Positions 1 through 58,628 of a stretch of DNA of 58,628 bases are shown here, piece by piece. This stretch comes from Halorubrum californiense DSM 19288 (lineage in GTDB: Archaea > Halobacteriota > Halobacteria > Halobacteriales > Haloferacaceae). Positions within the stretch are counted from its first letter, which is position 1, and each line of letters begins with the position of its first letter. Location of the stretch: assembly GCF_000336875.1 (NCBI RefSeq), contig NZ_AOJK01000064.1:1-58628 (forward strand), written 5' to 3'. The translations under genes were made by a program, and so were the position numbers. A model generated the notes under the pieces. It was not told where the DNA came from and made no database searches. It saw only the letters and a list, made by a program, of their open reading frames with translations.

Positions 1-17
1 ATGTGTATAAGAGACAG
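1..17. other. Residual Tn5/Nextera mosaic-end adapter at the left contig end
   Basis: The first 17 bases match the last 17 bases of the 19-base Tn5 mosaic end used in Nextera libraries (it reads ATGTGTATAAGAGACAG). Read in the frame of the first gene this gives the tell-tale residues MYKRQ. It is library sequence and not genome. Genuine sequence starts at about base 18. Confidence 0.95.
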
Positions 18-32
18 CCCCTACCCGAAGCA

Positions 33-1091
33 ATGAGTTTGGACGCCGACTGGCGGGCCGACCTTGACGCGGTCGACGCGGCCCTCATCGACGAGTACCA
101 GAGCGGCTTCCCCGTCGAGTCGCGCCCGTTCGAGCGGGCCGCCCGCGACATCGCGGCCGAGACGGGGAGCGACGTCGACGCCGACGACCTCCTCGACCGC
201 GTCCGCGACCTCCGCGAGCGCGGCGTGTTCCGACGGTTCGGGGCCGTTCTCAATCCCCCCGTGATCGGCTCCTCGACGCTCGCGGCGGTGCGCGCGCCCG
301 ACGACCGATTCGACGAGGTCGCCGAGATCATCAACGGCTACCGGCAGGTGAACCACAACTACCGGCGCGACCACGAGTGGAACCAGTGGTTCGTCGTCAC
401 CGCCGGGTCCCGGGAGAAGCGCGACGAGATCCTCGCGGGGATCGAGGAGCGCACCGGCTGCGAGGTCTTGGCGCTCCCGATGCTCACTGACTACTACATC
501 GATCTGGAGTTCCCCGTCGTCAACCGGGACCGGTTCGCGCGGGAATCGCTCGACGAGACGGCGGTCTCCGCCACCCGTATCTCCGAGAACGCCCGCGGCG
601 ACCTCTCTCCCATCGAAGCCGACCTCCTCCTCGCGATTCAGGACGGCTTCCCGCTGTCTGCGACCCCCTACGCCGACGTGGCGGCCGAGATCGGTGCGCC
701 CGTCGACGACGTGCTCGCGGCGGTCGAGCGACTGCTCGCGGACGGCTGTATCAAGCGGATCGGCTGCGTCGTCAACCACGTCGTCACCGGGTTCACGAAC
801 AACTGTATGGTGGTCTGGGACGTGCCCGACGACGAGCTCGACGAGCGCGGCGAGGCGGTCGGGAGCCTCCCGTACGTCACCCTCTGTTATCACCGGCCGC
901 GCCGCCCCGAGCAAGAGTGGGAGTACAACCTGTTCACGATGATCCACGGCCGCGAGGCCGAGGCGGTCGACGCGAAGATCGACGAGTTGGCTTCCGACTA
1001 CCTCCCCTTCGACCACGAGCGGCTCTACTCGACGGAGACGCTGAAACAGACCGGCGCGCGCTACGAGGACCTCGTCGCGGACGGCGAGTAG
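33..1091 (+). CDS. ahbAB: Siroheme decarboxylase, fused AhbA-AhbB type (Lrp/AsnC-like)
   Basis: Predicted to decarboxylate siroheme to 12,18-didecarboxysiroheme, the first step of the siroheme-dependent haem route used by many archaea. The 352-residue protein is a tandem duplication. Each half (about 1-160 and 187-352) starts with an AsnC-type helix-turn-helix and continues into the AhbA/B ligand fold. The family marks are NHNYRRDHEWNQWFVV in the first half and CYHRPRRPEQEWEYNLF in the second, with the His-Tyr-Arg type residues linked to substrate binding. AhbA and AhbB are about 150-170 residues each when separate, so this length fits a full fusion. The ATG at 33 is the first one outside the adapter sequence; a start further upstream cannot be ruled out because the contig ends 15 bases before it. 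Similar proteins are often annotated as Lrp regulators, but the YRR/HRP motifs favour the enzyme. Confidence 0.82.
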   Translation: MSLDADWRADLDAVDAALIDEYQSGFPVESRPFERAARDIAAETGSDVDADDLLDRVRDLRERGVFRRFGAVLNPPVIGSSTLAAVRAPDDRFDEVAEIINGYRQVNHNYRRDHEWNQWFVVTAGSREKRDEILAGIEERTGCEVLALPMLTDYYIDLEFPVVNRDRFARESLDETAVSATRISENARGDLSPIEADLLLAIQDGFPLSATPYADVAAEIGAPVDDVLAAVERLLADGCIKRIGCVVNHVVTGFTNNCMVVWDVPDDELDERGEAVGSLPYVTLCYHRPRRPEQEWEYNLFTMIHGREAEAVDAKIDELASDYLPFDHERLYSTETLKQTGARYEDLVADGE

Positions 1092-1140
1092 ACAGAAACG
1101 GGGGAAAAGAGACGGAAGCAGAGAGAAAACGGACCGCGGC

Positions 1141-1908
1141 TCAGTCGTCGCCGAGGACGGTCGTCCCGTCGCCGGTCGCCGTGTCGGCGCCGCCGAACGC
1201 ATCTTCAGTGTCGGGCCCGTCCGCGCCGAGGCGGTCCAGCGCGTCCCTGCCCGCGACCGCGACGACGACGAAGCCGACCTTCGAGACGATGTCGAGGTAG
1301 ACGAACACGAGCATCTCCGTCGCCGTCGTCAGCAGGCCGAGCCCGGTGGGCGCGAGCAGCCACACGACCGGGTACAGCGTCCACAGCACCACCGTGATGT
1401 TCCGGAGCGTACCGAAGACGGCGCGGACTCGGTCGCCCTCCGCCGAGGCCGACCGCGGGAGCGAGACGAGGAGCCCGTAGACGAGCGCGAGGTACGCGAC
1501 CCCGGCGCCGCCGAAGGCGACCCACGAGACCGTTCCGCTGGTCGCGGCGGCGATGATTCCGCCGGCGATGATCAATACGTCGACGCCGATCAGCCCGCCG
1601 AGCACGCGCCGGGACGGCCGCGCGAGCAGGCCGAGGTAGAGGAGGAGAAGCGGCGTCGTCAGGAGCCAATCGACGTACCGAGCGACGTCCAGCTCACCGG
1701 CCGACAGCGAGACGCTGCCGACCCCGAGCGCCATCAGGAGGTACGCGATCGCCGCGATACCGGTGACGCCGGCGAGGGTGCCGTAGTAGACGGCGTGCGA
1801 CTCGTCGCCTTCCGGAGACCGAGAGAACCACGCCCACAGCGGGGGTATCGTCCCGGCGCCCATCGCGAGCGCGCCGATCCACGCCCAGACGGCGGTGTCG
1901 ACGAGCAT
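1141..1908 (-). CDS. sop2: Sensory rhodopsin II (photophobic receptor)
   Basis: A seven-helix retinal protein of 255 residues that signals blue-green light through its partner transducer in the membrane. The Schiff-base lysine is K210 in LDIVSKVGF, with the complex counter-ions D80 (RYVDW, equivalent to D85 of bacteriorhodopsin) and D206. The bacteriorhodopsin proton donor D96 is replaced by Y91, as expected for a slow-cycling sensor and not a pump. The helix F segment RNITVVLWTLYPVVWLL looks essentially the same as in Halobacterium SRII, and Y179 matches the Tyr that forms the signalling hydrogen bond. The residue before the Schiff-base lysine is Ser209, as in Halobacterium SRII; in Natronomonas SRII it is Thr. 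It follows the transducer gene after one base, in the classical transducer-receptor order. The C-terminal tail (about 225-255) is acidic and probably disordered. Confidence 0.93.
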   Translation of the reverse strand: MLVDTAVWAWIGALAMGAGTIPPLWAWFSRSPEGDESHAVYYGTLAGVTGIAAIAYLLMALGVGSVSLSAGELDVARYVDWLLTTPLLLLYLGLLARPSRRVLGGLIGVDVLIIAGGIIAAATSGTVSWVAFGGAGVAYLALVYGLLVSLPRSASAEGDRVRAVFGTLRNITVVLWTLYPVVWLLAPTGLGLLTTATEMLVFVYLDIVSKVGFVVVAVAGRDALDRLGADGPDTEDAFGGADTATGDGTTVLGDD

Positions 1909-1909
1909 C

Positions 1910-3571
1910 TCAGTTCACCCCCTCCCCGTCGCCGCGTGAGAAGTCGAACTCGGTTTCCTCCCCGGTCGCAGTCCCCCCGTCGGAGACCGCGGCGGCGCCG
2001 TCGCCCGACGCTCCGCGGCCGGTTCCGCGGCTCGGGGCGCCGAGGCCGTCGTCGGTCGCGAACTCGAAGTCGTCGACCGCGTCGCGCAGCGCGAGCGCGC
2101 GGTCGGAGAGCGACCCGGCCGCGGTCTCGACCGCGCCGAGGGTCTGTTCCTGCTCGTCGACCGCGCCGGTGACGTCGCCGGCCGCGCTGGCCGTCTGCGC
2201 GCTGATCGCCGAGACGTCCTCGACGTGGCCGACGACCGCGTCGACGGAGTCCGCCTGCGTCTCGGTCGCTCGGGTGATCTCCGTCATGCTCGTGTCGGTC
2301 CGCTCGGAGGCCTCCGCGAGGCGTTCGAGGGCGTCGATCGACGTCTCGACCGTGTCGACGCCGGCGGAGATCCGCTGTTCGGTGCGCGCCATCGCGTCGG
2401 CGCCCGTCTCCGCGCGCTCCTGGACGGAGTGGATCCGGGCTTCGATCTCGCTCGCCGACTCCTGCGTCTCCTCGGCCAGCGCCTTCACCTCCTCGGCGAC
2501 GACCGCGAAGCCGGCGCCGTCGGCCCCGGAGCGGGCCGCCTCGATGGAGGCGTTCAGGGCGAGCAGGTTCGTCTGCTCTGCGATCTCCGAGATGGTGTCG
2601 ACCACCTCGCCGATCTCCTCGACCTCCGCCGCGAGCGCCTCGACCTCCGCGGTCGTCTCCGCGGTCGTCTCCTCGACGGCGTCCATCTCCGCGAGCGCCT
2701 CCTCGGCGGCCTCACGGCCCTCTTCGCCGACCGCCGCGGCGTGTTCCGCGGTCTCCGCCACGTCGGTGACGGTGGAGGCGACCTCCTCGGCCGACGACGC
2801 GAGGTTCTCGGCCTCGTCGGTCGCCGCCTGTAGGTCGTCGCGCTGCGTGCGCGCGCCCTCGGCGATCTCCTCGACCGCGTCGCTCACGGTCCCGGTCGTC
2901 GCCCGCAGGTCCTCCGTGCGGTCGTCGACGGTCCCGGCCACGTCGGCGGTGTCCTCGGCGACGGTCGCGACGGACGCGACCGTCTCCTCCAACTCGTCGG
3001 CCATCTCGTTGAACGCGACGCCGACGCGAGCCATCGCCGCGTTGTCGACGTCGGAGTCGACCCGCTGGGTCAGGTCGCCGTCGGCGAGCGCCCGCATCGC
3101 CGACTCGTACTCGGTCGCCTTCCGCTCGACCGTCTCGGCGCGCTCGTCGGCCTCTCGTCGCGCCTGCTCCGCCTCCTCGCGGGCCGCTTCCGCGTCGGAG
3201 ATCTCCGAGCGAAGCGAGCCGCGCATCTCGTCGAACGCCCGGAACAGCCGCCCGATCTCGTCTGTTCGGCCCGTGTTTAGTCGTACGTCGAGGTCCCCCT
3301 CGGCCATCCGTTCGGCCTTGGCCGTGAGCTGTCGCAGGGAGATGACCGTGTTCGATCCGACGGTGACGCCGATGAGCGCGAGGCCGATCACCGTCAATAG
3401 CGTCATCCCGACGAGCCCCGAGCGCACCGCTGCGCCCGCGGCGCCGGCCTCCTCCGCGCGGAGGTAGACGATGACACCGTATGAAACTGAAACCCCCATG
3501 ACCCCGATCAGCGACAGCGCGAGCTTCGCGCCGTAACTCGACCGGATGCCGGAGGACGATCCCGCTTGCAT
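1910..3571 (-). CDS. htr2: Sensory rhodopsin II transducer HtrII (methyl-accepting)
   Basis: A 553-residue membrane transducer that passes the state of sensory rhodopsin II to the CheA/CheW kinase array. Two transmembrane helices lie close together (about 16-37 and 52-73), so there is no large extracellular ligand domain. Two HAMP-like segments follow (about 72-125 and 155-205), then a long coiled-coil signalling domain. The hairpin tip, with [18 protein letters not shown] at about residues 327-345, is the kinase-contact motif. The length and the missing periplasmic domain match the short Natronomonas HtrII; the Halobacterium form carries a large domain there. The C-terminal 60 residues are low complexity. 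Its start lies about 35 bases downstream of a TATA-like stretch (3603-3612 on this strand), so the message probably has a very short leader. Co-transcribed with the receptor gene, one base apart. Confidence 0.93.
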
Positions 3572-3878
3572 GTGTATTAGGACGACAGGGATCGTATCGG
3601 CATAATAACTGCTCCCCGAATATCATCGGAGATAACTGTGTCCGGGGCTGTCCGCCGACCTCGTACTCCTCGACGAGCGAGCCGTCGTCGATCGTGCTCC
3701 GCAGCGAGACTTCTTCCGGTGATACGGTGTACCCCACTCTCGGAGAGTCTTCAAAAGTAAATCAGGATCCTCGCCCGTCCCGAACCGTTCGGGGTTGATC
3801 TCGCGGTGCGTTCGGGGTGATTCCACGACGCGCTCGGGGACCGGTACGTTGAGGGCGCCGCCGCTCACACGTGCGTCC
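3572..3878. other. Divergent intergenic region between htr2 and the aldo-keto reductase
   Basis: This 307-base gap holds the htr2 promoter (AT-rich 3600-3628). Between about 3640 and 3760, one minus-strand frame without stops reads like haloarchaeal coding sequence (…GYTVSPEEVSLRSTIDDG…), but it opens right after a stop and has no recognisable family. It may be a gene remnant. No RNA gene or repeat was seen. Confidence 0.5.
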
Positions 3879-4676
3879 ATGTCGACCTTCGATCGGCTCG
3901 GGTACGGGACGTACAAACTGGCCGACGGCGAGGAGTGCGTCTCCGGCGTCGCGCACGCGATCGAGACCGGCTACCGCCACGTCGACACCGCGCAGGGGTA
4001 CGACAACGAGGCGTCGGTATCGGCGGGAATCGACCGCACCGACGTCGACCGCGACGACCTGTTCGTCGCGACGAAGCTCTCGACGGACAACCTCTCGTAC
4101 GACGACGCGACGGCCACCGCCCGGGTGAGCCGCGACCGCCTCGGCGTCGACTCGATCGACCTGCTGTACGTCCACTGGCCGATCAACAGCTACGACCCCG
4201 AGGAGACGCTGCCCGCCTTGGACGACCTCGTCGATGACGGCGTGATCGATCGGATCGGCCTCTCGAACTTCCGGCCCGACCAACTCGCCGAGGCCATCGA
4301 CCGTCTCGACCACGACGTGTTCGCCCACCAGGTGGAGTGTCACCCCCTGCTTCAACAGGAGCGGCTCCGCGAGTACGCGGTCGAACACGACCACTGGCTC
4401 GTCGCCTACTCGCCGATCGCGCGCAACCGCGTCGCCGACGTCGACGTCCTCCGAGAGATCGCCGCGACCCACGACGCGACGCCCGCGCAGGTGAGCCTCG
4501 CGTGGCTGCTCTCGAAGCAGCGCGTCGCGCCGATCCCGAAGGCGGCCGACTTCGGGCACGTCGAGGAGAACTGGGCCGCCCGCGAGATCGCCCTGACCGA
4601 CGACGAAATCGCCCGGATCGACGCTCTGGACCGCGACGAGCGAATCGTCGACTTCGAGGAGGCGCCGTGGAATTAG
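3879..4676 (+). CDS. Aldo/keto reductase
   Basis: NAD(P)H-dependent reduction of an aldehyde or ketone to an alcohol in the cytoplasm; the substrate cannot be read from the sequence. At 265 residues it is the usual size for a short prokaryotic AKR of the 2,5-diketo-gluconate reductase type. The catalytic tetrad is visible as D36 (HVDTAQGYDNE), Y41, K66 (VATKL) and H99 (YVHWP). The (beta/alpha)8 barrel motifs IGLSNF and PIPKA follow. The ATG at 3879 is preferred over upstream in-frame codons because MSTFDRLGYGTYKL is the first beta strand of the family. It stands alone, divergent from htr2. Confidence 0.9.
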   Translation: MSTFDRLGYGTYKLADGEECVSGVAHAIETGYRHVDTAQGYDNEASVSAGIDRTDVDRDDLFVATKLSTDNLSYDDATATARVSRDRLGVDSIDLLYVHWPINSYDPEETLPALDDLVDDGVIDRIGLSNFRPDQLAEAIDRLDHDVFAHQVECHPLLQQERLREYAVEHDHWLVAYSPIARNRVADVDVLREIAATHDATPAQVSLAWLLSKQRVAPIPKAADFGHVEENWAAREIALTDDEIARIDALDRDERIVDFEEAPWN

Positions 4677-4749
4677 GGCTGATCTCCGGAGCGATCAATA
4701 CCGGTATTGCGGCCTCATAGTCGGTTTAACGGCATTTCCGGTCAAACGA

Positions 4750-4983
4750 ATGACCGTGCCGGACCCGAACCCCCAGTCCGACGCCGGTTCTCCCGCTGAC
4801 GGCTCTTCTAGCGCCGATTCCGACCCCGACGGGGAGTCTCGTCCTCGCGACCGTCTGGCCCTCCTCGCGGCGACGCCCGGGACGGACGCGGTGTTCCATC
4901 AGCTCCGGACGCTCGCCCTCCTTGCGGGGTTCCTCGCCCTCCTCGTGACGCTGATCGCGGTGGAACTGCTCGTCAGGATCTAA
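4750..4983 (+). CDS. Small tail-anchored haloarchaeal membrane protein, unknown function
   Basis: A 77-residue protein not recognised by family. The first 35 residues are acidic, Ser/Pro-rich and probably disordered. A short amphipathic stretch (LALLAATPGTDAVFHQLR) follows, and the last 22 residues form one transmembrane helix ending in LLVRI. A TATA-like GTTTAACG at 4723-4730 lies about 25 bases before the ATG, which fits a leaderless message and supports a real gene. No operon partner is evident. Confidence 0.6.
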   Translation: MTVPDPNPQSDAGSPADGSSSADSDPDGESRPRDRLALLAATPGTDAVFHQLRTLALLAGFLALLVTLIAVELLVRI

Positions 4984-5110
4984 CCGGCGTTCGCCGAACC
5001 GAAACTGAACGCGAGATCCGCCCGATCCGGCGACGGGCCCCGTCCTCACCGCCGGTTTCACTTTCGCTTTCGGGCGCGTTTTTAAACGGCGCCGGCGCGA
5101 CGGTCCGGGT

Positions 5111-5515
5111 ATGGGCCAGTCCACGTTCGACGACGACGACCTGTTCGGCGAGGCGGCCGAGGAGACCCGCGCGGAGGTCGAAGAGCACCTCGCGGCAGCG
5201 CGCGAGGAACTTCCCGACCCGGACGCGGTGTGGGAGACGGACGCGGACAACGTCCTCGGCGCCCTCAACGGACTGAAGTCCGCGCTCGACGCCGGCGACG
5301 CGGTCGACAGCGTCCGCTCGGCGAAGAAGGCGTACGTCCTCGGCGAGCGCGCCGACGCCTTCGAGGACGCCGACGACCTGAAAGCGGAGATCGAAGAGCT
5401 GGAGTCGCTCGTCGGCGACATCGAGGGTGCCGCCGACGAGGTGGCCTCACTCACCGGCACCGTCCCCGCGATCCGCGGGGCGCTTCAGGACGCGGCGGAC
5501 GGGGACGAGGAGTAG
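5111..5515 (+). CDS. Small acidic helical protein, DUF5790-like
   Basis: A 134-residue protein that resembles the haloarchaeal DUF5790 family (N-terminus MGQSTFDDDDLFGEAAEE); the family name is from memory and should be treated as tentative. It is predicted to be almost wholly helical, with a coiled-coil stretch in the middle (about 60-115) and no membrane segment or catalytic motif. A TATA element TTTTTAAAC at 5079-5087 lies 27 bases before the start, so the transcript is probably leaderless. It converges on the creatininase-family gene with 17 bases between stop codons. Function unknown. Confidence 0.72.
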   Translation: MGQSTFDDDDLFGEAAEETRAEVEEHLAAAREELPDPDAVWETDADNVLGALNGLKSALDAGDAVDSVRSAKKAYVLGERADAFEDADDLKAEIEELESLVGDIEGAADEVASLTGTVPAIRGALQDAADGDEE

Positions 5516-5532
5516 CGCCCGCGCCGCGCGTT

Positions 5533-6327
5533 TTACTCGGTGCCCCGGTCGACGACCGCCGCCGCCAGCTCCGCGAGCGACGCGCTCGCGCGGTCGAGCA
5601 GCTCCGCGCCGCGCTCGGCGTCGCCCGCCCGCGGGTCGCCGACGACGCCGTTGTCGGTGAATTCGTCGGAGTCGTGCGCGAGATTCACGCCCGAGACCCA
5701 CTCGCCCCATCGATCGGCGGCGCCCGCGCTCGCCTCGTCGACGCGTTCCTCCCGGACCAGCTCCGGGTTCGTCGCGCGCAGCAGCGCCGTCTCCAGCGGG
5801 CCCGCGTGACCCATGTCGCCCGCGTGGTCGCCGACCGCCTCGAACCAGGTGAACGCGACGCCGTACCCCGCGTGGGAAGCGTCGCGCGAGAACCGGCGGG
5901 CGACCTCCGCGAGCGCCTCGACGTTCCCCCCGTGACCGTTGACGAACACGACGCGGTCGACGCCGTGCGAGACCAGCGACTCGGCGGACTCCCGGACGTA
6001 CGCCCGGAACGTCTCCGGCGAGACCCACATCGTCCCGTCGAACGCGCGGTGTTCCTCGGCGACGCCGACGTGGACCGGCGGCGCGACCGCGACCTCGCCA
6101 CGCGCGGCGTCGCCGCCGCCCGCGTCGTTCTCCTCGCTGCCCGCATCGGCCGACTTCCCCTCCGTCTCGTAGGCGTCGGCGGCCGCCTCCGCGACCGCGA
6201 CGGCGTTCAGCGCGTCGGTGCCGAGCGGAGCGTGCGGCCCGTGCTGTTCCGTGCTGCCGACCGGGAGAAACGCGACGTCGACGTCGGCGTCGCGCACGTC
6301 GGTCCACGTGACCTCGCTGAGGCGCAT
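5533..6327 (-). CDS. Creatininase-family amidohydrolase (possible ArfB-like deformylase)
   Basis: A metal-dependent amide hydrolase of 265 residues. The family metal ligands are visible: E27 and H29 in GSTEQHGPH, D38 in LGTDAL, H132 in FVNGHGGN and E179 in HAGPLETALL. In archaea this family includes ArfB, which removes a formyl group from the pyrimidine precursor of riboflavin and F420, as well as creatininase and mycofactocin-type enzymes. I cannot assign the substrate. A disordered acidic insert (about 56-78) is unusual. The ATG at 6327 gives the normal family start MRLSEVTW; an upstream in-frame ATG at 6399 would add 24 low-complexity residues. Transcribed divergently from the next small gene. 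Confidence 0.8.
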   Translation of the reverse strand: MRLSEVTWTDVRDADVDVAFLPVGSTEQHGPHAPLGTDALNAVAVAEAAADAYETEGKSADAGSEENDAGGGDAARGEVAVAPPVHVGVAEEHRAFDGTMWVSPETFRAYVRESAESLVSHGVDRVVFVNGHGGNVEALAEVARRFSRDASHAGYGVAFTWFEAVGDHAGDMGHAGPLETALLRATNPELVREERVDEASAGAADRWGEWVSGVNLAHDSDEFTDNGVVGDPRAGDAERGAELLDRASASLAELAAAVVDRGTE

Positions 6328-6451
6328 GTCGGGACCTCGACGCGCGGCGCCGTATAGGCGGCGGTCATCGTCGACGCCGGGGCCGCTCGCGTCGGTCATC
6401 GTCGCGCGACCGCTCCCGGGTATTATGCCGCTCCCCGCGGATCGACACCGC

Positions 6452-6763
6452 ATGAGCGGTGACACCGCGGAACACGACCCGGAGGCGCACGATCCGGCTC
6501 CCGCCGTGACGTTCGGCCCGCTGAAGCGGGCGCTCCGCGAACACCGTTACCCGGTCACGGCGGCGGAGCTAATCGAGCAGTACGGCGCCGCGAAACTGGA
6601 GACCTCGACGACGACGACGCGGCTCGACAGCCTGCTCGAGGGCTCGGCGGAGAGGCAGTTCAGGGACCCGTCCGAGGTCCGCGAGGCGATTCTCGACGCG
6701 CTCGGCCACGCCGACGCGTCCCCGGAGGCGCCCGCGGACGAGTGGACCGAACTCCCGCGGTGA
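6452..6763 (+). CDS. Small haloarchaeal protein, DUF5789/DUF2795-like
   Basis: A 103-residue protein with an acidic disordered first 25 residues and a compact helical core (VTFGPLKRALREHRYPVTAAELIEQYG onwards). The core resembles the DUF2795/DUF5789 type of small DNA-associated or regulatory proteins; this family call is tentative. The stop codon is part of a 23-base tandem repeat that runs on downstream (6752-6810). No metal or catalytic motif is seen. Divergent from the creatininase-family gene. Confidence 0.65.
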   Translation: MSGDTAEHDPEAHDPAPAVTFGPLKRALREHRYPVTAAELIEQYGAAKLETSTTTTRLDSLLEGSAERQFRDPSEVREAILDALGHADASPEAPADEWTELPR

Positions 6764-6810
6764 CTCGTCCGTCGCTCCCGCGGTGACTCGTCCGTCGCTC
6801 CCGCGGTGAC
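6752..6810. repeat. 23-base tandem repeat across a stop codon (2.6 copies)
   Basis: Two full identical units start at 6752 and 6775 and a partial third at 6798. The first unit contains the last codons and TGA of the upstream gene. The sequence between 6811 and the ABC transporter stop is unremarkable. Confidence 0.95.
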
Positions 6811-6878
6811 GGTCGGTCGGCTCCACCGGTTCCGGGCCGGCCGGAACGGCGTAGCGTCCCGGCCGGCCGCGGTCGAGG

Positions 6879-8825
6879 TCAGTCGTCGTCGGTCTCGGCG
6901 TCCTCGACGATCCGGGCCGTGCGCTCCTGCGCGCGGTCGATGAACTCCTGCGGAAGTTCGTCGATCTCGCCGGCCTGAACGCCCCAGAGGTGCGCGTACA
7001 GCCCGTCGTTGTCGAGCAGCTCGTCGTGCGTGCCGCGCTCGGCTATCTCGCCGCCCTCCAACACGAGGATCGTGTCCGCGTCCTTGATCGTCGAGAGCCG
7101 GTGGGCGATCGCGAACGTCGTCCGGTCGGTCGTGAGCCGGTCGAGCGACCGCTGGATCAGCATCTCCGTCTCGGTGTCGACGTCGGAGGTCGCCTCGTCG
7201 AGGATGAGGATGTCCGGGTCGGTCAGGACCGCGCGCGCGATGGTGATACGCTGACGCTGGCCGCCCGAGAGCTTCACGCCGCGCTCGCCGACCATCGTGT
7301 CGTAGCCGTCGGGGAGGTTCTGGATGAAGTCGTGGGCCTCGGCCGCCTCGGCGGCCTCGCGGACCTCCTCGTCGGTCGCGTCGAACGTGCCGTAGGTGAT
7401 GTTCTCGCGGACGGTGCCGTAGAACAGGTACGACGACTGCCCGACGTAGCCGATCGAGCGGCGCAGCGACCGCAGCGTCACGTCGCTGACGTTCTGGTCG
7501 TCGATCCGGATCTCCCCCTCGTCGACGTCGTACATCCGGAGCAGGAGCTTGAGTACGGTCGACTTGCCGGCGCCGGTGGGGCCGACCAGCGCGAGCGTCT
7601 CGCCGCCCTCGACCTCGAAGTCGATGTCCTCGACGATTGGCTCGTCGTCGTAGCCGAAGGAGACGTCGTCGTACACCACGTCGCCGTCGTCGACGGCGAG
7701 CTCCTCGGCGTTGCGGTCCTCCTCAAGCTTCGATGGCTCGTCCATCAGCCCGAAGATCCGCGCGGAGGAGGCGCGGGCGCGCTGGTACATATTGATGATC
7801 TGCCCGAACTGCGCCATCGGCCAGATGAACCGCTGCGTGTAGAGGATGAACACGACGAACATCCCCTCGGAGAGCTCGCCGGTGAACGGGCCCGGCGGCC
7901 CCTGGAACACCCAGAGCCCGCCGACGATGAACGTGAGTACGAAGCCGATGCCGGCGAGGACGCGGAGCGCGGGGAAGAACTTGATCCGCGTCTCGATGGC
8001 GTCCCAGTTGGCGTCGAAGTAGTCGAAGGAGACGTCGTCGACGCGGTCGGACTCGTAGGACTCGGTGTTGGCGGCCTTGATCACTTGGATGCCGCCGAGG
8101 TTGTTCTCCAGCCGGGAGTTCATCTTGCCGACCGTCGACCGCACCTCGGCGTACTTCGGCTGGATGATCTTGATGAACAGGTATGTAAACCCGGCGATGA
8201 CGGGGACGGGCAGCAGCGCGACCAGGGCGAGCTGCCAGTTGATCCAAAAGAGGAGGACGCTGATCCCGACCACCATCACCGACAGCCGGAACACGGAGTT
8301 CATCCCGTCGTTGAGGAACCGCTCCAAGCGGTTCACGTCGTTCGAGAGGATGGACATCATCTCCCCGGTCTGCTTGTCGGAGAAGAAGTCCATGTTGAGC
8401 CGCTGCATCTGGTCGTACGTGTCGGTCCGGACGTCGTGCTGGATGTTCTGCGCGAAGGCGTTGAACCCCCAGTTCCGGACCCAGTGGAACCCGGCGCCGA
8501 AGAGGAACGCCCCGGCCAGCACCGCGATCGTGAACCAGAACTGCGCCGCCTGTTCCCCCGGGAGCCACGCGTCCGGCAGCAGCACGAGCGGGATCTGTTC
8601 GGCGAACGCGGCCTCGCCGCGGAAGATCGCGTCGAGGGCGATCCCGAGCATCAGGGGGGGAAGCAGGTCGAGCAGGCGGGCGAAGACGCTGGCGAGGACG
8701 CCCACCGTCACCTGCGGGACGTAGTCGCGGCCGTACTCGAAGAACAGCCGCTTCATCGGATTCTCGATCTTGTCCCGCTGCTCCTCGAAGGGATCGTCTT
8801 CCTCCCATTCGACGCCACTCATCAC
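6879..8825 (-). CDS. ABC exporter half-transporter (permease fused to ATPase)
   Basis: A 648-residue MsbA/BmrA-like protein that should work as a homodimer or with a partner to export lipids or hydrophobic compounds. The N-terminal 370 residues hold the six-helix type I exporter membrane domain. The ATPase domain follows, with Walker A GPTGAGKST at 415-423, the ABC signature LSGGQ at 519-523, Walker B ILILDE at 539-544 and the switch histidine H575. A soluble tail of about 35 residues (GEIDELPQEFIDRAQERT…) extends beyond the usual end. No accessory protein is adjacent, so the substrate is unknown. Start ATG at 8825. Confidence 0.93.
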   Translation of the reverse strand: MMSGVEWEEDDPFEEQRDKIENPMKRLFFEYGRDYVPQVTVGVLASVFARLLDLLPPLMLGIALDAIFRGEAAFAEQIPLVLLPDAWLPGEQAAQFWFTIAVLAGAFLFGAGFHWVRNWGFNAFAQNIQHDVRTDTYDQMQRLNMDFFSDKQTGEMMSILSNDVNRLERFLNDGMNSVFRLSVMVVGISVLLFWINWQLALVALLPVPVIAGFTYLFIKIIQPKYAEVRSTVGKMNSRLENNLGGIQVIKAANTESYESDRVDDVSFDYFDANWDAIETRIKFFPALRVLAGIGFVLTFIVGGLWVFQGPPGPFTGELSEGMFVVFILYTQRFIWPMAQFGQIINMYQRARASSARIFGLMDEPSKLEEDRNAEELAVDDGDVVYDDVSFGYDDEPIVEDIDFEVEGGETLALVGPTGAGKSTVLKLLLRMYDVDEGEIRIDDQNVSDVTLRSLRRSIGYVGQSSYLFYGTVRENITYGTFDATDEEVREAAEAAEAHDFIQNLPDGYDTMVGERGVKLSGGQRQRITIARAVLTDPDILILDEATSDVDTETEMLIQRSLDRLTTDRTTFAIAHRLSTIKDADTILVLEGGEIAERGTHDELLDNDGLYAHLWGVQAGEIDELPQEFIDRAQERTARIVEDAETDDD

Positions 8826-9041
8826 AGAATCGTATCAGGTAGGGCGGCAAATAGGTTTCCTTCGAACCGAAATACATCGGCAGAAAACACCGGTAACGAG
8901 CGGTCGAACGGCCGATATCGCCCTCGCGAACCGCGCTCGACGGCAGCGACGCCGTCGGTCGTGCCGGGCCGAACCGGCGCGCGCGACGGCACCGGTCCGG
9001 CGACTCTCGGCGGCCGCGGACCCGACCTCCGCGCGACGGGC

Positions 9042-9320
9042 TCAGAGCTCGCGCCGTTCCACTTCGGCATCGATCCCGGCCTCGTCGAGGTCCTCCCGGA
9101 CGCGCCGCCGGAGCGGATCCGGGACGCCGTCGCGCGGGACCGGCATGGCCGTCCCGCCCTCGTCGTCGTCGGTCGGGACGGACCAGTAGAGGACGCGGAC
9201 GCTGTCGGCGTAGAACTCCACCGCGTACCGGTCGTTTCCCCCCTCGTAGTGGACGCGGGCGGCCGCGCCCTCCGCGCGCCATCCCTCCTGTCGGACCAAG
9301 GCGGCGATCGGCTCTCGCAT
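9042..9320 (-). CDS. Hypothetical protein of 92 residues
   Basis: Not recognised. It is a small soluble alpha/beta protein: an N-terminal helix (IAALVRQEGWRAEG), then likely beta strands (ARVHYEGGNDRYAVEFYADSVRVLYWS) and a charged C-terminal helix (PLRRRVREDLDEAGIDAEVERREL). Codon use is typical of the genome (GC-rich third positions). It is divergent from RNase Z, with 116 bases between the starts. Confidence 0.6.
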   Translation of the reverse strand: MREPIAALVRQEGWRAEGAAARVHYEGGNDRYAVEFYADSVRVLYWSVPTDDDEGGTAMPVPRDGVPDPLRRRVREDLDEAGIDAEVERREL

Positions 9321-9436
9321 GCCTCCGCTCGGGCGGCCGGACTCATGTGGGTGTCGCCCGCTCCCCGCGACGCCGTAACGGTGGTTCCCTCACCCGCATC
9401 GACACCGGTTTACAAACGGCGCTCCGACGGGCGAGC

Positions 9437-10366
9437 ATGTCTCTTCGCGTCACCTTCCTCGGGACGGGCGGCGCCGTCCCGACCGTCGAGCGGGCGGCCA
9501 GCGCCGTCTTCGTCAACCGCGAGGGCGACCGCTTCCTCTTCGACTGCGGCGAGGGCACTCAGCGCGAGATGATGCGCAGCGGGACGGGGTTCGGCGTCGA
9601 CCGCGTGTTCGTCTCGCACCTCCACGGCGACCACGTCCTCGGCATCCCCGGCCTCATCCAGACGCTCGGGTTCAACGACCGCACCGACCCGCTGACGGTC
9701 CACTGCCCGCCGGGGACCGACGACCACCTCCGCGACCTCGTCCACGCGGTCGGCCACGACCCGGCGTTCCCGGTTCGGATCGAACCCGTCGAACCCGGCG
9801 AGGTCGCCTACGAGACGGACGAGTACGAGGTCCGCGCGTTCGAGACGGAACACCGGACCGTCTCGCAGGGGTACGTCCTCGCAGAGGACGACCGCCCCGG
9901 TCGGTTCGACCGCCCGAAGGCGGAGGAACTGGGCGTCCCCGTCGGCCCGAAGTTCGGCCGCCTCCACGAGGGGGAGTCGGTCGAGGCCGAGGACGGCACG
10001 GTCGTCGAGCCCGAACAGGTCGTCGGCCCGCCGCGCCCGGGTCGCAAGCTGGCGTACACCGCCGACACCCGCCCGCGAGAGGCGACCGTCGAGGCCGCCG
10101 AGAACGCCGACCTGCTGATCCACGACGCCACCTTCGCCGACGACATGGCCGACCGCGCCCGCGACACGGCCCACTCGACCGGCCGCGAGGCGGGGTCGAT
10201 CGCCGACCGCGCGGACGCGAAGCGGCTCGCGCTGGTCCACATCTCCTCGCGGTACGCCGCGGACGCGCGACCGATCCGCCGCGACGCCAGAGAGGTGTTC
10301 GACGGCGAGTGCCTGTTGCCAGACGACGGCGACCTGATCGAGGTGCCGTTCCCCGACGCGGACTGA
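9437..10366 (+). CDS. rnz: Ribonuclease Z (tRNA 3'-end processing)
   Basis: Endonuclease that cuts the 3' trailer from precursor tRNAs, leaving the end for CCA addition. A metallo-beta-lactamase fold of 309 residues, the short RNase Z length. The zinc motif HxHxDH is at 61-66 (VSHLHGDHVLG), with further ligands in FETEH, YTADTRP and LVHISSRY. The exosite arm, variable in the family, corresponds to about residues 155-200. A TATA-like GTTTACA at 9408-9414 lies about 26 bases before the ATG at 9437, fitting a leaderless transcript and that start choice. It is the last gene before the hairpin-rich repeat, copy A. Confidence 0.94.
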   Translation: MSLRVTFLGTGGAVPTVERAASAVFVNREGDRFLFDCGEGTQREMMRSGTGFGVDRVFVSHLHGDHVLGIPGLIQTLGFNDRTDPLTVHCPPGTDDHLRDLVHAVGHDPAFPVRIEPVEPGEVAYETDEYEVRAFETEHRTVSQGYVLAEDDRPGRFDRPKAEELGVPVGPKFGRLHEGESVEAEDGTVVEPEQVVGPPRPGRKLAYTADTRPREATVEAAENADLLIHDATFADDMADRARDTAHSTGREAGSIADRADAKRLALVHISSRYAADARPIRRDAREVFDGECLLPDDGDLIEVPFPDAD

Positions 10367-10500
10367 GACGTTGACGCTCCGGCCGGGCGGCTCTCCTCGG
10401 GTGACTCCGTGACCGAAACGGAGACCCCCGAAGCTCCGGTTCCCCGGCCGTACGACTGTGTTTCTGTTCATACACCAGCGGTTGACACGACCCGATCCGA

Positions 10501-10800
10501 AGCCCCAGCAGCGAGGCAGACGCACGCTCGCTGCGGTCCTCAGTCGCTCACTCCGTTCGCTCCTTGCGGTCCTTGCCTCGCCTGCGCCCGCCTCGCTGCT
10601 GCCCCTTCGAGTCCCGCCCCGACCACACGGCACCGCAGCCTCACACCTCCCCAGCCACGTCGCTGGCACCCTCCGCTTCGCTCCGGGGCCAGCGACTCCC
10701 TCGCGCGTGCTGTCGCCGGCGCGAAGCGCCGGCTTCCAGAGGGACCTTCGGTCCCTCGCGGCTCGGCCGCGGGGCGGCCTCGCAGGCACGCGCCACCGCC
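10501..10800. repeat. Hairpin-rich dispersed intergenic repeat, copy A
   Basis: A 300-base GC-rich element between rnz and the RPA gene that shares order and sequence blocks with 42784-43125. It starts with AAGCCCCAG and ends with GGCACGCGCCACCGCC. Nested inverted repeats are visible: 10507-10518 with 10590-10601 (12 of 12 pairs), 10659-10667 with 10688-10696 (9 of 9), and 10703-10710 with 10786-10793 (8 of 8). Two more short hairpins sit near 10717-10770 (GCCGGCGC-GAA-GCGCCGGC and GAGGGACC-TTC-GGTCCCTC). Stems differ from copy B by paired changes. No plausible protein is encoded. It could be a structured RNA or a non-autonomous repeat. Confidence 0.85.
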
Positions 10801-11070
10801 CCTCTCGCCACCCTTGTCGGATCCTCGCTCCGTGCGGCTGCGATCCGTGTGATCGTTCCACTCGAAACGAAGCCCGCGTGCGGCTGACGAGCGTCTGACG
10901 CAGTGAGGACCGCTCTGTCGGCTGATCGTCTCGGATCGAAAGAATCCCCCACAGCGGTCCTCAAACGGGCGTTTCGTTCCACTTTCACCGCGGTCACGTA
11001 CGTTTTAATACCATCTGGAACCAACCATCGTACGCCTCCCACAGAAACAAGACCGGAGGCGGAGACACCC
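10801..11070 (+). promoter_or_regulatory. RPA operon upstream region with TATA box and Shine-Dalgarno site
   Basis: After the repeat comes about 200 bases without clear features, then TTTTAATA at 11003-11010. That predicts a transcript start near 11035 and a leader of about 35 bases. GGAGG at 11055-11059 lies 11 bases before the ATG at 11071, a proper ribosome binding site that is less common in this mostly leaderless genome. Confidence 0.6.
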
Positions 11071-11997
11071 ATGAGCGAACTGCGACAGGAAGCGGAAGCG
11101 ATAGCGGAACAGTTCTCGGACCACACCGACGTCGACCCCGACGACGTCGAGGAGCGGCTGACGACGCTCGTCGACGAGTACCGCGTGCCGCTCGACGAGG
11201 CGAGCCGGAGCGTCACCAACAGCTACCTCGAAGACGCCGGGATGGAGCGCGACGAGCTCGGCCGCGGCGGCAGCGAGGAGGTCCTCGTCAACGACATCGA
11301 CGAGGACGAACAGTGGGTCGACCTGCGCGTGGAGCTGGTCGACCTCTGGGAGCCGCGCAGCGACTCCATCTCACAGGTCGGCCTGCTCGGCGACGAGTCG
11401 GGCACGATCAAGTTCGTCGCCTTCGAGACCTCCGACCTTCCCGAGCTGACCGAGGGACAGGCGTACGAGCTCTCGAACGTCGTCACCGACGAGTACGAGG
11501 GGAGCTACTCGGTGAAGCTCAACCGGACGACCGGGATCACCGAGATCGACGAGGAGATCGAGGTCGGCGACAACGCCGACACCGTCGAGGGCGCGCTGGT
11601 CGACATCCAGTCCGGTTCCGGACTGATCAAGCGCTGCCCCGAGGAGGACTGTACGCGCGTCCTCCAGAACGGGCGCTGCTCCGAACACGGGCAGGTCGAG
11701 GGCGAGTTCGACCTGCGGATCAAGGGCGTCCTCGACGACGGCGAGACCGTCACCGAGGTCATCTTCGACCGCGAGGCCACCGAGGACCTCACCGGCATGA
11801 CCCTCGATGAGGCCAAGGACATGGCGATGGACGCGCTCGACACCACCGTCGTCGCCGAGGAGATGGGCGAGGACGTGCTCGGGCGCTACTACCGCGTCAC
11901 CGGCCCCACCTTCGGCCGGTACGTCCTGGTCGACGAGATGGAGGACCCCGGAACAGTCGACGTTGAAAGCGCGCTGATCGAAGCGAGGTCGATTTGA
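11071..11997 (+). CDS. rpa3: Replication protein A (single-stranded DNA binding), RPA3-like
   Basis: Binds single-stranded DNA in replication and repair. The 308-residue protein has an N-terminal helical region (1-65), an OB fold around 75-165 (WVDLRVELVDLWEPRSDSISQVGLL, then GTIKFVAFE) and a zinc finger formed by C189, C194, C203 and H206 (CPEEDC, GRCSEHG). A second beta-rich segment (FDLRIKGVLDDGETVTEVIFD) follows. Haloarchaea usually carry three RPA genes; two of them sit next to a COG3390-type partner. The length of about 310 residues and the partner gene one base downstream fit RPA3 better than the longer RPA1, but the paralogue number is inference. Confidence 0.85.
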   Translation: MSELRQEAEAIAEQFSDHTDVDPDDVEERLTTLVDEYRVPLDEASRSVTNSYLEDAGMERDELGRGGSEEVLVNDIDEDEQWVDLRVELVDLWEPRSDSISQVGLLGDESGTIKFVAFETSDLPELTEGQAYELSNVVTDEYEGSYSVKLNRTTGITEIDEEIEVGDNADTVEGALVDIQSGSGLIKRCPEEDCTRVLQNGRCSEHGQVEGEFDLRIKGVLDDGETVTEVIFDREATEDLTGMTLDEAKDMAMDALDTTVVAEEMGEDVLGRYYRVTGPTFGRYVLVDEMEDPGTVDVESALIEARSI

Positions 11998-11998
11998 A

Positions 11999-12664
11999 AT
12001 GAGCCAGTCAGCCCCCACCCGAGAGGTCGCCCGGCGCGTGTTCGCGAGCGAGTTTAACGACGCCGGCTACACGTTCACCGAGTCCGACGACGAGCGGGCC
12101 CCCGTCTACGCGCTGTTACCGACGGGCGAGTCCTCGAACCGCGTGTTCTTCGTGGGGACGCTCACGGAGAAGGAGGACGTCGGCGAGGACAGCGAGTACT
12201 GGCGCGGCCGCATCGTCGACCCGACGGGCACGTTCTTCGTGTACGCCGGCCAGTACCAGCCCGAGGCCGCTTCCAAACTCCGGGACTTGGAGCCCCCGGC
12301 CTACGTCGCAGTCGTGGGGAAGCCCCGGACCTACGAGACCGACGACGGCACGGTCCGGGTCTCCGTCCGCCCCGAGTCGATCACCGAGGTCGACGCCGCC
12401 ACCCGCGACCGCTGGGTCGCGGAGACCGCCCGCCGCACCGTCGAGCGCGTCGCCGCGTTCGACGACGAGGGCAACGAGTACGCGCGGATGGCCCGCAAGG
12501 AGTACGACTCCGACCCCGAGACGTACAAGGCCGCCGCGCTGTCGGCGCTGGAGGACCTCGACGACAGCGGCGACGAACTCGCGGGCGACGAGTCCGGGAG
12601 CGACGACGCCGCGCTCGACGACGCTCCGGACGGGACCGACTCGGCCGGGACGCCGGAGCCCTGA
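11999..12664 (+). CDS. rpap3: RPA-associated protein (COG3390 type), RPAP3-like
   Basis: Partner of the preceding RPA; in Haloferax such proteins bind their cognate RPA and are required with it for DNA repair. The 221 residues contain an OB-like core with TREVARRVFASEFNDAGYTF, RVFFVGTLTEKEDVG, YWRGRIVDPTGTFFVYAGQYQPEA and YVAVVGKPRTY. The last 45 residues are acidic and disordered. The gene starts one base after the RPA stop, so the two are co-transcribed. The last codons and stop are part of an imperfect 50-base duplication (12651-12665 repeated at 12701-12715). Confidence 0.88.
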   Translation: MSQSAPTREVARRVFASEFNDAGYTFTESDDERAPVYALLPTGESSNRVFFVGTLTEKEDVGEDSEYWRGRIVDPTGTFFVYAGQYQPEAASKLRDLEPPAYVAVVGKPRTYETDDGTVRVSVRPESITEVDAATRDRWVAETARRTVERVAAFDDEGNEYARMARKEYDSDPETYKAAALSALEDLDDSGDELAGDESGSDDAALDDAPDGTDSAGTPEP

Positions 12665-12829
12665 CACGGCCGGCGTCTCGGCGTTCCGACGCGGTCGACG
12701 CGCCGGAACGCTGACGCGCCGAAACCGGAGTTCCGCGACGTTCGGCGCGGTTCTCCCTCCGAACGCGGTTTTCATTCTTGCGACCGTCTGACAAACGCTT
12801 AAGTGATCCGCGGAACGAACGGTCCGATA

Positions 12830-13234
12830 ATGGGCAACAAGAACAAGACGATCTCGTTCCGCGTCAACGAGGATGCGTTCGAGACCCTCCGCGACATCGC
12901 CGAGGAGCGGGATATCTCCCTGTCGGCGGTCTTCCGGGACTACGTGGATACGCTCGTTGCCCACGACGGTCAGGTCCGGGTCATCCCGGAGGCCGAACTG
13001 GACAGCATGGGCGACAGCGGGGAGTCGTTCCCCCCGAAGATCGAGGTCCCGAAGAGCTTCGTCCGCGAGCACGAGCGGCTGGAGCTCGAGGCCGAACACC
13101 TCCGCGAGCAGCTCGAAGAACACAAGCGCTACGTCAACTACCTCCGCGAGCAGCTGGAGGACGGCGACGAGGAAGTGATCCAGCTCGAGGACCTCGACGG
13201 CGAGCCCGACGAGCCCTCGTTCCGCCTCGGGTAG
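12830..13234 (+). CDS. Ribbon-helix-helix / coiled-coil protein
   Basis: A 134-residue probable DNA-binding protein. The N-terminal 45 residues match a CopG/Arc-like ribbon-helix-helix (KTISFRVNEDAFETLRDIAE and LSAVFRDYVDTLV). Residues 80-118 form a charged coiled coil (FVREHERLELEAEHLREQL onwards), which would add multimerisation, and the tail is acidic. The ATG at 12830 lies about 30 bases after CGCTTAAG (12796-12803), a likely TATA element, so the start is well placed for a leaderless message. Likely an abundant regulator or chromatin-type protein; the target is unknown. Confidence 0.8.
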   Translation: MGNKNKTISFRVNEDAFETLRDIAEERDISLSAVFRDYVDTLVAHDGQVRVIPEAELDSMGDSGESFPPKIEVPKSFVREHERLELEAEHLREQLEEHKRYVNYLREQLEDGDEEVIQLEDLDGEPDEPSFRLG

Positions 13235-13610
13235 CGCTTCGATCCGGGCGAGACCGCCCGTCCCACCGATTCTCCCGCGCCACGCTCGACCGCGGAGTCT
13301 CATCATGCCCGACCGCGGAGCCACATCACGCTCGATTGCCGAGCCGCGGCGCCGCCACGTCCGGTCCCCGCGTCGGACGACCCACCCCGCGCGAAACCTT
13401 CCTGTTCGTCCGTTACTGACCGACGAAACGCCCATGTTGGCGAAAATATTGCCGAACGGCTCGGAGTTTGTTCAGAAACGTCTGATTCTCTCCCAGTCTG
13501 ATGGACGCTCTCTCAGCGCGAAGGCGCTATTTCTGATTATACTAAATTATTTACGAAAACGATATTACCCGGGCGGTGGACAGATCGGACATGCGAAGGT
13601 GGGTTCGACC
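13235..13610. other. Intergenic region: 23-base tandem repeats and AT-rich promoter of the dehydrogenase operon
   Basis: Three degenerate 23-base units lie at 13281-13303, 13304-13326 and 13327-13349. From 13434 to about 13570 the DNA is much more AT-rich than its surroundings, with ACTAAATTATTTACGAAAAC (around 13541-13560) the best promoter core. An ATG at 13434 is in frame with the E1 alpha gene and open through this stretch, but the added residues do not resemble the family. Confidence 0.6.
13281..13349. repeat. Three degenerate 23-base tandem repeats
   Basis: Units share the core CTCGACCGCGGAGYC (first: CACGCTCGACCGCGGAGTC). Their period equals that of the arrays at 6752 and 33865, though the sequences differ. 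Confidence 0.8.
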
Positions 13611-14714
13611 GTGAGCGTGTTCGACAGGGCGTACGACGATACGGTTCGCGTCCTCGACGAGGAGGGCGAGGTCGTCGGCGACCTCCCCGACCTCGACGAC
13701 GAGTCGCTCGTCGAGATGTACAGGCACATGCGGCTGGCGCGCCACTTCGACGGCCGTGCGGTGAGCCTCCAGCGGCAGGGCCGGATGGGGACGTATCCCC
13801 CGCTCTCCGGACAGGAGGGCGCCCAGATCGGGTCGGCGTACGCGCTCGACGACGACGACTGGATGATCCCGTCGTACCGCGAGCACGGCGCCGCGCTGGT
13901 CCACGGGCTCCCGCTGAAACAGACGCTGCTCTACTGGATGGGCCACGAGGACGGCAACAACGCCCCGCCGGACGTCAACGTCTTCCCGGTCGCCGTGCCC
14001 ATCGCGTCGCAGATCCCCCACGCGACGGGCGCCGCGTGGGCCTCGAAGCTCCGCGGCGAGGACGACGCGTTCGTCTGCTACTTCGGCGACGGCGCGACGA
14101 GCGAGGGCGACTTCCACGAGGGGGTCAACTTCGCCGGCGTGTTCGACACGCCGACCGTCTTCTTCTGTAACAATAACCAGTGGGCGATCTCCGTCCCGCG
14201 CGAGCGGCAGACCCGGAGCGCGACGCTGGCGCAGAAGGCGGAGGCGTACGGGGTCGACGGCGTTCAGGTCGACGGGATGGACCCGCTCGCGGTGTACAGC
14301 GTCACGGAAGCGGCCTTGGAGAAGGCGCGCGACCCCGACGCGGACCGCCCGCGACCGACGCTCATCGAGGCGGTCCAGTACCGGTTCGGCGCGCACACCA
14401 CCGCCGACGACCCGACCGTCTACCGCGACGACGACGAGGTCGAGCGCTGGAAGGCGAAGGACCCGATCGACAGGCTGGAGTCGTACCTCCGGAACGAAGG
14501 GGTCCTCGACGACGAGCGCGTCGCGGAGATCGAGTCGTCGGTCGAGGCGCAGGTCGCGGACGCGATCGACGCGGCGGAGTCGATGGCGCGGCCCGACCCG
14601 CGGGAGCTGTTCGAGCACGCCTACGCGGAGCTTCCGCCGGAACTGGAGCGGCAGTACGAGGAGTTCGCCGCGCTGCGCGACGAGCGCGGCGACGCGGCGT
14701 TCCTGGAGGACTGA
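13611..14714 (+). CDS. 2-oxoacid dehydrogenase E1 component, alpha subunit
   Basis: Thiamine-diphosphate-dependent decarboxylase subunit of a pyruvate or branched-chain 2-oxoacid dehydrogenase complex. The 367 residues carry the ThDP-binding motif GDGATSEGDFHEGVNFAGVF with N in FFCNNNQWAIS, and the phosphorylation-loop-like YRFGAHTTADDPTVYR. I chose the GTG at 13611 because MSVFDRAYDDTVRVLDEEG is the normal family N-terminus; a GTG two codons later is possible. It is the first gene of E1a-E1b-E2-E3, with the beta subunit starting directly after its stop. Haloarchaea use ferredoxin-dependent enzymes for pyruvate and 2-oxoglutarate, so the substrate of these complexes is uncertain and may be branched-chain oxoacids. 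Confidence 0.92.
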   Translation: MSVFDRAYDDTVRVLDEEGEVVGDLPDLDDESLVEMYRHMRLARHFDGRAVSLQRQGRMGTYPPLSGQEGAQIGSAYALDDDDWMIPSYREHGAALVHGLPLKQTLLYWMGHEDGNNAPPDVNVFPVAVPIASQIPHATGAAWASKLRGEDDAFVCYFGDGATSEGDFHEGVNFAGVFDTPTVFFCNNNQWAISVPRERQTRSATLAQKAEAYGVDGVQVDGMDPLAVYSVTEAALEKARDPDADRPRPTLIEAVQYRFGAHTTADDPTVYRDDDEVERWKAKDPIDRLESYLRNEGVLDDERVAEIESSVEAQVADAIDAAESMARPDPRELFEHAYAELPPELERQYEEFAALRDERGDAAFLED

Positions 14715-15701
14715 ATGACCGACACACAGAATCTCACGCTGGTACAGGCGGTCCGAGACGGGCTACACACAGAACTGCGCGAGGACGACGACGTCGTCGT
14801 GATGGGCCAAGACGTCGGGAAGAACGGCGGCGTCTTCCGCGCCACCGAGGGCCTCTTCGACGAGTTCGGCGGCGACCGGGTGATCGACACCCCGCTCGCC
14901 GAGTCGGGCATCATCGGTACCGCGGTCGGGATGGCGGCGATGGGGATGCGACCCGTCCCGGAGATCCAGTTCTCCGGGTTCATGTACCCCGGCTTCGACC
15001 AGATCGTTTCCCATATGGCACGGTTCCGGACCCGGAGCCGCGGGCGGTTCACGCTCCCTATGACGCTGCGCGCTCCCTACGGCGGCGGCATCCGCGCGCC
15101 GGAACACCACTCCGAGTCGAAGGAGGCCTTCTACGCCCACGAGGCGGGGCTGAAGGTCGTCATCCCCTCGACGCCCCGCGAGGCGAAGGGGTTGCTCGCG
15201 GCGTCGATCCGCGACCCCGACCCGGTGATCTTCCTCGAACCGAAGCTGATCTACCGGGCGTTCCGCGAGGCGGTGCCCGAGGAGCCGTACACGGTCCCCA
15301 TCGGCGAGGCGGCCACGCGGCGCGAGGGCGACGACGTCGCCGTGTTTACCTACGGCGCGATGACCCGCCCCACGCTGGAGGCCGCCGAGACGCTCGGCGA
15401 GGAGGGGATCGAGTGCGAGGTCGTCGACCTCCGCACGATTTCCCCGCTCGACCGCGAGGCGATCGTCGAGGCGTTCGAGAAGACCGGCCGCGCGGTCGTC
15501 GTCCACGAGGCGCCCAAGACCGGCGGCCTCGCGGGCGAGATCACGGCGATCCTCCAGGAGGAGGCGCTCCTCTATCAGGAGGCGCCGATCGGCCGCGTCA
15601 CCGGCTTCGACGTGCCGTACCCGCTGTACGCCTTGGAGGACTACTACCTCCCGTCAGCGGCGCGCATCGAGGACGGAATCCTAGAGGCGGTCGAATTTTA
15701 A
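14715..15701 (+). CDS. 2-oxoacid dehydrogenase E1 component, beta subunit
   Basis: A 328-residue transketolase-like subunit that completes the ThDP site together with E1 alpha. Visible family segments are GQDVGKNGGVFRATEGL, TPLAESGIIGTAVGMA, the catalytic-loop type RAPYGGGIRAPEHHSES, and the C-terminal transketolase domain with VVDLRTISPLDREAI. The ATG follows the alpha-subunit stop with no gap, so translation is coupled. A 15-codon reading frame lies between this stop and the E2 start. Confidence 0.93.
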   Translation: MTDTQNLTLVQAVRDGLHTELREDDDVVVMGQDVGKNGGVFRATEGLFDEFGGDRVIDTPLAESGIIGTAVGMAAMGMRPVPEIQFSGFMYPGFDQIVSHMARFRTRSRGRFTLPMTLRAPYGGGIRAPEHHSESKEAFYAHEAGLKVVIPSTPREAKGLLAASIRDPDPVIFLEPKLIYRAFREAVPEEPYTVPIGEAATRREGDDVAVFTYGAMTRPTLEAAETLGEEGIECEVVDLRTISPLDREAIVEAFEKTGRAVVVHEAPKTGGLAGEITAILQEEALLYQEAPIGRVTGFDVPYPLYALEDYYLPSAARIEDGILEAVEF

Positions 15702-15702
15702 C

Positions 15703-15750
15703 ATGGCCGCCGGAGATACATCCATGACCACCGAGGAGGCCGATCGATGA
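15703..15750 (+). CDS. Possible 15-residue mini-ORF coupled to the E2 start
   Basis: ATG at 15703 opens MAAGDTSMTTEEADR and stops at TGA 15748-15750, which overlaps the ATG of E2 (15747) as ATGA. Such an overlap favours termination-reinitiation, so the mini-ORF could hand ribosomes to E2. It may also be chance; 15 codons carry little statistical weight. Confidence 0.25.
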   Translation: MAAGDTSMTTEEADR

Positions 15751-17375
15751 CCGTCAAGGAGTTCAAGCTCCCCGACGTCGGCGAGGGCGTCGCGGAGGGC
15801 GAACTGGTCTCGTGGCTGGTTGCGCCCGGCGACCGCGTCGCGGAAGACCAGCCCGTCGCCGAGGTCGAGACCGACAAGGCGCTCGTCGAGGTGCCGTCGA
15901 GCTACGACGGGACAGTCGAGGAGCTGTTCGTCGAGGAGGGGGAGATGGTCCCCGTCGGCGACGTGATCATCTCGTTCCGCGTCGACGAGGACGGCGACGA
16001 CGCGGGAACCGAAGTCGAAGCCGAACCCGAGCCCGCATCGACCGACGAGTCGGCGTCGGAACCGGCCACCGAGGCGGCCGACGCCGAGCCCGACACGCCG
16101 TCCGGGCGCACGTTCGCGCCGCCGTCGGCCCGCCGGCTCGCCCGCGAACTCGGCGTCGACGTCGCCGCGGTCGACGGGAGTGGCCCCGGCGGTCGCGTGA
16201 GTGAGGCGGACGTGCGGGCGCACGCTGAGGGCGCCGACGGGTCCGCCAGTTCGGATGGCGCGGACGACGGCCCCGAACCACGTCCGTCTCCGACGCCGAC
16301 CGATGTCGGCTCCGGCGACCGCAAGTCCGCGGTCAGCAAGCGGGGCGCTAACGGACCCGCCGGATCTTCGACGGCGACCGCCGCCGGCGGGCCCGAGCCC
16401 GCGGGCCGCGAGACGACGCTCGCGACCCCGGCGACGCGGAAGGTCGCGCGCGAGCGCGACGTGGACATCGACGACGTGCCGACCGACGAGACCCGCGACG
16501 GCGAGGCGTTCGTCACGGCCGACGCCGTCAACGCGTACGCGGACGCGCTGGAGTCGGCGGCGGCGTCGACGGCGACCGAGACGACGCCCGAACCGGAACC
16601 GACCGACGTCGACGCAGGTGCGGAGCCGGCCGCGACGGACGCCGCGTCCGCAGACGCAACCGCGTCCGGCGACGAGACCGTCCCCTACCGCGGCGTCAGG
16701 CGGACAATCGGGAAACAGATGGAGCGGTCGAAGTTCACGGCGCCGCACGTCACCCACCACGACACCGCCGAGGTCGACGCGCTCGTCGAGGCGCGCGCGG
16801 ACCTGAAGCCGACGGCGGCCGAGCGCGACGTGAAGCTCACCTACATGCCGTTCGTGATGAAGGCCATCGTCGCCGGCCTGAAGCAGCACCCGTACCTCAA
16901 CAGCGAGCTCCGCGAGGACGAAGAGGAGATCGTCGTAAAGAAGGAGTACAACCTCGGGATCGCGGTCGCGACCGACGCGGGGCTGATGGTCCCCGTCGTC
17001 GATAACGTCGACGAGAAGGGGCTCTTCGAACTGGCCGACGAGGTGAACGACCTCGCCGCCCGCGCCCGGGAGCGCAAGCTCAAACCGGCGGAGATGCAGG
17101 GCGGGACCTTTTCGATCACCAACTTCGGCGCCATCGGCGGCGAGTACGCGACGCCGATCATCAACTACCCCGAGACCGCGATCCTCGGGCTTGGGGCCAT
17201 CGAGGAGCGCCCGGTCGTGCGCGAGCGCGACGGCGCGAGCGAGGTCGTTCCGGCCCCCACGCTGCCGCTGTCGCTGTCGATCGATCACCGCGTCGTCGAC
17301 GGCGCGGTCGCGGCCGAGTTCGCGAACACCGTCATGGAACGCTTAGAAAACCCGCTGCTGCTACTCAACGAATAA
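15747..17375 (+). CDS. 2-oxoacid dehydrogenase E2 (dihydrolipoamide acyltransferase)
   Basis: Core of the complex: transfers the acyl group from the lipoyl arm to CoA. The 542 residues hold one lipoyl domain (1-80; lipoylated K44 in ETDKALVEV), an Ala/Pro/Asp-rich linker, a peripheral-subunit-binding domain at about 122-159 (RTFAPPSARRLARELGVDV) and a second such domain at about 225-265 (LATPATRKVARERDVDIDDV). A second linker follows, then the catalytic domain from about 311, with active-site H514 and D518 in SIDHRVVDG. Most E2 proteins of bacterial type carry one subunit-binding domain; two are unusual. The start overlaps the 15-codon mini-ORF and the stop overlaps the E3 start by one base. 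Confidence 0.93.
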   Translation: MTVKEFKLPDVGEGVAEGELVSWLVAPGDRVAEDQPVAEVETDKALVEVPSSYDGTVEELFVEEGEMVPVGDVIISFRVDEDGDDAGTEVEAEPEPASTDESASEPATEAADAEPDTPSGRTFAPPSARRLARELGVDVAAVDGSGPGGRVSEADVRAHAEGADGSASSDGADDGPEPRPSPTPTDVGSGDRKSAVSKRGANGPAGSSTATAAGGPEPAGRETTLATPATRKVARERDVDIDDVPTDETRDGEAFVTADAVNAYADALESAAASTATETTPEPEPTDVDAGAEPAATDAASADATASGDETVPYRGVRRTIGKQMERSKFTAPHVTHHDTAEVDALVEARADLKPTAAERDVKLTYMPFVMKAIVAGLKQHPYLNSELREDEEEIVVKKEYNLGIAVATDAGLMVPVVDNVDEKGLFELADEVNDLAARARERKLKPAEMQGGTFSITNFGAIGGEYATPIINYPETAILGLGAIEERPVVRERDGASEVVPAPTLPLSLSIDHRVVDGAVAAEFANTVMERLENPLLLLNE

Positions 17376-18802
17376 TGGTCGTCGGAGACGTCACCACGGG
17401 AACGGAGGTACTGGTTATCGGCGCGGGGCCGGGCGGCTACGTCGCCGCCATCCGCGCCGCACAGGAGGGGCTCGACACGACGCTGGTCGAGAAGGACGCC
17501 TACGGCGGGGCGTGTCTCAACCGCGGCTGCATCCCCTCGAAGGCGCTCATCACCGGCAGCGGGCTGGCCCACGAGGCGGGCAACGCGGAGTTCATGGGCG
17601 TCCACGCCGACCCCGCCGTCGACATGGGGAAGATGGTCGAGTGGAAGGACGGCGTCGTCGACCGGCTGACGGGCGGCGTCGAGAAGCTCTGCAAGGCGAA
17701 CGGCGTGAACTTGGTCGAGGGGACCGCCTCGTTCGTCGGCGAGGACACCGTCCGGGTCGCGCACGGCGGCGACGGCCAGGGCTCGGAGACCCTTTCGTTC
17801 GAACACGCGGTCGTCGCCACCGGGTCGCGCCCGATCCAGATCCCCGGCTTCGAGTTCGCCGAGGACCACGTCTGGAGCTCCGCCGACGCGCTCGACGCCG
17901 AGACCGTCCCCGACCGCCTCGGGATCGTCGGCGGCGGGTACATCGGCATGGAGCTGGCGACCACGTACGCCAAGCTCGGCGCCGACGTGACGGTCGTCGA
18001 GATGCTCGACGACATCCTCGACCCCTACGAGGACGACGTGAGGCGGGTCGTCCGCAAACGCGCCGCGGAGCTGGGCGTCGAGTTCCAGTTCGGCGAGGGC
18101 GCGAGCGAGTGGGCCGAGGCCCCCGACGGCGGCTACCTCCTCCGCACGGAGACGGAGGACGGCGAGGAGTCGACGTACGGCGTCGATAAGATCCTCGTCG
18201 CGGTCGGCCGCCAGCCGGTCACGGACGGACTCGACCTGAACGAGGCCGGGATCGAGACGGACGACCGCGGGTTCATCGAGACGGACGACCGGACCCGCAC
18301 CGCGGTCGAACACGTCCACGCCGTCGGCGACGTGGCGGGCGACCCGATGCTCGCGCACGCGGCCTCGAAGGAGGGGATCGTCGCCGCCGAGGTGATCGCG
18401 GGCGAACCCGCCGCGATGGACCAGCAGGCGATCCCCGCCGCGGTGTTCACCGACCCCGAGATCGGGACGGTCGGCATGACCGAGGCGGAGGCCGCAGACG
18501 CCGGCTTCGACCCTGTTGTCGGCGAGATGCCCTTCAACGCTTCCGGCCGCGCGATGACGACCGGCCACACCGAGGGGTTCGCCCGGATCGTCGCCGACGA
18601 GGAGAGCGGGTTCGTCCTCGGCGGACAGATCGTCGGCCCCGAGGCGTCGGAGCTGATCGCGGAGGTCGCGCTCGCGATCGAGATGGGGGCGACGCTGGAG
18701 GACGTGGCCGCCACCGTCCACACGCACCCGACGCTCGCCGAGGCCGTGATGGAGGCCGCCGAGAACGCGCGCGGACAGGCGATCCACACGCTGAACCGCT
18801 GA
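17375..18802 (+). CDS. lpdA: Dihydrolipoamide dehydrogenase (E3)
   Basis: FAD- and NAD-dependent flavoprotein that reoxidises the dihydrolipoyl arm of E2. A full-length protein of 475 residues with the FAD-binding GAGPGGYVAAIRAAQ, the redox disulfide CLNRGC, the NAD-binding GGGYIGMELATTYAKLG and the C-terminal interface with catalytic HTHPTLAEAVMEA. The ATG shares its first base with the last base of the E2 stop (TAATG). It closes the operon. In haloarchaea this enzyme may also serve the glycine cleavage system. Confidence 0.96.
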   Translation: MVVGDVTTGTEVLVIGAGPGGYVAAIRAAQEGLDTTLVEKDAYGGACLNRGCIPSKALITGSGLAHEAGNAEFMGVHADPAVDMGKMVEWKDGVVDRLTGGVEKLCKANGVNLVEGTASFVGEDTVRVAHGGDGQGSETLSFEHAVVATGSRPIQIPGFEFAEDHVWSSADALDAETVPDRLGIVGGGYIGMELATTYAKLGADVTVVEMLDDILDPYEDDVRRVVRKRAAELGVEFQFGEGASEWAEAPDGGYLLRTETEDGEESTYGVDKILVAVGRQPVTDGLDLNEAGIETDDRGFIETDDRTRTAVEHVHAVGDVAGDPMLAHAASKEGIVAAEVIAGEPAAMDQQAIPAAVFTDPEIGTVGMTEAEAADAGFDPVVGEMPFNASGRAMTTGHTEGFARIVADEESGFVLGGQIVGPEASELIAEVALAIEMGATLEDVAATVHTHPTLAEAVMEAAENARGQAIHTLNR

Positions 18803-21278
<2,476 letters not shown>

Positions 21279-21567
21279 TAGCGCGGTCGCCGTCGCGGTT
21301 CGGTTTTCTTTCTGAGTCCACCCCTCCGTACGTTCTCGCTCGTTCGACGCGTGGGTCTCGCCCGTCAGCCCGCCGAGCGTCCGGTCTGTGAGCGGTGCCG
21401 TGTCGCCGGCTTCGCTGCGAGCGCAAGATTTTATATAGCGACATACAATTTACTTCGCTCGCTACGCTCGGATCGCTCCTCCGACCGCGCGCTGCGTTCT
21501 TCCCGTCCGTTCCGGCGTCTCGGCGCCGATCGACCGCCTTTTTTCCCGCCGGACCCTCGCTCGCGAC

Positions 21568-21897
21568 ATGGCCGACGAGTTCGACCCGGAGAAGTTCGAG
21601 GACAAGTACGCCAACTACTTCAACGAGCTACAGCGGGCGTACAAGAACGCGTTCAACCAGATGAACGACCGGTACGACTCGGAGCTGATCCACGGGATCG
21701 ACCAGACCGTGCTCAACGAGTCGGAGCCGTTCTACGAGGACGGCGCGTTCCGCGTCGAACTCCCGGAGAACCCGCGCGAGCGCATCCGTGGTGCGGTCGC
21801 GGTCGACGACGAGACGTTCGAGGAGACCCTGGAGGAGTACGTCGAGCGGATCGAGTCCGAACTGTACCGGACGCTCGGCGTCGACCGGCCGGAGTGA
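21568..21897 (+). CDS. Haloarchaeal DUF5783-like protein
   Basis: A 109-residue acidic soluble protein, conserved in haloarchaea to my knowledge as DUF5783 (tentative). Its core FDPEKFEDKYANYFNELQRA and NDRYDSELIHGIDQTVL is helical and rich in Tyr/Phe; the end forms a further helix (FEETLEEYVERIESELYRTL). No catalytic motif is visible and the function is unknown. A T-run (21538-21544) about 27 bases upstream may be its TATA element. Confidence 0.78.
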   Translation: MADEFDPEKFEDKYANYFNELQRAYKNAFNQMNDRYDSELIHGIDQTVLNESEPFYEDGAFRVELPENPRERIRGAVAVDDETFEETLEEYVERIESELYRTLGVDRPE

Positions 21898-21973
21898 GGT
21901 CGGACGCGGCGCGTATTCCCGCCGGATCCGGCCGAACCAAAGGCATAAGCCCGGTGCCCGCCAACTCGCGGGC

Positions 21974-22354
21974 ATGAGCACGGACACGGCTGACGCGGAC
22001 AACGAACTCCGCGAACGGATCACGAACTTCCTGCGGCGCAACTTCCCGCAGATTCAGATGCACGGCGGCAGCGCCGCCATCGCCCACCTCGACCGCGAGA
22101 AGGGCGAGGTGACGGTCCAACTCGGCGGCGCCTGCTCCGGCTGCGGCATCTCCCCGATGACGATTCAGGCGATCAAGTCCCGGATGGTCAAGGAGATCCC
22201 CGAGATCGAGACGGTCCACGCCGACACCGGCGCGGACGCCGGCGCCGACGGCGACCTCGGCGGCACCAGCAGCGGCGGCGGGATGTCCCCCTCCTTCCCC
22301 GGCGAGACGACCGACGACGACGGCGACGACGAAGGCCCGCAGGCGCCCTTCTGA
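21974..22354 (+). CDS. NifU C-terminal domain protein (Fe-S cluster scaffold/carrier)
   Basis: Nfu-type protein thought to carry and deliver Fe-S clusters. Residues 10-85 form the Nfu domain with the cluster-binding C54-S-G-C57 (LGGACSGCGISPMT) and the helix IQAIKSRMVKEIPEI. The final 40 residues are a Gly/Asp/Ser-rich disordered tail, typical for haloarchaea. The ATG at 21974 sits about 29 bases after GCATAAGCC (21941-21949), a likely TATA element, so the message is probably leaderless. Confidence 0.93.
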   Translation: MSTDTADADNELRERITNFLRRNFPQIQMHGGSAAIAHLDREKGEVTVQLGGACSGCGISPMTIQAIKSRMVKEIPEIETVHADTGADAGADGDLGGTSSGGGMSPSFPGETTDDDGDDEGPQAPF

Positions 22355-22587
22355 GCTGATCCGAGCGGACCCGACCTCCTCTCTCTTTCCGCTTCGTGAG
22401 TCACAACGCTGTCCTGCGCTTATCCGCCGTTCCGACGGCTGAGACGCCGTTTCTCGGGCCTCTCGTCGTTCCGTGAGCTTCCCGTCGTGATCGTCGTGTA
22501 TCGTATGTCGCTATATCAATTCCGCTCTACCCAGCCGACTCGGTCCGACTGAAGCCTTTTTCTCCCCGGCAGCCGTGGAGGGTTCCT

Positions 22588-23007
22588 ATGTACCATCGCG
22601 AGGTCGAACCCACGGCGGAGTACGTCGCGCGGTTCGAGACGGGCGCCGACTGGCGCGAGGAGATAGAGACCCTCGCACGCGAGGAGGACGTCCAGGCCGG
22701 CTGGTTCACGGCGCTCGGCGCGGTCCAGGACGCGGACGTCTGGTTCTACGACCAAGGCGAGACCGAGTACCGATCGGTCACGTTCGACGAACCGCTGGAG
22801 GTGGCCGCCTGCGTGGGCAACGTCTCGCTGCTGGAGGGCGACGTGTTCGCGCATACCCACGTCGTCCTCTCCCGGCCGAGCGGGCAGGCGCTCGCGGGCC
22901 ACCTCGACTCGGCGACCGTCTGGGCGGGCGAGTGTCACCTGCGCGCGTTCGCCGAGCCGCTGGAACGCTCGCACGACGAGGCCACTGACTTGGACCTGTG
23001 GCTGTGA
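22588..23007 (+). CDS. PPC-domain (DUF296) protein
   Basis: A 139-residue single-domain member of the PPC/DUF296 family, also found fused to AT-hooks in plants. Prokaryotic members are trimers of unknown role, some with a metal site. The family pattern is clear: LARGEEDVQAGWFTALG-like start (about 30-47), then VGNVSLLEGDVFAHTHVVLS with the two conserved His, and AGHLDSATVWAGECHLRAF. No AT-hook is present. It sits 40 bases before polymerase D and may be co-transcribed with it. Confidence 0.88.
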   Translation: MYHREVEPTAEYVARFETGADWREEIETLAREEDVQAGWFTALGAVQDADVWFYDQGETEYRSVTFDEPLEVAACVGNVSLLEGDVFAHTHVVLSRPSGQALAGHLDSATVWAGECHLRAFAEPLERSHDEATDLDLWL

Positions 23008-23047
23008 CCCGCCGACCGAGCCTCGCCGTGCCGGCGACAGCGGCCCG

Positions 23048-26000
23048 ATGAGACCGGACGACGAGCGCTACTTCGCGCGGATCGAAGAGCGGCTGGACGA
23101 GGCGTGGGACGTCGCGGAGACGGCCAAAGAGCAGGGCCGGGACCCCGAGCCGGAGATCGAGATCCCGGTCGCCCGCGACATGGCCGACCGCGTGGAGAAT
23201 ATCCTCGGCATCGACGGCGTCGCGGAGCGCGTCCGCGATCTGGAGGGCGAGATGTCCCGCGAGGAGGCGGCCCTGGAGCTGGTCACCGACTTCGTCGACG
23301 GCAGCGTCGGCGACTACGACTCCCGCGAGGGGAAGATCGAGGGGGCGGTCCGGACCGCGGTCGCGCTGCTCACCGAGGGCGTCGTCGCCGCGCCGATCGA
23401 GGGGATCGACCGCGTGGAGCTGTTGGAGAACGACGACGGCACCGAGTTCGTCAACGTCTACTACGCCGGCCCGATCCGCTCGGCGGGCGGGACGGCGCAG
23501 GCGCTGTCCGTGCTCGTCGCCGACTACGCCCGGTCGCTGCTCGACGTCGACGAGTACAAGCCCCGCGACGTGGAGGTCGAGCGCTACGCCGAGGAGATCG
23601 CCCTCTACGACAAGGACACGGGGCTCCAGTACACGCCGAAGGACAAGGAGTCGAAGTTCATCGCCAAGCACATTCCGGTCATGCTCGACGGGGAGGCGAC
23701 GAGCGACGAGGAGGTCTCGGGGTTCCGCGACCTCGAACGCGTCGACACCAACTCCGCGCGCGGCGGGATGTGCCTCGTCGCCGCCGAGGGGATCGCGCTG
23801 AAGGCGCCGAAGATCCAGCGGTACACCCGCGACCTCGACGAGGTCGACTGGCCGTGGCTCCAGGACCTGATCGACGGGACGATCGGCAAGGACGGCGCGG
23901 GCGACGGCGACGCCGCGGGTGACGAGGGCAGCGACGGCGACGAGAGCGGCTCGGGGGAGGACGGCGACCCCGACGAGGCGGAGAGCGAATCGGCGGCCGA
24001 CGACCCGACCGAGGCAGGGGCGGACGGGCCGCTCAGGGCCGAGCCCTCGCAGAAGTTCCTCCGGGACCTCATCGCCGGCCGTCCCGTGTTCACTCATCCG
24101 AGCGAGGCGGGCGGGTTCCGGCTCCGCTACGGTCGCGCACGCAACCACGGGTTCGCGACCGGCGGCGTCCACCCCGCGACGATGCACATCGTCGACGACT
24201 TCCTCGCGGCCGGCACGCAGATCAAGACGGAGCGGCCGGGGAAGGCGCACGGCGTCGTCCCCGTCGACTCCATCGAGGGGCCGACGGTCAGGCTCGCGAA
24301 CGGCGAGGTCCGGCAGATCGACGACCCGGAGGAGGCGAAGGAGATCCGCAACGGGGTCGAGAAGGTGCTCGATCTGGGCGAGTACCTCGTCAACTACGGG
24401 GAGTTCGTCGAGAACAACCACCCGCTCGCGCCCGCCTCGTACGCCCCCGAGTGGTGGGTCCAGGAGTTCGAGGCGGCCGGCGCCGACGTCCGCGCGCTCC
24501 GCGACGACCCGCACGTCGACCTCGAACACCCGGACGTCGACCGCGCGTTCTCGTGGGCCGAGGAGTACGACTGCCCGCTCCACCCGGAGTACACGTACCT
24601 CTGGCATGACGTATCGGTCGACGCCGTCACGGCGCTCGCGGACGCGGTCGCCGCGGGCGATGTCGTCGAGGGCGTCCTCGCGGTCGAGCGCACCGACGAA
24701 GTCCAGCACGCGCTGGAGTCGCTGCTGGTCGAACACGCGGCGACACCCGACGCGCTCCGGATCCCGACGTGGCGCCCGCTCGCGCGGTCGCTCGGGATCG
24801 ACGACGGGCTCCGCAAGGAGTGGGACGTAGAGGACCTCTCGGCGGCGGCTCGCCAGTACGCCGACGGCGAGAACGCGATCCGCGCGGTCAACGAGGTCGC
24901 CCCGTTCGAGGTGCGCGAGCGCGCGCCGACCCGGATCGGCAACCGGATGGGACGCCCGGAGAAGTCGGAGAGCCGCGACCTCTCGCCCGCGGTCCACACG
25001 CTCTTCCCGATCAACGAGGCGGGCGGCCCCCAGCGCGACGTCGCCGAGGCCGCGAACGTGATGGACGACACCGGCCACCGCGGGCGACACGAACTGGAGG
25101 TCTCCGACCGCGTCTGTCCGGACTGCGGCGAGCACACCTACGCCGCGCTCTGTCCCGACTGCGAGGTTCACACGGAGCCCCACTACGAGTGCGGCGACTG
25201 CGGCACCGTCTGCGAGCCCGACGAGGCCGGCCGCGTCGAGTGCCCGAACTGCGAGTGGGAGGTGACGGCCGCGACGTACCAAGAGGTCGACGTTAACGAC
25301 GCGTACCGCACCGCCTTGGAGACGGTCGGCGAGCGCGAGTCCGCCTTCGAGATCCTGAAGGGCGTCCAGGGGCTCACCTCGCGGAACAAGACGCCGGAGC
25401 CGATCGAGAAGGGCGTCCTCCGCGCGAAGAACGGCGTCACCTCGTTTAAGGACGGGACGGTCCGCTACGACATGACCGACCTCCCGGTCACCGCGGTCCG
25501 GCCCGAGGAACTCGACGTCACCGCGGACCACTTCCGCGAGCTCGGCTACGAGACCGACATCGACGGCGAGCCGCTGCGCCACGACGATCAGGTGGTCGAA
25601 CTGCGCGTCCAAGACATCGTCCTCTCGGACGGCGCGGCCGAGCACATGCTCAAGACCGCGGACTTCGTCGACGACCTCCTCGAACAGTTCTACGGCCTCG
25701 ACCGCTTCTACGAGGTGAACGAGCGCGACGACCTCGTCGGCGAGCTCGTCTTCGGGATGGCCCCCCACACGAGCGCCGCGACTGTCGGGAGAGTGATAGG
25801 ATTCACCTCGGCCGCGGTCGGATACGCTCATCCGTACTTTCACGCCGCGAAACGCCGGAACTGTTTCCACCCGAAGACGAAGATCTGGTACGAGGACGAG
25901 ACCGGTCAGCTACGATACGACGAAATCGAGACGTTCGTCGAGACGTACCTCGATCGATCTGATGTCGAGTTCGACGACTTCGGAACGGCCGTCGGCGAAC

Positions 26001-28159
26001 TGGAACATGTCGACGGTGACCTGCGCGTTCCGTCACTGACCGCGGACGGCGATCGAGTCTCTCGTCCGGTAGAGGCGGTCAGCAAGCACGAAGCGCCGGA
26101 ACACCTCGTCCAAGTTCGGACCGAATCCGGTCGATCGATAACTGTCACTCCTGACCACGGTGTTCACGTGTACGACGGCGAACGGGACGCGGTCGCCGGC
26201 AAGGAAGCACGGGAAATCGATGCGGACGACAGGCTGGTGATCCCCGACTCAGTCGGGGCCGACGACATTGACCGGGACTCACGCCGGTTCGATTTGCTCG
26301 CCAAATTCGTTCGGTCCGACGCGGTTCCGAACGACCGTCTCATGATCAAAGGGCTGGACAAGGACCGACTGTACGAGCTCTTTGAGGACGCGTTCGCCGA
26401 CGACTGGGAGGGTCGGTTCTATCCGCTTCAGAGCATGACGGAGGTCTTCGAGACGAACAAGAAGACGCTGAGTAACTACCTGTACCGAGAAAGCTTCCCA
26501 GTGTCGTCTCTCCAGCGGTGCTTCACCTCGCTTGACGAGATGCTCGCGTTCGTCCCGGACGATGTCGCGCTCGGCATGAAACGCGATCGCACGGAGATCG
26601 ATCGGTTCGTCGATCTCAACCGGCGCGTCGCGACGCTGCTCGGCTACTACGCGGCTGAGGGATTCGCCCGCGAGCAGGAGACACCGAAGGGGACGATCCA
26701 CCAGACGACGATCTGCGGGACGGAAACGGAATCGAGGGAATTCTTCCTTGACGTTCTGCGGGAGGAGTTCGGGGTCGACCCGTACGAAGAGAACCACGCG
26801 AAAGTGACTGTCTCCGGTCGCCTGTTGCGTGCGTTCTTCGACTCGGTGCTCGACTCCGGCGTGTACGCACACACGAAGCGCGTCCCCGATCAAATATTCG
26901 ACGCGCCCGACGAGGTCGTCGGAGCGTATCTGAGCGGGTACTTCAGCGGCGACGGCAGCGTCGACGACGGATCGCTCCGAATCACGGCGACGACGGTGAG
27001 CGAGGAGCTTCGAGAGGACTTGGTCGGCCTCCTGCGGCGACTCGAAATCCACGCGAGCGTCGACCGACCCGAACGCGTTCACCTCCACGATAAGTTCCCC
27101 GAGTTCTACGACGAGAGCGACACGCGGATGACCGCACAGACGTACGTCCTCAGTGTCTCGTCAGAGGACGCCGTTCGATTCTCCGAAATCGCCGGATTTC
27201 ACCTCTCTCGGAAGCAGGATCGATTGAGGGAAAACGTCTCGTCCGTCGAACCGTACGCGCGGAAAGCGTCTGATGGCGGGTCCGGCGAGTATCTCGTCGA
27301 GAACGTTGCCGACGTGGAAACCGTCGAGAGCGACGTCGAACACGTGTACTGTCTCACCGTCGAAGAGACGCACTCACTCGTCGCGAACGATCTGTCGGTC
27401 GATCAGTGCGACGGCGACGAGGATTGCGTAATGCTCCTCATGGACGGCCTTCTCAACTTCTCGAAAGAATTCTTGCCGGACCAGCGGGGTGGGCGCATGG
27501 ATGCACCCTTAGTGATGTCCTCGCGGATCGACCCCTCGGAGATCGACGACGAGGCGCACAACGTCGACATCGTGCGCGAGTACCCCAAGGAGCTGTACGA
27601 GGCGTCTCGCGAGATGGCCGACCCGGAGGCGGTCGAGGAGCTGATACAGATCGGCGAGGACACGCTCGGCACCGACGACGAGTACCACGGGTTCGACCAC
27701 ACCCACGACACGACGGACATCGCGATGGGCCCGGACCTCTCGGCGTACAAGACGCTCGGCGACATGATGGAGAAGATGGACGCGCAGCTTGAGCTGGCCC
27801 GGAAGCTCCGCGCGGTCGACGAGACGGACGTGGCCGAGCGGGTGATCGAGTACCACTTCCTGCCGGACATCATCGGGAACCTCCGGGCGTTCTCGCGGCA
27901 GGAGACGCGCTGTCTCGACTGCGGCGAGAAGTACCGCCGGATGCCGCTGACGGGCGAGTGCCGCGAGTGCGGCGGCCGCGTGAACCTCACCGTCCACGAG
28001 GGGTCGGTGAGCAAGTACGTCGACACCGCCATCGAGGTGGCGGAGCGGTTCGACTGTCGCCCCTACACGAAACAGCGGCTGAAGGTGTTAGACGGGTCGC
28101 TGGAGTCGATATTCGAGGACGACACGAACAAGCAGTCCGGCATCGCGGACTTCATGTGA
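23048..28159 (+). CDS. polC: DNA polymerase D large subunit DP2 with in-frame intein
   Basis: Catalytic subunit of the archaeal replicative polymerase D. The precursor is 1703 residues; removing the intein (939-1453) leaves about 1188, the normal DP2 size. Seen in order: the N-terminal domain, an acidic low-complexity insert (about 283-330), the double-psi barrel core, zinc-binding Cys clusters (CPDCGEHTYAALCPDC and ECGDCGTVCEPDEAGRVECPNC), the active-site CDGDED where the intein sits, and a C-terminal zinc module (CLDCGEKYRRMPLTGECREC). The C-terminal end QSGIADFM may carry a PCNA-binding motif. The small subunit DP1 is not in this window. The ATG at 23048 gives the family start RPDDERYFARIEERLDEAW. 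Confidence 0.97.
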   Translation: MRPDDERYFARIEERLDEAWDVAETAKEQGRDPEPEIEIPVARDMADRVENILGIDGVAERVRDLEGEMSREEAALELVTDFVDGSVGDYDSREGKIEGAVRTAVALLTEGVVAAPIEGIDRVELLENDDGTEFVNVYYAGPIRSAGGTAQALSVLVADYARSLLDVDEYKPRDVEVERYAEEIALYDKDTGLQYTPKDKESKFIAKHIPVMLDGEATSDEEVSGFRDLERVDTNSARGGMCLVAAEGIALKAPKIQRYTRDLDEVDWPWLQDLIDGTIGKDGAGDGDAAGDEGSDGDESGSGEDGDPDEAESESAADDPTEAGADGPLRAEPSQKFLRDLIAGRPVFTHPSEAGGFRLRYGRARNHGFATGGVHPATMHIVDDFLAAGTQIKTERPGKAHGVVPVDSIEGPTVRLANGEVRQIDDPEEAKEIRNGVEKVLDLGEYLVNYGEFVENNHPLAPASYAPEWWVQEFEAAGADVRALRDDPHVDLEHPDVDRAFSWAEEYDCPLHPEYTYLWHDVSVDAVTALADAVAAGDVVEGVLAVERTDEVQHALESLLVEHAATPDALRIPTWRPLARSLGIDDGLRKEWDVEDLSAAARQYADGENAIRAVNEVAPFEVRERAPTRIGNRMGRPEKSESRDLSPAVHTLFPINEAGGPQRDVAEAANVMDDTGHRGRHELEVSDRVCPDCGEHTYAALCPDCEVHTEPHYECGDCGTVCEPDEAGRVECPNCEWEVTAATYQEVDVNDAYRTALETVGERESAFEILKGVQGLTSRNKTPEPIEKGVLRAKNGVTSFKDGTVRYDMTDLPVTAVRPEELDVTADHFRELGYETDIDGEPLRHDDQVVELRVQDIVLSDGAAEHMLKTADFVDDLLEQFYGLDRFYEVNERDDLVGELVFGMAPHTSAATVGRVIGFTSAAVGYAHPYFHAAKRRNCFHPKTKIWYEDETGQLRYDEIETFVETYLDRSDVEFDDFGTAVGELEHVDGDLRVPSLTADGDRVSRPVEAVSKHEAPEHLVQVRTESGRSITVTPDHGVHVYDGERDAVAGKEAREIDADDRLVIPDSVGADDIDRDSRRFDLLAKFVRSDAVPNDRLMIKGLDKDRLYELFEDAFADDWEGRFYPLQSMTEVFETNKKTLSNYLYRESFPVSSLQRCFTSLDEMLAFVPDDVALGMKRDRTEIDRFVDLNRRVATLLGYYAAEGFAREQETPKGTIHQTTICGTETESREFFLDVLREEFGVDPYEENHAKVTVSGRLLRAFFDSVLDSGVYAHTKRVPDQIFDAPDEVVGAYLSGYFSGDGSVDDGSLRITATTVSEELREDLVGLLRRLEIHASVDRPERVHLHDKFPEFYDESDTRMTAQTYVLSVSSEDAVRFSEIAGFHLSRKQDRLRENVSSVEPYARKASDGGSGEYLVENVADVETVESDVEHVYCLTVEETHSLVANDLSVDQCDGDEDCVMLLMDGLLNFSKEFLPDQRGGRMDAPLVMSSRIDPSEIDDEAHNVDIVREYPKELYEASREMADPEAVEELIQIGEDTLGTDDEYHGFDHTHDTTDIAMGPDLSAYKTLGDMMEKMDAQLELARKLRAVDETDVAERVIEYHFLPDIIGNLRAFSRQETRCLDCGEKYRRMPLTGECRECGGRVNLTVHEGSVSKYVDTAIEVAERFDCRPYTKQRLKVLDGSLESIFEDDTNKQSGIADFM
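25862..27406 (+). mobile_element. Intein with LAGLIDADG homing endonuclease in polymerase DP2
   Basis: A 515-residue protein-splicing element. It starts at Cys939 (CFHPKTKIWYEDE) after the extein sequence KRRN, and ends with LVANDLSVDQ just before extein Cys1454 of CDGDED. Splicing block B is visible as GRSITVTPDHGVHVYD and the C-terminal blocks as VEHVYCLTVEETHSLVAND. Two dodecapeptide motifs mark an endonuclease: LLGYYAAEG and YLSGYFSGDGS, both with their acidic residue. The last residue is Gln and not the usual Asn; the Pyrococcus PolII intein at the same site also ends in Gln. Codon use is less GC-biased than in the host gene, as expected for a transferred element. Confidence 0.95.
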
Positions 28160-28221
28160 GCTCGGAGGGCTCGGGACGACAGCCGGTCGAGCGATCCCCG
28201 TCGCGCCCGACTCTCAACGAT

Positions 28222-28863
28222 TCAGTCGCCGCGCGCCTCTTCGACCACTCGCGTGAACTCCCGGGCGGTCTCGGTGATGGCCTCGTAGTCGCCGCGCTCG
28301 GCGGCGTCGTAGTCGACGAGCGCGCCGCCCGCGCCGACCGCGAACGCGCCCGCGTCGATGTACTCGGCCGCGTTGTCGGGGCTGACGCCGCCGGTCGGCA
28401 TCATCGGGATCTGCCCGAGCGGCCCCTTCATTGCGCCGAGGTGGGCCGGGCCGACGGTCTTCGCGGGGAACACCTTCACGAAGTCGGCGCCCGCCTCGTA
28501 GCCGCGGACCGCCTCGGTGGGCGTCATCACGCCGGGCGCGCTGACGGCGCCGTAGCGGTTACACGTCTCGATGACGTCCTCGTGGAGGCTCGGGGAGACG
28601 ACGAACTCCGCACCCGCCATCAGCGTGGTCCGCGCCGTCTCGCTGTCGAGGACCGTTCCCGTGCCGACGACGACCTCGTCGTCGAAGGAGCCGGCGACCT
28701 CGCCGATGAGGTCCGCGACGTTCGGCGTGTCGGCGGTGATCTCGACGGCGGTGACGCCGCCCTCGCGGAGCGCCTCCGCGATCTCGATGAGCTGGTCGGC
28801 GGGCACCCCGCGCAACACCGCGACGACGCCGCTGTCGTCGAGTCGTGAGAGCGTCTCGTTCAT
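28222..28863 (-). CDS. KDPG/KHG-type aldolase (class I)
   Basis: Cleaves 2-keto-3-deoxy-6-phosphogluconate, or the galactonate form, to pyruvate and glyceraldehyde-3-phosphate in a branch of sugar-acid breakdown. The 213-residue protein is a single (beta/alpha)8 barrel with R18 (VAVLRG), E41 (VTAVEIT) and the Schiff-base lysine K130 (ADFVKVFPA). The phosphate-binding MPTGGVSPDN follows. This is the Eda-like family, different from the DHDPS-like KDG aldolase of haloarchaea, so the exact substrate is open. It converges with the polymerase gene and is divergent from aEF-2. Confidence 0.9.
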   Translation of the reverse strand: MNETLSRLDDSGVVAVLRGVPADQLIEIAEALREGGVTAVEITADTPNVADLIGEVAGSFDDEVVVGTGTVLDSETARTTLMAGAEFVVSPSLHEDVIETCNRYGAVSAPGVMTPTEAVRGYEAGADFVKVFPAKTVGPAHLGAMKGPLGQIPMMPTGGVSPDNAAEYIDAGAFAVGAGGALVDYDAAERGDYEAITETAREFTRVVEEARGD

Positions 28864-29092
28864 ACCCCCCGTTTCCCGAGTCGGAACTTAAAACCGCGCC
28901 GATGCTCGCGAGCGCCGACGGCGCTCTCGCCCGCCGGGGCCGCGGTCGACGGTCCCGAGCGAGCGCCCCCTTCGCAGCCTGTCCCGTGACACCGGTCGAC
29001 ACGAAATCGGCGGCGATAGGGAGTAATCGCCCGCGAAACGGCCGCGACGAAACACTACCCTTTTGACCCTCCTTTCGGTAACACTCGGTATA

Positions 29093-31282
29093 ATGGGCCG
29101 ACGCAAGAAGATCGTTCAGGAATGTCAACGGCTGATGGACGCCCCGGAGAACATCCGGAACATCGCCATCGCCGCCCACGTCGACCACGGGAAGACGACG
29201 CTCTCCGACAACCTGCTGGCGGGCGCCGGCATGATATCCGAGGACACCGCGGGCGAGCAGCTCGCGATGGACACGAAGGAGGACGAGCAGGAGCGCGGGA
29301 TCACCATCGACGCGGCGAACGTGTCGATGACTCACGAGTACGAGGACACCAACCACCTCGTCAACCTCATCGACACCCCGGGCCACGTGGACTTCGGGGG
29401 CGACGTCACCCGCGCGATGCGCGCGGTCGACGGCGCGCTGGTGGTCGTCGACGCCGTCGAGGGCGCGATGCCCCAGACGGAGACGGTGCTCCGGCAGGCG
29501 CTCCGCGAGGGAGTGAAGCCGACGCTGTTCATCAACAAGGTCGACCGCCTCATCTCGGAGCTCCAGGAGGGGCCCCAGGAGATGCAGGAACGGCTGATGT
29601 CGGTCATCGCCGACGTCAACGAGCTCATCCGCGGGATGGCCGAGAACATGGACGACATCCCCGAGGACTGGACCGTCTCCGTCGAGGACGGCACGGTCGG
29701 GTTCGGCTCGGCGCTGTACAAGTGGGGCGTCTCGATGCCCTCGATGCAGCGGACCGGGATGGACTTCGCCGACATCATGGAGCTGGAACAGGACGACAAG
29801 CGGCAGGAGCTCCACGAGCGCACGCCGCTGTCGGACGTCGTGCTCGACATGGTCTGCGAGCACTTCCCGAACCCGGTCGACGCCCAGCCCCGTCGTGTCC
29901 CGCGCATCTGGCGCGGTGACCCCGACACCGAGCTGGCCGAGGGGATGCAGCTGGTCGACGAGGACGGCGACGTCGTCTTCATGGTCACCGACATCTCCAT
30001 GGACCCGCACGCGGGCGAGATCGCGACGGGCCGCGTCTTCTCCGGCACGCTGGAGAAGGGCCAGGAGCTGTACGTCTCGGGCACCGCCGGCAAGAACCGC
30101 ATCCAGAGCGTCGGGCTCTTCATGGGGTCCGAGCGCGAGGAGGTGGACCGCGTCCCCGCGGGGAACATCGCCTCGGTCACCGGGCTGCGCGACGCAATCG
30201 CCGGTTCCACCGTCTCCTCGGTGGAGATGACGCCGTTCGAGTCGATCGAACACATCTCCGAGCCGGTCATCACGAAGTCCGTCGAGGCGCAGAACATGGA
30301 CGACCTGCCGAAGCTCATCGAGACGCTCCAGCAGGTCGCCAAGGAGGACCCGACGATCCAGATCGAGATCAACGAGGACACGGGCGAACACCTCATCAGC
30401 GGCCAGGGCGAGCTCCACCTCGAAGTGATCACCCAGCGGATCCGCGACAATCAGGGCATCCCGGTCATCACCGGCGAACCGATCGTCGTGTTCCGCGAGC
30501 AGCCCCAGGAGAACTCCCGCGAGGTCGAGGGGCAGTCGCCGAACCGCCACAACAAGTTCTACATCACCGTCGAGCCGATGGACCAGGAGATCGTCGACGC
30601 CATCCAGCTCGGCGAGGTCTCGATGGACATGCCCGAACTGGAGCGCCGCGAGGCGCTGCAGGAGGCCGGCATGGACAAGGACACCTCGCAGAACGTCGAG
30701 GACATCCACCGGACCAACATCCTCATCGACGACACGAAGGGTATCCAGCACCTCAACGAGACGATGGAGCTGGTCCTCGAAGGGCTTCAGGAGGCGCTCG
30801 ACGACGGCCCGCTGGCCGCCGAGCCGGTTCAGGGGTCGCTGTTCCGCCTGCACGACGCGAAGCTCCACGAGGACACCATCCACCGCGGTCCCGCGCAGGT
30901 CATCCCGGCGGTCCGCGACGCGGTCCACCGCTCGCTGATCGACGGCGAGGTCCGCCTGCTGGAGCCGATCCAAGACGTCCGGATCGACGTCCCCTCGGAG
31001 CACATGGGCGCCGCCTCCGGCGAGATCCAGGGCCGCCGCGGCCGCGTCGACGACATGTACCAGGAGGGTGACCTCATGGTGGTCGAGGGCATCGCGCCCG
31101 TCGAGGAGATGATCGGGTTCTCCTCCGACATCCGTTCGGCCACCGAGGGCCGCGCCTCGTGGAACACCGAGAACGCGGGCTTCCGCGTGCTCGTCGACAA
31201 CCTCCAGCGCGAGAAGATCATGGAGATCCGCGAGCGCAAGGGGATGAAGCTGGAACTGCCGCAGTCGATCGACTACTTCTAA
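29093..31282 (+). CDS. fusA: Translation elongation factor aEF-2
   Basis: GTPase that drives ribosome translocation. A full-length protein of 729 residues with P-loop [10 protein letters not shown], switch [14 protein letters not shown] and the C-terminal ribosome-binding domains. H597 in [10 protein letters not shown] is the site of diphthamide modification, the mark of archaeal and eukaryotic EF-2. The ATG at 29093 ([15 protein letters not shown]) is the family start. A TATA-like ACCCTTTTGAC near 29056 lies a short distance upstream. Transcribed alone here; the ribosomal S12/S7 genes that often neighbour it are absent. Confidence 0.98.
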
Positions 31283-31372
31283 GTCGACGGCGCGGTCCGC
31301 GGCGGTCGGCCGTCCCCGCTTTGTCCGTCTGCTTCGACGTTCTCTCTTCCCTCTTCGGCGCGCTTCGGCCCG

Positions 31373-31867
31373 TCAGCCGAGGATCCGCCTGACAGCCGAC
31401 GCGCCGCCGCCAAGGACGAAGACGACCCCGAGCGCGGCCGCGATGAGCGGCGCGTTCGACGTCTGCGCCTTCAGGAACGCCCCGTCGGGGTCGGCGGGGT
31501 CGACGTAGGCCGTCGTCGACTCGCCGACGGCGTACTCCCCGATCACTTCGCGGGCGGCCGACTCGGTGTCGTAGTTCGACGTGATCGCCGCGGGGAAGAC
31601 GTTCGTGCTCTCGTAGGTGTTCCCCTCGTACTCGTAGGTGAACCGCACGGTCGGCCGGTAGTCGACGCTCGTGCTGCTTCCGGAGGAACTCGATTCAACG
31701 TCGAGGGCGGCGATCTCGGCGTCGACCTCGACGGCGTCCGCGACGGCGTCCGACTGCTGGGTGTAGTCGTACGCGCCGTAGCCTGTCACTGCGAGCCCGA
31801 TCAGCAGCATGACGACAGCGCCCTTGAGCGTCTTCGGACCGTCGATCGAGAGCCCGCCGTCGCTCAT
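31373..31867 (-). CDS. DUF3592-family membrane protein
   Basis: A 164-residue membrane protein of unknown role. It has a transmembrane helix near each end (about 15-33 and 140-158) with a beta-rich external domain between them (YRPTVRFTYEYEGNTYESTNVFP, then GEYAVGESTTAYVDPADPDGAFL). This layout and the late VDPADP motif match the DUF3592 family found in many membranes. It converges with aEF-2. No neighbour suggests a function. Confidence 0.8.
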   Translation of the reverse strand: MSDGGLSIDGPKTLKGAVVMLLIGLAVTGYGAYDYTQQSDAVADAVEVDAEIAALDVESSSSGSSTSVDYRPTVRFTYEYEGNTYESTNVFPAAITSNYDTESAAREVIGEYAVGESTTAYVDPADPDGAFLKAQTSNAPLIAAALGVVFVLGGGASAVRRILG

Positions 31868-32080
31868 TCGTCCCGCTCACCTCGGTTCGAGGGGAGCCGG
31901 TCGGAGGAGCGACGAGTCGGTGCGACGGGCCGCGAAGCGATGCTGGACGAACCGCGTGGAGGGGCGAACACTCACGCTCCTCGGTCGCGGTCGCGCATAA
32001 TTCTTGGGGGGCCGTCCCGCCCGATTCGTGCGGTACGTTGACAACCGTGGCCGCGAGGCAACGCCTGCCCCCGCCGAAGG

Positions 32081-32111
32081 CTTATACCCGATCGTCCGAC
32101 TCCGTTCGGGT
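32081..32111 (+). promoter_or_regulatory. Promoter of the ACT-homoserine dehydrogenase transcript
   Basis: CTTATAC at 32081-32087 is a good haloarchaeal TATA element. Its spacing predicts transcription to start at about 32111, one base from the ATG of a 46-codon frame at 32112. The message therefore probably begins with that small frame and not with the ACT gene. Confidence 0.6.
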
Positions 32112-32252
32112 ATGCAGACGGGCACGACTCCCCCCCGGCGCACCGCGACGGAGCCACCGAGCGACCGCTCCACGCCGGGCACAGGAACGTGTCTGCGAAC
32201 GCGCGCCCCCGCCCCGGTCCATCGCGGCGAGGCGCCGGAGGTGTCGCCGTGA
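32112..32252 (+). CDS. Possible leaderless upstream ORF, Thr-rich, coupled to the ACT-protein gene
   Basis: A 46-residue frame starting exactly where the TATA box at 32081 predicts the 5' end. Nine of its first 30 residues are Thr (MQTGTTPPRRTATEPPSDR…), and its TGA overlaps the GTG start of the next gene as GTGA. That gene and the one after it belong to homoserine/threonine metabolism. This is the layout of a leader peptide, but Thr, Pro and Arg are also common in chance frames of GC-rich DNA, so the call is weak. Confidence 0.35.
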   Translation: MQTGTTPPRRTATEPPSDRSTPGTGTCLRTRAPAPVHRGEAPEVSP

Positions 32253-32881
32253 GCGACCGTCGCGACGGGGCGCCGGAGGCCGCGATCGACGCCGAGAACG
32301 CGGTCGATTCGGCCGCCGACGCCGAGAGCGCGGACCCGGCCTCCCCGGACGGGGGGCACGCGGCCGCGACTCCCTCGACGCACACGGTGCGGCTGGAGCT
32401 GGTCGACGAGCCCGGCCAGCTGCTCGCCGCGCTCCACCCGATCGCGGACAACGGAGGGAACCTCCTGTCGATCTACCACGAGCGCGGGAACAAGACGCCC
32501 CGCGGGCGGATCCCGGTTGAGGTCGACTTCGAGGCGACTCCCGAGCGGTTCGAGGAGATCGTCGACGCGCTCCGCAGCGAGGGCGTGAACGTGATGCAGG
32601 CGGGCACGGAGCGGTACGCCGAGGAGGTGACGCTGCTCCTCTTCGGCCACCTCATCGACACCGACCTCTCCGACACGCTCTCGCGGATCGAGGCCTGCGA
32701 GTCGGCGTCGGTCGCCGACGTGTCGCTCGCGGCCCCGCAGGGCACCGAAGAGGTGTCGAGCGCCCGACTCCGGCTCGAAGCGCGCGCCGGCGAGACGGAC
32801 GCGGCGCTCGCAGCGGTCCGCGAGCTCGCCGACGAGAAGGAGCTCCGCGTCGTCGAGCCGCTCACGGGGGTGGACGCGTGA
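32249..32881 (+). CDS. ACT-domain amino-acid-binding regulatory protein
   Basis: Likely senses an amino acid (threonine or a relative) and regulates homoserine dehydrogenase. The 210-residue protein has a disordered acidic N-terminus (1-45), a first ACT domain (HTVRLELVDEPGQLLAALHPIADNGGN) and a second ACT-like segment (EEVTLLLFGHLIDTDLSDTLSRIE). Homoserine dehydrogenases often carry a C-terminal ACT domain; the downstream enzyme lacks one, so this protein probably supplies it as a separate subunit. The GTG at 32249 overlaps the stop of the upstream small frame; another in-frame GTG at 32189 would add 20 residues. Its stop overlaps the next start by four bases (GTGA). Confidence 0.85.
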   Translation: MSDRRDGAPEAAIDAENAVDSAADAESADPASPDGGHAAATPSTHTVRLELVDEPGQLLAALHPIADNGGNLLSIYHERGNKTPRGRIPVEVDFEATPERFEEIVDALRSEGVNVMQAGTERYAEEVTLLLFGHLIDTDLSDTLSRIEACESASVADVSLAAPQGTEEVSSARLRLEARAGETDAALAAVRELADEKELRVVEPLTGVDA

Positions 32882-33873
32882 AGCTCGCCGTCATCGGCGC
32901 GGGCGCGGTCGGGCGCTCGGTCGTCGAGCTGGCGGGCGAACACGGCCACGAGGTCGTCGCGGTCGCCGACTCCTCGACGGCGGTCGTCGCAGACGGGGCG
33001 GACGGTCGGGGCGGCGACGCGGTCGGCGTCGACCCCGACGCGGTCGTGGCCCGGAAGGCTGAGCGCGGAATCGTCGGGGACGACGACCCCGAAGACGCGC
33101 TCGCGGCCGACTACGACGTCCTCGTCGAGGCGACGCCGACGACGCTCGGCGACGCCGAACCCGGCTTCTCGCACGTGACGACCGCCTTGGAGCGCGACCG
33201 CCACGCCGTCCTCGCGAACAAGGGCCCGGTCGCGGAGCGGTTCGGCGACCTGCGGGCGGCCGTCGACGACAGCGACGGGGACATCCGGTTCGAGGCGACC
33301 GTGGGTGGGGCGATCCCCGCGGTCTCGACCGTCGAGGATATCGAGCCCGGCCACGTCACCGCGGTCCGCGGCGTGCTCAACGGGACGGCGAACTTCATCC
33401 TGACGCGGATGGCCGCCGAGGGGCTCGACTACGATCACGTGCTCGCGGAGGCGCAGGACCTCGGCGTCGCCGAGGCCGACCCCTCCTTCGACGTGGACGG
33501 CACCGACGCGGCGCTGAAGTGCGTCATCCTCGCGAACGTCCTCTCGTTCGGCGCGGTCGACGACCCGGCAGACGCCCGGGAGTTCACGCTCGACGACGCC
33601 GACGTCTCCGGGATCCGCGACGTGCCCGGCTCCGCGCTCCGGCTCGCGGCCGAGGACGGGCAGACGGTCCGGCTGATCGGCGAGGCGACGGGTGAGACCG
33701 TCCGCGTCGCGCCGCGGCTCGTCCCCGAGAACGGGACGCTCGCGGTCTCCGGCACGCAGAACATCGTCCAGATCGAGACGTCCCACGCCGGCCGGCTCAA
33801 CATCTCCGGTCGCGGCGCGGGCGGCCCCGAGACCGCGAGCGCGGTCCTCGGCGACGTGGGACGATTGGAGTAG
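32878..33873 (+). CDS. hom: Homoserine dehydrogenase
   Basis: Reduces aspartate semialdehyde to homoserine, the branch point to threonine and methionine. The 331 residues hold an N-terminal Rossmann domain (KLAVIGAGAVGRSVVELAG), the catalytic lysine in VLANKGPVAE, the family block RGVLNGTANFILTRM and the signature EAQDLGVAEADPSFDVDGTDAALK. There is no C-terminal ACT domain. GTG start in a GTGA overlap with the ACT-protein gene, so the two are translationally coupled. The stop lies inside a 23-base duplication (33865-33910). Confidence 0.94.
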   Translation: MKLAVIGAGAVGRSVVELAGEHGHEVVAVADSSTAVVADGADGRGGDAVGVDPDAVVARKAERGIVGDDDPEDALAADYDVLVEATPTTLGDAEPGFSHVTTALERDRHAVLANKGPVAERFGDLRAAVDDSDGDIRFEATVGGAIPAVSTVEDIEPGHVTAVRGVLNGTANFILTRMAAEGLDYDHVLAEAQDLGVAEADPSFDVDGTDAALKCVILANVLSFGAVDDPADAREFTLDDADVSGIRDVPGSALRLAAEDGQTVRLIGEATGETVRVAPRLVPENGTLAVSGTQNIVQIETSHAGRLNISGRGAGGPETASAVLGDVGRLE

Positions 33874-33910
33874 GCCGGCTCGTCCGGTTGGAGTAGGCCG
33901 CTTCGACCGC
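33865..33910. repeat. 23-base tandem duplication across the hom stop codon
   Basis: Units 33865-33887 and 33888-33910 share their first 13 bases exactly (TTGGAGTAGGCCG) and about 19 of 23 overall. The first unit carries the last two codons and TAG of hom. Confidence 0.85.
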
Positions 33911-34070
33911 CGATTCCGTCGCTCCGGACCGGGGCGTGTGTCGCTCTGTCGTGTTCCGCGTTGTCGAGAATCGCCGGACGGCGGCACGATACTCTGTAAG
34001 CCGTATCGAAACCGTTTTAGTGGAATCAACCGAAACTTACTCACAGAGCGCCTTAGCGCGTGATTACCCC

Positions 34071-35336
34071 ATGAGTGACAAACCGCACCAGAACCTGGCC
34101 ATCATCGGCCACGTCGACCACGGCAAGAGTACGCTCGTGGGTCGCCTCCTCTTCGAGACGGGGAGCGTCCCCGAGCACGTAATCGAGCAGCACCGCGAGG
34201 AAGCCGAAGAGAAGGGCAAGGGCGGCTTCGAGTTCGCCTACGTGATGGACAACCTCGCCGAGGAGCGCGAGCGCGGCGTCACGATCGACATCGCCCACCA
34301 GGAGTTCGACACGGACAACTACTACTTCACCATCGTCGACTGCCCGGGCCACCGTGACTTCGTGAAAAACATGATCACGGGCGCCTCGCAGGCCGACAAC
34401 GCGGTGCTCGTCGTCGCGGCCGACGACGGCGTCGCGCCCCAGACGCGTGAGCACGTGTTCCTGGCCCGCACGCTCGGGATCAACGAGCTCATCATCGGCG
34501 TCAACAAGATGGACCTCGTCGACTACAGCGAGGACTCCTACAAGGAGGTCATCGGCGAGGTCGAGGACCTGCTCAACCAGGTCCGCTTCGCGACCGACGA
34601 CACCACGTTCGTGCCGATCTCGGCGTTCGAGGGCGACAACGTCGCCGAGGCGTCCGAGAACACGCCGTGGTACGACGGCGACACCCTGCTGGAGTCGCTC
34701 AACGACCTGCCGGAGTCCGAGCCGCCGACGGACGCGCCGCTCCGACTCCCCATCCAGGACGTCTACACCATCTCCGGCATCGGGACCGTCCCCGTGGGAC
34801 GCGTCGAGACCGGGATCCTCAACACCGGCGACAACGTCTCCTTCCAGCCGTCCGACGTGGGCGGCGAGGTGAAGACGGTCGAGATGCACCACGAAGAGGT
34901 GCCCAAGGCCGAGCCCGGTGACAACGTCGGGTTCAACGTCCGCGGCATCGGCAAGGACGACATCCGCCGCGGCGACGTCTGTGGCCCGGCCGACGATCCG
35001 CCGAGCGTCGCGGAGACGTTCAAAGCGCAGGTCGTCGTCATGCAGCACCCGTCGGTCATCACGGCCGGCTACACCCCGGTCTTCCACGCCCACACGGCGC
35101 AGGTCGCCTGTACGATCGAGTCCATCGATCAGAAGATCGACCCCTCGTCCGGTGAGGTCGCCGAGGAGAACCCGGACTTCATCAAGTCTGGCGACGCCGC
35201 GGTCGTCACCGTGCGCCCCCAGAAACCGCTCAGCATCGAGCCGTCCGGCGAGATCCCGGAACTCGGCAGCTTCGCCATCCGCGACATGGGGCAGACCATC
35301 GCGGCCGGCAAGGTGCTCGAAGTCAACGAGCGATAA
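34071..35336 (+). CDS. tef1a: Translation elongation factor aEF-1A
   Basis: GTPase that brings aminoacyl-tRNA to the ribosome. A full-length protein of 421 residues: P-loop GHVDHGKST at 14-22, switch [18 protein letters not shown], and the two beta-barrel domains ([15 protein letters not shown] and the C-terminal [16 protein letters not shown]). The ATG at 34071 is the family start [21 protein letters not shown] around 34009 is a likely TATA element, giving a leader of about 33 bases. rps10 follows after three bases, the standard archaeal order. Confidence 0.98.
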
Positions 35337-35339
35337 TCG

Positions 35340-35648
35340 ATGCAGCAGGCACGCGTCCGCCTCGCCGGCACGAGCCCCGAGGACCTCGACGACATCTGCG
35401 ACGACGTCCGCGAGATCGCGGACTCGACGGGAGTCGCCCTGTCGGGCCCGATCCCGCTGCCGACGAAGACGCTCGAGATCCCGTCGCGCAAGTCCCCGGA
35501 CGGTGAGGGGACGGCGACGTGGGAGCACTGGGAGATGCGCGTCCACAAGCGTCTGATCGACATCGACGCCGACGAACGCGCGCTCCGCCAGCTGATGCGC
35601 GTCCAAGTGCCGAACGACGTCAGCATCGAGATCGTTCTCGAAGACTGA
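35340..35648 (+). CDS. rps10: 30S ribosomal protein S10
   Basis: Small-subunit ribosomal protein of 102 residues, full length for archaea. Family blocks are visible: [42 protein letters not shown] and [23 protein letters not shown]. It starts three bases after the aEF-1A stop and shares its transcript. The tRNA gene that follows rps10 in some haloarchaea was not found here. Confidence 0.97.
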
Positions 35649-35658
35649 GCGCTAGGGC

Positions 35659-35686
35659 GTTTCTCTTTCACCCCTTTCTTTTTCAC
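35659..35686 (+). terminator. Pyrimidine/T-rich terminator after rps10
   Basis: Two T-rich runs (GTTTCTCTTTC and CCTTTCTTTTTC) directly follow the rps10 stop, the usual form of archaeal intrinsic termination. It lies between rps10 and the convergent rhomboid gene. Confidence 0.55.
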
Positions 35687-35720
35687 CCACCGAGTAGCGA
35701 TGCGACTCGCGACTCGCCCC

Positions 35721-36281
35721 TCACCGCGCGTCGAGCAGCCCGACGCGTCCAGCCACGAGCCCGCAGAACGCGCCCGTTCCGTGCGCGACCAGCGCGACGC
35801 CCGGCGCGGCCGTCGTCGCGGTGAGGACGACGGCGACGAGACCGAACAGGAGGAGTTGGGCCCGCGGCGAGAGCCGGAGCCGGTCGAACAGCGTCGCGCT
35901 CACGACGTTGTCGGCGAGCAGGTAGCCGCCGAGCGCGAAGACGGCGCCGCTGATCCCCAACACGGCCGCCGGGGGACCGAGCAGGCTCCCGAGGGTCACC
36001 TGCGCGACGCCCGCGAGCGCGCCGGTAGCGACCACGAACGCGTGGAAGCGCGGGCGAGTCGTCCGGCGCTCGACGAGGGGCCCGACGAGCAGCAGCGCGA
36101 GGGCGTTCGCCAGCAGGTGGCCGACGGAGCCGTGCGCGTACACGCTGGTGACGAGCGTCCACGGCGCGACGGAGACGGGGGTCGACAGCGCGAGGAGGCC
36201 GAAGAGACCGACGAGGCTGAGGAGGGCCTGCGCGGCGCCGACGAGGAGGACGATCCCGAGCGTTTCGAGGGTGGCGCGCAT
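35721..36281 (-). CDS. Rhomboid-family intramembrane serine protease
   Basis: Cuts membrane proteins within the bilayer. The 186 residues form six hydrophobic segments. The catalytic pair is S111 in GISGAVFALGGY and H167 in VALVAHGTGAFCGL. H50, H55 and N59 in YAHGSVGHLLANALALLL match the conserved helix 2 pattern with the oxyanion Asn. It is close to the minimal rhomboid length. Adjacent to, and on the same strand as, the next small gene; substrate unknown. Confidence 0.9.
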   Translation of the reverse strand: MRATLETLGIVLLVGAAQALLSLVGLFGLLALSTPVSVAPWTLVTSVYAHGSVGHLLANALALLLVGPLVERRTTRPRFHAFVVATGALAGVAQVTLGSLLGPPAAVLGISGAVFALGGYLLADNVVSATLFDRLRLSPRAQLLLFGLVAVVLTATTAAPGVALVAHGTGAFCGLVAGRVGLLDAR

Positions 36282-36366
36282 CGGGCGAGGGTTGGGACCG
36301 GGCGGTGAAAAGGCTGTGCGGGCCGCGCCGTCCGCGACCGTGGTCCGGATGCGACCCGCCCGCGAC

Positions 36367-36669
36367 TCAGATCACGTCGTCGGGATCGTGGGCGCGCGCC
36401 AGCCGTGTCGCCTCGGCGGCGTACCGCTCGCGGTCGTCGGGGTCCTCGACGGTCCCGACGTTCGACGGCGCCGCGTCGACGGCGGCCGTGGTGTCGCGCA
36501 CGTCCGTGAAGGAGGTGAGCGCCCGCTCCTTCCGGAAGTAGCGCTCGCCGTCCGGCGTCGCGTACGTGAGGATCACCATGTTCTGCTCGTCGTCGGAGTA
36601 GGTGCGCTCGACGAGCCACATCCGGACGTCGTCGGTCGCGGAGCCGGCGGCCGCCTCGTCCGTATTCAT
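36367..36669 (-). CDS. Conserved haloarchaeal protein, unknown function
   Basis: A 100-residue soluble protein I cannot assign. The N-terminal half reads as beta strands (VRMWLVERTYSDDEQNMVILTYATP, then GERYFRKERALTSF) and the C-terminus as an acidic helix (DPDDRERYAAEATRLARAHD). I chose the ATG at 36669; an upstream ATG at 36696 adds nine residues. It is divergent from the first gene of the iron-box block, about 120 bases away. Confidence 0.6.
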   Translation of the reverse strand: MNTDEAAAGSATDDVRMWLVERTYSDDEQNMVILTYATPDGERYFRKERALTSFTDVRDTTAAVDAAPSNVGTVEDPDDRERYAAEATRLARAHDPDDVI

Positions 36670-36764
36670 GTGTGGTATTTCGAATTCTACGAACAAACGT
36701 GTTACGCCGGCTCGGAACCGACTCGCGCCGCCGCTCGCCTCCTCGAACCGCCAGCGTTTTATTC

Positions 36765-36780
36765 TTTAGGGCGGCCTAAA
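36765..36780. promoter_or_regulatory. DtxR/IdeR-like operator, site 1
   Basis: TTTAGGGCGGCCTAAA, a perfect TTTAGG-N4-CCTAAA palindrome ending seven bases before the ATG at 36788. A TATA-like TTTTATTC (36757-36764) abuts it, so a bound repressor would cover the space between TATA and transcript start. Confidence 0.88.
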
Positions 36781-36787
36781 CGAATGG

Positions 36788-37921
36788 ATGAATCCGCGCA
36801 TCGCCGCCGCTCGGCTCCGCGAGCGCCTGTTTCGACTTCGGGAGCGACTCCCGCGGGGAACGCTTTCGGTCGCCGGGACGGTCCTCGTCCTTGCGGTCGG
36901 CGGTGCGGTGTTGACGCGGACCCTCGACGTCGAGGCCGTTGTCTCGGCGGCGACCGCCGCCGACCCGGCGCACCTCCTCGCGGCGCTCGCCGTCTACCTC
37001 GCCTCGTGGCCGGTCCGCGGCCGGCGGTACGGCGACGTACTCGCGCCGATGGGATACCGGTCCCGCACGGCGTTCCTCACGGCGACGGTGTTCGCGAGCC
37101 AGACCGCGAACCTGATCGTCCCCGCGCGGGCCGGCGACGGCGTGCGCGCGTACCTGCTGAACGACCGCCGCGAGGTGCCGTATCCGACCGGGGTCGCGTC
37201 GCTGGCGGTCGAGCGCGCGTTCGACTTGGTCGCGCTCGGCGCGCTCGGGGGCGGCGCGCTCGCGGTCCTGCTCCTCGACGGGCAGGCCGTGGCGCCGAAC
37301 GGGTCGGAGCGGGCGGTCGCGGCCGCCGCCGCGCTCGCGCTCGCGGCCGCGTCGGTCTCCGCGGGCGGCGTCGCGGTCGCTCGGAGCGACCGCCGGTTCG
37401 GGCCCGCCCTCCGCGACCGGTTCGACGGCTCCCGGCTCTCACGGGCCGTCGACGCAGCGGTCCGGTTCGGCGCCTCGGTCCGGGTCGTCGCCGCGGACGC
37501 GGGCGCGCTCGTCCGGGTGTCGCTCGCGAGCGTCGTCGTGTGGGGGGCGGACGTCGCGACCGCGGTCCTCGTCCTCGCGGCGCTCGTCGGCGGATTCGGG
37601 GCGGCGGTCGACCCGGGGACGCTCCTCGTCGTCGGCACGCTCGCCGTCTCGGCCGGGAACCTCGCGAAGGTGTTGCCGCTCTCGCAGGGGGGAATCGGAC
37701 TGTACGAGGCGGCCTTCACCGGTATCGTCGTCGCGGCGACGCCGATCCCGGCGGAGGTCGCGCTCGCGGCCGCGGCGCTCGATCACGCGCTGAAAAACGC
37801 TGTCACGCTCGCGGGCGGCGGCCTCGTCGCGGCCGCGTTCGACCTCTCCGTGACGCGCACGCCCGACGATTCCGAGCGGGAGCGGGACACGGGCGCGACG
37901 CGGCCCGCGACGGACCGCTAA
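36788..37921 (+). CDS. Flippase-like polytopic membrane protein (UPF0104/LPG-synthase TM family)
   Basis: A 377-residue membrane protein with about eight hydrophobic segments. It belongs to the family of lysylphosphatidylglycerol synthase membrane domains and AglD-type proteins (motifs ASQTANLIVPARAGDGVRAYLL, SLAVERAFDLVAL, and late NLAKVLPLSQGGIGLYEAAF). Members are thought to move or modify lipid-linked sugars or phospholipids. Its neighbours here are glycosyltransferases, which favours a role with lipid-linked glycan. It has no soluble aminoacyltransferase domain, so it is not a full LPG synthase. Iron-box site 1 lies in its promoter; site 2 starts four bases after its stop. Confidence 0.85.
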   Translation: MNPRIAAARLRERLFRLRERLPRGTLSVAGTVLVLAVGGAVLTRTLDVEAVVSAATAADPAHLLAALAVYLASWPVRGRRYGDVLAPMGYRSRTAFLTATVFASQTANLIVPARAGDGVRAYLLNDRREVPYPTGVASLAVERAFDLVALGALGGGALAVLLLDGQAVAPNGSERAVAAAAALALAAASVSAGGVAVARSDRRFGPALRDRFDGSRLSRAVDAAVRFGASVRVVAADAGALVRVSLASVVVWGADVATAVLVLAALVGGFGAAVDPGTLLVVGTLAVSAGNLAKVLPLSQGGIGLYEAAFTGIVVAATPIPAEVALAAAALDHALKNAVTLAGGGLVAAAFDLSVTRTPDDSERERDTGATRPATDR

Positions 37922-37924
37922 ACT

Positions 37925-37940
37925 TTTAGGTTAGCCTAAA
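37925..37940. promoter_or_regulatory. DtxR/IdeR-like operator, site 2
   Basis: TTTAGGTTAGCCTAAA, four bases after the stop of the flippase-like gene and 12 bases before the next ATG. The inner 14 bases TTAGGTTAGCCTAA match the left part of the corynebacterial DtxR consensus. AACTTTTA just before it could serve as TATA. Confidence 0.9.
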
Positions 37941-37951
37941 AACGATCGCGT

Positions 37952-39133
37952 ATGAATCCGACCGCCTCCGACAGCGACGGTCCGGACGTCTGCGTGATCG
38001 TCCCGACGATACGGGAGTACGAGTGTATCCGTGCGTACGTGGCGAACGCCCGCGACCACGGCTTCGACGTCTCGCGGCTCCACTTCGTCCTCGTCACCGA
38101 GGACTTCTGCGACGTCGAGGAGATGCGAGACATGCTCGACGACCTCGGCGTCTCCGGCGAGGTGTTCGACGGCACCCGCCGCGAGGAGTGGTACGAGGCC
38201 AACGGCGTCGCGGAGTACGGCCACGTCGTCCCGGCGGCGAGCCACGCCGAGACGAGCTTCGGCCTGCTGTACATGTGGGCCCACGACGAGTACGACTACG
38301 GCGTGTTCATCGACGACGACACGCTCCCCCACGACGACGTCGACTACTTCGGCCGTCACATGGGGAACCTCGCGTTCGGCGGTTCGATCGAGCGCGTCAG
38401 TTCGGACGAGGACTGGGTCAACGTCCTCTACGACAACGCCGACGAACACGGGCTCTACCCCCGCGGATACCCCTACTCGGCGATGGACGAGACGGTCGAG
38501 ACGGACTCTGTCGCGGTCGAGCCCGGCGAGGTCGTCGCCTCGCAGGGCCTCTGGACGAACGTCCCCGACCTCGACGCGGTCCGGATCCTGATGGACGGCG
38601 ATCTGGAGGGGCAGGCGCAGACCCGCACGACCGCCGCCGACTTCGGCGAGGACTTCGTCGCCGCGCGCGGCAACTACCTCACGGTCTGCTCGATGAACCT
38701 CGCGTTCCGCCGCGAGGTGATCCCCGCGTTCTACCAGCTACCGATGGACGACAACGAGTGGGACGTGGGTCGGTTCGACGACATCTGGTCGGGGCTCTTC
38801 CTCAAGCGCGCCTGCGACGTGCTGGGCAAGCGGATCTACAACGGCGACCCGCTGTGTGAACACAACAAGGCCCCGCGCTCGACGTTCGACGACCTCGCGA
38901 ACGAGGTCGCCGGGCTGGAGCTGAACGAGCACGTCTGGGAGGTAATAGACGGGGAGGGCGACGACGCCGACTCGTACGCCGCCGTCTTCGACGCGATGGC
39001 CGACGCGCTCGCCGAGGGCGACTTCGACGAGTGGAACAACGGCGCGTTCCTCAACCACTGCGGCGAGTACATGCGCGACTGGCTCGACTGCCTCGACGCG
39101 ATCCGCCGGACGCCGGCGGTCGCGGACGACTGA
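37952..39133 (+). CDS. Glycosyltransferase of the reversibly-glycosylated-polypeptide (GT75) type
   Basis: A 393-residue cytoplasmic enzyme related to plant RGP / UDP-arabinopyranose mutase and to proteins named alpha-1,4-glucan-protein synthase. The nucleotide-sugar site is VCVIVPTIRE (13-22) and the acidic FIDDD (119-123). The family C-terminal block is clear: SMNLAFRREVIPAFYQLPM, then VGRFDDIWSGLFLKRACDVLG with D276-D277, then YNGDPLCEHNKAPRSTFDDL. It could isomerise a UDP-sugar or transfer a sugar to a carrier. It has its own iron-box promoter (site 2) and lies between a flippase-like gene and an iron-binding protein gene. Confidence 0.86.
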   Translation: MNPTASDSDGPDVCVIVPTIREYECIRAYVANARDHGFDVSRLHFVLVTEDFCDVEEMRDMLDDLGVSGEVFDGTRREEWYEANGVAEYGHVVPAASHAETSFGLLYMWAHDEYDYGVFIDDDTLPHDDVDYFGRHMGNLAFGGSIERVSSDEDWVNVLYDNADEHGLYPRGYPYSAMDETVETDSVAVEPGEVVASQGLWTNVPDLDAVRILMDGDLEGQAQTRTTAADFGEDFVAARGNYLTVCSMNLAFRREVIPAFYQLPMDDNEWDVGRFDDIWSGLFLKRACDVLGKRIYNGDPLCEHNKAPRSTFDDLANEVAGLELNEHVWEVIDGEGDDADSYAAVFDAMADALAEGDFDEWNNGAFLNHCGEYMRDWLDCLDAIRRTPAVADD

Positions 39134-39152
39134 ACCGACACGACTAAACGTA

Positions 39153-39168
39153 TTTAGGTAAGCCTAAA
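39153..39168. promoter_or_regulatory. DtxR/IdeR-like operator, site 3
   Basis: TTTAGGTAAGCCTAAA, ending four bases before the ATG at 39173. ACTAAACG (about 39143-39150) just upstream is the likely TATA element. A repressor here would cover the transcript start of the solute-binding protein gene. Confidence 0.9.
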
Positions 39169-39172
39169 ACAC

Positions 39173-40327
39173 ATGGCGAACGACGACTTCGACGAACGAG
39201 ACGGACGCGACGTTCGACGACGGAAGTTCCTCGCGGCCGCCGGTTCGGTCGGCGTCGCGGGGATCGCCGGCTGTAACGGGACGGACGAGGGAGGCGACGG
39301 CGAGGACGGCGGCGACGGCCCCGGCGGGGCCGTGGGCCAGATCGGGTCCGGCCGCGCCGGCCGCGACGCCCCCGGCGGCACGCCGATGGCCGATATGCCG
39401 GCGCTCGAAGGCGAGCTCACCGTCTACTCCGGTCGCGGCGAGTTCCTCGTCGGCGAGCTCGTCAGCTACATCGACGACCTGTACGACGACTTCGATCTCA
39501 CCATCCGGTACAACAACTCGACCGACCTCGTGAACCAGATCGTCAACGAGGGGGAGGGGTCGCCGGCGGACGTGTTCTACTCGGTGAACGCCGGCTCGCT
39601 CGGCGCGCTCGCCGACGCGGGACGCACGCAGGCGCTCCCCGACGGCGTGGCCGAGAAGGTCCGCGGGGAGTTCCGCACCGAGCAGTGGGTCGGCACCTCC
39701 GGCCGCGCCCGGACGGTCCCGTACAACACTGAGGAGTTCTCCGAGGATGACATGCCGGACGACATCATGGCGTACCCCGAGGAGTTCGAGGGCGACCTCG
39801 GCTGGGCGCCGTCGTACGGCTCCGCGCAGGCGTTCATCACCGCGATGCGGCTGCTCGAAGGCGAGGAGGCCACCCGCGAGTGGCTGGAGGCGATGGTCGA
39901 GCGCGGCGCCGCGACGTACCCCGACGAGTTCCGCACGTGTCAAGAGATCGCCGACGGCGAGATCGACGCCGCGTTCACGAACCACTACTACATCCAGCGC
40001 GTGCTCGACGGGAACCCCGAGGCCCCGATCGCGACCTCGTTCACCGAGGGCGACGCGGGCGCGGTGTTCAACGTCGCCGGCGCCACGGTCGTCGACACGG
40101 CGTCCGACGCCGACCTCGCCGCGAACTTCGTCCGGCACCTGCTGTCGGCCGAGGCGCAGGACTACTTCGCGCGCTCCACCTTCGAGTACCCGCTGATCCC
40201 CGACGTCGAGCCGATCGGCGACCTCCCGACGATCGACGAGCTGGACGTCCCGGACATCGACCTCTCGGAGCTGTCCAACCTCGAACCGACGATCGACCTC
40301 ATGCGCGACGCCGGCGTCCAGATCTAA
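39173..40327 (+). CDS. Tat-exported lipoprotein, ferric-type ABC solute-binding protein
   Basis: Extracytoplasmic binding protein of an iron(III)-type importer. The 384 residues start with a twin-arginine signal (RRRKFLAAAGSVGVAGIAGC, lipobox Cys34), followed by a Gly/Asp-rich linker and a class 1 binding fold (LTVYSGRGEFLVGELVSYI, then RYNNSTDLVNQIVNEGEGSPADVFYS and AAFTNHYYIQRVLDG). FbpA-like proteins bind Fe3+ through paired Tyr; YYIQ at about residue 270 is a candidate. Iron-box site 3 overlaps its start, which supports iron as the ligand. The matching permease is 6 kb away (46445); no ATPase gene is in the window. Confidence 0.9.
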   Translation: MANDDFDERDGRDVRRRKFLAAAGSVGVAGIAGCNGTDEGGDGEDGGDGPGGAVGQIGSGRAGRDAPGGTPMADMPALEGELTVYSGRGEFLVGELVSYIDDLYDDFDLTIRYNNSTDLVNQIVNEGEGSPADVFYSVNAGSLGALADAGRTQALPDGVAEKVRGEFRTEQWVGTSGRARTVPYNTEEFSEDDMPDDIMAYPEEFEGDLGWAPSYGSAQAFITAMRLLEGEEATREWLEAMVERGAATYPDEFRTCQEIADGEIDAAFTNHYYIQRVLDGNPEAPIATSFTEGDAGAVFNVAGATVVDTASDADLAANFVRHLLSAEAQDYFARSTFEYPLIPDVEPIGDLPTIDELDVPDIDLSELSNLEPTIDLMRDAGVQI

Positions 40328-40376
40328 CCGGCCGCCGCGCTCCGCACGACGCTCACTTCACCACGGCCTCCCATTC

Positions 40377-42731
40377 GTGTCACCCCTTCCACCGCGCGTC
40401 CGCCCGCGTCGGCTCGCCGTCCGCCTCCGCCGGCGGCTCGGCGCCGACCGGGTGAGCCTCGCCGCGGCGCTGGTGGCCGTCGCGGCCGGCGTCCTGACGT
40501 TCGCGATCGCCGCCACCGTCTTCTCGCACCACTCCGCGAACCACGACGAGGGCGTTTACCTCACGCAGGCCGCGCTCCTCCTCGACGGCCAGTTGGCGCT
40601 CCACGCCGGGCCCCTCGCCGACGCCGTCCACCCGTGGTTCTTCATCGAGGACGGCGGGCGCCTCTACCCGAAGTACAACCCCGTCCCGGCGGCGATGTTC
40701 GCGGTCACGATGGGCGCGTTCGGCGAGCCCCGCGTCACCCTCGCGGCGGTCGCCGCCGGCAACGCCGCCTTGGTGTACCTCCTCGGCTCGATGGTCGTCG
40801 GTCGTCGAGCCGGTCTCGCCGCGGCCGTCCTCTTCGCCACGTCGCCGATGGCGGTCGCGACCTCGTCGGCCTTCCTCCCGTACGCGCCGACGACGTTCTT
40901 CAACCTCGTCTTCGCGGTCGCGTACCTCCGGAGCGTCCGGGACCGGTCGCTCCGGGCGGCCGGCGTCGCGGGCCTCGCGATCGGGCTCGCGTTCTTCGCG
41001 CGCCCGTACACCGCGGTGCTGTTCGCCGCCCCGTTCATTCTCCACGCGCTGTGGCGGGTGGTCTCGGCCACCCGGCGGTTCGGCGCCGAGTCCGGGACGT
41101 CGACGCCGCGCGCGCTCGTGGCCGCCGGGCTTCGCGGCCTCCCGGACCCGGTCCGCCGCCACGGGCTCACGGCGCTGTTCGGGTCCCTGTTCGTCGGCGT
41201 CACGCTCGCGTACAACGTCCGAATGACCGGGTCGCCGCTCACGTTCCCCTATCAGGTGTTCGCGCCGATGGACGGTCCCGGCTTCGGCGAGCGGCGCATC
41301 CTCGGCCACTCGGTCGACTACACGCTCGGCTTGGCGCTGGAGTCGAACCGGTACGCGCTGCAGGAGATCGCGACCCGGTGGTTCGTCGCCGGCCCGCTCG
41401 GGACCGTCACCGCGCTCGTCGGCGCCGCGGTCGCGTTCCGGGGCTGGCGCGCAAGCGGCGACCCCCGCGGTCTCCTCGACGACGACCCCGACGCCGACGC
41501 GGCGACGGCCGCCGACGGCGGCGCGGCGGGGCCGTCCGGCTCGGCCGCGTTCCGCCGGCTCGCGGCGCTGCTCCTCGTCGGCGTCGCGGTCTCGGTCGTC
41601 GTCGGGAACCTCTACTTCTGGGGGACCCACAACGCGCTCGCCGACCTCTCGGATCCGACCGACGGACTCGCGTCCCTGTTCGGTCCGTTCTACCACTTCG
41701 ACCTGCTCGTCCCGCTGTCGGTGGTCGGCGGGCTCGGCATTGCCGCCGGCTATCGGGCGCTCTTCGCCGTCCGCGCGCGACTCGTCGACCGCGGCCTCTC
41801 ACGGTCGGCCGCGGGCGCCGCGCTCGCGGTCGTCGTCGCGCTCGCGGTCGCCGGCGGAGGTGTCGCCGCCGTCGACGCGGCCGCGGACCCGATAGAGCGG
41901 AACGCCGCGGTCGACGAAAAACACGAGGCGGCGTACGCGCCGTTCGACGAGACGACGTTCGAGGACGGGCTGGTGTTCATCCCCGCGCCGTACGGCGAGT
42001 GGCAGAACCACCCGTTCCAGTACCTCCGGAACGGACCGGGACTCGACGGCGACGTCGTGTACGCGCTCGACCGCGACCCGGTCGAGAACTTCGCGGTTCT
42101 CGACGCCTATCCGGACCGGACGCTGTACCGCTACGGCTACCGCGGGACCTGGACCGCGGACCCGAACGCGCACGTCTCGCCGAAGCTGGCGGCGCTGGAC
42201 CGGCGGTCCGGGTCCGCGATTGAGGCGACGACGACCGTCGGCGTGCCGGACCGCGTCGCCCGCGCGCAGGTCCGCGTCGACCCGCGCCGGGGCGCTCCGG
42301 GCGGTCCGGACCACGTCTCCAACACGGTGAGCGACCTCGGCGACTCGCTCGCCGTCGACTGGACGGTGACGCCTGAGGGGGTCCGGCTGTCCGACGCCGC
42401 GGCCGCGGGCGACGCCGACGCGGCCGAACCCATCCCCTTCGACCCCGAGGGCGACGTGGTCGCCGTGACGGTGACGCTCGTCGACCCGACGGGCGCGACG
42501 TTCACCTACCGACAGGAGGTGACGGTTCGGGTGACAGAGAGCGGGGAGCCGGGAGCCGAGGGTGACGAGGCGGGAGCCGACGCCGAGCGCGTCGAGGTCG
42601 TCTGGCCGCCCGAGCGCTCGACCTGCCGCCTCGTCACGGAGTGCGGCACCGAGGGGACGTACCTCCCCGACGACCCCGACGCCCACCCCGACTGGGTCGT
42701 CTTCGAGACGGACGCCGAGACGAACCATTAA
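40377..42731 (+). CDS. GT-C membrane glycosyltransferase (ArnT/PMT-like)
   Basis: A 784-residue integral membrane enzyme that probably transfers a sugar from a lipid-phosphate donor outside the membrane. About 11-12 hydrophobic segments fill the first 510 residues, with the acidic loop motif HHSANHDEGVYLTQAALL after the first helix, as in dolichol-phosphate-mannose protein mannosyltransferases and ArnT. The last 270 residues are a soluble external domain with beta-rich character and a Cys pair near the end (CRLVTECG). GTG start at 40377; a later GTG at 40452 is possible. It follows the iron-binding protein after 49 bases without a box of its own, so it may be co-transcribed from site 3. Confidence 0.85.
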   Translation: MSPLPPRVRPRRLAVRLRRRLGADRVSLAAALVAVAAGVLTFAIAATVFSHHSANHDEGVYLTQAALLLDGQLALHAGPLADAVHPWFFIEDGGRLYPKYNPVPAAMFAVTMGAFGEPRVTLAAVAAGNAALVYLLGSMVVGRRAGLAAAVLFATSPMAVATSSAFLPYAPTTFFNLVFAVAYLRSVRDRSLRAAGVAGLAIGLAFFARPYTAVLFAAPFILHALWRVVSATRRFGAESGTSTPRALVAAGLRGLPDPVRRHGLTALFGSLFVGVTLAYNVRMTGSPLTFPYQVFAPMDGPGFGERRILGHSVDYTLGLALESNRYALQEIATRWFVAGPLGTVTALVGAAVAFRGWRASGDPRGLLDDDPDADAATAADGGAAGPSGSAAFRRLAALLLVGVAVSVVVGNLYFWGTHNALADLSDPTDGLASLFGPFYHFDLLVPLSVVGGLGIAAGYRALFAVRARLVDRGLSRSAAGAALAVVVALAVAGGGVAAVDAAADPIERNAAVDEKHEAAYAPFDETTFEDGLVFIPAPYGEWQNHPFQYLRNGPGLDGDVVYALDRDPVENFAVLDAYPDRTLYRYGYRGTWTADPNAHVSPKLAALDRRSGSAIEATTTVGVPDRVARAQVRVDPRRGAPGGPDHVSNTVSDLGDSLAVDWTVTPEGVRLSDAAAAGDADAAEPIPFDPEGDVVAVTVTLVDPTGATFTYRQEVTVRVTESGEPGAEGDEAGADAERVEVVWPPERSTCRLVTECGTEGTYLPDDPDAHPDWVVFETDAETNH

Positions 42732-42783
42732 TCGGCTGATAGCTTATAGATAGCTGACTGCGGATCGGCAGTGAACACCTCCA
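42732..42783. other. Short AT-rich spacer before repeat copy B
   Basis: Contains the direct repeat GATAGC-TTATA-GATAGC and probably the end of the upstream transcript. No gene. Confidence 0.4.
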
Positions 42784-43125
42784 AAGCCCCAGTCGCGAGG
42801 CGGGCGCACGCTCGCTGCGCGCCTCACTCGGTCGCTACCGCTCCCTCGTTGCGGTGCTTACGTCGCCTGCGCCCGCCTCGCGACTGCCCCTTTGAGTCCC
42901 ACCCCGCACAGCACCGCAACCGCCGGAAGACGGTCCTGCTCGCTCCTTCCAGTCGCTGCGCGGGCTGCGACTTCCGTGCTCCCGCTCGCTCCCTTCGGTC
43001 GCTCGCGGGACCGCACCTCACACCTCCCCAGCCTCGTCAGTCGCCCTCGCTTCGCTTCGGGCGACTGACTCCCTCGCGCGTGCGATTCGCGCCTTTCGGG
43101 CGCTCATCGGCACGCGCCACCGCCG
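42784..43125. repeat. Hairpin-rich dispersed intergenic repeat, copy B
   Basis: Second copy of the element at 10501-10800. Shared blocks appear in the same order: AAGCCCCAG, GCGCACGCTCGCTGC-like, CGCCTGCGCCCGCCTCGC, CTCACACCTCCCCAGCC, GACTCCCTCGCGCGTGC and GGCACGCGCCACCGCC. Three stems match copy A: 42790-42807 with 42869-42886 (18 of 18 pairs), 43036-43046 with 43059-43069 (11 of 11) and 43076-43083 with 43110-43117 (8 of 8). The middle 100 bases (about 42915-43015) are not shared with copy A. The rest of the gap to 43247 shows nothing recognisable. Confidence 0.85.
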
Positions 43126-43247
43126 CGTTCATTCATAAATAGTCGGCGCCGTCGCTCACGACTGTGAAAACGTCGCCGGCGGCGGTCCACTGTGCCCACA
43201 GTATCCGTCCGGACCGCCGTCGACGTCGCGTCGGGGGCGGAGTGCCC

Positions 43248-44063
43248 TCAGAAGCGCCGCAGTTGCTCTTCGAGACAGACGGTGACGATCGACTTCGCGA
43301 TGGCGGCGCCGCCGCCGATCGGGTCGAGTTTCGTCTCGCCGAGGCGCTCCGCGTACCGGATCGGGCGCTCGCGCACGTCGTAGCCCCGCATCAGCGGGCG
43401 GATCAGGAGTTCGGCCGAGAGGCCAGTGTTCTCGGTCCACCCGATCTCCTCGACCACGTCGCGGCGGTACGCGCGCATCCCCGTCGTGGTGTCGTGGACG
43501 CCCTCGCCCATCAGCAGGCTCGCGATCGCGGCGAACGCGTGGTTGCCGAAGCGGTTGAACGCCGGCATCGCGTCGGCGCCGTGGTAGAGCCGGTCGCCGC
43601 TCACCACGTCCGCGCCGTCGTTGATCTCGGCGAGGAACTCCGGCAGCGCCTCCATCGGGTAGGTGTCGTCGCAGTCGGTCGTGACGACCACGGGGCGGTC
43701 GGGCGTCAGGATCGCCTCGCGGACGGCGACGCCGTACCCCTGCGGCTCCTGCTCGATGACTCGCGCGCCGTGTTCGCGGGCGATCTCCGGGGTTCGGTCC
43801 GAGGAGCCGTCGACGCAGACGACTTCCGCCCTCCCGTCGGTCGCCTCGTCGATGTCCTCCAGCACCGTCGCGATGGCCTCCTCCTCGTTGTACGTCCCCA
43901 TCACGACGCTGAGGTCGTCGAAGGTGTACTCCCCGCTCTCGGCGTCCGCCGCGTTCGCGGCCCCGCCCTCGCCGTCTGCCGAGCCCGTAGCCCCGTTCTC
44001 GTCGTCCGCTGCCACGTCCACGGCGCTCGCGGACCCGTTCGTCGCGTGTGCTGAGTCGCTCAT
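43248..44063 (-). CDS. GT2 glycosyltransferase (dolichol-phosphate sugar synthase-like)
   Basis: A 271-residue enzyme expected to put a sugar from a nucleotide donor onto polyprenyl phosphate. Residues 1-48 are a disordered acidic/Ala-rich extension. The GT-A fold follows with SVVMGTYNEEEAI, VCVDGSS, the acidic D130-C-D132-D133 motif (TTDCDDTYP) and HDTTTGMRAYRRDVVEEIGW. There are no membrane helices. Its product could be the lipid-phosphate sugar used by the GT-C enzyme nearby. Its start lies 32 bases downstream of iron-box site 4. Confidence 0.9.
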   Translation of the reverse strand: MSDSAHATNGSASAVDVAADDENGATGSADGEGGAANAADAESGEYTFDDLSVVMGTYNEEEAIATVLEDIDEATDGRAEVVCVDGSSDRTPEIAREHGARVIEQEPQGYGVAVREAILTPDRPVVVTTDCDDTYPMEALPEFLAEINDGADVVSGDRLYHGADAMPAFNRFGNHAFAAIASLLMGEGVHDTTTGMRAYRRDVVEEIGWTENTGLSAELLIRPLMRGYDVRERPIRYAERLGETKLDPIGGGAAIAKSIVTVCLEEQLRRF

Positions 44064-44095
44064 TACCGGCGAGTCGATCCGGACGCACTTGAGTT

Positions 44096-44111
44096 TTTAG
44101 GTTTACCTAAA
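44096..44111. promoter_or_regulatory. DtxR/IdeR-like operator, site 4
   Basis: TTTAGGTTTACCTAAA, upstream of the minus-strand GT2 gene (ATG at 44063) and just after the stop of the GMC gene. On the minus strand a TATA-like TATTTTAGG overlaps its edge. Confidence 0.9.
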
Positions 44112-44128
44112 ATAGTGGCGGCGAGCCG

Positions 44129-45787
44129 TCAGGAGCCGTCGGCGAGCCACTCGGCAACGTCGTCGCCGACGCGGAGCGCGAGCGCGGCGATGGTGAGCGT
44201 CGGGTTCATCGCGCCGCTCGTCGGGAAGACGGAGCTGGAGGCGATCCAGCAGTTATCGAGGTCGTGCGTCCGGCAGTCGGCGTCGACGACGCCGCGGTCT
44301 GGGTCGTCGCTCATCCGCGTCGTGCCCATGTGGTGGTAGGCGGGACCGGTCGCGTCCGGTCCGGCGACCCACTCGACGTCGGCACCGAGTTCCTCGAGAA
44401 TGGACACCTGAATCTCGTTGGCGCGCTCGATCGTGTCGAGCGCGCGGTCGCCGACGGTCCACTCGATCCGCGGGACCGGGTTCCCGCGGTCGTCGGTGCG
44501 GTCGTCGGCGAGCGTCACGCGGCTCTCGGCGTCGGGAAGCTGCTCGACCAGCCCGCCCATCGCGACGTGGTTCCCGTACCCGTCGCGGAGCCGCTCCGCG
44601 AGCGCGTCGCCCCAGTCGTCGCCCGTGAGGGCCATCTCCACCGGCGAGGGGCCGGCGTAATTGAAGAACTCCAGCTTGAACGGGGCCTGCGACTCGTCGG
44701 CCTCGTCGTAGAACTGGTCGCAGGCGCTGGTGTAGAAGCCGACGTGGTTCTGTCTCGTCGGCTCGTCGAGCGTGCCGCCGGCGCCCACGAACAGGTGGTC
44801 CATGAAGAACTCGCCGACGTGTCCGCTCCCGTTCGCGAGCCCGTCGGGGTACCGGTCTGACGCGGAGAGCAAGAGGAGCCGCGGCGTCTCCACGCCCCCG
44901 GCGGCGACGACGAACGCGTCCGCCTCCTGTCGGTGTCGTTCCCCGTCGGGAGTCGCGTAGACGGCCGCGGTCACCCGGTCGTCGCCGTCGTGTTCCAACT
45001 GTTCGACCGGCGCGCGGTCGATCACCGTCGCGCCCGCCGCCTCGGCGCGCTCGACGTGGACCGTCGCGTCGTACTTCGCGCCGCTCGGACAGACGGGCTG
45101 GCAGGTGCCGTAGCCGACGCAGGGCGAGCGGTCGTCGTACGGTTCCGAGTTGCGCGCGTTGGGCACGGAGTGCATGTCGATCCCGAGCGACTCGCAGGCC
45201 TCGGCGAACAGCGAGTCGCTGTAGGAGGGCTCGAACGGCGGCATCGGGTGGGGCTCCTCGCGGGGCGGCGCGTAGGGGTTGTCCGACGCGCCCGAGACGC
45301 CCAGTTCGCGCTCCGCCTCGGCGTAGTAGGGCCGCAGGTCGTCGTAGTCGATCGGCCAGTCGGGGCCGACGCCGCGCTCGCTCCCGGAGTTGAAATCCTC
45401 CTCGTGGAGCCGCATCACCATCCCCTGCCAGTGGAGCGTCGAGCCGCCGACCCCCTTCACGCGGGCGTGGTTCAGCGGGTACGTCCGGTCGCCGGCGGTC
45501 TCGTGGGCGTCGCGCGCGCCGCCCATGCCCCACACGTCGGGCCGACCGTACGACGGCCGGATCGCCCGCTCCTGCCGGGCGAGCCGATCTTCGGGGTCGA
45601 ACCGCGGCCCGGCGTCGAGGATCACCACGTCGCGGTCGCCGGCGAGCCGGTCGGCGACGAGCGCCCCGGCGGGACCCGCGCCGACGACACAGACGTCGGC
45701 GTCGGCGACGGGCGTTCGATCGATCGCCTCGTCGGCGTCCGCGTCGGCCGCCGACCGCTCGTCACCGACGCTCTCGGCGCCGCTCAC
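44129..45787 (-). CDS. GMC-family FAD dehydrogenase, gluconate-2-dehydrogenase-like large subunit
   Basis: A 552-residue flavoprotein that oxidises a sugar or sugar acid and passes electrons on. FAD-binding GAGPAG is at 36-41, and the GMC C-terminal catalytic region contains HHMGTTRM and NPTLTIAALALR. C223, C229 and C233 (SPCVGYGTCQPVCPSGAKYD) are arranged like the Fe-S ligands of some FAD glucose/gluconate dehydrogenases; a cluster is plausible but unproven. The protein has no signal peptide. The GTG at 45787 overlaps the stop of the small-subunit gene (GTGA), so the two are coupled and the large subunit is probably carried through the Tat system by its partner. Transcribed from iron-box site 5. 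Confidence 0.88.
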   Translation of the reverse strand: MSGAESVGDERSAADADADEAIDRTPVADADVCVVGAGPAGALVADRLAGDRDVVILDAGPRFDPEDRLARQERAIRPSYGRPDVWGMGGARDAHETAGDRTYPLNHARVKGVGGSTLHWQGMVMRLHEEDFNSGSERGVGPDWPIDYDDLRPYYAEAERELGVSGASDNPYAPPREEPHPMPPFEPSYSDSLFAEACESLGIDMHSVPNARNSEPYDDRSPCVGYGTCQPVCPSGAKYDATVHVERAEAAGATVIDRAPVEQLEHDGDDRVTAAVYATPDGERHRQEADAFVVAAGGVETPRLLLLSASDRYPDGLANGSGHVGEFFMDHLFVGAGGTLDEPTRQNHVGFYTSACDQFYDEADESQAPFKLEFFNYAGPSPVEMALTGDDWGDALAERLRDGYGNHVAMGGLVEQLPDAESRVTLADDRTDDRGNPVPRIEWTVGDRALDTIERANEIQVSILEELGADVEWVAGPDATGPAYHHMGTTRMSDDPDRGVVDADCRTHDLDNCWIASSSVFPTSGAMNPTLTIAALALRVGDDVAEWLADGS

Positions 45788-46329
45788 GGCGGCCCCCGCT
45801 GATAGCTCTCGGCTCCGCCCGGGTGGCCCTGCGGGTTCTCGATGCCGACGAGTTCGCCGCCGGTCGGGGAGGAGTACAGCGCGAGCAGGAGCTCGTTCAC
45901 GACGTAGTACCGGACTCGCTCCGCGGTCGTTCCGTCCGGGTTCTCCTCGGCCACGTCCGCGCCGAGCTCCCGGAGCAGTTCGTCCCGGTCGGCGGGCGAG
46001 AGGTCGGCGACCGGCGCGTCGTCCCACGACCGCGCGGCCGACTCCACCTCGGCGACCGCCGCGCGGATCCCCTCGCCGTGGGGCGACCCGTCGAGCCGGC
46101 CGTCGAGGAACGCCCCGACGAACGAGTCGATCCCGGAGACTGCGTCGGGGTACATCGTCTCCGCGACCGCGGTCATCGCCGTCCGGACCGCCTCGTCGTC
46201 GGGGAGTTCCTCACCGTCTCCCGGTCGGCCGCGCCGCTCGTCGGTCGTCCGACGGACGCCGAGCGCGACGCCGCCGGTCGCGCCGAGCGCGGCCAGCGCG
46301 GCCGTCGCGTCGCGTCGCGTCAGTTCCAT
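45784..46329 (-). CDS. Gluconate 2-dehydrogenase subunit 3-like protein with Tat signal
   Basis: Small subunit (181 residues) of the dehydrogenase complex. It begins with a twin-arginine signal (MELTRRDATAALAALGATGG) that should guide the folded complex across the membrane. The mature part is helical and matches the subunit 3 family (VAETMYPDAVSGIDSFVGAFLDG, then YVVNELLLALYSSPTGGELVGIENPQG). No cytochrome subunit follows. The ATG at 46329 lies eight bases from iron-box site 5, with a TATA-like ATATATGAA about 27 bases upstream on this strand. Confidence 0.88.
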   Translation of the reverse strand: MELTRRDATAALAALGATGGVALGVRRTTDERRGRPGDGEELPDDEAVRTAMTAVAETMYPDAVSGIDSFVGAFLDGRLDGSPHGEGIRAAVAEVESAARSWDDAPVADLSPADRDELLRELGADVAEENPDGTTAERVRYYVVNELLLALYSSPTGGELVGIENPQGHPGGAESYQRGPP

Positions 46330-46336
46330 GGAAGAG

Positions 46337-46352
46337 TTTAGGTGGCCCTAAA
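46337..46352. promoter_or_regulatory. DtxR/IdeR-like operator, site 5
   Basis: TTTAGGTGGCCCTAAA, seven bases before the minus-strand ATG at 46329 and 92 bases before the plus-strand permease ATG at 46445. It lies between the TATA element and start of the dehydrogenase operon and could also affect the permease. Confidence 0.9.
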
Positions 46353-46444
46353 TTCATATATCCGTCGGAGCGCGCTCGCCGGGCGATCGGAACCCCTAAC
46401 GCCGGGCGCGCCCTCGCCTCGACAACTCGACTCTCCCCCGCACA

Positions 46445-48055
46445 ATGTCTCTGCGAACCCGGATCCGCGACCGACTGACCGACGGCGACGACAGGCTCCC
46501 GATCGGGCTCACGCTGCTGTGCGCGGCGATCGCCGCCACCCTCGTGTTCCCGCTCGCGTGGCTCGTCATCGAGGCGGTCGCCGTCGAGCGCGAGCGCGCG
46601 CTCGGACTCCTCTTCAGCGCCGGGACCGCCGACGTACTCGTCAACAGCCTCCTCCTGATGGCTGGCGTCACCGGCTTCTCGATCGCGATCGGCGTGCCCC
46701 TCGCGTACCTCACGGCACGGACAGACCTCCCGTTCCGCCGCTTCTGGTCGGTCGCGGTCGCCCTCCCGCTCGTCGTGCCGAGCTACGTCGGCGCCTTCTC
46801 GTTCGTCTCCGCGTTCGGGCCGCAGGGGGAGTTCCACGAGGTGCTCGCGCCGCTCGGCGTCGAGCGCGTCCCCGAGATATCCGGGCTCTGGGGCTCGATC
46901 CTCGTCATCACGCTGTACACCTACCCGTACGTCTACCTGACGACTCGGGCCGCGCTGCTGTCGTTCGACACGACGCTTTTGGAGGCCGCGCGGACGCTGA
47001 ACCACGGCCGACTCGCGGCGTTCCGCCGGGTGACGCTCCCGACGATCCGGCCCGCGATCGCCGCGGGCTCGCTGCTCGCGGCGCTGTACGCGGTCTCGGA
47101 CTTCGGCACCCCGTCGATCATGCGACTCCCGGTGTTCACCCGGCAGATCTACGTCGAGTACAACGCGTTCGGGCGCGACTACGCCGCGCTGCTCTCCCTC
47201 CAACTGCTCGTCGTGGTGGTCCTCGTGCTCACTCTGGAGTGGGCGGTCCGCTCGGACCGGGAGACGAGCGGCGACGACGCGGGACAGACCGAGGACCGGG
47301 TGTCGCTCGGGCGGTTGCGCTGGCCGGCGACGCTACTCCCCGCCGGCGTGTCCGCGTTCGCGCTGCTGGTGCCGCTGTGGATCCTCGGGCTGTGGCTGGT
47401 CAACTCGGAGGCGGGGCGTCGCCCCTCGCTCGCGTTCGAGCCGATACAGGTGCTCAACTCGGTGTCGGTCTCGGCGGCCGCCGCGGTCGTCGCCGCGCTC
47501 GCCGCCATTCCCATCGCGTACTTCGCCGCGAACCACGACTCGCCGCTCGCGGTCGTGTTCGAGCGGGCGACGTACGTCGGCTTCGCGGTGCCCGGCATCG
47601 TGTTGGCGCTCGCGCTGGTGTACTTCGGCTCCGGGTACGCGCCGTGGATCTACCAGACGCTGCCGCTTTTGATCTTCGCGTACGTCGTCCGGTTCCTCCC
47701 GCAGGCGGTCGGCTCCACCCGGACGTCGATCCTTCAGGTCGACCGCCGGCTCGTCGAGGCCGGACGCACGCTCGGCGAGTCGCCGACCGGCGCGTTCCGC
47801 CGCGTGACGTTCCCGCTCACCCGGTCCGGGATCGTCGCCGGGGCCGCGCTCGTGTTCCTCACGACGATGAAGGAACTGCCCGTCACCCTCGTCCTGCGTC
47901 CGTCCGGCTTCGACACGATCGTCACCCAGATCTGGCGCGCGCAGTCGACCGCGCTCTACCAGTACGCGGTCGTCCCGACGCTCATCCTCCTCGTCATCTC
48001 CGGGCTCTCGATGGTCGTCATCCTCACGCAGGAGGGCGGCGAAGAGGGGCTGTGA
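46445..48055 (+). CDS. Iron(III)-type ABC transporter permease (FbpB-like, two fused domains)
   Basis: Membrane part of a ferric importer: 536 residues with about 12 helices in two homologous halves. Each half carries the ATPase-contact (EAA) loop: LEAARTLNHGRLAAFRRVTLP in the first, and VEAGRTLGESPTGAFRRVTFP in the second. This fused form is typical for FbpB/ThiP permeases. It should pair with the binding protein at 39173. No ABC ATPase lies in the window, so the energising subunit must be encoded elsewhere. No clear TATA or iron box of its own directly before the ATG; site 5 is 92 bases upstream. The stop codon is part of a 38-base duplication. Confidence 0.92.
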   Translation: MSLRTRIRDRLTDGDDRLPIGLTLLCAAIAATLVFPLAWLVIEAVAVERERALGLLFSAGTADVLVNSLLLMAGVTGFSIAIGVPLAYLTARTDLPFRRFWSVAVALPLVVPSYVGAFSFVSAFGPQGEFHEVLAPLGVERVPEISGLWGSILVITLYTYPYVYLTTRAALLSFDTTLLEAARTLNHGRLAAFRRVTLPTIRPAIAAGSLLAALYAVSDFGTPSIMRLPVFTRQIYVEYNAFGRDYAALLSLQLLVVVVLVLTLEWAVRSDRETSGDDAGQTEDRVSLGRLRWPATLLPAGVSAFALLVPLWILGLWLVNSEAGRRPSLAFEPIQVLNSVSVSAAAAVVAALAAIPIAYFAANHDSPLAVVFERATYVGFAVPGIVLALALVYFGSGYAPWIYQTLPLLIFAYVVRFLPQAVGSTRTSILQVDRRLVEAGRTLGESPTGAFRRVTFPLTRSGIVAGAALVFLTTMKELPVTLVLRPSGFDTIVTQIWRAQSTALYQYAVVPTLILLVISGLSMVVILTQEGGEEGL

Positions 48056-48127
48056 GCTGGACCGGGAGTCAGTGGCGGCGACGAAGCGCGTGAGCTGGAC
48101 CGGGAGTCGGGGACGGCGAGCAAGTCG
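48052..48127. repeat. 38-base tandem duplication across the permease stop codon
   Basis: GTGAGCTGGACCGGGAGTC occurs at 48052-48070 and again at 48090-48108, with related sequence filling both 38-base units. The first unit contains the permease TGA. Confidence 0.9.
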
Positions 48128-48160
48128 ACTGCGAGCGACGCTGCGCGACCGCGAACGCGG

Positions 48161-49240
48161 TTAGTCCGCCGTGGACCGCGAGTCGGTCCGCCGCGTCACG
48201 CGGAGCGAGGTGATTGTCGTGTACAGCACCGCGGCGGCGACGACGACCGCCGCGCCGATGACGAGCACCAGCCCGAGCAGTTCGAGCGTCGAGTTGCCCA
48301 GGTACGAGCCGACCTCGCCGATACCCACGGCGATGGAGCCGACCAGCAGCATCCCGCCGAAGTACACCTTGATCTCGTCGGAGTCGACGACGGCGGTCGC
48401 GGCGGAGCCGACGCGCGCGCCGAGCGCGCTGCCGAACAGCAGCGGCGCGACGATGCCGAGGTTGACGCCGCCGCCCTGGCCGTAGAGGTAGCTCCCGAGG
48501 CCGCCCGAGAAGACGATCTCGAACAGGTCGGTGCCGACGGCGACGGGCACGGGGACGCCGATCGCGTAGATCATCGCGGGCATCCGGATGAAGCCGCCGC
48601 CGACGCCGAGGAACCCGGACAGGACGCCGGTCGCGAAGGCGACGGCCGTGATCACCCACGCGGACACGCGGACGTCGCCGCGGAGCGTCACCATCGGCGG
48701 GATCCGAACGGTCCGCTGGATCGTCTTCGCGATCTCCGGGATCTCGTACTCGTCGAGGTCCTTGTCGGCCGCCTCGTGGTCGACGCCGCCGCCCCCGTCG
48801 CCCGTCAGCGCGTCGCGGGTGACCATCGCGCCGACGCCGCCGAGCAGGACGACGTAGGCGACGCTGATGACGCCGCCGGCGAGCCCCATCGATTCGAGGT
48901 AGTAGACGCTCGCGCGCCCGGCCTCGATGCCGATCGTCGTCCCCGTGATCATGATCACGCCGAGCTTGTAGTCGACCTGCCCGAGGTCGTGGTGTTTCAG
49001 GGTCGCGATGACCGCCGTCCCGAAGACGAACGCCATCCCGCTGCCGACCGCCACGGGAGCCGGGTAGTCCAACATGAGCAGGGCCGGCGTGACGAGGAAC
49101 GACCCGCCCATGCCGAAGAACCCGAACAGGACCCCGACGACGAGGCCGAACCCGACGAACAGCGCGAGCATCTCGGGGCTCGTGTCCAGCACGCCGAGCC
49201 CGGCGAGGGCGCCGACGAGGCTATCGAGCACTCGAGTCAC
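48161..49240 (-). CDS. TauE/SafE-family anion exporter
   Basis: A 359-residue membrane protein with about eight to nine helices, in two related halves (VGFGLVVGVLFGFFGMGGSFLVTPALLML and FATGVLSGFLGVGGGFIRMPAMIY, both with the family glycine pattern). The family exports or imports sulfite, sulfoacetate or related anions. A hydrophilic loop of about 50 residues lies in the middle. GTG start at 49240, overlapping the small upstream gene by 20 bases. The sulfur genes that follow from 50.5 kb fit a role in sulfur-anion handling. Confidence 0.9.
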   Translation of the reverse strand: MTRVLDSLVGALAGLGVLDTSPEMLALFVGFGLVVGVLFGFFGMGGSFLVTPALLMLDYPAPVAVGSGMAFVFGTAVIATLKHHDLGQVDYKLGVIMITGTTIGIEAGRASVYYLESMGLAGGVISVAYVVLLGGVGAMVTRDALTGDGGGGVDHEAADKDLDEYEIPEIAKTIQRTVRIPPMVTLRGDVRVSAWVITAVAFATGVLSGFLGVGGGFIRMPAMIYAIGVPVPVAVGTDLFEIVFSGGLGSYLYGQGGGVNLGIVAPLLFGSALGARVGSAATAVVDSDEIKVYFGGMLLVGSIAVGIGEVGSYLGNSTLELLGLVLVIGAAVVVAAAVLYTTITSLRVTRRTDSRSTAD

Positions 49241-49385
49241 CCCCGACGACGAGGTCCATGAGGTACGGCCCGACGAGCCGTTCGAGGCCGCCGTAGCCGG
49301 CGTAGAGGACGAACGCCTCGAAGAGGATCACTCCGATCAGGAGGGCCGTCTCCGGGTCCCAGGTCGGAATCTCTAGTCCTGCCAT
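49221..49385 (-). CDS. Tiny membrane protein coupled to the TauE/SafE exporter (DUF7512-like)
   Basis: A 54-residue protein too short for most gene callers. It has one transmembrane helix (ALLIGVILFEAFVLYAGYGG) after a short acidic N-terminus, then an amphipathic end (LERLVGPYLMDLVVGGDSSAR). Small proteins of this pattern occur before TauE/SafE genes in other haloarchaea; the DUF7512 name is from memory. Its end overlaps the exporter start by 20 bases, so it is probably translated with it and may be a small subunit. Confidence 0.6.
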   Translation of the reverse strand: MAGLEIPTWDPETALLIGVILFEAFVLYAGYGGLERLVGPYLMDLVVGGDSSAR

Positions 49386-49643
49386 CGGTTCACCCTCCGA
49401 CTACCGCACGCGGTAATTCGACTTTGGCACATTTCTGCTCAACTCATCCTACTTGCTTCGAGGGTATAACGGTTTTGGGCTATGAGCACAAGACTATATT
49501 CCGGTAACCTCGTTCGGAGTACCGATAACTTACGGCGAAGGTACGGGGTCGGAACCCGGGCGATCGGTCGGTCGACGCCGCGGGCGCCGAAAGTGTCGGC
49601 CACCGAACAAAACTGTGTTGTCGTCGCTCGCCGAAGTGTCCCC

Positions 49644-50489
49644 ATGAGAGCCCTGTGCGCGACCGACCTGTCGGCCGCCAGCGAGGCGACGATCGAGAAC
49701 GAAACCTGTCTCGACTGCTTGGGTCGCATCGGCGTTCGGACGGTCCACCTCGTCACGGTCGTCCCGGCGAACGTCCACGCCGGGATGCCCGGCGTCGACT
49801 TCGAGGAGCGCCGCCGGCGGGGGCTCGACAGGTACCGGTCGGTGATCGAGGACGCGGGGTTCGGCGTCGAGACGCACGTGGTCCGCGGGACGCCGCACCG
49901 ACGCCTCAACGGGCTCGCCGAGACGGTCCGCGCCGACCTGTCGGTCGTCGGCTCGCGGGGACAGAGTCCGCTGGAGAACCGCGTGATCGGCTCGACCGCG
50001 CGCAACCTCGCGCGGACCACCGTCGTCCCGCTCTTGGTCAACCGCGTCGAGCGCGCGGCCGACGACCCGGACGTCCTCCGCGAGCACCTCTTCAGGCGGA
50101 TCCTCTTCGCCACGGACTTCTCCGAGCACGCCGACCGGGCGTTCGACGCCTTCTCGTACCTCCGGCACGCCACCGAGGAGGCGACGCTCGTCCACGTCCG
50201 GTCGCCGAAGGACGGCGGGCCCACCGACGGCGTCGACCCGGACGAACGGTTGGCCGAGCAGGCGAGCACGCTGGAGGCGTGGGGGATCGAGACGCGGACC
50301 GAGGTCCGCCGCGGCGACCCCGCAGAAGAGATCCTCGCCGCCGAGGCGGCGACGACGCCGTCGACGGTCCTCGTCGGGTCGAAGGGGCGGAGCCGCATTC
50401 GACGGCTCCTGTTGGGCAGCGTCTCGGAGGAGGTCGTCGCGCGCGCCTCGGCCAACGTCTTCCTCGTCCCGCCGCCCCGGGCGGTCTGA
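49644..50489 (+). CDS. Tandem universal stress protein (UspA type)
   Basis: A 281-residue protein made of two Usp domains (about 1-140 and 150-281). The second has the complete nucleotide-binding pattern (ILFATDFSEHADRAF, then VGSKGRSRIRRLLLGSVSEEVV, the G-2x-G-9x-GS type). The first is weaker (VVGSRGQSPLENRVIGSTARNLAR). Likely binds ATP and acts in stress or transport regulation. The ATG at 49644 gives the domain start MRALCATDLS; upstream in-frame codons do not fit. It converges with the PiT-family transporter, 33 bases apart. Confidence 0.88.
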   Translation: MRALCATDLSAASEATIENETCLDCLGRIGVRTVHLVTVVPANVHAGMPGVDFEERRRRGLDRYRSVIEDAGFGVETHVVRGTPHRRLNGLAETVRADLSVVGSRGQSPLENRVIGSTARNLARTTVVPLLVNRVERAADDPDVLREHLFRRILFATDFSEHADRAFDAFSYLRHATEEATLVHVRSPKDGGPTDGVDPDERLAEQASTLEAWGIETRTEVRRGDPAEEILAAEAATTPSTVLVGSKGRSRIRRLLLGSVSEEVVARASANVFLVPPPRAV

Positions 50490-50522
50490 ACTCCCTGCCG
50501 CGCGGGACTGCGTCCCTCGGAG

Positions 50523-51698
50523 CTACAGGAGGAGGAACGCGGTCGCGTACGCGAGCGCGAACGACAGCGCGAACGAGCCCGCCCACGCGCCGACCGTCAC
50601 GCCGATCTTCCGCGCGCCCACCGCGCTCCGTCCGCCCACCGCAGCCCCGCTCCCGATGATCGCGCTGACGACGATCTCGTTGAACGAGACCGGCACGCCG
50701 AGCAGCACCGCCAGCTGCGCGATCAGGAACGACGGGACGAGCGCGGAGATGGAGCGTCGCGGCCCGAGCGACGAGTAGTCCTGCGCGAGCGACTTGATCA
50801 TCCGGGGCGCGCCGGTCCACGAGCCGGCGAGCATCCCCAGCCCGCCGCCGACGAGGACCGCGGTCGCCGAGACCATCCCCACCTCGTCGAGGAGCGGGAG
50901 CAGCGGGCCGACGGCGAGCCCGACCTGGCTCCCGCCCGCGGAGAAGGCCACCAGCGACCCGAGCGCGAGCAGGACCCGCCGCAGCCCGCCCGCCTCGTCG
51001 CGGCGCACGTCCCACCAGACGACGGCCCCGACCGCCAGCGCCGCGCCGGCGGTGATGGCGACGCCCCACGCGATGCCGTCGAGCGCGAGGGCGCGCTGTG
51101 CGAGCCCGCGGACCGTTCCCGGGGCGCCCCCCGCGCCGAGGAAGCTGAACCGGACGTTCGCGAGGACGGCACCGACGAGGCCGGCGAGCGCCGCGACGCA
51201 GTACCGTTCGGGCGCGCCGGGACGCGGGAGGACGCTCGCGATCGCGAAGGCGAGTCCCCCGCCGACGAGCGGCGTCAGCGCCCAGACGGCGGCGATCTGT
51301 TGGTACTTCGCCCAGACCGGCGTCCCGCCGAGCGCGAGTCCGACCCCGATCACCGCGCCGGTCACGGTGAACGCGGTCGCGATCGGGATCCCTGTCGTGA
51401 TGCCGACCGCCATCAACCCCGCACCCAACACGAGCACGAGGATGACCCCTGCGACGGGCAGGCTGATGCCGCCGACGAGGCCGCTGCCGACGGCCTCCGA
51501 GACGTTGCCACCTTGAGTGACGGCGCCGGCGAAGCCGAAGACGCCGACCAGCAGGGCGGCGCGCATCGTCCCGATGGCGTTCGCGCCGACGGCGGGGGCG
51601 AACGGGGTCGCGCCGCTCGACCCGGCACCGATCACCCACGCCATGAAGAGGCTCGCGAGCGCCGCGCCGACGAAGAGGGCGAGGAAAGCGGGGTCCAT
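50523..51698 (-). CDS. PiT-family permease (phosphate, or sulfate/thiosulfate)
   Basis: A 391-residue membrane protein with about ten helices and the duplicated PiT signature: GANAIGTMRAALLVGVFGFAG in the first half, and FNEIVVSAIIGSGAAVGG in the second. PiT proteins import phosphate, but some (CysP of Bacillus) import sulfate or thiosulfate. It is the last gene of an operon with two YeeE/YedE halves and a persulfide dioxygenase, so a sulfur anion is the better guess. Confidence 0.85.
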   Translation of the reverse strand: MDPAFLALFVGAALASLFMAWVIGAGSSGATPFAPAVGANAIGTMRAALLVGVFGFAGAVTQGGNVSEAVGSGLVGGISLPVAGVILVLVLGAGLMAVGITTGIPIATAFTVTGAVIGVGLALGGTPVWAKYQQIAAVWALTPLVGGGLAFAIASVLPRPGAPERYCVAALAGLVGAVLANVRFSFLGAGGAPGTVRGLAQRALALDGIAWGVAITAGAALAVGAVVWWDVRRDEAGGLRRVLLALGSLVAFSAGGSQVGLAVGPLLPLLDEVGMVSATAVLVGGGLGMLAGSWTGAPRMIKSLAQDYSSLGPRRSISALVPSFLIAQLAVLLGVPVSFNEIVVSAIIGSGAAVGGRSAVGARKIGVTVGAWAGSFALSFALAYATAFLLL

Positions 51699-51710
51699 CG
51701 TGGCGAGCCC

Positions 51711-52169
51711 TCAGTCCGCGCCCGCTCGGGCGGCGTCGCGGGCCTCACTCCGGCTCCGCCAGTACCCCTGCGCGTACGCGCCGACGAACATGCCGCCGAG
51801 CGCCCACAGGATCGTGACGTTACCGACGCCGAGGCTGGCGTAGGCGGCGCCCGGACAGATGCCGGAGAGCCCCCAGCCGACGCCGAAGACGGCGCCGCCG
51901 ACGAGGACGTTCCGGTCGAACGGCTTCAGCCGCCGCTCGTAGGGGTCGCCCGTGAGAGGTGCGGTGTCCCGGATCCGCGGGAGCAGCGCGAACGCGACTC
52001 CGGAGACGACCGCGGCCCCGAACATGACGAACGGGAGCCCGAGGTCCTCGAACGTGAGGAAGTTCAACACGACCTCCGGTCGCGCCATGTGGCTGAACCC
52101 GAGCCCGAACCCGAATATCAGGCCGCCGACGAACACCAGCGGCTTGAACAGGGGATGCCGATCCGCCAT
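51711..52169 (-). CDS. YeeE/YedE-family membrane protein, second half (DUF6691-like)
   Basis: A 152-residue protein with about four helices. It holds the family cysteine motif LSGICPGAAYASLG; in thiosulfate transporter TsuA such cysteines line the path for thiosulfate. It begins directly after the stop of the other half-protein, so the two probably form one transporter from split genes. Twelve bases separate it from the PiT gene. Confidence 0.88.
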   Translation of the reverse strand: MADRHPLFKPLVFVGGLIFGFGLGFSHMARPEVVLNFLTFEDLGLPFVMFGAAVVSGVAFALLPRIRDTAPLTGDPYERRLKPFDRNVLVGGAVFGVGWGLSGICPGAAYASLGVGNVTILWALGGMFVGAYAQGYWRSRSEARDAARAGAD

Positions 52170-52727
52170 CTACGGACTCACCCCCAGCGCCGCGACGACC
52201 TGCGCGGTCCCGATCGCTACGGTCAGGAACGTCGCGACGCCGACCAGCGACGTCTTCGACGCCGATCCGACGCCGCAGACGCCGTGGCCGGACGTACACC
52301 CCTTTCCGATCCGGGTTCCGATGCCGACGAGGATACCGCCGACGAACAGCCGCCACGGCTGGACGTCGGTCGCCCAGAGCGTCACGCCGGCGACCTCGTA
52401 CAGCGTGCCGGTCGTTCCGGGTTCGTACAGCGAGGTCGTGACCGCGCCGGACTGGACCGTCGCGGCGAACGCGAGCCCGCCGAGGACGATCCCGGCCGTG
52501 AACACGAGGCGCCAGTCCCGCGAGCCGACGTACCGCTGGAACCGGGATCGGTCGGAGACGTACGACAGCGTCGACTCCAGGAACGTGCTCGCCCCGGCCG
52601 GGATACCGGTGGCGGCGTAGATCACCACGGTCCCGAGGCCGACGAGCAGCCCGCCGACGGCGTACCGGCTGATCCCGTTGGGGAAGAGGTCGGCGACAGC
52701 CTGCAGCAGTACTGGGTCAACGACCAT
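52170..52727 (-). CDS. YeeE/YedE-family membrane protein, first half
   Basis: A 185-residue protein with about five helices and the paired-cysteine motif GKGCTSGHGVCG, matching the N-terminal half of TsuA-like thiosulfate transporters. Also GIPAGASTFLES in the first third. It is transcribed after the rhodanese-dioxygenase gene with an 8-base gap. Together with the next gene it should bring thiosulfate or another sulfur compound into the cell. Confidence 0.88.
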   Translation of the reverse strand: MVVDPVLLQAVADLFPNGISRYAVGGLLVGLGTVVIYAATGIPAGASTFLESTLSYVSDRSRFQRYVGSRDWRLVFTAGIVLGGLAFAATVQSGAVTTSLYEPGTTGTLYEVAGVTLWATDVQPWRLFVGGILVGIGTRIGKGCTSGHGVCGVGSASKTSLVGVATFLTVAIGTAQVVAALGVSP

Positions 52728-52735
52728 CGGCGTCG

Positions 52736-53929
52736 TCAGTCACCCGCGAGCGAGTCCTGGCTGGCGGCGCAGTTGTTCGGCCCGAGTTCGAGAGTGAACG
52801 CCTCCTCGTCGTCGACGGCGTTCTGACCGAGGTTCGTCGCGATGATGTCCTCGTAGTTGGCCGGCCGCGGGGGCATGTCCGAGAGGATCAGGTCGACGAA
52901 CTCTCCCTCGTCCATCGTGAGCGCGTCCATCTCCGCGACGAGGTCGCCGATCGGCGCCGTGTAGGTGCCGTCGGCGGCCCGCTCCGCGGCGTCGCTGAAG
53001 TGCGCGCCGCCGACGAGCGTGTCGTCGGGCAGCGAGAGGACGCGCTCCTGAAGCGACTCGTACAGCATGCGCGCGGCGTCGGGGGCGCCCTCGTCGCCCT
53101 CCTCGAGGTCGGGGCGGGCGACGCTCTCGATGAACAGCCCGTCGCCGGTCGCGAGCAGGCTCTCGTCGACGAGGTAGGCGGTCATTCCGGTCGTGTGGCC
53201 GGGGGTGTGGACGGTCTCGATCGTCGCGTCGCCGACCGCGAAGGTGTCCCCGTCCGCGGCGGTCGTCAGCTCGTCGGCGTACGTGACGCCGCGGTCGACC
53301 GCGGGCTCGGGGATGACGCCTTCGACGCCGAGGGCATCGAGGTCGCGCAGCCCGGAGACGTGGTCGGCGTGAATGTGGGTGTCGAGCGCGTACGTCAGGT
53401 CGACGCCGAGGTCGTCGGCGTCGTCGAGGTAGCGGTCGGTGAACGCTCGGAGCGGGTCGATGATCGCGGCCTCTCCGTCGTGATAGAGGAGGTAGCCGAG
53501 ACAGCCCGAGGAGGGGCGCTGGTACTGGAGGAGCGTGCCGGCGCCGTCGTAGCGGTCGACCTCGACGGCCTCGTAGATCCTCGCCCAGCCGTTCATCCCG
53601 TCTTCGAGGTGGTCGACGTCGTAGCCGCGCTCCGCGAGCGTGCCCGCGACGTACTCGCTGGCGCCGCCCTTCGCGCAGAGGACGGTCACCTCGCGGTCGT
53701 CGGGGATCCGGTCGAGCACGTCGTCGTCGATCTCGTCGTCGAGGAACTCGAAGTACGGGACGTTGATCGACGTGACGTTCTCGCCGTCGATACGCCACTC
53801 CTCGTAGTCGGACGTCATGCGCGCGTCGAGGATCGCAACCTCCTCGCCGGCGTCGATTCGGTCTTTGAACGAGTCCGGGTCGACGGAGTCGACGTCGACG
53901 TCCGGAGTCGGAAAGTCGTCGGCGTTCAT
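52736..53929 (-). CDS. Rhodanese-metallo-beta-lactamase fusion (persulfide dioxygenase type)
   Basis: A 397-residue fusion. The N-terminal rhodanese domain (about 15-120) has the persulfide-carrying C85 in VLCAKGGAS. The ETHE1-like domain starts at about 135 and has the single-iron site motif H185-x-H187-x-D-H190 (THIHADHVSG) plus TPGHTTG and the late GGAHFSD. Such enzymes oxidise glutathione- or low-molecular-weight persulfide to sulfite, with the rhodanese domain passing on sulfane sulfur. In Staphylococcus CstB the domains are in the opposite order. First gene of the operon that continues into the YeeE and PiT genes. Confidence 0.9.
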   Translation of the reverse strand: MNADDFPTPDVDVDSVDPDSFKDRIDAGEEVAILDARMTSDYEEWRIDGENVTSINVPYFEFLDDEIDDDVLDRIPDDREVTVLCAKGGASEYVAGTLAERGYDVDHLEDGMNGWARIYEAVEVDRYDGAGTLLQYQRPSSGCLGYLLYHDGEAAIIDPLRAFTDRYLDDADDLGVDLTYALDTHIHADHVSGLRDLDALGVEGVIPEPAVDRGVTYADELTTAADGDTFAVGDATIETVHTPGHTTGMTAYLVDESLLATGDGLFIESVARPDLEEGDEGAPDAARMLYESLQERVLSLPDDTLVGGAHFSDAAERAADGTYTAPIGDLVAEMDALTMDEGEFVDLILSDMPPRPANYEDIIATNLGQNAVDDEEAFTLELGPNNCAASQDSLAGD

Positions 53930-54175
53930 AGTTTGCAGTCGATTCTACCGGACCGACGCACAAAAGCATTTTCATAGTATTTCTTTTTCTAAACAATACT
54001 ACCACCGGCTGTGGCCGTCCAATATCCCTCTAACGAGCCTAATCCGGGTTTTGAGGTGCCTGAATACGTTTAACGCTATATGATTGTTGGCGCTCTTCAC
54101 AAGAACCAACAATCTTTTACCCCGCCGAAGGGTATTGTGCGATAGCTCCAATACGGACACCGGAGCAGATACACA
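53930..54175. promoter_or_regulatory. Divergent sulfur-gene promoter region with three inverted repeats
   Basis: An AT-rich 246-base gap. TAGTATT-N13-AATACTA spans 53975-54001 near the minus-strand promoter. GATTGTTGG-N15-CCAACAATC spans 54082-54114. GTATTG-N11-CAATAC spans 54132-54154, close to the TusA start. All are perfect in their arms and are operator or hairpin candidates. Confidence 0.65.
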
Positions 54176-54421
54176 ATGAGTTCCGAATTCGACATCGCGG
54201 AGACGCTCGACGTGAAAGGCGCATCGTGCCCCATGCCAGTGGTGAAGACGAAGTCCGCCATCGACGGCCTCGACGCCGGCGCGGTCCTCGAAGTGTTGGC
54301 GACCGACCCCGGCAGCATGAGCGACATCGACGGCTGGGCCGACGGGACCGCGGGCGTCGAGCTCGTCGACCAGACAGAGGGCGACGACGTGTACAAACAC
54401 TACGTCCGCAAGACCGAGTAA
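54176..54421 (+). CDS. TusA-family sulfur carrier protein
   Basis: Carries sulfur as a persulfide on one cysteine. The 81-residue protein has the TusA mark C18-P-M-P (KGASCPMPVVKTK) and the following helix and strand (VLEVLATDPGSMSDIDGWA). It is followed after two bases by a DsrE-like gene, the usual partner. It reads away from the persulfide dioxygenase operon. Confidence 0.93.
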   Translation: MSSEFDIAETLDVKGASCPMPVVKTKSAIDGLDAGAVLEVLATDPGSMSDIDGWADGTAGVELVDQTEGDDVYKHYVRKTE

Positions 54422-54423
54422 CG

Positions 54424-55023
54424 ATGGGGACGGACACGCCCGACGCGGCGGACGCGTCGTCGACCGAATACGCGCCGACCACCGACGCGCCCTCCCGCGC
54501 GGAGCTGGCCGCGCGGATCGACGAACTCGAGGACGCGCTCGCGGAGGCCACCGCCGACGACGGCGACAAGAAGATGAGCATCATCGCCACGAAGGGGACG
54601 CTCGACATGGCGTACCCGCCGCTGATCCTCGCCAGCACCGCGGCCGCGTTCGGCTACGAGGTGACCGTCTTCCACACGTTCTGGGGGCTCGAAATCCTCC
54701 ACGAGGAGCGCTCGAAGAACCTCAAGCTCAGCTCCGTCGGCAACCCGAACATGCCCGTTCCCAACGTCGTCGCGGCGCTCCCCGGCATGGACCGCGTCAC
54801 GACGAAGATGATGGAACGTCGGATCGCGGACAACGACACCGCCACGATCGAGGAGCTCCTCGAGACGAGCCTCGACATGGGCGTGGAGTTCCAGGCCTGC
54901 CAGATGACCATCGACCTGATGGACTACGACGAAGACGACTTCTACGACGGCGTCACCACGGGCGTCGGCGCCGCGACCGCCCTTCAGGACATGGCCGACG
55001 CGGACATCCAGCTGCTGGTCTGA
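54424..55023 (+). CDS. DsrE/DsrF/DrsH-like sulfur-transfer protein (DsrE2 type)
   Basis: A 199-residue protein. The first 50 residues are acidic with a short coiled coil (ELAARIDELEDALAEA). The DsrE fold follows (MSIIATKGTLDMAYPPLILASTAAAFGYEVTVF). Its conserved cysteine lies in VEFQACQMTIDLM and should receive a persulfide from TusA. It lacks the two-helix membrane segment seen in some DsrE2 proteins. Co-transcribed with TusA. Confidence 0.9.
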   Translation: MGTDTPDAADASSTEYAPTTDAPSRAELAARIDELEDALAEATADDGDKKMSIIATKGTLDMAYPPLILASTAAAFGYEVTVFHTFWGLEILHEERSKNLKLSSVGNPNMPVPNVVAALPGMDRVTTKMMERRIADNDTATIEELLETSLDMGVEFQACQMTIDLMDYDEDDFYDGVTTGVGAATALQDMADADIQLLV

Positions 55024-55071
55024 CCGCCGTCGACCGGAACGCCGGTTCCGATTCCGACAACCGTTCTCCCG

Positions 55072-55725
55072 CTACGACTCCGGAGCGGTGCGCTCGCGAT
55101 CGGCTCGCTCGCGCCCGGCGCGCTCGCGGCCGATCGCGCCCGCGATCGTCAGCAGGTAGCCCAGCCCGTACTGGACCTCCGGGTCGCGTACGCCGCGGAG
55201 CAGCCCGACGGCGCCGACCCGCTCGGGCGACTCGCGCTCCGCCTCGCCGACGCCATTCAGCAGCGTCTCGACGCCGTCGCGGGTGTCGTCGTCGGCCGCG
55301 GTCTGCGCCACCTCGCCGAGCGCGGCGCCGGTCCCGGCCAGCGACGCGACCATCTCGTCGTCGAGGGCCGCGGTCGCGAGCGACCCCACCTCGGCGATCT
55401 CCGCCAGCTCGTCGAGCGTGCCGCTCCGCTGGAGCGTGAGCAGCGTATCGAGCGCCTCCTGCAACTCGTCGCCGTTCTCGCCCACCGTCTCGGCCAGCGC
55501 CACGGTCTCGTCCGTGGCGAGGCCGTCGGCGGACTCCGCGAGCGTCGACCCCGTAGCCGAGAGCTCGCGAACCATCTCGTCGGAGAGCGCGCCCTCGCCT
55601 AAGGAGAGCACGTCCAGCAGCTCGTTGACCGCGTCGAGCCGCGCCACGAACGCGGCGACCGCCTCCGGGTTCTCCGCGATCGCCGCTTCGAGGTCGGCCG
55701 ACTCGGAGGACTCCGTCTCGGACAT
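55072..55725 (-). CDS. DUF1641-domain protein
   Basis: A 217-residue soluble, mostly helical protein. The DUF1641 block lies near the C-terminus (VGAVGLLRGVRDPEVQYGLGYLLTIAGAIG). The centre holds repeated short helices of the type VREL-SATGSTL / VASLAGTGAAL. Family members sit next to sulfide:quinone oxidoreductase or formate dehydrogenase genes; the role is unknown. It follows the SQR-like gene after two bases and is the last gene of that operon. Confidence 0.85.
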   Translation of the reverse strand: MSETESSESADLEAAIAENPEAVAAFVARLDAVNELLDVLSLGEGALSDEMVRELSATGSTLAESADGLATDETVALAETVGENGDELQEALDTLLTLQRSGTLDELAEIAEVGSLATAALDDEMVASLAGTGAALGEVAQTAADDDTRDGVETLLNGVGEAERESPERVGAVGLLRGVRDPEVQYGLGYLLTIAGAIGRERAGRERADRERTAPES

Positions 55726-55727
55726 GG

Positions 55728-56873
55728 TCAGAGCAGCCCCCGTGCGGTGAGCCAGTAGGCCTCGTTGTACGCCAGCTTCGACCAGTGGAGCTTCTCCGAG
55801 GGCGGCGCGGGCGACGGCGGGTTCTCGTAGTCGAACTCGACGAACGAGGCCGAATCCATCCCGGTCTCGATGAAACACAGCGTCTTGCCGTCGTACGTCG
55901 CCGTCGCCGGACGGCCGCGGATCTCGCTCGCGAGACGCTGGCCGACGACGCCGGCTTGGTAGTGCGCGACGCTGCCCGCGTTCGGGACGCCCGTGTCGGC
56001 GGTGTCGCCGAGCGCGTAGACGTTGTCCGCGGCCTCCGCCTCCAGCGTGTGCTTGTCCACATCGACCCAGCCGTCGTCGCCGAGGCCGGCCTCTTCGATC
56101 AGGTCGACGCCGCCGTGGGGCGGAATCGACACGAGGAGGTCGTAGTCGAGCTCGGTCCCCTCCATCGACGTGATCGTCTCCGCGTCGGGGTCGACCGACT
56201 CTGCGTTGAAGAACGTCTCCACCGCGATGTCACGCTCCTCCATGATGGGGCGGGCCCACTCGGCGATGTGGGGGTTCCCGTGGACGCGCTGGATCGGGTA
56301 CGTGTAGGTGACCTCGACGTCCTCGCGGAGCCCGCGCTCGCGGAACCAGTCGTCGATCATGAAGACGAACTCCAGCGGCGCCGCCGGACACATGTGGGGC
56401 GTCCCGATCACGCTCAACACGATCTCGCCCTCGGTGAACGCCAGCAGCTCCTCGCGCAGGTCGGTCGCGCCCGACTCGCTGTAGTAGTCGTGTCCGCCCT
56501 CGACGAGCCCGGGGATCTGCTCGGGCTCCAGCGTCGACCCGGTCGCCAGCACGAGGCGGTCGTACTCCATCGACGGCGCGGTACCGTCGAACCGGAGCGT
56601 CTGCGAATCCGTGTCGATCTCGGACACGCGGTCGATCCGGAGGTCGACCGCGTCGTCGACGAGTTCGTCGAGCGCGCGGCGACCGTCCGCCGGTTCGCGC
56701 TTGCCGAACGGCACGTACAGCCAGACCGGCTTGTACACGTGGTCGGGGCCGTCGTTGATCAGGGTGACCTCCACGTCGCCGGCGTCGAGCTCCGGGCCGA
56801 GCCGGTCCGCGAGGTCGTTGGCGAGCACCGATCCGCCGGTCCCGCCGCCCACGATGACGATGCGTTCGGTCAT
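55728..56873 (-). CDS. Sulfide:quinone oxidoreductase-like flavoprotein
   Basis: FAD enzyme likely to oxidise sulfide or a persulfide and reduce membrane quinone. The 381 residues show GGGTGGSVLANDLADRL (FAD), ATGSTLEPEQIPGL, and the conserved cysteine C162 in GTPHMCPAAPLEF. A second cysteine, C333, lies in TLCFIETGMDSASF. Classical SQR has three redox cysteines; only two candidate positions are seen here, as in some type III or related enzymes. The C-terminus (LHWSKLAYNEAYWLTARGLL) is amphipathic, suiting membrane attachment. Its start overlaps the upstream TusA stop by four bases. Confidence 0.88.
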   Translation of the reverse strand: MTERIVIVGGGTGGSVLANDLADRLGPELDAGDVEVTLINDGPDHVYKPVWLYVPFGKREPADGRRALDELVDDAVDLRIDRVSEIDTDSQTLRFDGTAPSMEYDRLVLATGSTLEPEQIPGLVEGGHDYYSESGATDLREELLAFTEGEIVLSVIGTPHMCPAAPLEFVFMIDDWFRERGLREDVEVTYTYPIQRVHGNPHIAEWARPIMEERDIAVETFFNAESVDPDAETITSMEGTELDYDLLVSIPPHGGVDLIEEAGLGDDGWVDVDKHTLEAEAADNVYALGDTADTGVPNAGSVAHYQAGVVGQRLASEIRGRPATATYDGKTLCFIETGMDSASFVEFDYENPPSPAPPSEKLHWSKLAYNEAYWLTARGLL

Positions 56874-57106
56874 GCTTTCTCCACGTAGAACGCGTTGTGG
56901 TCGTCAAGCTCCTCGACGGCGAGCAGTTCGTTGCCGGCCTCCTCGGCCCACTCGGGAACGTCGGTAAGCGACCCGTCGCTGTCGCTCAGGAGCCGGACGA
57001 CCTCGCCCGACTCGGCGCTCCGGATCGCGCCGATGAGGTCCATCAGCGGACCGGGGCACGCTGCGCCTCTGGCGTCGACGGTGTCGTCGGGTTCGATGTC
57101 GGTCAT
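56870..57106 (-). CDS. TusA-family sulfur carrier protein (second copy)
   Basis: A 78-residue TusA with C17-P-G-P (RGAACPGPLMDLIGAIR). First gene of the TusA-SQR-DUF1641 operon, overlapping SQR as ATGA. Its partners suggest it takes sulfane sulfur made by the SQR-like enzyme, while the other TusA (54176) works with DsrE. Confidence 0.92.
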   Translation of the reverse strand: MTDIEPDDTVDARGAACPGPLMDLIGAIRSAESGEVVRLLSDSDGSLTDVPEWAEEAGNELLAVEELDDHNAFYVEKA

Positions 57107-57114
57107 GATAGTCT

Positions 57115-57139
57115 CACACGCGACAGTTGCGGGCGTGTG
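57115..57139. promoter_or_regulatory. Inverted repeat in the TusA-SQR promoter
   Basis: CACACGC-N11-GCGTGTG, perfect arms, beginning nine bases upstream of the minus-strand ATG (57106). A TATA-like CACTAATACC (57139-57148 on this strand) lies just beyond it, so the repeat covers the expected transcript start. Operator candidate. Confidence 0.55.
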
Positions 57140-57230
57140 GTATTAGTGTTGTGCGAGAATTCCACTATTCTAAAAACACTGTATCTCTCGTCGCGGGCCG
57201 ACCGTGGCGGCGGCGGTAGCGGCGCTTTCG

Positions 57231-57294
57231 GCGGCTGCCGGCTTCGGCGGCTGGCGGTTTCGGCTGCTGGCGGTTTCGGCGGCAGTGGCGGTCG
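57231..57294. repeat. Four 16-base tandem repeats
   Basis: Units at 57231, 57247, 57263 and 57279 of the type GCGGCTGGCGGTTTCG. The first three differ at one to three positions; the fourth is degenerate. They lie between the TusA promoter and the stop of the methyltransferase. Confidence 0.85.
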
Positions 57295-57310
57295 CGCCGT
57301 AGCCGCGCGC

Positions 57311-57904
57311 CTACCGATCGAACACGAGCGCGTAGTGATACGGCGGCAGATCGACCCGCCTGTCGAAATCGAACGGCGCGGCCCGGGTGACGGCCGTTTC
57401 CGTTTCTTCGGGGGGCATCCGGAGCTCCGTCGGTGGCCCCCGGGGCTCACCCCCGACGGTCGTCGCTTCGCGCGGACGGTCGCGCCAGTTGACGACGATC
57501 AGGCTGCCACCGGGTTCGATCGCTTCGAACGCCTCCTCGACGAACCCGGGCCGGTCGTCGACGCCGTGGAAGGTGTTCGCCACGACGAGCGCGTCGACCC
57601 GCTCCGGGAGGAGTTCGGTCAGGTCTCGGGCGTCACCGCGGACCGTGACGACGTTTCCGATCGCCTGTCGCTCGGCGAGCGACCCGAGTTCGTCGAGCAG
57701 CGCCGCGTCCAGATCGACCGCGTACACGGGCGCGGGCTCGACGATCCGGGCGGCCGGGAGCGCGAAGTAGCCGCTCCCGCACCCCACCTCGGCGACCGAC
57801 TGACCGGCCCCGATCCCGAGGTCTCGGAGCGTCGCGCCCGGCGTCGGCCAGAGCTTCCCCCACCAGTCCCAGTCGGGCTGGCCGGTGTTCTGAAACCGCT
57901 CCAT
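57311..57904 (-). CDS. Class I SAM-dependent methyltransferase
   Basis: A 197-residue methyltransferase. The SAM site is E39-V-G-C-G-S-G (VAEVGCGSGYFALPAA), with the acidic VYAVDLDAALLDEL and the motif II-like VDALVVANTFHGV. The N-terminus MERFQNTGQPDWDWWGKLWP is unusual in its tryptophans. UbiE-like in general form; the substrate is unknown. It is not clearly part of the sulfur operon. Confidence 0.85.
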   Translation of the reverse strand: MERFQNTGQPDWDWWGKLWPTPGATLRDLGIGAGQSVAEVGCGSGYFALPAARIVEPAPVYAVDLDAALLDELGSLAERQAIGNVVTVRGDARDLTELLPERVDALVVANTFHGVDDRPGFVEEAFEAIEPGGSLIVVNWRDRPREATTVGGEPRGPPTELRMPPEETETAVTRAAPFDFDRRVDLPPYHYALVFDR

Positions 57905-58128
57905 CGTCAGCGCGCGGCCGTTCCGTCGTCGTCCGGCGGGCCGTACGAGAGACGGCGTCGGTCGCCGCCGACGGCCGCCGAGTCGCTCTCGTCGTCTCCG
58001 CGGGAGCGTCCGTTCGCCGCGTTAGTATTGTACGTTATGTACATATTTGTGGTGTTTCTCTATCCAACTCTTTCTCACCCGTCGCGGGAGGGCTGGTGAG
58101 ACACCCCTTCCCGCCCGTTCGCGGACCG

Positions 58129-58601
58129 CTACGGGTCGGGTTCCGATAGCCACGCCGCCGGAAGCCGGGCGTAGACGACCGCGTTGTCGACGAGTGTGTC
58201 GACCGGGACGTACTCGTCGGGGGCGTGAGGCGTGTCGGTCCCGAGCGCGAACTCGACGGTCGAGATTCCGGCGGTTCGGAGCTTCTTTGCGTCGCCGCCG
58301 CCCGTGGCGCTCCGCCGGAAGACGCGGTCCCCCGTGACGGCCGCTGCCGTCGACGCGACGGCCTCGACGAGCGGGCTGTCCGGCGCTTCGGCGGTGCCGA
58401 CGCTCCAGGAGACGTCGGCGACCGTGATCCCCTCGCAGTCGGCGACGCACTCGCGGATCCCGGCGAGCACGTCGGGAGTGTGGATGCCCGCCGTCAGGCG
58501 CACGTCGACCTCGGCGCGCGCGGACCTCGGGACGGCGTTCACCGCGTCGCCGCCCTCGAAGACGCCGAGGTTGATCGACGGGTACCGGAACAGGTCCCGC
58601 G
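58129..58601 (-). CDS. M20-family metallopeptidase, C-terminal part (cut by contig end)
   Basis: Partial gene: the 5' end is lost at the contig edge, and only the last about 157 residues are present. They include part of the dimerisation domain (SINLGVFEGGDAVNAVPRSARAEVDVRL) and the catalytic-domain end with SATGGGDAKKL, GTDTPHAPDEYVPVDTLV, where His is a family metal ligand. M20 enzymes include succinyl-diaminopimelate desuccinylase, acetylornithine deacetylase and carboxypeptidase G2; which one cannot be told. Confidence 0.88.
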
Positions 58602-58628
58602 CTGTCTCTTATACACATCTCTGAGCGG
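58602..58628. other. Residual Nextera adapter at the right contig end
   Basis: 58602-58620 is the complete 19-base Tn5 mosaic end (CTGTCTCTTATACACATCT). The next eight bases CTGAGCGG match the start of an early Nextera primer arm. Not genomic. Confidence 0.95.

Follow-up and report, generated by a model that had tools for sequence, protein, structure and literature searches.

Mobile double-hairpin elements of mitochondria have stems that vary in sequence while their pairing is kept. Among bacterial repeats, the REP, BIME and REPIN families are palindromes tagged by GTAG and CGTC motifs (PMC3733652, PMC3116915). The elements considered here were met in a haloarchaeal window (i.e., the whole stretch of 58,628 nucleotides that was analysed), and they apparently constitute a large, undescribed family of hairpin-forming DNA repeats. 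A search of the open literature found no description of the family, though one might exist in a subscription paper, and Rfam gave no match in the window, the best weak family score, with HEARO and CRISPR-DR included, being that of CRISPR-DR20 (27.3 bits vs. a gathering threshold of 42).

Results

An earlier note on this DNA had reported two elements about 32 kb apart with a fixed order of blocks, and this description held: copy A (10497–10799, from its left block to the ACCGC end) and copy B (42781–43123) have an identical block order, with 32.3 kb between them, and both copies, with their parts as located below, lie on the forward strand. Whole elements sit in intergenic DNA. The three stems that the note had called nested are indeed three, but they are consecutive (P1, P2 and P3), and each copy carries an extra nested hairpin module absent from that account, within P3 in copy A and in the interval between P1 and the C-rich block in copy B. 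The observations on the stems themselves were borne out: both arms of stem 1 change together (CAGCAGCGAGGC/GCCTCGCTGCTG in copy A, CAGTCGCGAGGC/GCCTCGCGACTG in copy B), stem 2 pairs with its own partner in each copy (GTCGCTGGC/GCCAGCGAC in A, GTCAGTCGCCC/GGGCGACTGAC in B), and stem 3 (GCGTGC/GCACGC) and the unpaired block CTCACACCTCCCCAGCC are kept in both.

Copy A opens with the left block CCGAAGCCCCAG (10497–10508), whose CGAAG pairs with the CTTCG of the block to the right of P1, CTGCCCCTTCGAGTCCC (10599–10615); in most copies this pair is CAAAG/CTTTG. Hairpin P1 spans 10507–10600, with arms at 10507–10530 and 10580–10600, and is followed by the unpaired, conserved C-rich block (10640–10656), by P2 (10659–10696), a hairpin also present at no fewer than five further loci of the same genome, by the conserved linker TCCCTCGC (10697–10704) and by P3 (10705–10793), of which GCGTGC/GCACGC are the outer arms. 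The module inside P3 (10712–10761) is a double hairpin of the form GCCGGCGC-GAA-GCGCCGGC-TTCC-AGAGGGACC-TTC-GGTCCCTC, and it is found in both orientations within the family. Just downstream of copy A, at 10904–10963, lies a 14-nt inverted repeat, TGAGGACCGCTCTG/CACAGCGGTCCTCA, which has GCGGTCCTCA in common with the tip of P1.

Copy B is preceded by a leader unit with the TATA-like CTTATAGATA (42743–42779), which at the same locus of other species is repeated in tandem up to four times. Its P1 (42791–42885) and right block CTGCCCCTTTGAGTCCC (42884–42900) are separated from the C-rich block (43017–43033) by the extra module, a 91-nt hairpin unit (42923–43013) that is common to other copies (14 forward matches in a set of 236 copies). 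There follow P2 (43036–43069), the same linker TCCCTCGC (43070–43077) and P3 (43078–43115); just beyond the 3' end is a TATA-like box, TTCATAAATAG (43132–43142), that is kept at this locus in most congeners.

The note had assigned the two copies to a repeated family, as yet unnamed, whose stems stay paired, and had proposed a search for more of them in relatives. The family proved to have far more than two members: there are about 90 intergenic elements in the window's own, Halorubrum-type genome, in which a whole-element search gave 58 matches (best non-self E 1e-93) and the C-rich block CTCACRCCTCCCCARCC gave 92 matches at no more than two mismatches vs. 0 for the reversed control, so that the repetition lies far beyond chance. 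All 30 congeners sampled carry the C-rich block, with 15–194 matches each, and the named relatives in a search with the contig were nearly all Halorubrum. In this genus the element begins with a 51–57-nt leader (TATA-like box ... GAACACC), CCAAAGCCCC, P1 and GCCCCTTTGAGTCCCRCCCC and continues with a variable CRCACCGC-type linker, CTCACRCCTCCCCARCC, P2, TCCCTCGC, P3 (arms GCGTGC/GCACGC) and the end GCCACCGC; with its three hairpins in fixed order it is about 300–600 nt long.

Of 73 genera of Halobacteriales that were sampled, 14, in several families, have the core of the element (C-block/P2/TCCCTCGCGC); none of 77 genomes sampled from the rest of the phylum has it. Other genera have the blocks in common and unrelated stems, and some are missing P1; the short unpaired blocks are near-invariant across genera and families while the stems turn over. 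One genus (g3, L214–L227) has a second conserved, G-rich block, CGGGGGGAGGGGTGGGGACTC, after the core and opposite in sense to the C-rich block, and many copies from family f17 (L291–L303) have a conserved AGCTAGCT-type motif some 60–100 nt upstream of the C-rich block.

Copies from the window's own genome (L001–L114, e.g., L021, L009 and L002) contain nested modules of about 45–90 nt, each made of two hairpins and short linkers and lodged inside different stems. Three types were distinguished (GTC-GCCGGCG..CGCCGGC-TTCCAG-AGGGACC..GGTCCCT, the TCGTGATGACGA type and the GATTGGCTCACGAGA type), and these modules, some of them present in both orientations, resemble small mobile units in their own right. 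A Nextera adapter, AGATGTGTATAAGAGACAG, within the element at L054 (G000 contig C82, near 11175) is a local assembly artefact.

Covariation, another check that the note had suggested, was scored in the window's own genome (G000) and in a second species (G135), and like the search for more copies it bore the note out. In P1, 138 double-change cells were counted over 68 own-genome copies (shuffled mean 46.5, maximum 59) and 204 over 94 copies of G135 (shuffled mean 52.4, maximum 73); for P2 the values were 56 vs. 24.8 shuffled in the own genome and 76 vs. 22.6 in G135, all of these counts ignoring kinship among copies. P3 was largely invariant in this comparison. The counts establish that pairing is kept but not its cause, on which they are silent because the hairpins move as units. 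The arms of the stems are near-perfect Watson-Crick complements, with the stem sequence itself free to vary; of 63 own-genome copies that could be scored, 5 have an inverted P1 interior, and parts of hairpins and nested modules are also found inverted.

Both flanks of 31 own loci were recovered in 1.6 Mb of G135, where the flanks are 89.5% identical. Of these loci, 29 are occupied in G135 by an element that sits at the corresponding site and points the same way, one holds a reversed element and one holds none. Within the element, the likeness of an orthologue vs. that of paralogues was 0.70/0.70 for P1, 0.62/0.61 for the linker, 0.67/0.65 for P2 and 0.66/0.65 for P3 (0.65/0.63 for 60 nt of the leader), and the orthologue ranked among the top three of 94 copies in only 0–1 of 28 cases. 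Over the first 40 nt downstream it did so in 7–8 of 28 (20-nt pieces) or 14 of 28 (a single 40-nt piece), and at 40–80 nt in 18–20 of 28; upstream, the likeness of orthologues recovers more slowly. Twelve P2 hairpin sequences are identical between the two genomes, counting any loci.

At the locus of copy B, about 20 congeners have the element at one site with differing stems and differing numbers of leaders; L160, L161 and L165 hold decayed elements and L171–L173 none, and divergence at these empty orthologous sites precludes the exact junction that a target-site duplication would call for. At L165 (genome G159) the decayed element is accompanied by an AT-rich insert of about 1.2 kb with a membrane-protein-like reading frame. 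Positions of the elements are therefore stable and their stems homogenised among copies or replaced, an argument from orthology that draws mostly on one second species, G135, with support from the copy B locus in many.

The note had read its paired changes as a structured RNA or a non-autonomous element, with repair between arms as an option. The latter part of that reading fits at least as well, given the hairpin inversions, the modules in both orientations and the lack of sequence memory at orthologous sites; selection at the RNA level is not proven by paired change alone, because whole hairpins are exchanged between copies.

Several features of the hairpins are strand-specific (tandem G.A, GNA loops and G.U-type wobbles), and they point to the complementary strand. 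In a scan for symmetric hairpins among 338 P2 sequences (those of family f17 taken partly from genus-survey matches), symmetric internal loops of the top strand were overwhelmingly TC facing TC, and also TCC facing TCC (TC/CT 80 and TC-CC-CT 47 in family f1; TC/CT 34 in f17). Three-base loops were TNC in 104 of 140 cases in f1 and 14 of 18 in f17, with GNA in 3 and 2, respectively; a shuffled control gave TNC in 4 of 40. Read on the bottom strand, these loops become tandem 5'-GA/AG-3' and GNA triloops. When whole elements were scanned, which includes nested modules of both orientations, the top strand had 32 GNA vs. 58 TNC loops, and bottom-strand GNA triloops were closed by C-G in 56 of 58.

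Mismatches between covarying states at the fixed P1 pairs 8–16 of G000 and G135 numbered 41 of A.C type vs. 10 of G.T type on the top strand (cells that are not independent), which is the pattern that a folding bottom strand would give. A test of 1x1 G.T vs. A.C mismatches over folded stems gave no clear top-strand signal. Strand tests based on mismatches and on G.U content were discarded, in that SRP RNA, used as a control, shows no strand difference in either; because both fail to separate its strands, the general argument from G.U pairs is weak and the asymmetry at fixed pairs is the one that stands. Mini-hairpins of the form d(C-GNA-G) are unusually stable folds of DNA. One report describes the use of such a mini-hairpin to stabilise DNA (PMC4686876). 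From these patterns we infer that the element is designed to fold not on the strand read in the window but on its complement, the G/A-rich bottom strand.

Discussion

On balance, we favor the explanation that these are non-autonomous, chromosomal, REP/BIME-like intergenic hairpin elements, specific to Halobacteriales and under concerted evolution, whose bottom strand would fold, whose palindromes would be swapped and whose folded form the host would recognise. Each element is a set of short invariant blocks in fixed order, split by three hairpins, P1, P2 and P3, that vary freely while still pairing. Its structure would be read on the G/A-rich bottom strand, on which the internal loops would form tandem sheared G.A and the hairpin loops GNA triloops. 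Copies might exchange their stems by gene conversion, by ectopic recombination or through template switching at the hairpins, and because whole palindromes would change places, pairing would survive every swap. Recognition of the folded strand by a host factor would keep the invariant blocks and the fold, and the form recognised could be a transcript or, during replication or recombination, single-stranded DNA. The absent sequence memory argues for gene conversion among copies. Haloarchaea are polyploid and have efficient gene conversion, which makes homogenisation plausible.

A more specific version, which we put forward tentatively, is a natural family of folded single-stranded DNA elements. 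The bottom strand, with its C(GNA)G mini-hairpins, its sheared G.A pairs in tandem and four conserved G-tracts around the base of P1, would be recognised during replication or recombination. This would happen at about 100 chromosomal sites that stay fixed while other copies keep overwriting the hairpin cassettes in them. The four G-tracts around the base of P1 could possibly form a G-quadruplex junction in the KCl-rich cytoplasm.

Signals in the flanks bear on the alternative that each genome has about 100 genes for structured noncoding RNAs, with a TATA box in the leader (or, for the other strand, beyond the 3' end), whose RNA fold is kept. Besides the strong covariation, it is supported by a TATA-like box at a fixed distance in G135: 63 of 93 copies have one 35–40 nt before P1 and 54 of 93 have one 12–22 nt past the element end, vs. 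0.9% of background intergenic windows. The upstream box would set a top-strand start shortly before P1, and it would be easier to reconcile with transcription of the top strand than of the bottom strand. Leader units are duplicated in tandem (up to seven extra in G135), and RNA, too, often contains tandem G.A. But most copies of G000 are without these boxes (12 of 68 upstream, 13 of 68 downstream), whole hairpins are swapped and inverted, the loops are three-base GNA and not GNRA or UUCG tetraloops, G.U pairs amount to 2–4% vs. about 9% in SRP RNA, and Rfam has no match; we regard RNA genes as an unlikely account of the family.

Gene context was assessed with heuristic gene calls (ORF length, acidity and GC3). 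All four arrangements of flanking genes occur, those with the upstream gene directed towards the element being in mild excess; it is neither a 3'-UTR element nor a promoter element as such.

As unlikely as RNA genes is a MITE- or REP-type transposon moved in trans, its copies now mostly fixed remnants and its apparent orthology due to old insertions and recurrent use of sites. The elements are dispersed, non-coding and numerous, some congeners have an empty site at the locus of copy B (L171–L173), and one locus of G135 holds a reversed element. Such a transposon is, however, at odds with the 29 of 31 loci of G135 that are occupied in the same orientation, and no terminal inverted repeat is obvious in the element (by inspection, the left end CCAAAGCCCC and the right end GGCACGCGCCACCGC are not complementary). 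The searches for carriers found no element in phages, one in viral contigs and four partial matches in plasmids; this near absence rules out phages, viruses and plasmids as carriers, and the element is chromosomal. Transposase genes of the Y1 type (PF01797) do not track it: there are none in G309 and G222, which have 40 and 30 core matches, several occur in element-free genomes, and a full-motif copy lies within ±1.5 kb of only 2 of 30 Y1 loci, each time near the far edge. A Y1 transposase as partner is thus not supported, its genes being neither tracked nor flanked by the element.

Orientation around orc1 in G135 is what replication-coupled insertion into single-stranded DNA might give: left of orc1 (270 kb) there are 3 forward and 16 reverse copies, and at 263–800 kb 26 and 13 (Fisher 5.7e-4), with gene strands unbiased, a break (L174–L193 and L421–L440; G135 0–800 kb) that was noticed before testing and in one genome. 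It was not seen on the G000 contig with orc1, where clear copies are all forward, and neither a simple expectation from IS200/IS605 nor a rule for the full genome accounts for it; a replication-linked orientation is only a lead.

That the elements are functionless palindromic junk, their shape kept by arm-to-arm repair alone, would agree with near-perfect arms and free stem sequence but is quite improbable, in that unpaired blocks stay near-invariant across genera and families despite the turnover of stems, site occupancy is conserved, and repair between arms alone would not be expected to produce the asymmetric TC/TC and TNC pattern.

The element, which is not in Rfam, is among the commonest intergenic features of Halorubrum (15–194 per genome). 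Its fixed locations combined with a total loss of sequence memory represent extreme, measurable concerted evolution outside rRNA genes, and they carry a caution, i.e., that swapping whole hairpins can yield strong covariation. Strand-specific folding in a chromosome, possibly of single-stranded DNA, can also be put to the test in this family.

Among known systems, haloarchaeal SRP RNA (Rfam RF01857), our control, resembles the element in its long GC-rich fold, similar size and presence in the same genomes; it differs in being single-copy in nearly all genomes, in evolving slowly and in its higher proportion of G.U pairs. Compared by description, the mitochondrial mobile double-hairpin elements (PMC4478555, PMC5910586) are similar in that hairpin pairs are inserted into one another, whereas the present family resides in cellular archaeal chromosomes and has long elements, invariant blocks and stable syntenic positions. 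Like REP, BIME and REPIN, it consists of short palindromic modules that are intergenic, non-autonomous and high in copy number, arranged as mosaics of hairpins and linkers with modules in both orientations. The GTAG tag is absent from its invariant blocks, and CGTC, where it occurs at P2 of Halorubrum, is part of the stem and missing in other families. Unlike those bacterial repeats, the element is far longer (about 300–600 nt) with three hairpins in fixed order, does not flank a Y1/RAYT gene, and keeps its sites while its stems are replaced wholesale; and it is archaeal, confined to one order, with a G.A/GNA design on the bottom strand.

Follow-up and report, generated by a model that had tools for sequence, protein, structure and literature searches.

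A predicted exported sugar dehydrogenase pair in an iron-box module with Fe(III) transport and glycan genes of Halorubrum californiense

Introduction

Why would a haloarchaeon place a sugar dehydrogenase under an iron box? The question is raised by two adjacent genes of Halorubrum californiense DSM 19288, here called alpha and gamma, lying in the 58,628 nucleotides of contig NZ_AOJK01000064.1 that were analysed as a whole (the window). A preliminary description of this DNA, made from the letters alone, had supposed that the pair is exported when iron is scarce, and that it either supplies electrons to reduce ferric iron or makes an organic acid that chelates it. We report here what the pair resembles, which genes it travels with, and the role that these observations favour.

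Results

The genes and boxes of the locus are listed in Table 1.

Table 1. Genes and iron boxes around the alpha-gamma pair (positions in the window)
Feature	Position	Strand	Remarks
Iron box site 1	36765..36780	.	upstream of flippase-like gene
UPF0104 / LPG_synthase_TM flippase-like membrane protein	36788..37921	+	least certain module member
Iron box site 2	37925..37940	.	upstream of RGP-like gene
RGP-like protein (reversibly glycosylated polypeptide / UDP-arabinopyranose mutase relative)	37952..39133	+	
Iron box site 3	39153..39168	.	upstream of substrate-binding protein
FbpA-type ferric-iron binding protein (SBP)	39173..40327	+	Tat-like RRRKFL signal and lipobox, by eye
PMT_2/DUF7846 membrane glycosyltransferase (GT39-like)	40377..42731	+	behind substrate-binding protein
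Glycosyltransferase family 2 (GT2)	43248..44063	-	above cut-off for NCBIfam dolichyl-phosphate hexose transferase (NF041391)
Iron box site 4	44096..44111	.	directly behind alpha, between alpha and glycosyltransferase
Alpha, GMC-type FAD dehydrogenase large subunit	44129..45787	-	GTG start, 552 aa, no signal peptide seen
Gamma, Gluconate_2-dh3 small subunit	45784..46329	-	181 aa, Tat-type signal MELTRRDATAALAALG at N-terminus
Iron box site 5, TTTAGGTGGCCCTAAA	46337..46352	.	perfect; 7 nt upstream of gamma ATG
Two-domain ABC permease	46445..48055	+	divergent from gamma

The first four bases of alpha (GTGA) are also the last four of gamma. Pfam domains GMC_oxred_N and GMC_oxred_C were found in alpha and Gluconate_2-dh3 (PF13618) in gamma, all above their cut-offs, and a simple hydropathy scan gave no transmembrane segment in either protein. 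The twin arginines of the gamma signal are invariant among 30 aligned sequences; gamma of this species contains no cysteine, and therefore no lipobox. These observations agree with the preliminary description, in which a large subunit without signal was paired with a small one bearing a Tat signal. The carrier-mediated export that it proposed is predicted by analogy with the FAD-glucose dehydrogenase of Burkholderia cepacia (BcGDH), where the small subunit is a known hitchhiker. Since such export is already known for the FADGDH/FDH family, as are the enzyme type and its Fe-S cluster, neither the export nor the Fe-S idea is new.

The window holds five perfect TTTAGGN4CCTAAA sites, a palindrome that we take to be the haloarchaeal DtxR/Idr box; when as many as two mismatches were tolerated, shuffled sequences held 0.08 sites on average, and none of 100 reached five. 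Eight perfect boxes were counted in the whole genome: five in this module, two in a Peripla_BP_2/FecCD/ABC region and one before a TOBE ABC ATPase gene. Site 5 has a TATA-like element (by eye) before it and the gamma start behind it, i.e. it lies at the core promoter, as in haloarchaeal DtxR/Idr regulons. Comparison was made with 80 loci, the best 80 of 202 relatives, taken with flanks of 6 kb. A box precedes gamma in 79 of these 80 (39 perfect, 35 with one mismatch, 5 with two), and in 78 of them it stands 6-10 nt before the called gamma start, the scripted start call for locus L040 giving 83 nt, outside this range. In the same set (best 80 of 202), a box separates alpha from the glycosyltransferase in 78/78 loci with this gene downstream, and in each of the 62 cases where a permease gene was found running divergently, it shares the gamma box. 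A chance origin of the boxes was rejected on the basis of the shuffles, the conservation across loci and the genome-wide count. Conservation of the box supports iron control of the pair, within the limits of such evidence. The idea that the operon starts on site 5 holds in that the box is upstream of gamma, but the site is shared with the divergent permease gene; site 4 belongs to the next gene, the glycosyltransferase.

Sixteen loci were retrieved as examples of divergent or second copies; of these, 5 have a box and 11 lack one. In a tree of 85 of the 106 alpha sequences, built by a quick method, the upstream box marks one branch (locus L053, where the contig is cut, was left out of the tree label count and counted as boxed in the residue comparison below).

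The three cysteines C223, C229 and C233 of alpha sit where the preliminary description had placed them as possible Fe-S ligands. Aligned with BcGDH they fall on Cys212, Cys218 and Cys222, the ligands of its 3Fe-4S cluster, and the same cluster is predicted in alpha; a weak Fer4_7 match (Pfam, below its cut-off) covers these cysteines and ends at residue 237. In the same alignment His119 takes the position of the histidine that binds FAD covalently (His105), and His485 and Asn528 that of the catalytic pair (His476/Asn519), so that alpha has the FAD site and the His/Asn pair of a GMC catalytic subunit. All six residues are kept in 80/80 orthologues (best 80 of 202), and the loss of cysteines that would have spoken against a cluster was seen in none. 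The wider set of 91 boxed and 15 box-less alpha sequences gave the three cysteines in every one, His119 in 89/91 and 13/15, and Asn528 in 91/91 and 12/15 respectively. As the cysteines are kept with and without a box, the motif is a trait of the sampled family, and we rejected it as a feature of iron regulation. At each of ten other positions, 95% or more of the boxed sequences carry one residue that none of the 15 box-less ones has, which suggests that the boxed enzymes act on a different substrate from their box-less paralogues.

By sequence, alpha is closest to the alpha subunit of BcGDH (E 5e-90) and to fructose dehydrogenase, and these two enzymes also account for the nine best Foldseek matches of the alpha model (mean pLDDT 65, below 50 in the Cys loop). 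The gamma model (pLDDT 77) found its best structural match in chain B of the fructose dehydrogenase 9jqa, presumably the small subunit, with a Z of 6.2 that the tool rates as middling for helical proteins, yet clear of the next row at 3.4. Plain Foldseek gave no match for gamma at E 0.001 or better, and its sequence profile no credible relative among the PDB sequences. With its PF13618 domain, invariant arginines and this structural match, gamma has the features of a small hitchhiker subunit whose export is predicted.

Enzymes of this type have a multi-haem cytochrome c as beta subunit, and the preliminary description suggested looking for one elsewhere. None came up: the Cytochrome_CBB3 profile (PF13442) gave no match at E 0.01 in the genome of this species (95.6% complete), the control search matching 7 of 14 genomes, and the incomplete gene tables of six plasmid regions annotate no cytochrome subunit. 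We therefore file the pair as a variant of the FADGDH/FDH type without beta, and not as a full complex. Seven copper-protein domain matches are present in the genome; nothing links any of these proteins to alpha-gamma. Could the pair nevertheless serve an iron-sparing respiration, feeding sugar electrons from outside into the respiratory chain when iron-rich complexes are scarce? One of the copper proteins could be the acceptor, and in Haloferax volcanii iron starvation lowers 9 of the 11 Nuo subunits (PMC11349517). However, the neighbours conserved beside the pair are those for an Fe(III) importer and for glycan enzymes (see below), and no respiratory gene recurs in the neighbourhoods read; we regard this use as improbable.

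The genes around the pair belong to two kinds. On the transport side, the substrate-binding protein resembles ferric-binding proteins (E 2e-60), the permease has homologues of 54-56% identity, annotated as 'iron ABC transporter permease', in two plasmid modules, and the distant boxed TOBE ATPase would serve the same transporter; the three genes lie together in a single block in Halobaculum sp. CBA1158 and in Salarchaeum. Judged by homology, the parts of an Fbp-type transporter are all present, and it should carry Fe(III). On the glycan side are the GT2, PMT, RGP-like and UPF0104 genes. Among the 68 full-length loci (from the best 80 of 202), where counts are limited by flank length, we found GT2 in 66, the permease in 67, PMT in 60, the substrate-binding protein in 58, RGP in 45, UPF0104 in 11 and the ATPase in 4. 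UPF0104 was seen in 12 of all 80 (best 80 of 202), the flanks often ending before it. A UPF0104 protein of Hfx. volcanii, HVO_1859, increases 11.6-fold under iron starvation (PMC11349517), a parallel with the flippase-like gene at the family level only; HVO_1863 proved unrelated and was rejected.

RGP, PMT and a close GT2 homologue were found in 14/14 alpha-positive genomes, hand-chosen from 136 positives among 148, versus 2/12 alpha-negative ones (Fisher p 1.2e-5), the latter being all the negatives and including three (G012, G072, G113) that are 56-85% complete. An FbpA-like protein is also present in 7 of these 12. Two genomes (G066 and G077) keep the transporter, the glycan genes and the boxes while alpha-gamma is missing, meaning that the module core can exist without the pair. 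As for plasmids, the eight with a PMT match are the same eight that have an alpha of at least 60% identity; in two Halobaculum regions GT2 is not listed near alpha (gene tables incomplete). We conclude that the pair forms part of an iron-box module. The other members are an Fbp-type Fe(III) transporter and glycan enzymes, and for the most part these genes occur together in genomes and on plasmids. The preliminary description had left this module out of its interpretation. Our literature searches, aimed in part at the module, did not return an iron-box module combining dehydrogenase, Fe(III) importer and glycan enzymes; the main regulon papers may list it.

Genes inserted behind alpha vary between loci (eight genes in eight loci, the L103 insert left out: two CorA-like, one M48 peptidase, one PQQ-type beta-propeller, one Gfo/Idh and three without informative match), and a shared partner among them was rejected. 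Similarly, ten neighbours from 7 of the 11 box-less loci point to no single pathway.

The linked importer bears directly on the proposal that the enzyme is a ferric reductase, passing sugar electrons to extracellular Fe(III). A surface 3Fe-4S exit site expected by homology, the lack of a dedicated cytochrome in the PF13442 search and the conservation of the box would all suit it. The linked transporter, however, is of the Fe(III)-carrying FbpA type, and Pfam gave no ferric-reductase domain (FRE/flavin-reductase or multi-haem) in alpha or gamma. A further point against it, by analogy only, is that the BcGDH gamma-alpha complex without its cytochrome subunit shows almost no reduction of hexaammineruthenium(III), according to the excerpted text of PMC5979317. 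We consider a ferric reductase very unlikely. What stands of the earlier interpretation is the Fe-S cysteines, the predicted export on a Tat carrier and the probable iron control; the reductase role is not supported.

Discussion

Alpha-gamma is most likely an exported sugar dehydrogenase without beta, the oxidised product of which helps Fe(III) capture. That the pair sits with an iron importer and glycan-building enzymes points to an iron-gathering system, for which we tentatively propose the following sequence. Under iron starvation a DtxR/Idr-type repressor would leave the box over the promoter, and alpha-gamma would be made. The two proteins would fold in the cytoplasm with FAD and the 3Fe-4S cluster, then cross the membrane, already folded, on the gamma Tat signal. 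Outside, the enzyme would oxidise a sugar built or displayed by the co-regulated glycan enzymes, and the resulting acid or keto groups would help to keep Fe(III) bound at the surface, from where the FbpA-type lipoprotein and the ABC transporter belonging to it would take it up. Electrons would exit via the cluster and be accepted by, for instance, quinone or halocyanin rather than by a dedicated cytochrome c.

A simpler possibility is that alpha-gamma oxidises a small sugar, environmental or secreted, from aldose to aldonate or to a keto-sugar; the acid would dissolve or chelate Fe(III), FbpABC would import it, and the glycan genes would be a separate matter under the same control. Characterised relatives, BcGDH among them, oxidise small free sugars, so that a displayed glycan would be a novel substrate. 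One box-less haloarchaeal paralogue lies among arabinofuranosidase, sugar ABC, Gfo6 and GntP genes, and Gfo6 is found behind alpha in one Halobaculum module. Moreover, gluconic acid from an alpha-gamma-cytochrome GMC enzyme of Collimonas drives mineral weathering, as given in the excerpted text of PMC12542777. Free-sugar oxidation nevertheless leaves unexplained the co-occurrence with RGP, PMT and the dolichyl-phosphate hexose transferase, and the ten positions specific to boxed enzymes suggest a different substrate; we hold it to be rather doubtful.

Other points count against oxidation of a module-made sugar. The enzyme should need three Fe atoms, which is odd for a starvation protein, and co-regulation and neighbourhood do not prove a single pathway. 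The main text of the Hfx. volcanii iron-starvation proteome paper contains no match to GMC or gluconate. A more specific form of the proposal, which we think unlikely, is that a surface glycan or glycolipid is made only under iron starvation and oxidised in place by alpha-gamma, giving a cell-bound Fe(III) ligand that feeds the FbpA lipoprotein. If true, such a ligand would be a sugar-based alternative to soluble siderophores. If the module is one pathway, it predicts a haloarchaeal route of iron acquisition, testable in genetically tractable species, as well as a version of the glucose-sensor enzyme that does without the cytochrome subunit.

Compared to BcGDH (PDB 6a2u, 8grj), the GMC catalytic subunit with its Cys, His and Asn positions and the Tat-signal small subunit as hitchhiker are kept, whereas no tri-haem cytochrome c subunit was found (PF13442) and an iron box is present. 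Alpha has V224 in place of Cys213 and gamma lacks cysteine, so that, unlike in BcGDH, no inter-subunit disulphide is expected; Tyr484 replaces Asn475, a proposed glucose contact, which weakens the inference of glucose oxidation at C1. The Gluconobacter fructose dehydrogenase (PDB 7w2j, 9jqa) resembles the pair through the best Foldseek match of the alpha model and the chain B match of the gamma model. Fructose dehydrogenase has a cytochrome subunit (haem 1c in the 9jqa title), unlike the present pair as searched with PF13442. The Collimonas GMC oxidoreductase shares the large and Tat-signal small subunits and ties sugar oxidation to nutrient mobilisation; it differs in being bacterial, in having a cytochrome subunit and in that the excerpted text does not show an Fbp transporter and glycan genes to be regulated together with it (PMC12542777). 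In the same excerpts, leaving out Fe and Mg roughly doubles the level of its small subunit, and gluconic acid does not differ between Fe/Mg-free and complete medium (PMC12542777). Finally, the transporter resembles other Fbp-type Fe(III) ABC transporters in its ferric-binding protein, two-domain permease and TOBE ATPase with its own box; unlike the usual ones, its genes are interleaved with glycosyltransferases and a GMC dehydrogenase.

The alpha-gamma gene pair and its iron box

The genes for the GMC dehydrogenase large subunit (alpha) and the Gluconate_2-dh3 small subunit (gamma) overlap by four bases. Both GMC domains were found in alpha and Gluconate_2-dh3 in gamma, every match being above the Pfam cut-off. 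Halorubrum were the nearest named relatives, according to the relatives search and the tree. As the preliminary description had it, the operon begins at an iron box (TTTAGGN4CCTAAA, taken as DtxR/Idr-type); seven bases separate the site 5 box from the gamma ATG. From 5′ to 3′, the promoter consists of TATATGAA, the box TTTAGGGCCACCTAAA, these seven bases and the ATG, the TATA-like element being chosen by eye. Haloarchaeal transcripts are described as typically leaderless (PMC12852389), and a repressor bound to the gamma box would block the gap between the TATA-like element and the leaderless-transcript start. The window holds five perfect boxes; the mean in shuffled sequences, with at most two mismatches permitted, was 0.08. 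We conclude that the gene pair with its iron box is real.

Genes and iron boxes in the window
Feature	Position	Strand	Length
UPF0104 gene (start), preceded by a box	36788		
RGP-like gene (start), preceded by a box	37952		
Substrate-binding protein gene (start), preceded by a box, and PMT-like gene (start) behind it	39173, 40377		
GT2 gene (start), preceded by a box	44063	-	
alpha	44129-45787	-	552 aa
gamma	45784-46329	-	181 aa
Box common to gamma and divergent permease (site 5)	46337-46352		
TauE/SafE permease	48161-49240	-	

Enzyme family and cysteine cluster

Among solved structures, alpha comes closest to the alpha subunit of BcGDH, the FAD-dependent glucose dehydrogenase of Burkholderia cepacia (E 5e-90), and to the large subunit of fructose dehydrogenase. 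The nine top Foldseek matches of the alpha model, of modest quality (mean pLDDT 65, below 50 in the Cys loop), were all enzymes of these two types. C223, C229 and C233 align onto BcGDH Cys212, Cys218 and Cys222, described as the 3Fe-4S cluster ligands (PMC6719666), and are invariant in 80 orthologues, as are His119, His485 and Asn528. Where BcGDH has its fourth cysteine, Cys213, disulphide-bonded to gamma (PMC6719666), alpha has a valine instead. For gamma, neither plain Foldseek nor a sequence profile gave a credible relative; a second-look aligner placed chain B of the fructose dehydrogenase structure 9jqa on top (Z 6.2, next 3.4; rmsd 3.2 over 93 residues), a Z which by the tool's own caveat may alone reflect merely a common arrangement. 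BcGDH gamma is reported to be a Tat hitchhiker required to secrete alpha (PMC6719666).

Because of this cysteine match and of the hitchhiker gamma already described, the earlier proposals of a three-cysteine Fe-S cluster and of carrier-mediated Tat co-export appear correct from sequence and by analogy, though already known for the family. A cytochrome partner encoded elsewhere was looked for and not recovered: Cytochrome_CBB3, the single cytochrome family searched, had no match in the own genome (95.6% complete), unlike the bacterial complexes with their cytochrome c subunit (beta).

Boxed and box-less relatives

Among 80 named loci, the best 80 of 202 relatives, 79 have a box upstream of gamma, which is perfect in 39, has one mismatch in 35 and has two in 5. 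The box lies 6-10 nt before the called gamma start in 78 loci, the exceptions being L040, out of range, and L053, truncated by a contig end. The Tat motif of gamma is conserved across an alignment of 30, and some orthologues carry a lipobox (LAGC, LSGC) absent from the window's gamma. In L061 the gamma N-terminus changes to LSLIHIS, which we take to be sequencing-adapter read-through rather than biology.

The Cys motif is retained in every one of 16 further loci of the family, of which 5 are boxed and 11 (13 alpha copies) box-less. In an unrooted tree made by a quick method from 85 of 106 alpha rows, one branch (SH-aLRT 100) separates box from no-box (69 versus 15 rows). This corresponds to one change of state, a value as low being reached in 0 of 500 shuffles. 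At ten alpha positions, at least 95% of the boxed rows share a residue that is missing from the box-less ones, which suggests that the two groups may differ in substrate. On the Halarchaeum plasmid pCBA1220-01, a box-less pair (L151) lies amid arabinose and xylose genes; a GntP permease, Gfo6, alpha-L-arabinofuranosidase and a sugar ABC transporter are among its neighbours. Extracellular pentose oxidation is possible for this pair, and the neighbourhood is consistent with enzymes off the boxed branch oxidising free sugars. Elsewhere, three tandem box-less alpha genes follow a single gamma (L134, G073:C11:379000-389000) near an HFX_2341-like regulator, a type also found near L132 and L133. Alpha occurs twice in one Halorubrum genome, where the second copy (L137, G145:C1:16500-22500) is boxed and lies inside its own module copy.

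The iron-box module

The own genome has eight perfect boxes, and 12 places at no more than one mismatch (reversed control pattern, 1). Five of the eight fall in the window; of the others, two belong to a Peripla_BP_2/FecCD/ABC region and the third precedes a TOBE ABC ATPase (L141:3466-4704). Since this ATPase has a perfect box, and since Halobaculum, Salarchaeum and three further genomes have homologues (57-65% identity) inside the module, it probably powers the module transporter. The substrate-binding protein, which has the N-terminus of a Tat-like lipoprotein, matches proteins that bind ferric iron (E 2e-60); GT2 is above the cut-off for dolichyl-phosphate hexose transferase. The adjoining TauE/SafE permease, present in just 9 of the 80 loci, is for that reason probably not a module member.

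Four perfect boxes accompany the genes of Salarchaeum pJOR178, which are all co-oriented and follow the order RGP, substrate-binding protein, iron permease, ATPase, GT39, gamma, alpha, dolichyl-phosphate hexose transferase. These genes recur on Halobaculum pCBA1158-1, where Gfo6 is inserted and GT2 reversed; the four boxes there are weaker, each having one or two mismatches. GT2, found in 78 of 80 loci, was not listed near alpha in two other Halobaculum regions. In Halobaculum lipolyticum a PQQ-type beta-propeller gene directly follows alpha (L149:12576-13784), and inserts differ in other species.

Alpha matched in 136 of 148 genomes of the family. We compared all 12 negative genomes with 14 positives of our choice: RGP, PMT and GT2 (at least 66% identity) were each present in 14/14 positives versus 2/12 negatives, distant GT2 paralogues (30-38%) being common across genomes. 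The FbpA-like protein was wider (14/14 and 7/12). In the two exceptions, G066 (L146) and G077 (L147), RGP, substrate-binding protein, permease, ATPase, PMT, GT2 and iron boxes are all kept, and neither alpha nor gamma was detected. In a set of 72,556 plasmids, PMT matched in eight records, and exactly these eight have alpha at 60% identity or above.

Proposed role and known systems

In the simplest view, a sugar dehydrogenase sharing a regulon with an Fe(III) importer would make a product serving iron capture. In view of the glycan genes in the module, its more probable substrate would be a sugar that is displayed or linked to a carrier. The preliminary description had also envisaged ferric reduction, alpha-gamma passing sugar electrons to Fe(III). 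We regard this as quite improbable: the module transporter should import Fe(III) itself, and BcGDH gamma-alpha alone, if a fair analogue, is almost inactive with hexaammineruthenium(III), unlike with PMS-DCPIP (PMC5979317).

Two features appear new compared with known systems: the iron-box module, and the alpha-gamma make-up of the enzyme, the Cytochrome_CBB3 search having found no beta subunit. The UPF0104 family was treated by Makarova and co-workers. There, its members are proposed as glycosylation flippases, with HVO_1859 of Hfx. volcanii as an example (PMC5898192); the window's UPF0104 protein is alike at the family level. In the Hfx. volcanii iron-starvation proteome, HVO_1859 rises 11.6-fold while 9 of 11 Nuo subunits fall; the main text contains no match to GMC or gluconate (PMC11349517). 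In Collimonas, a GMC enzyme producing gluconic acid is described as the main acidification enzyme in mineral weathering; without Fe and Mg its small subunit is about twofold higher, and gluconic acid itself shows no difference (PMC12542777). We take Collimonas as the precedent for a sugar dehydrogenase whose product would serve iron capture.
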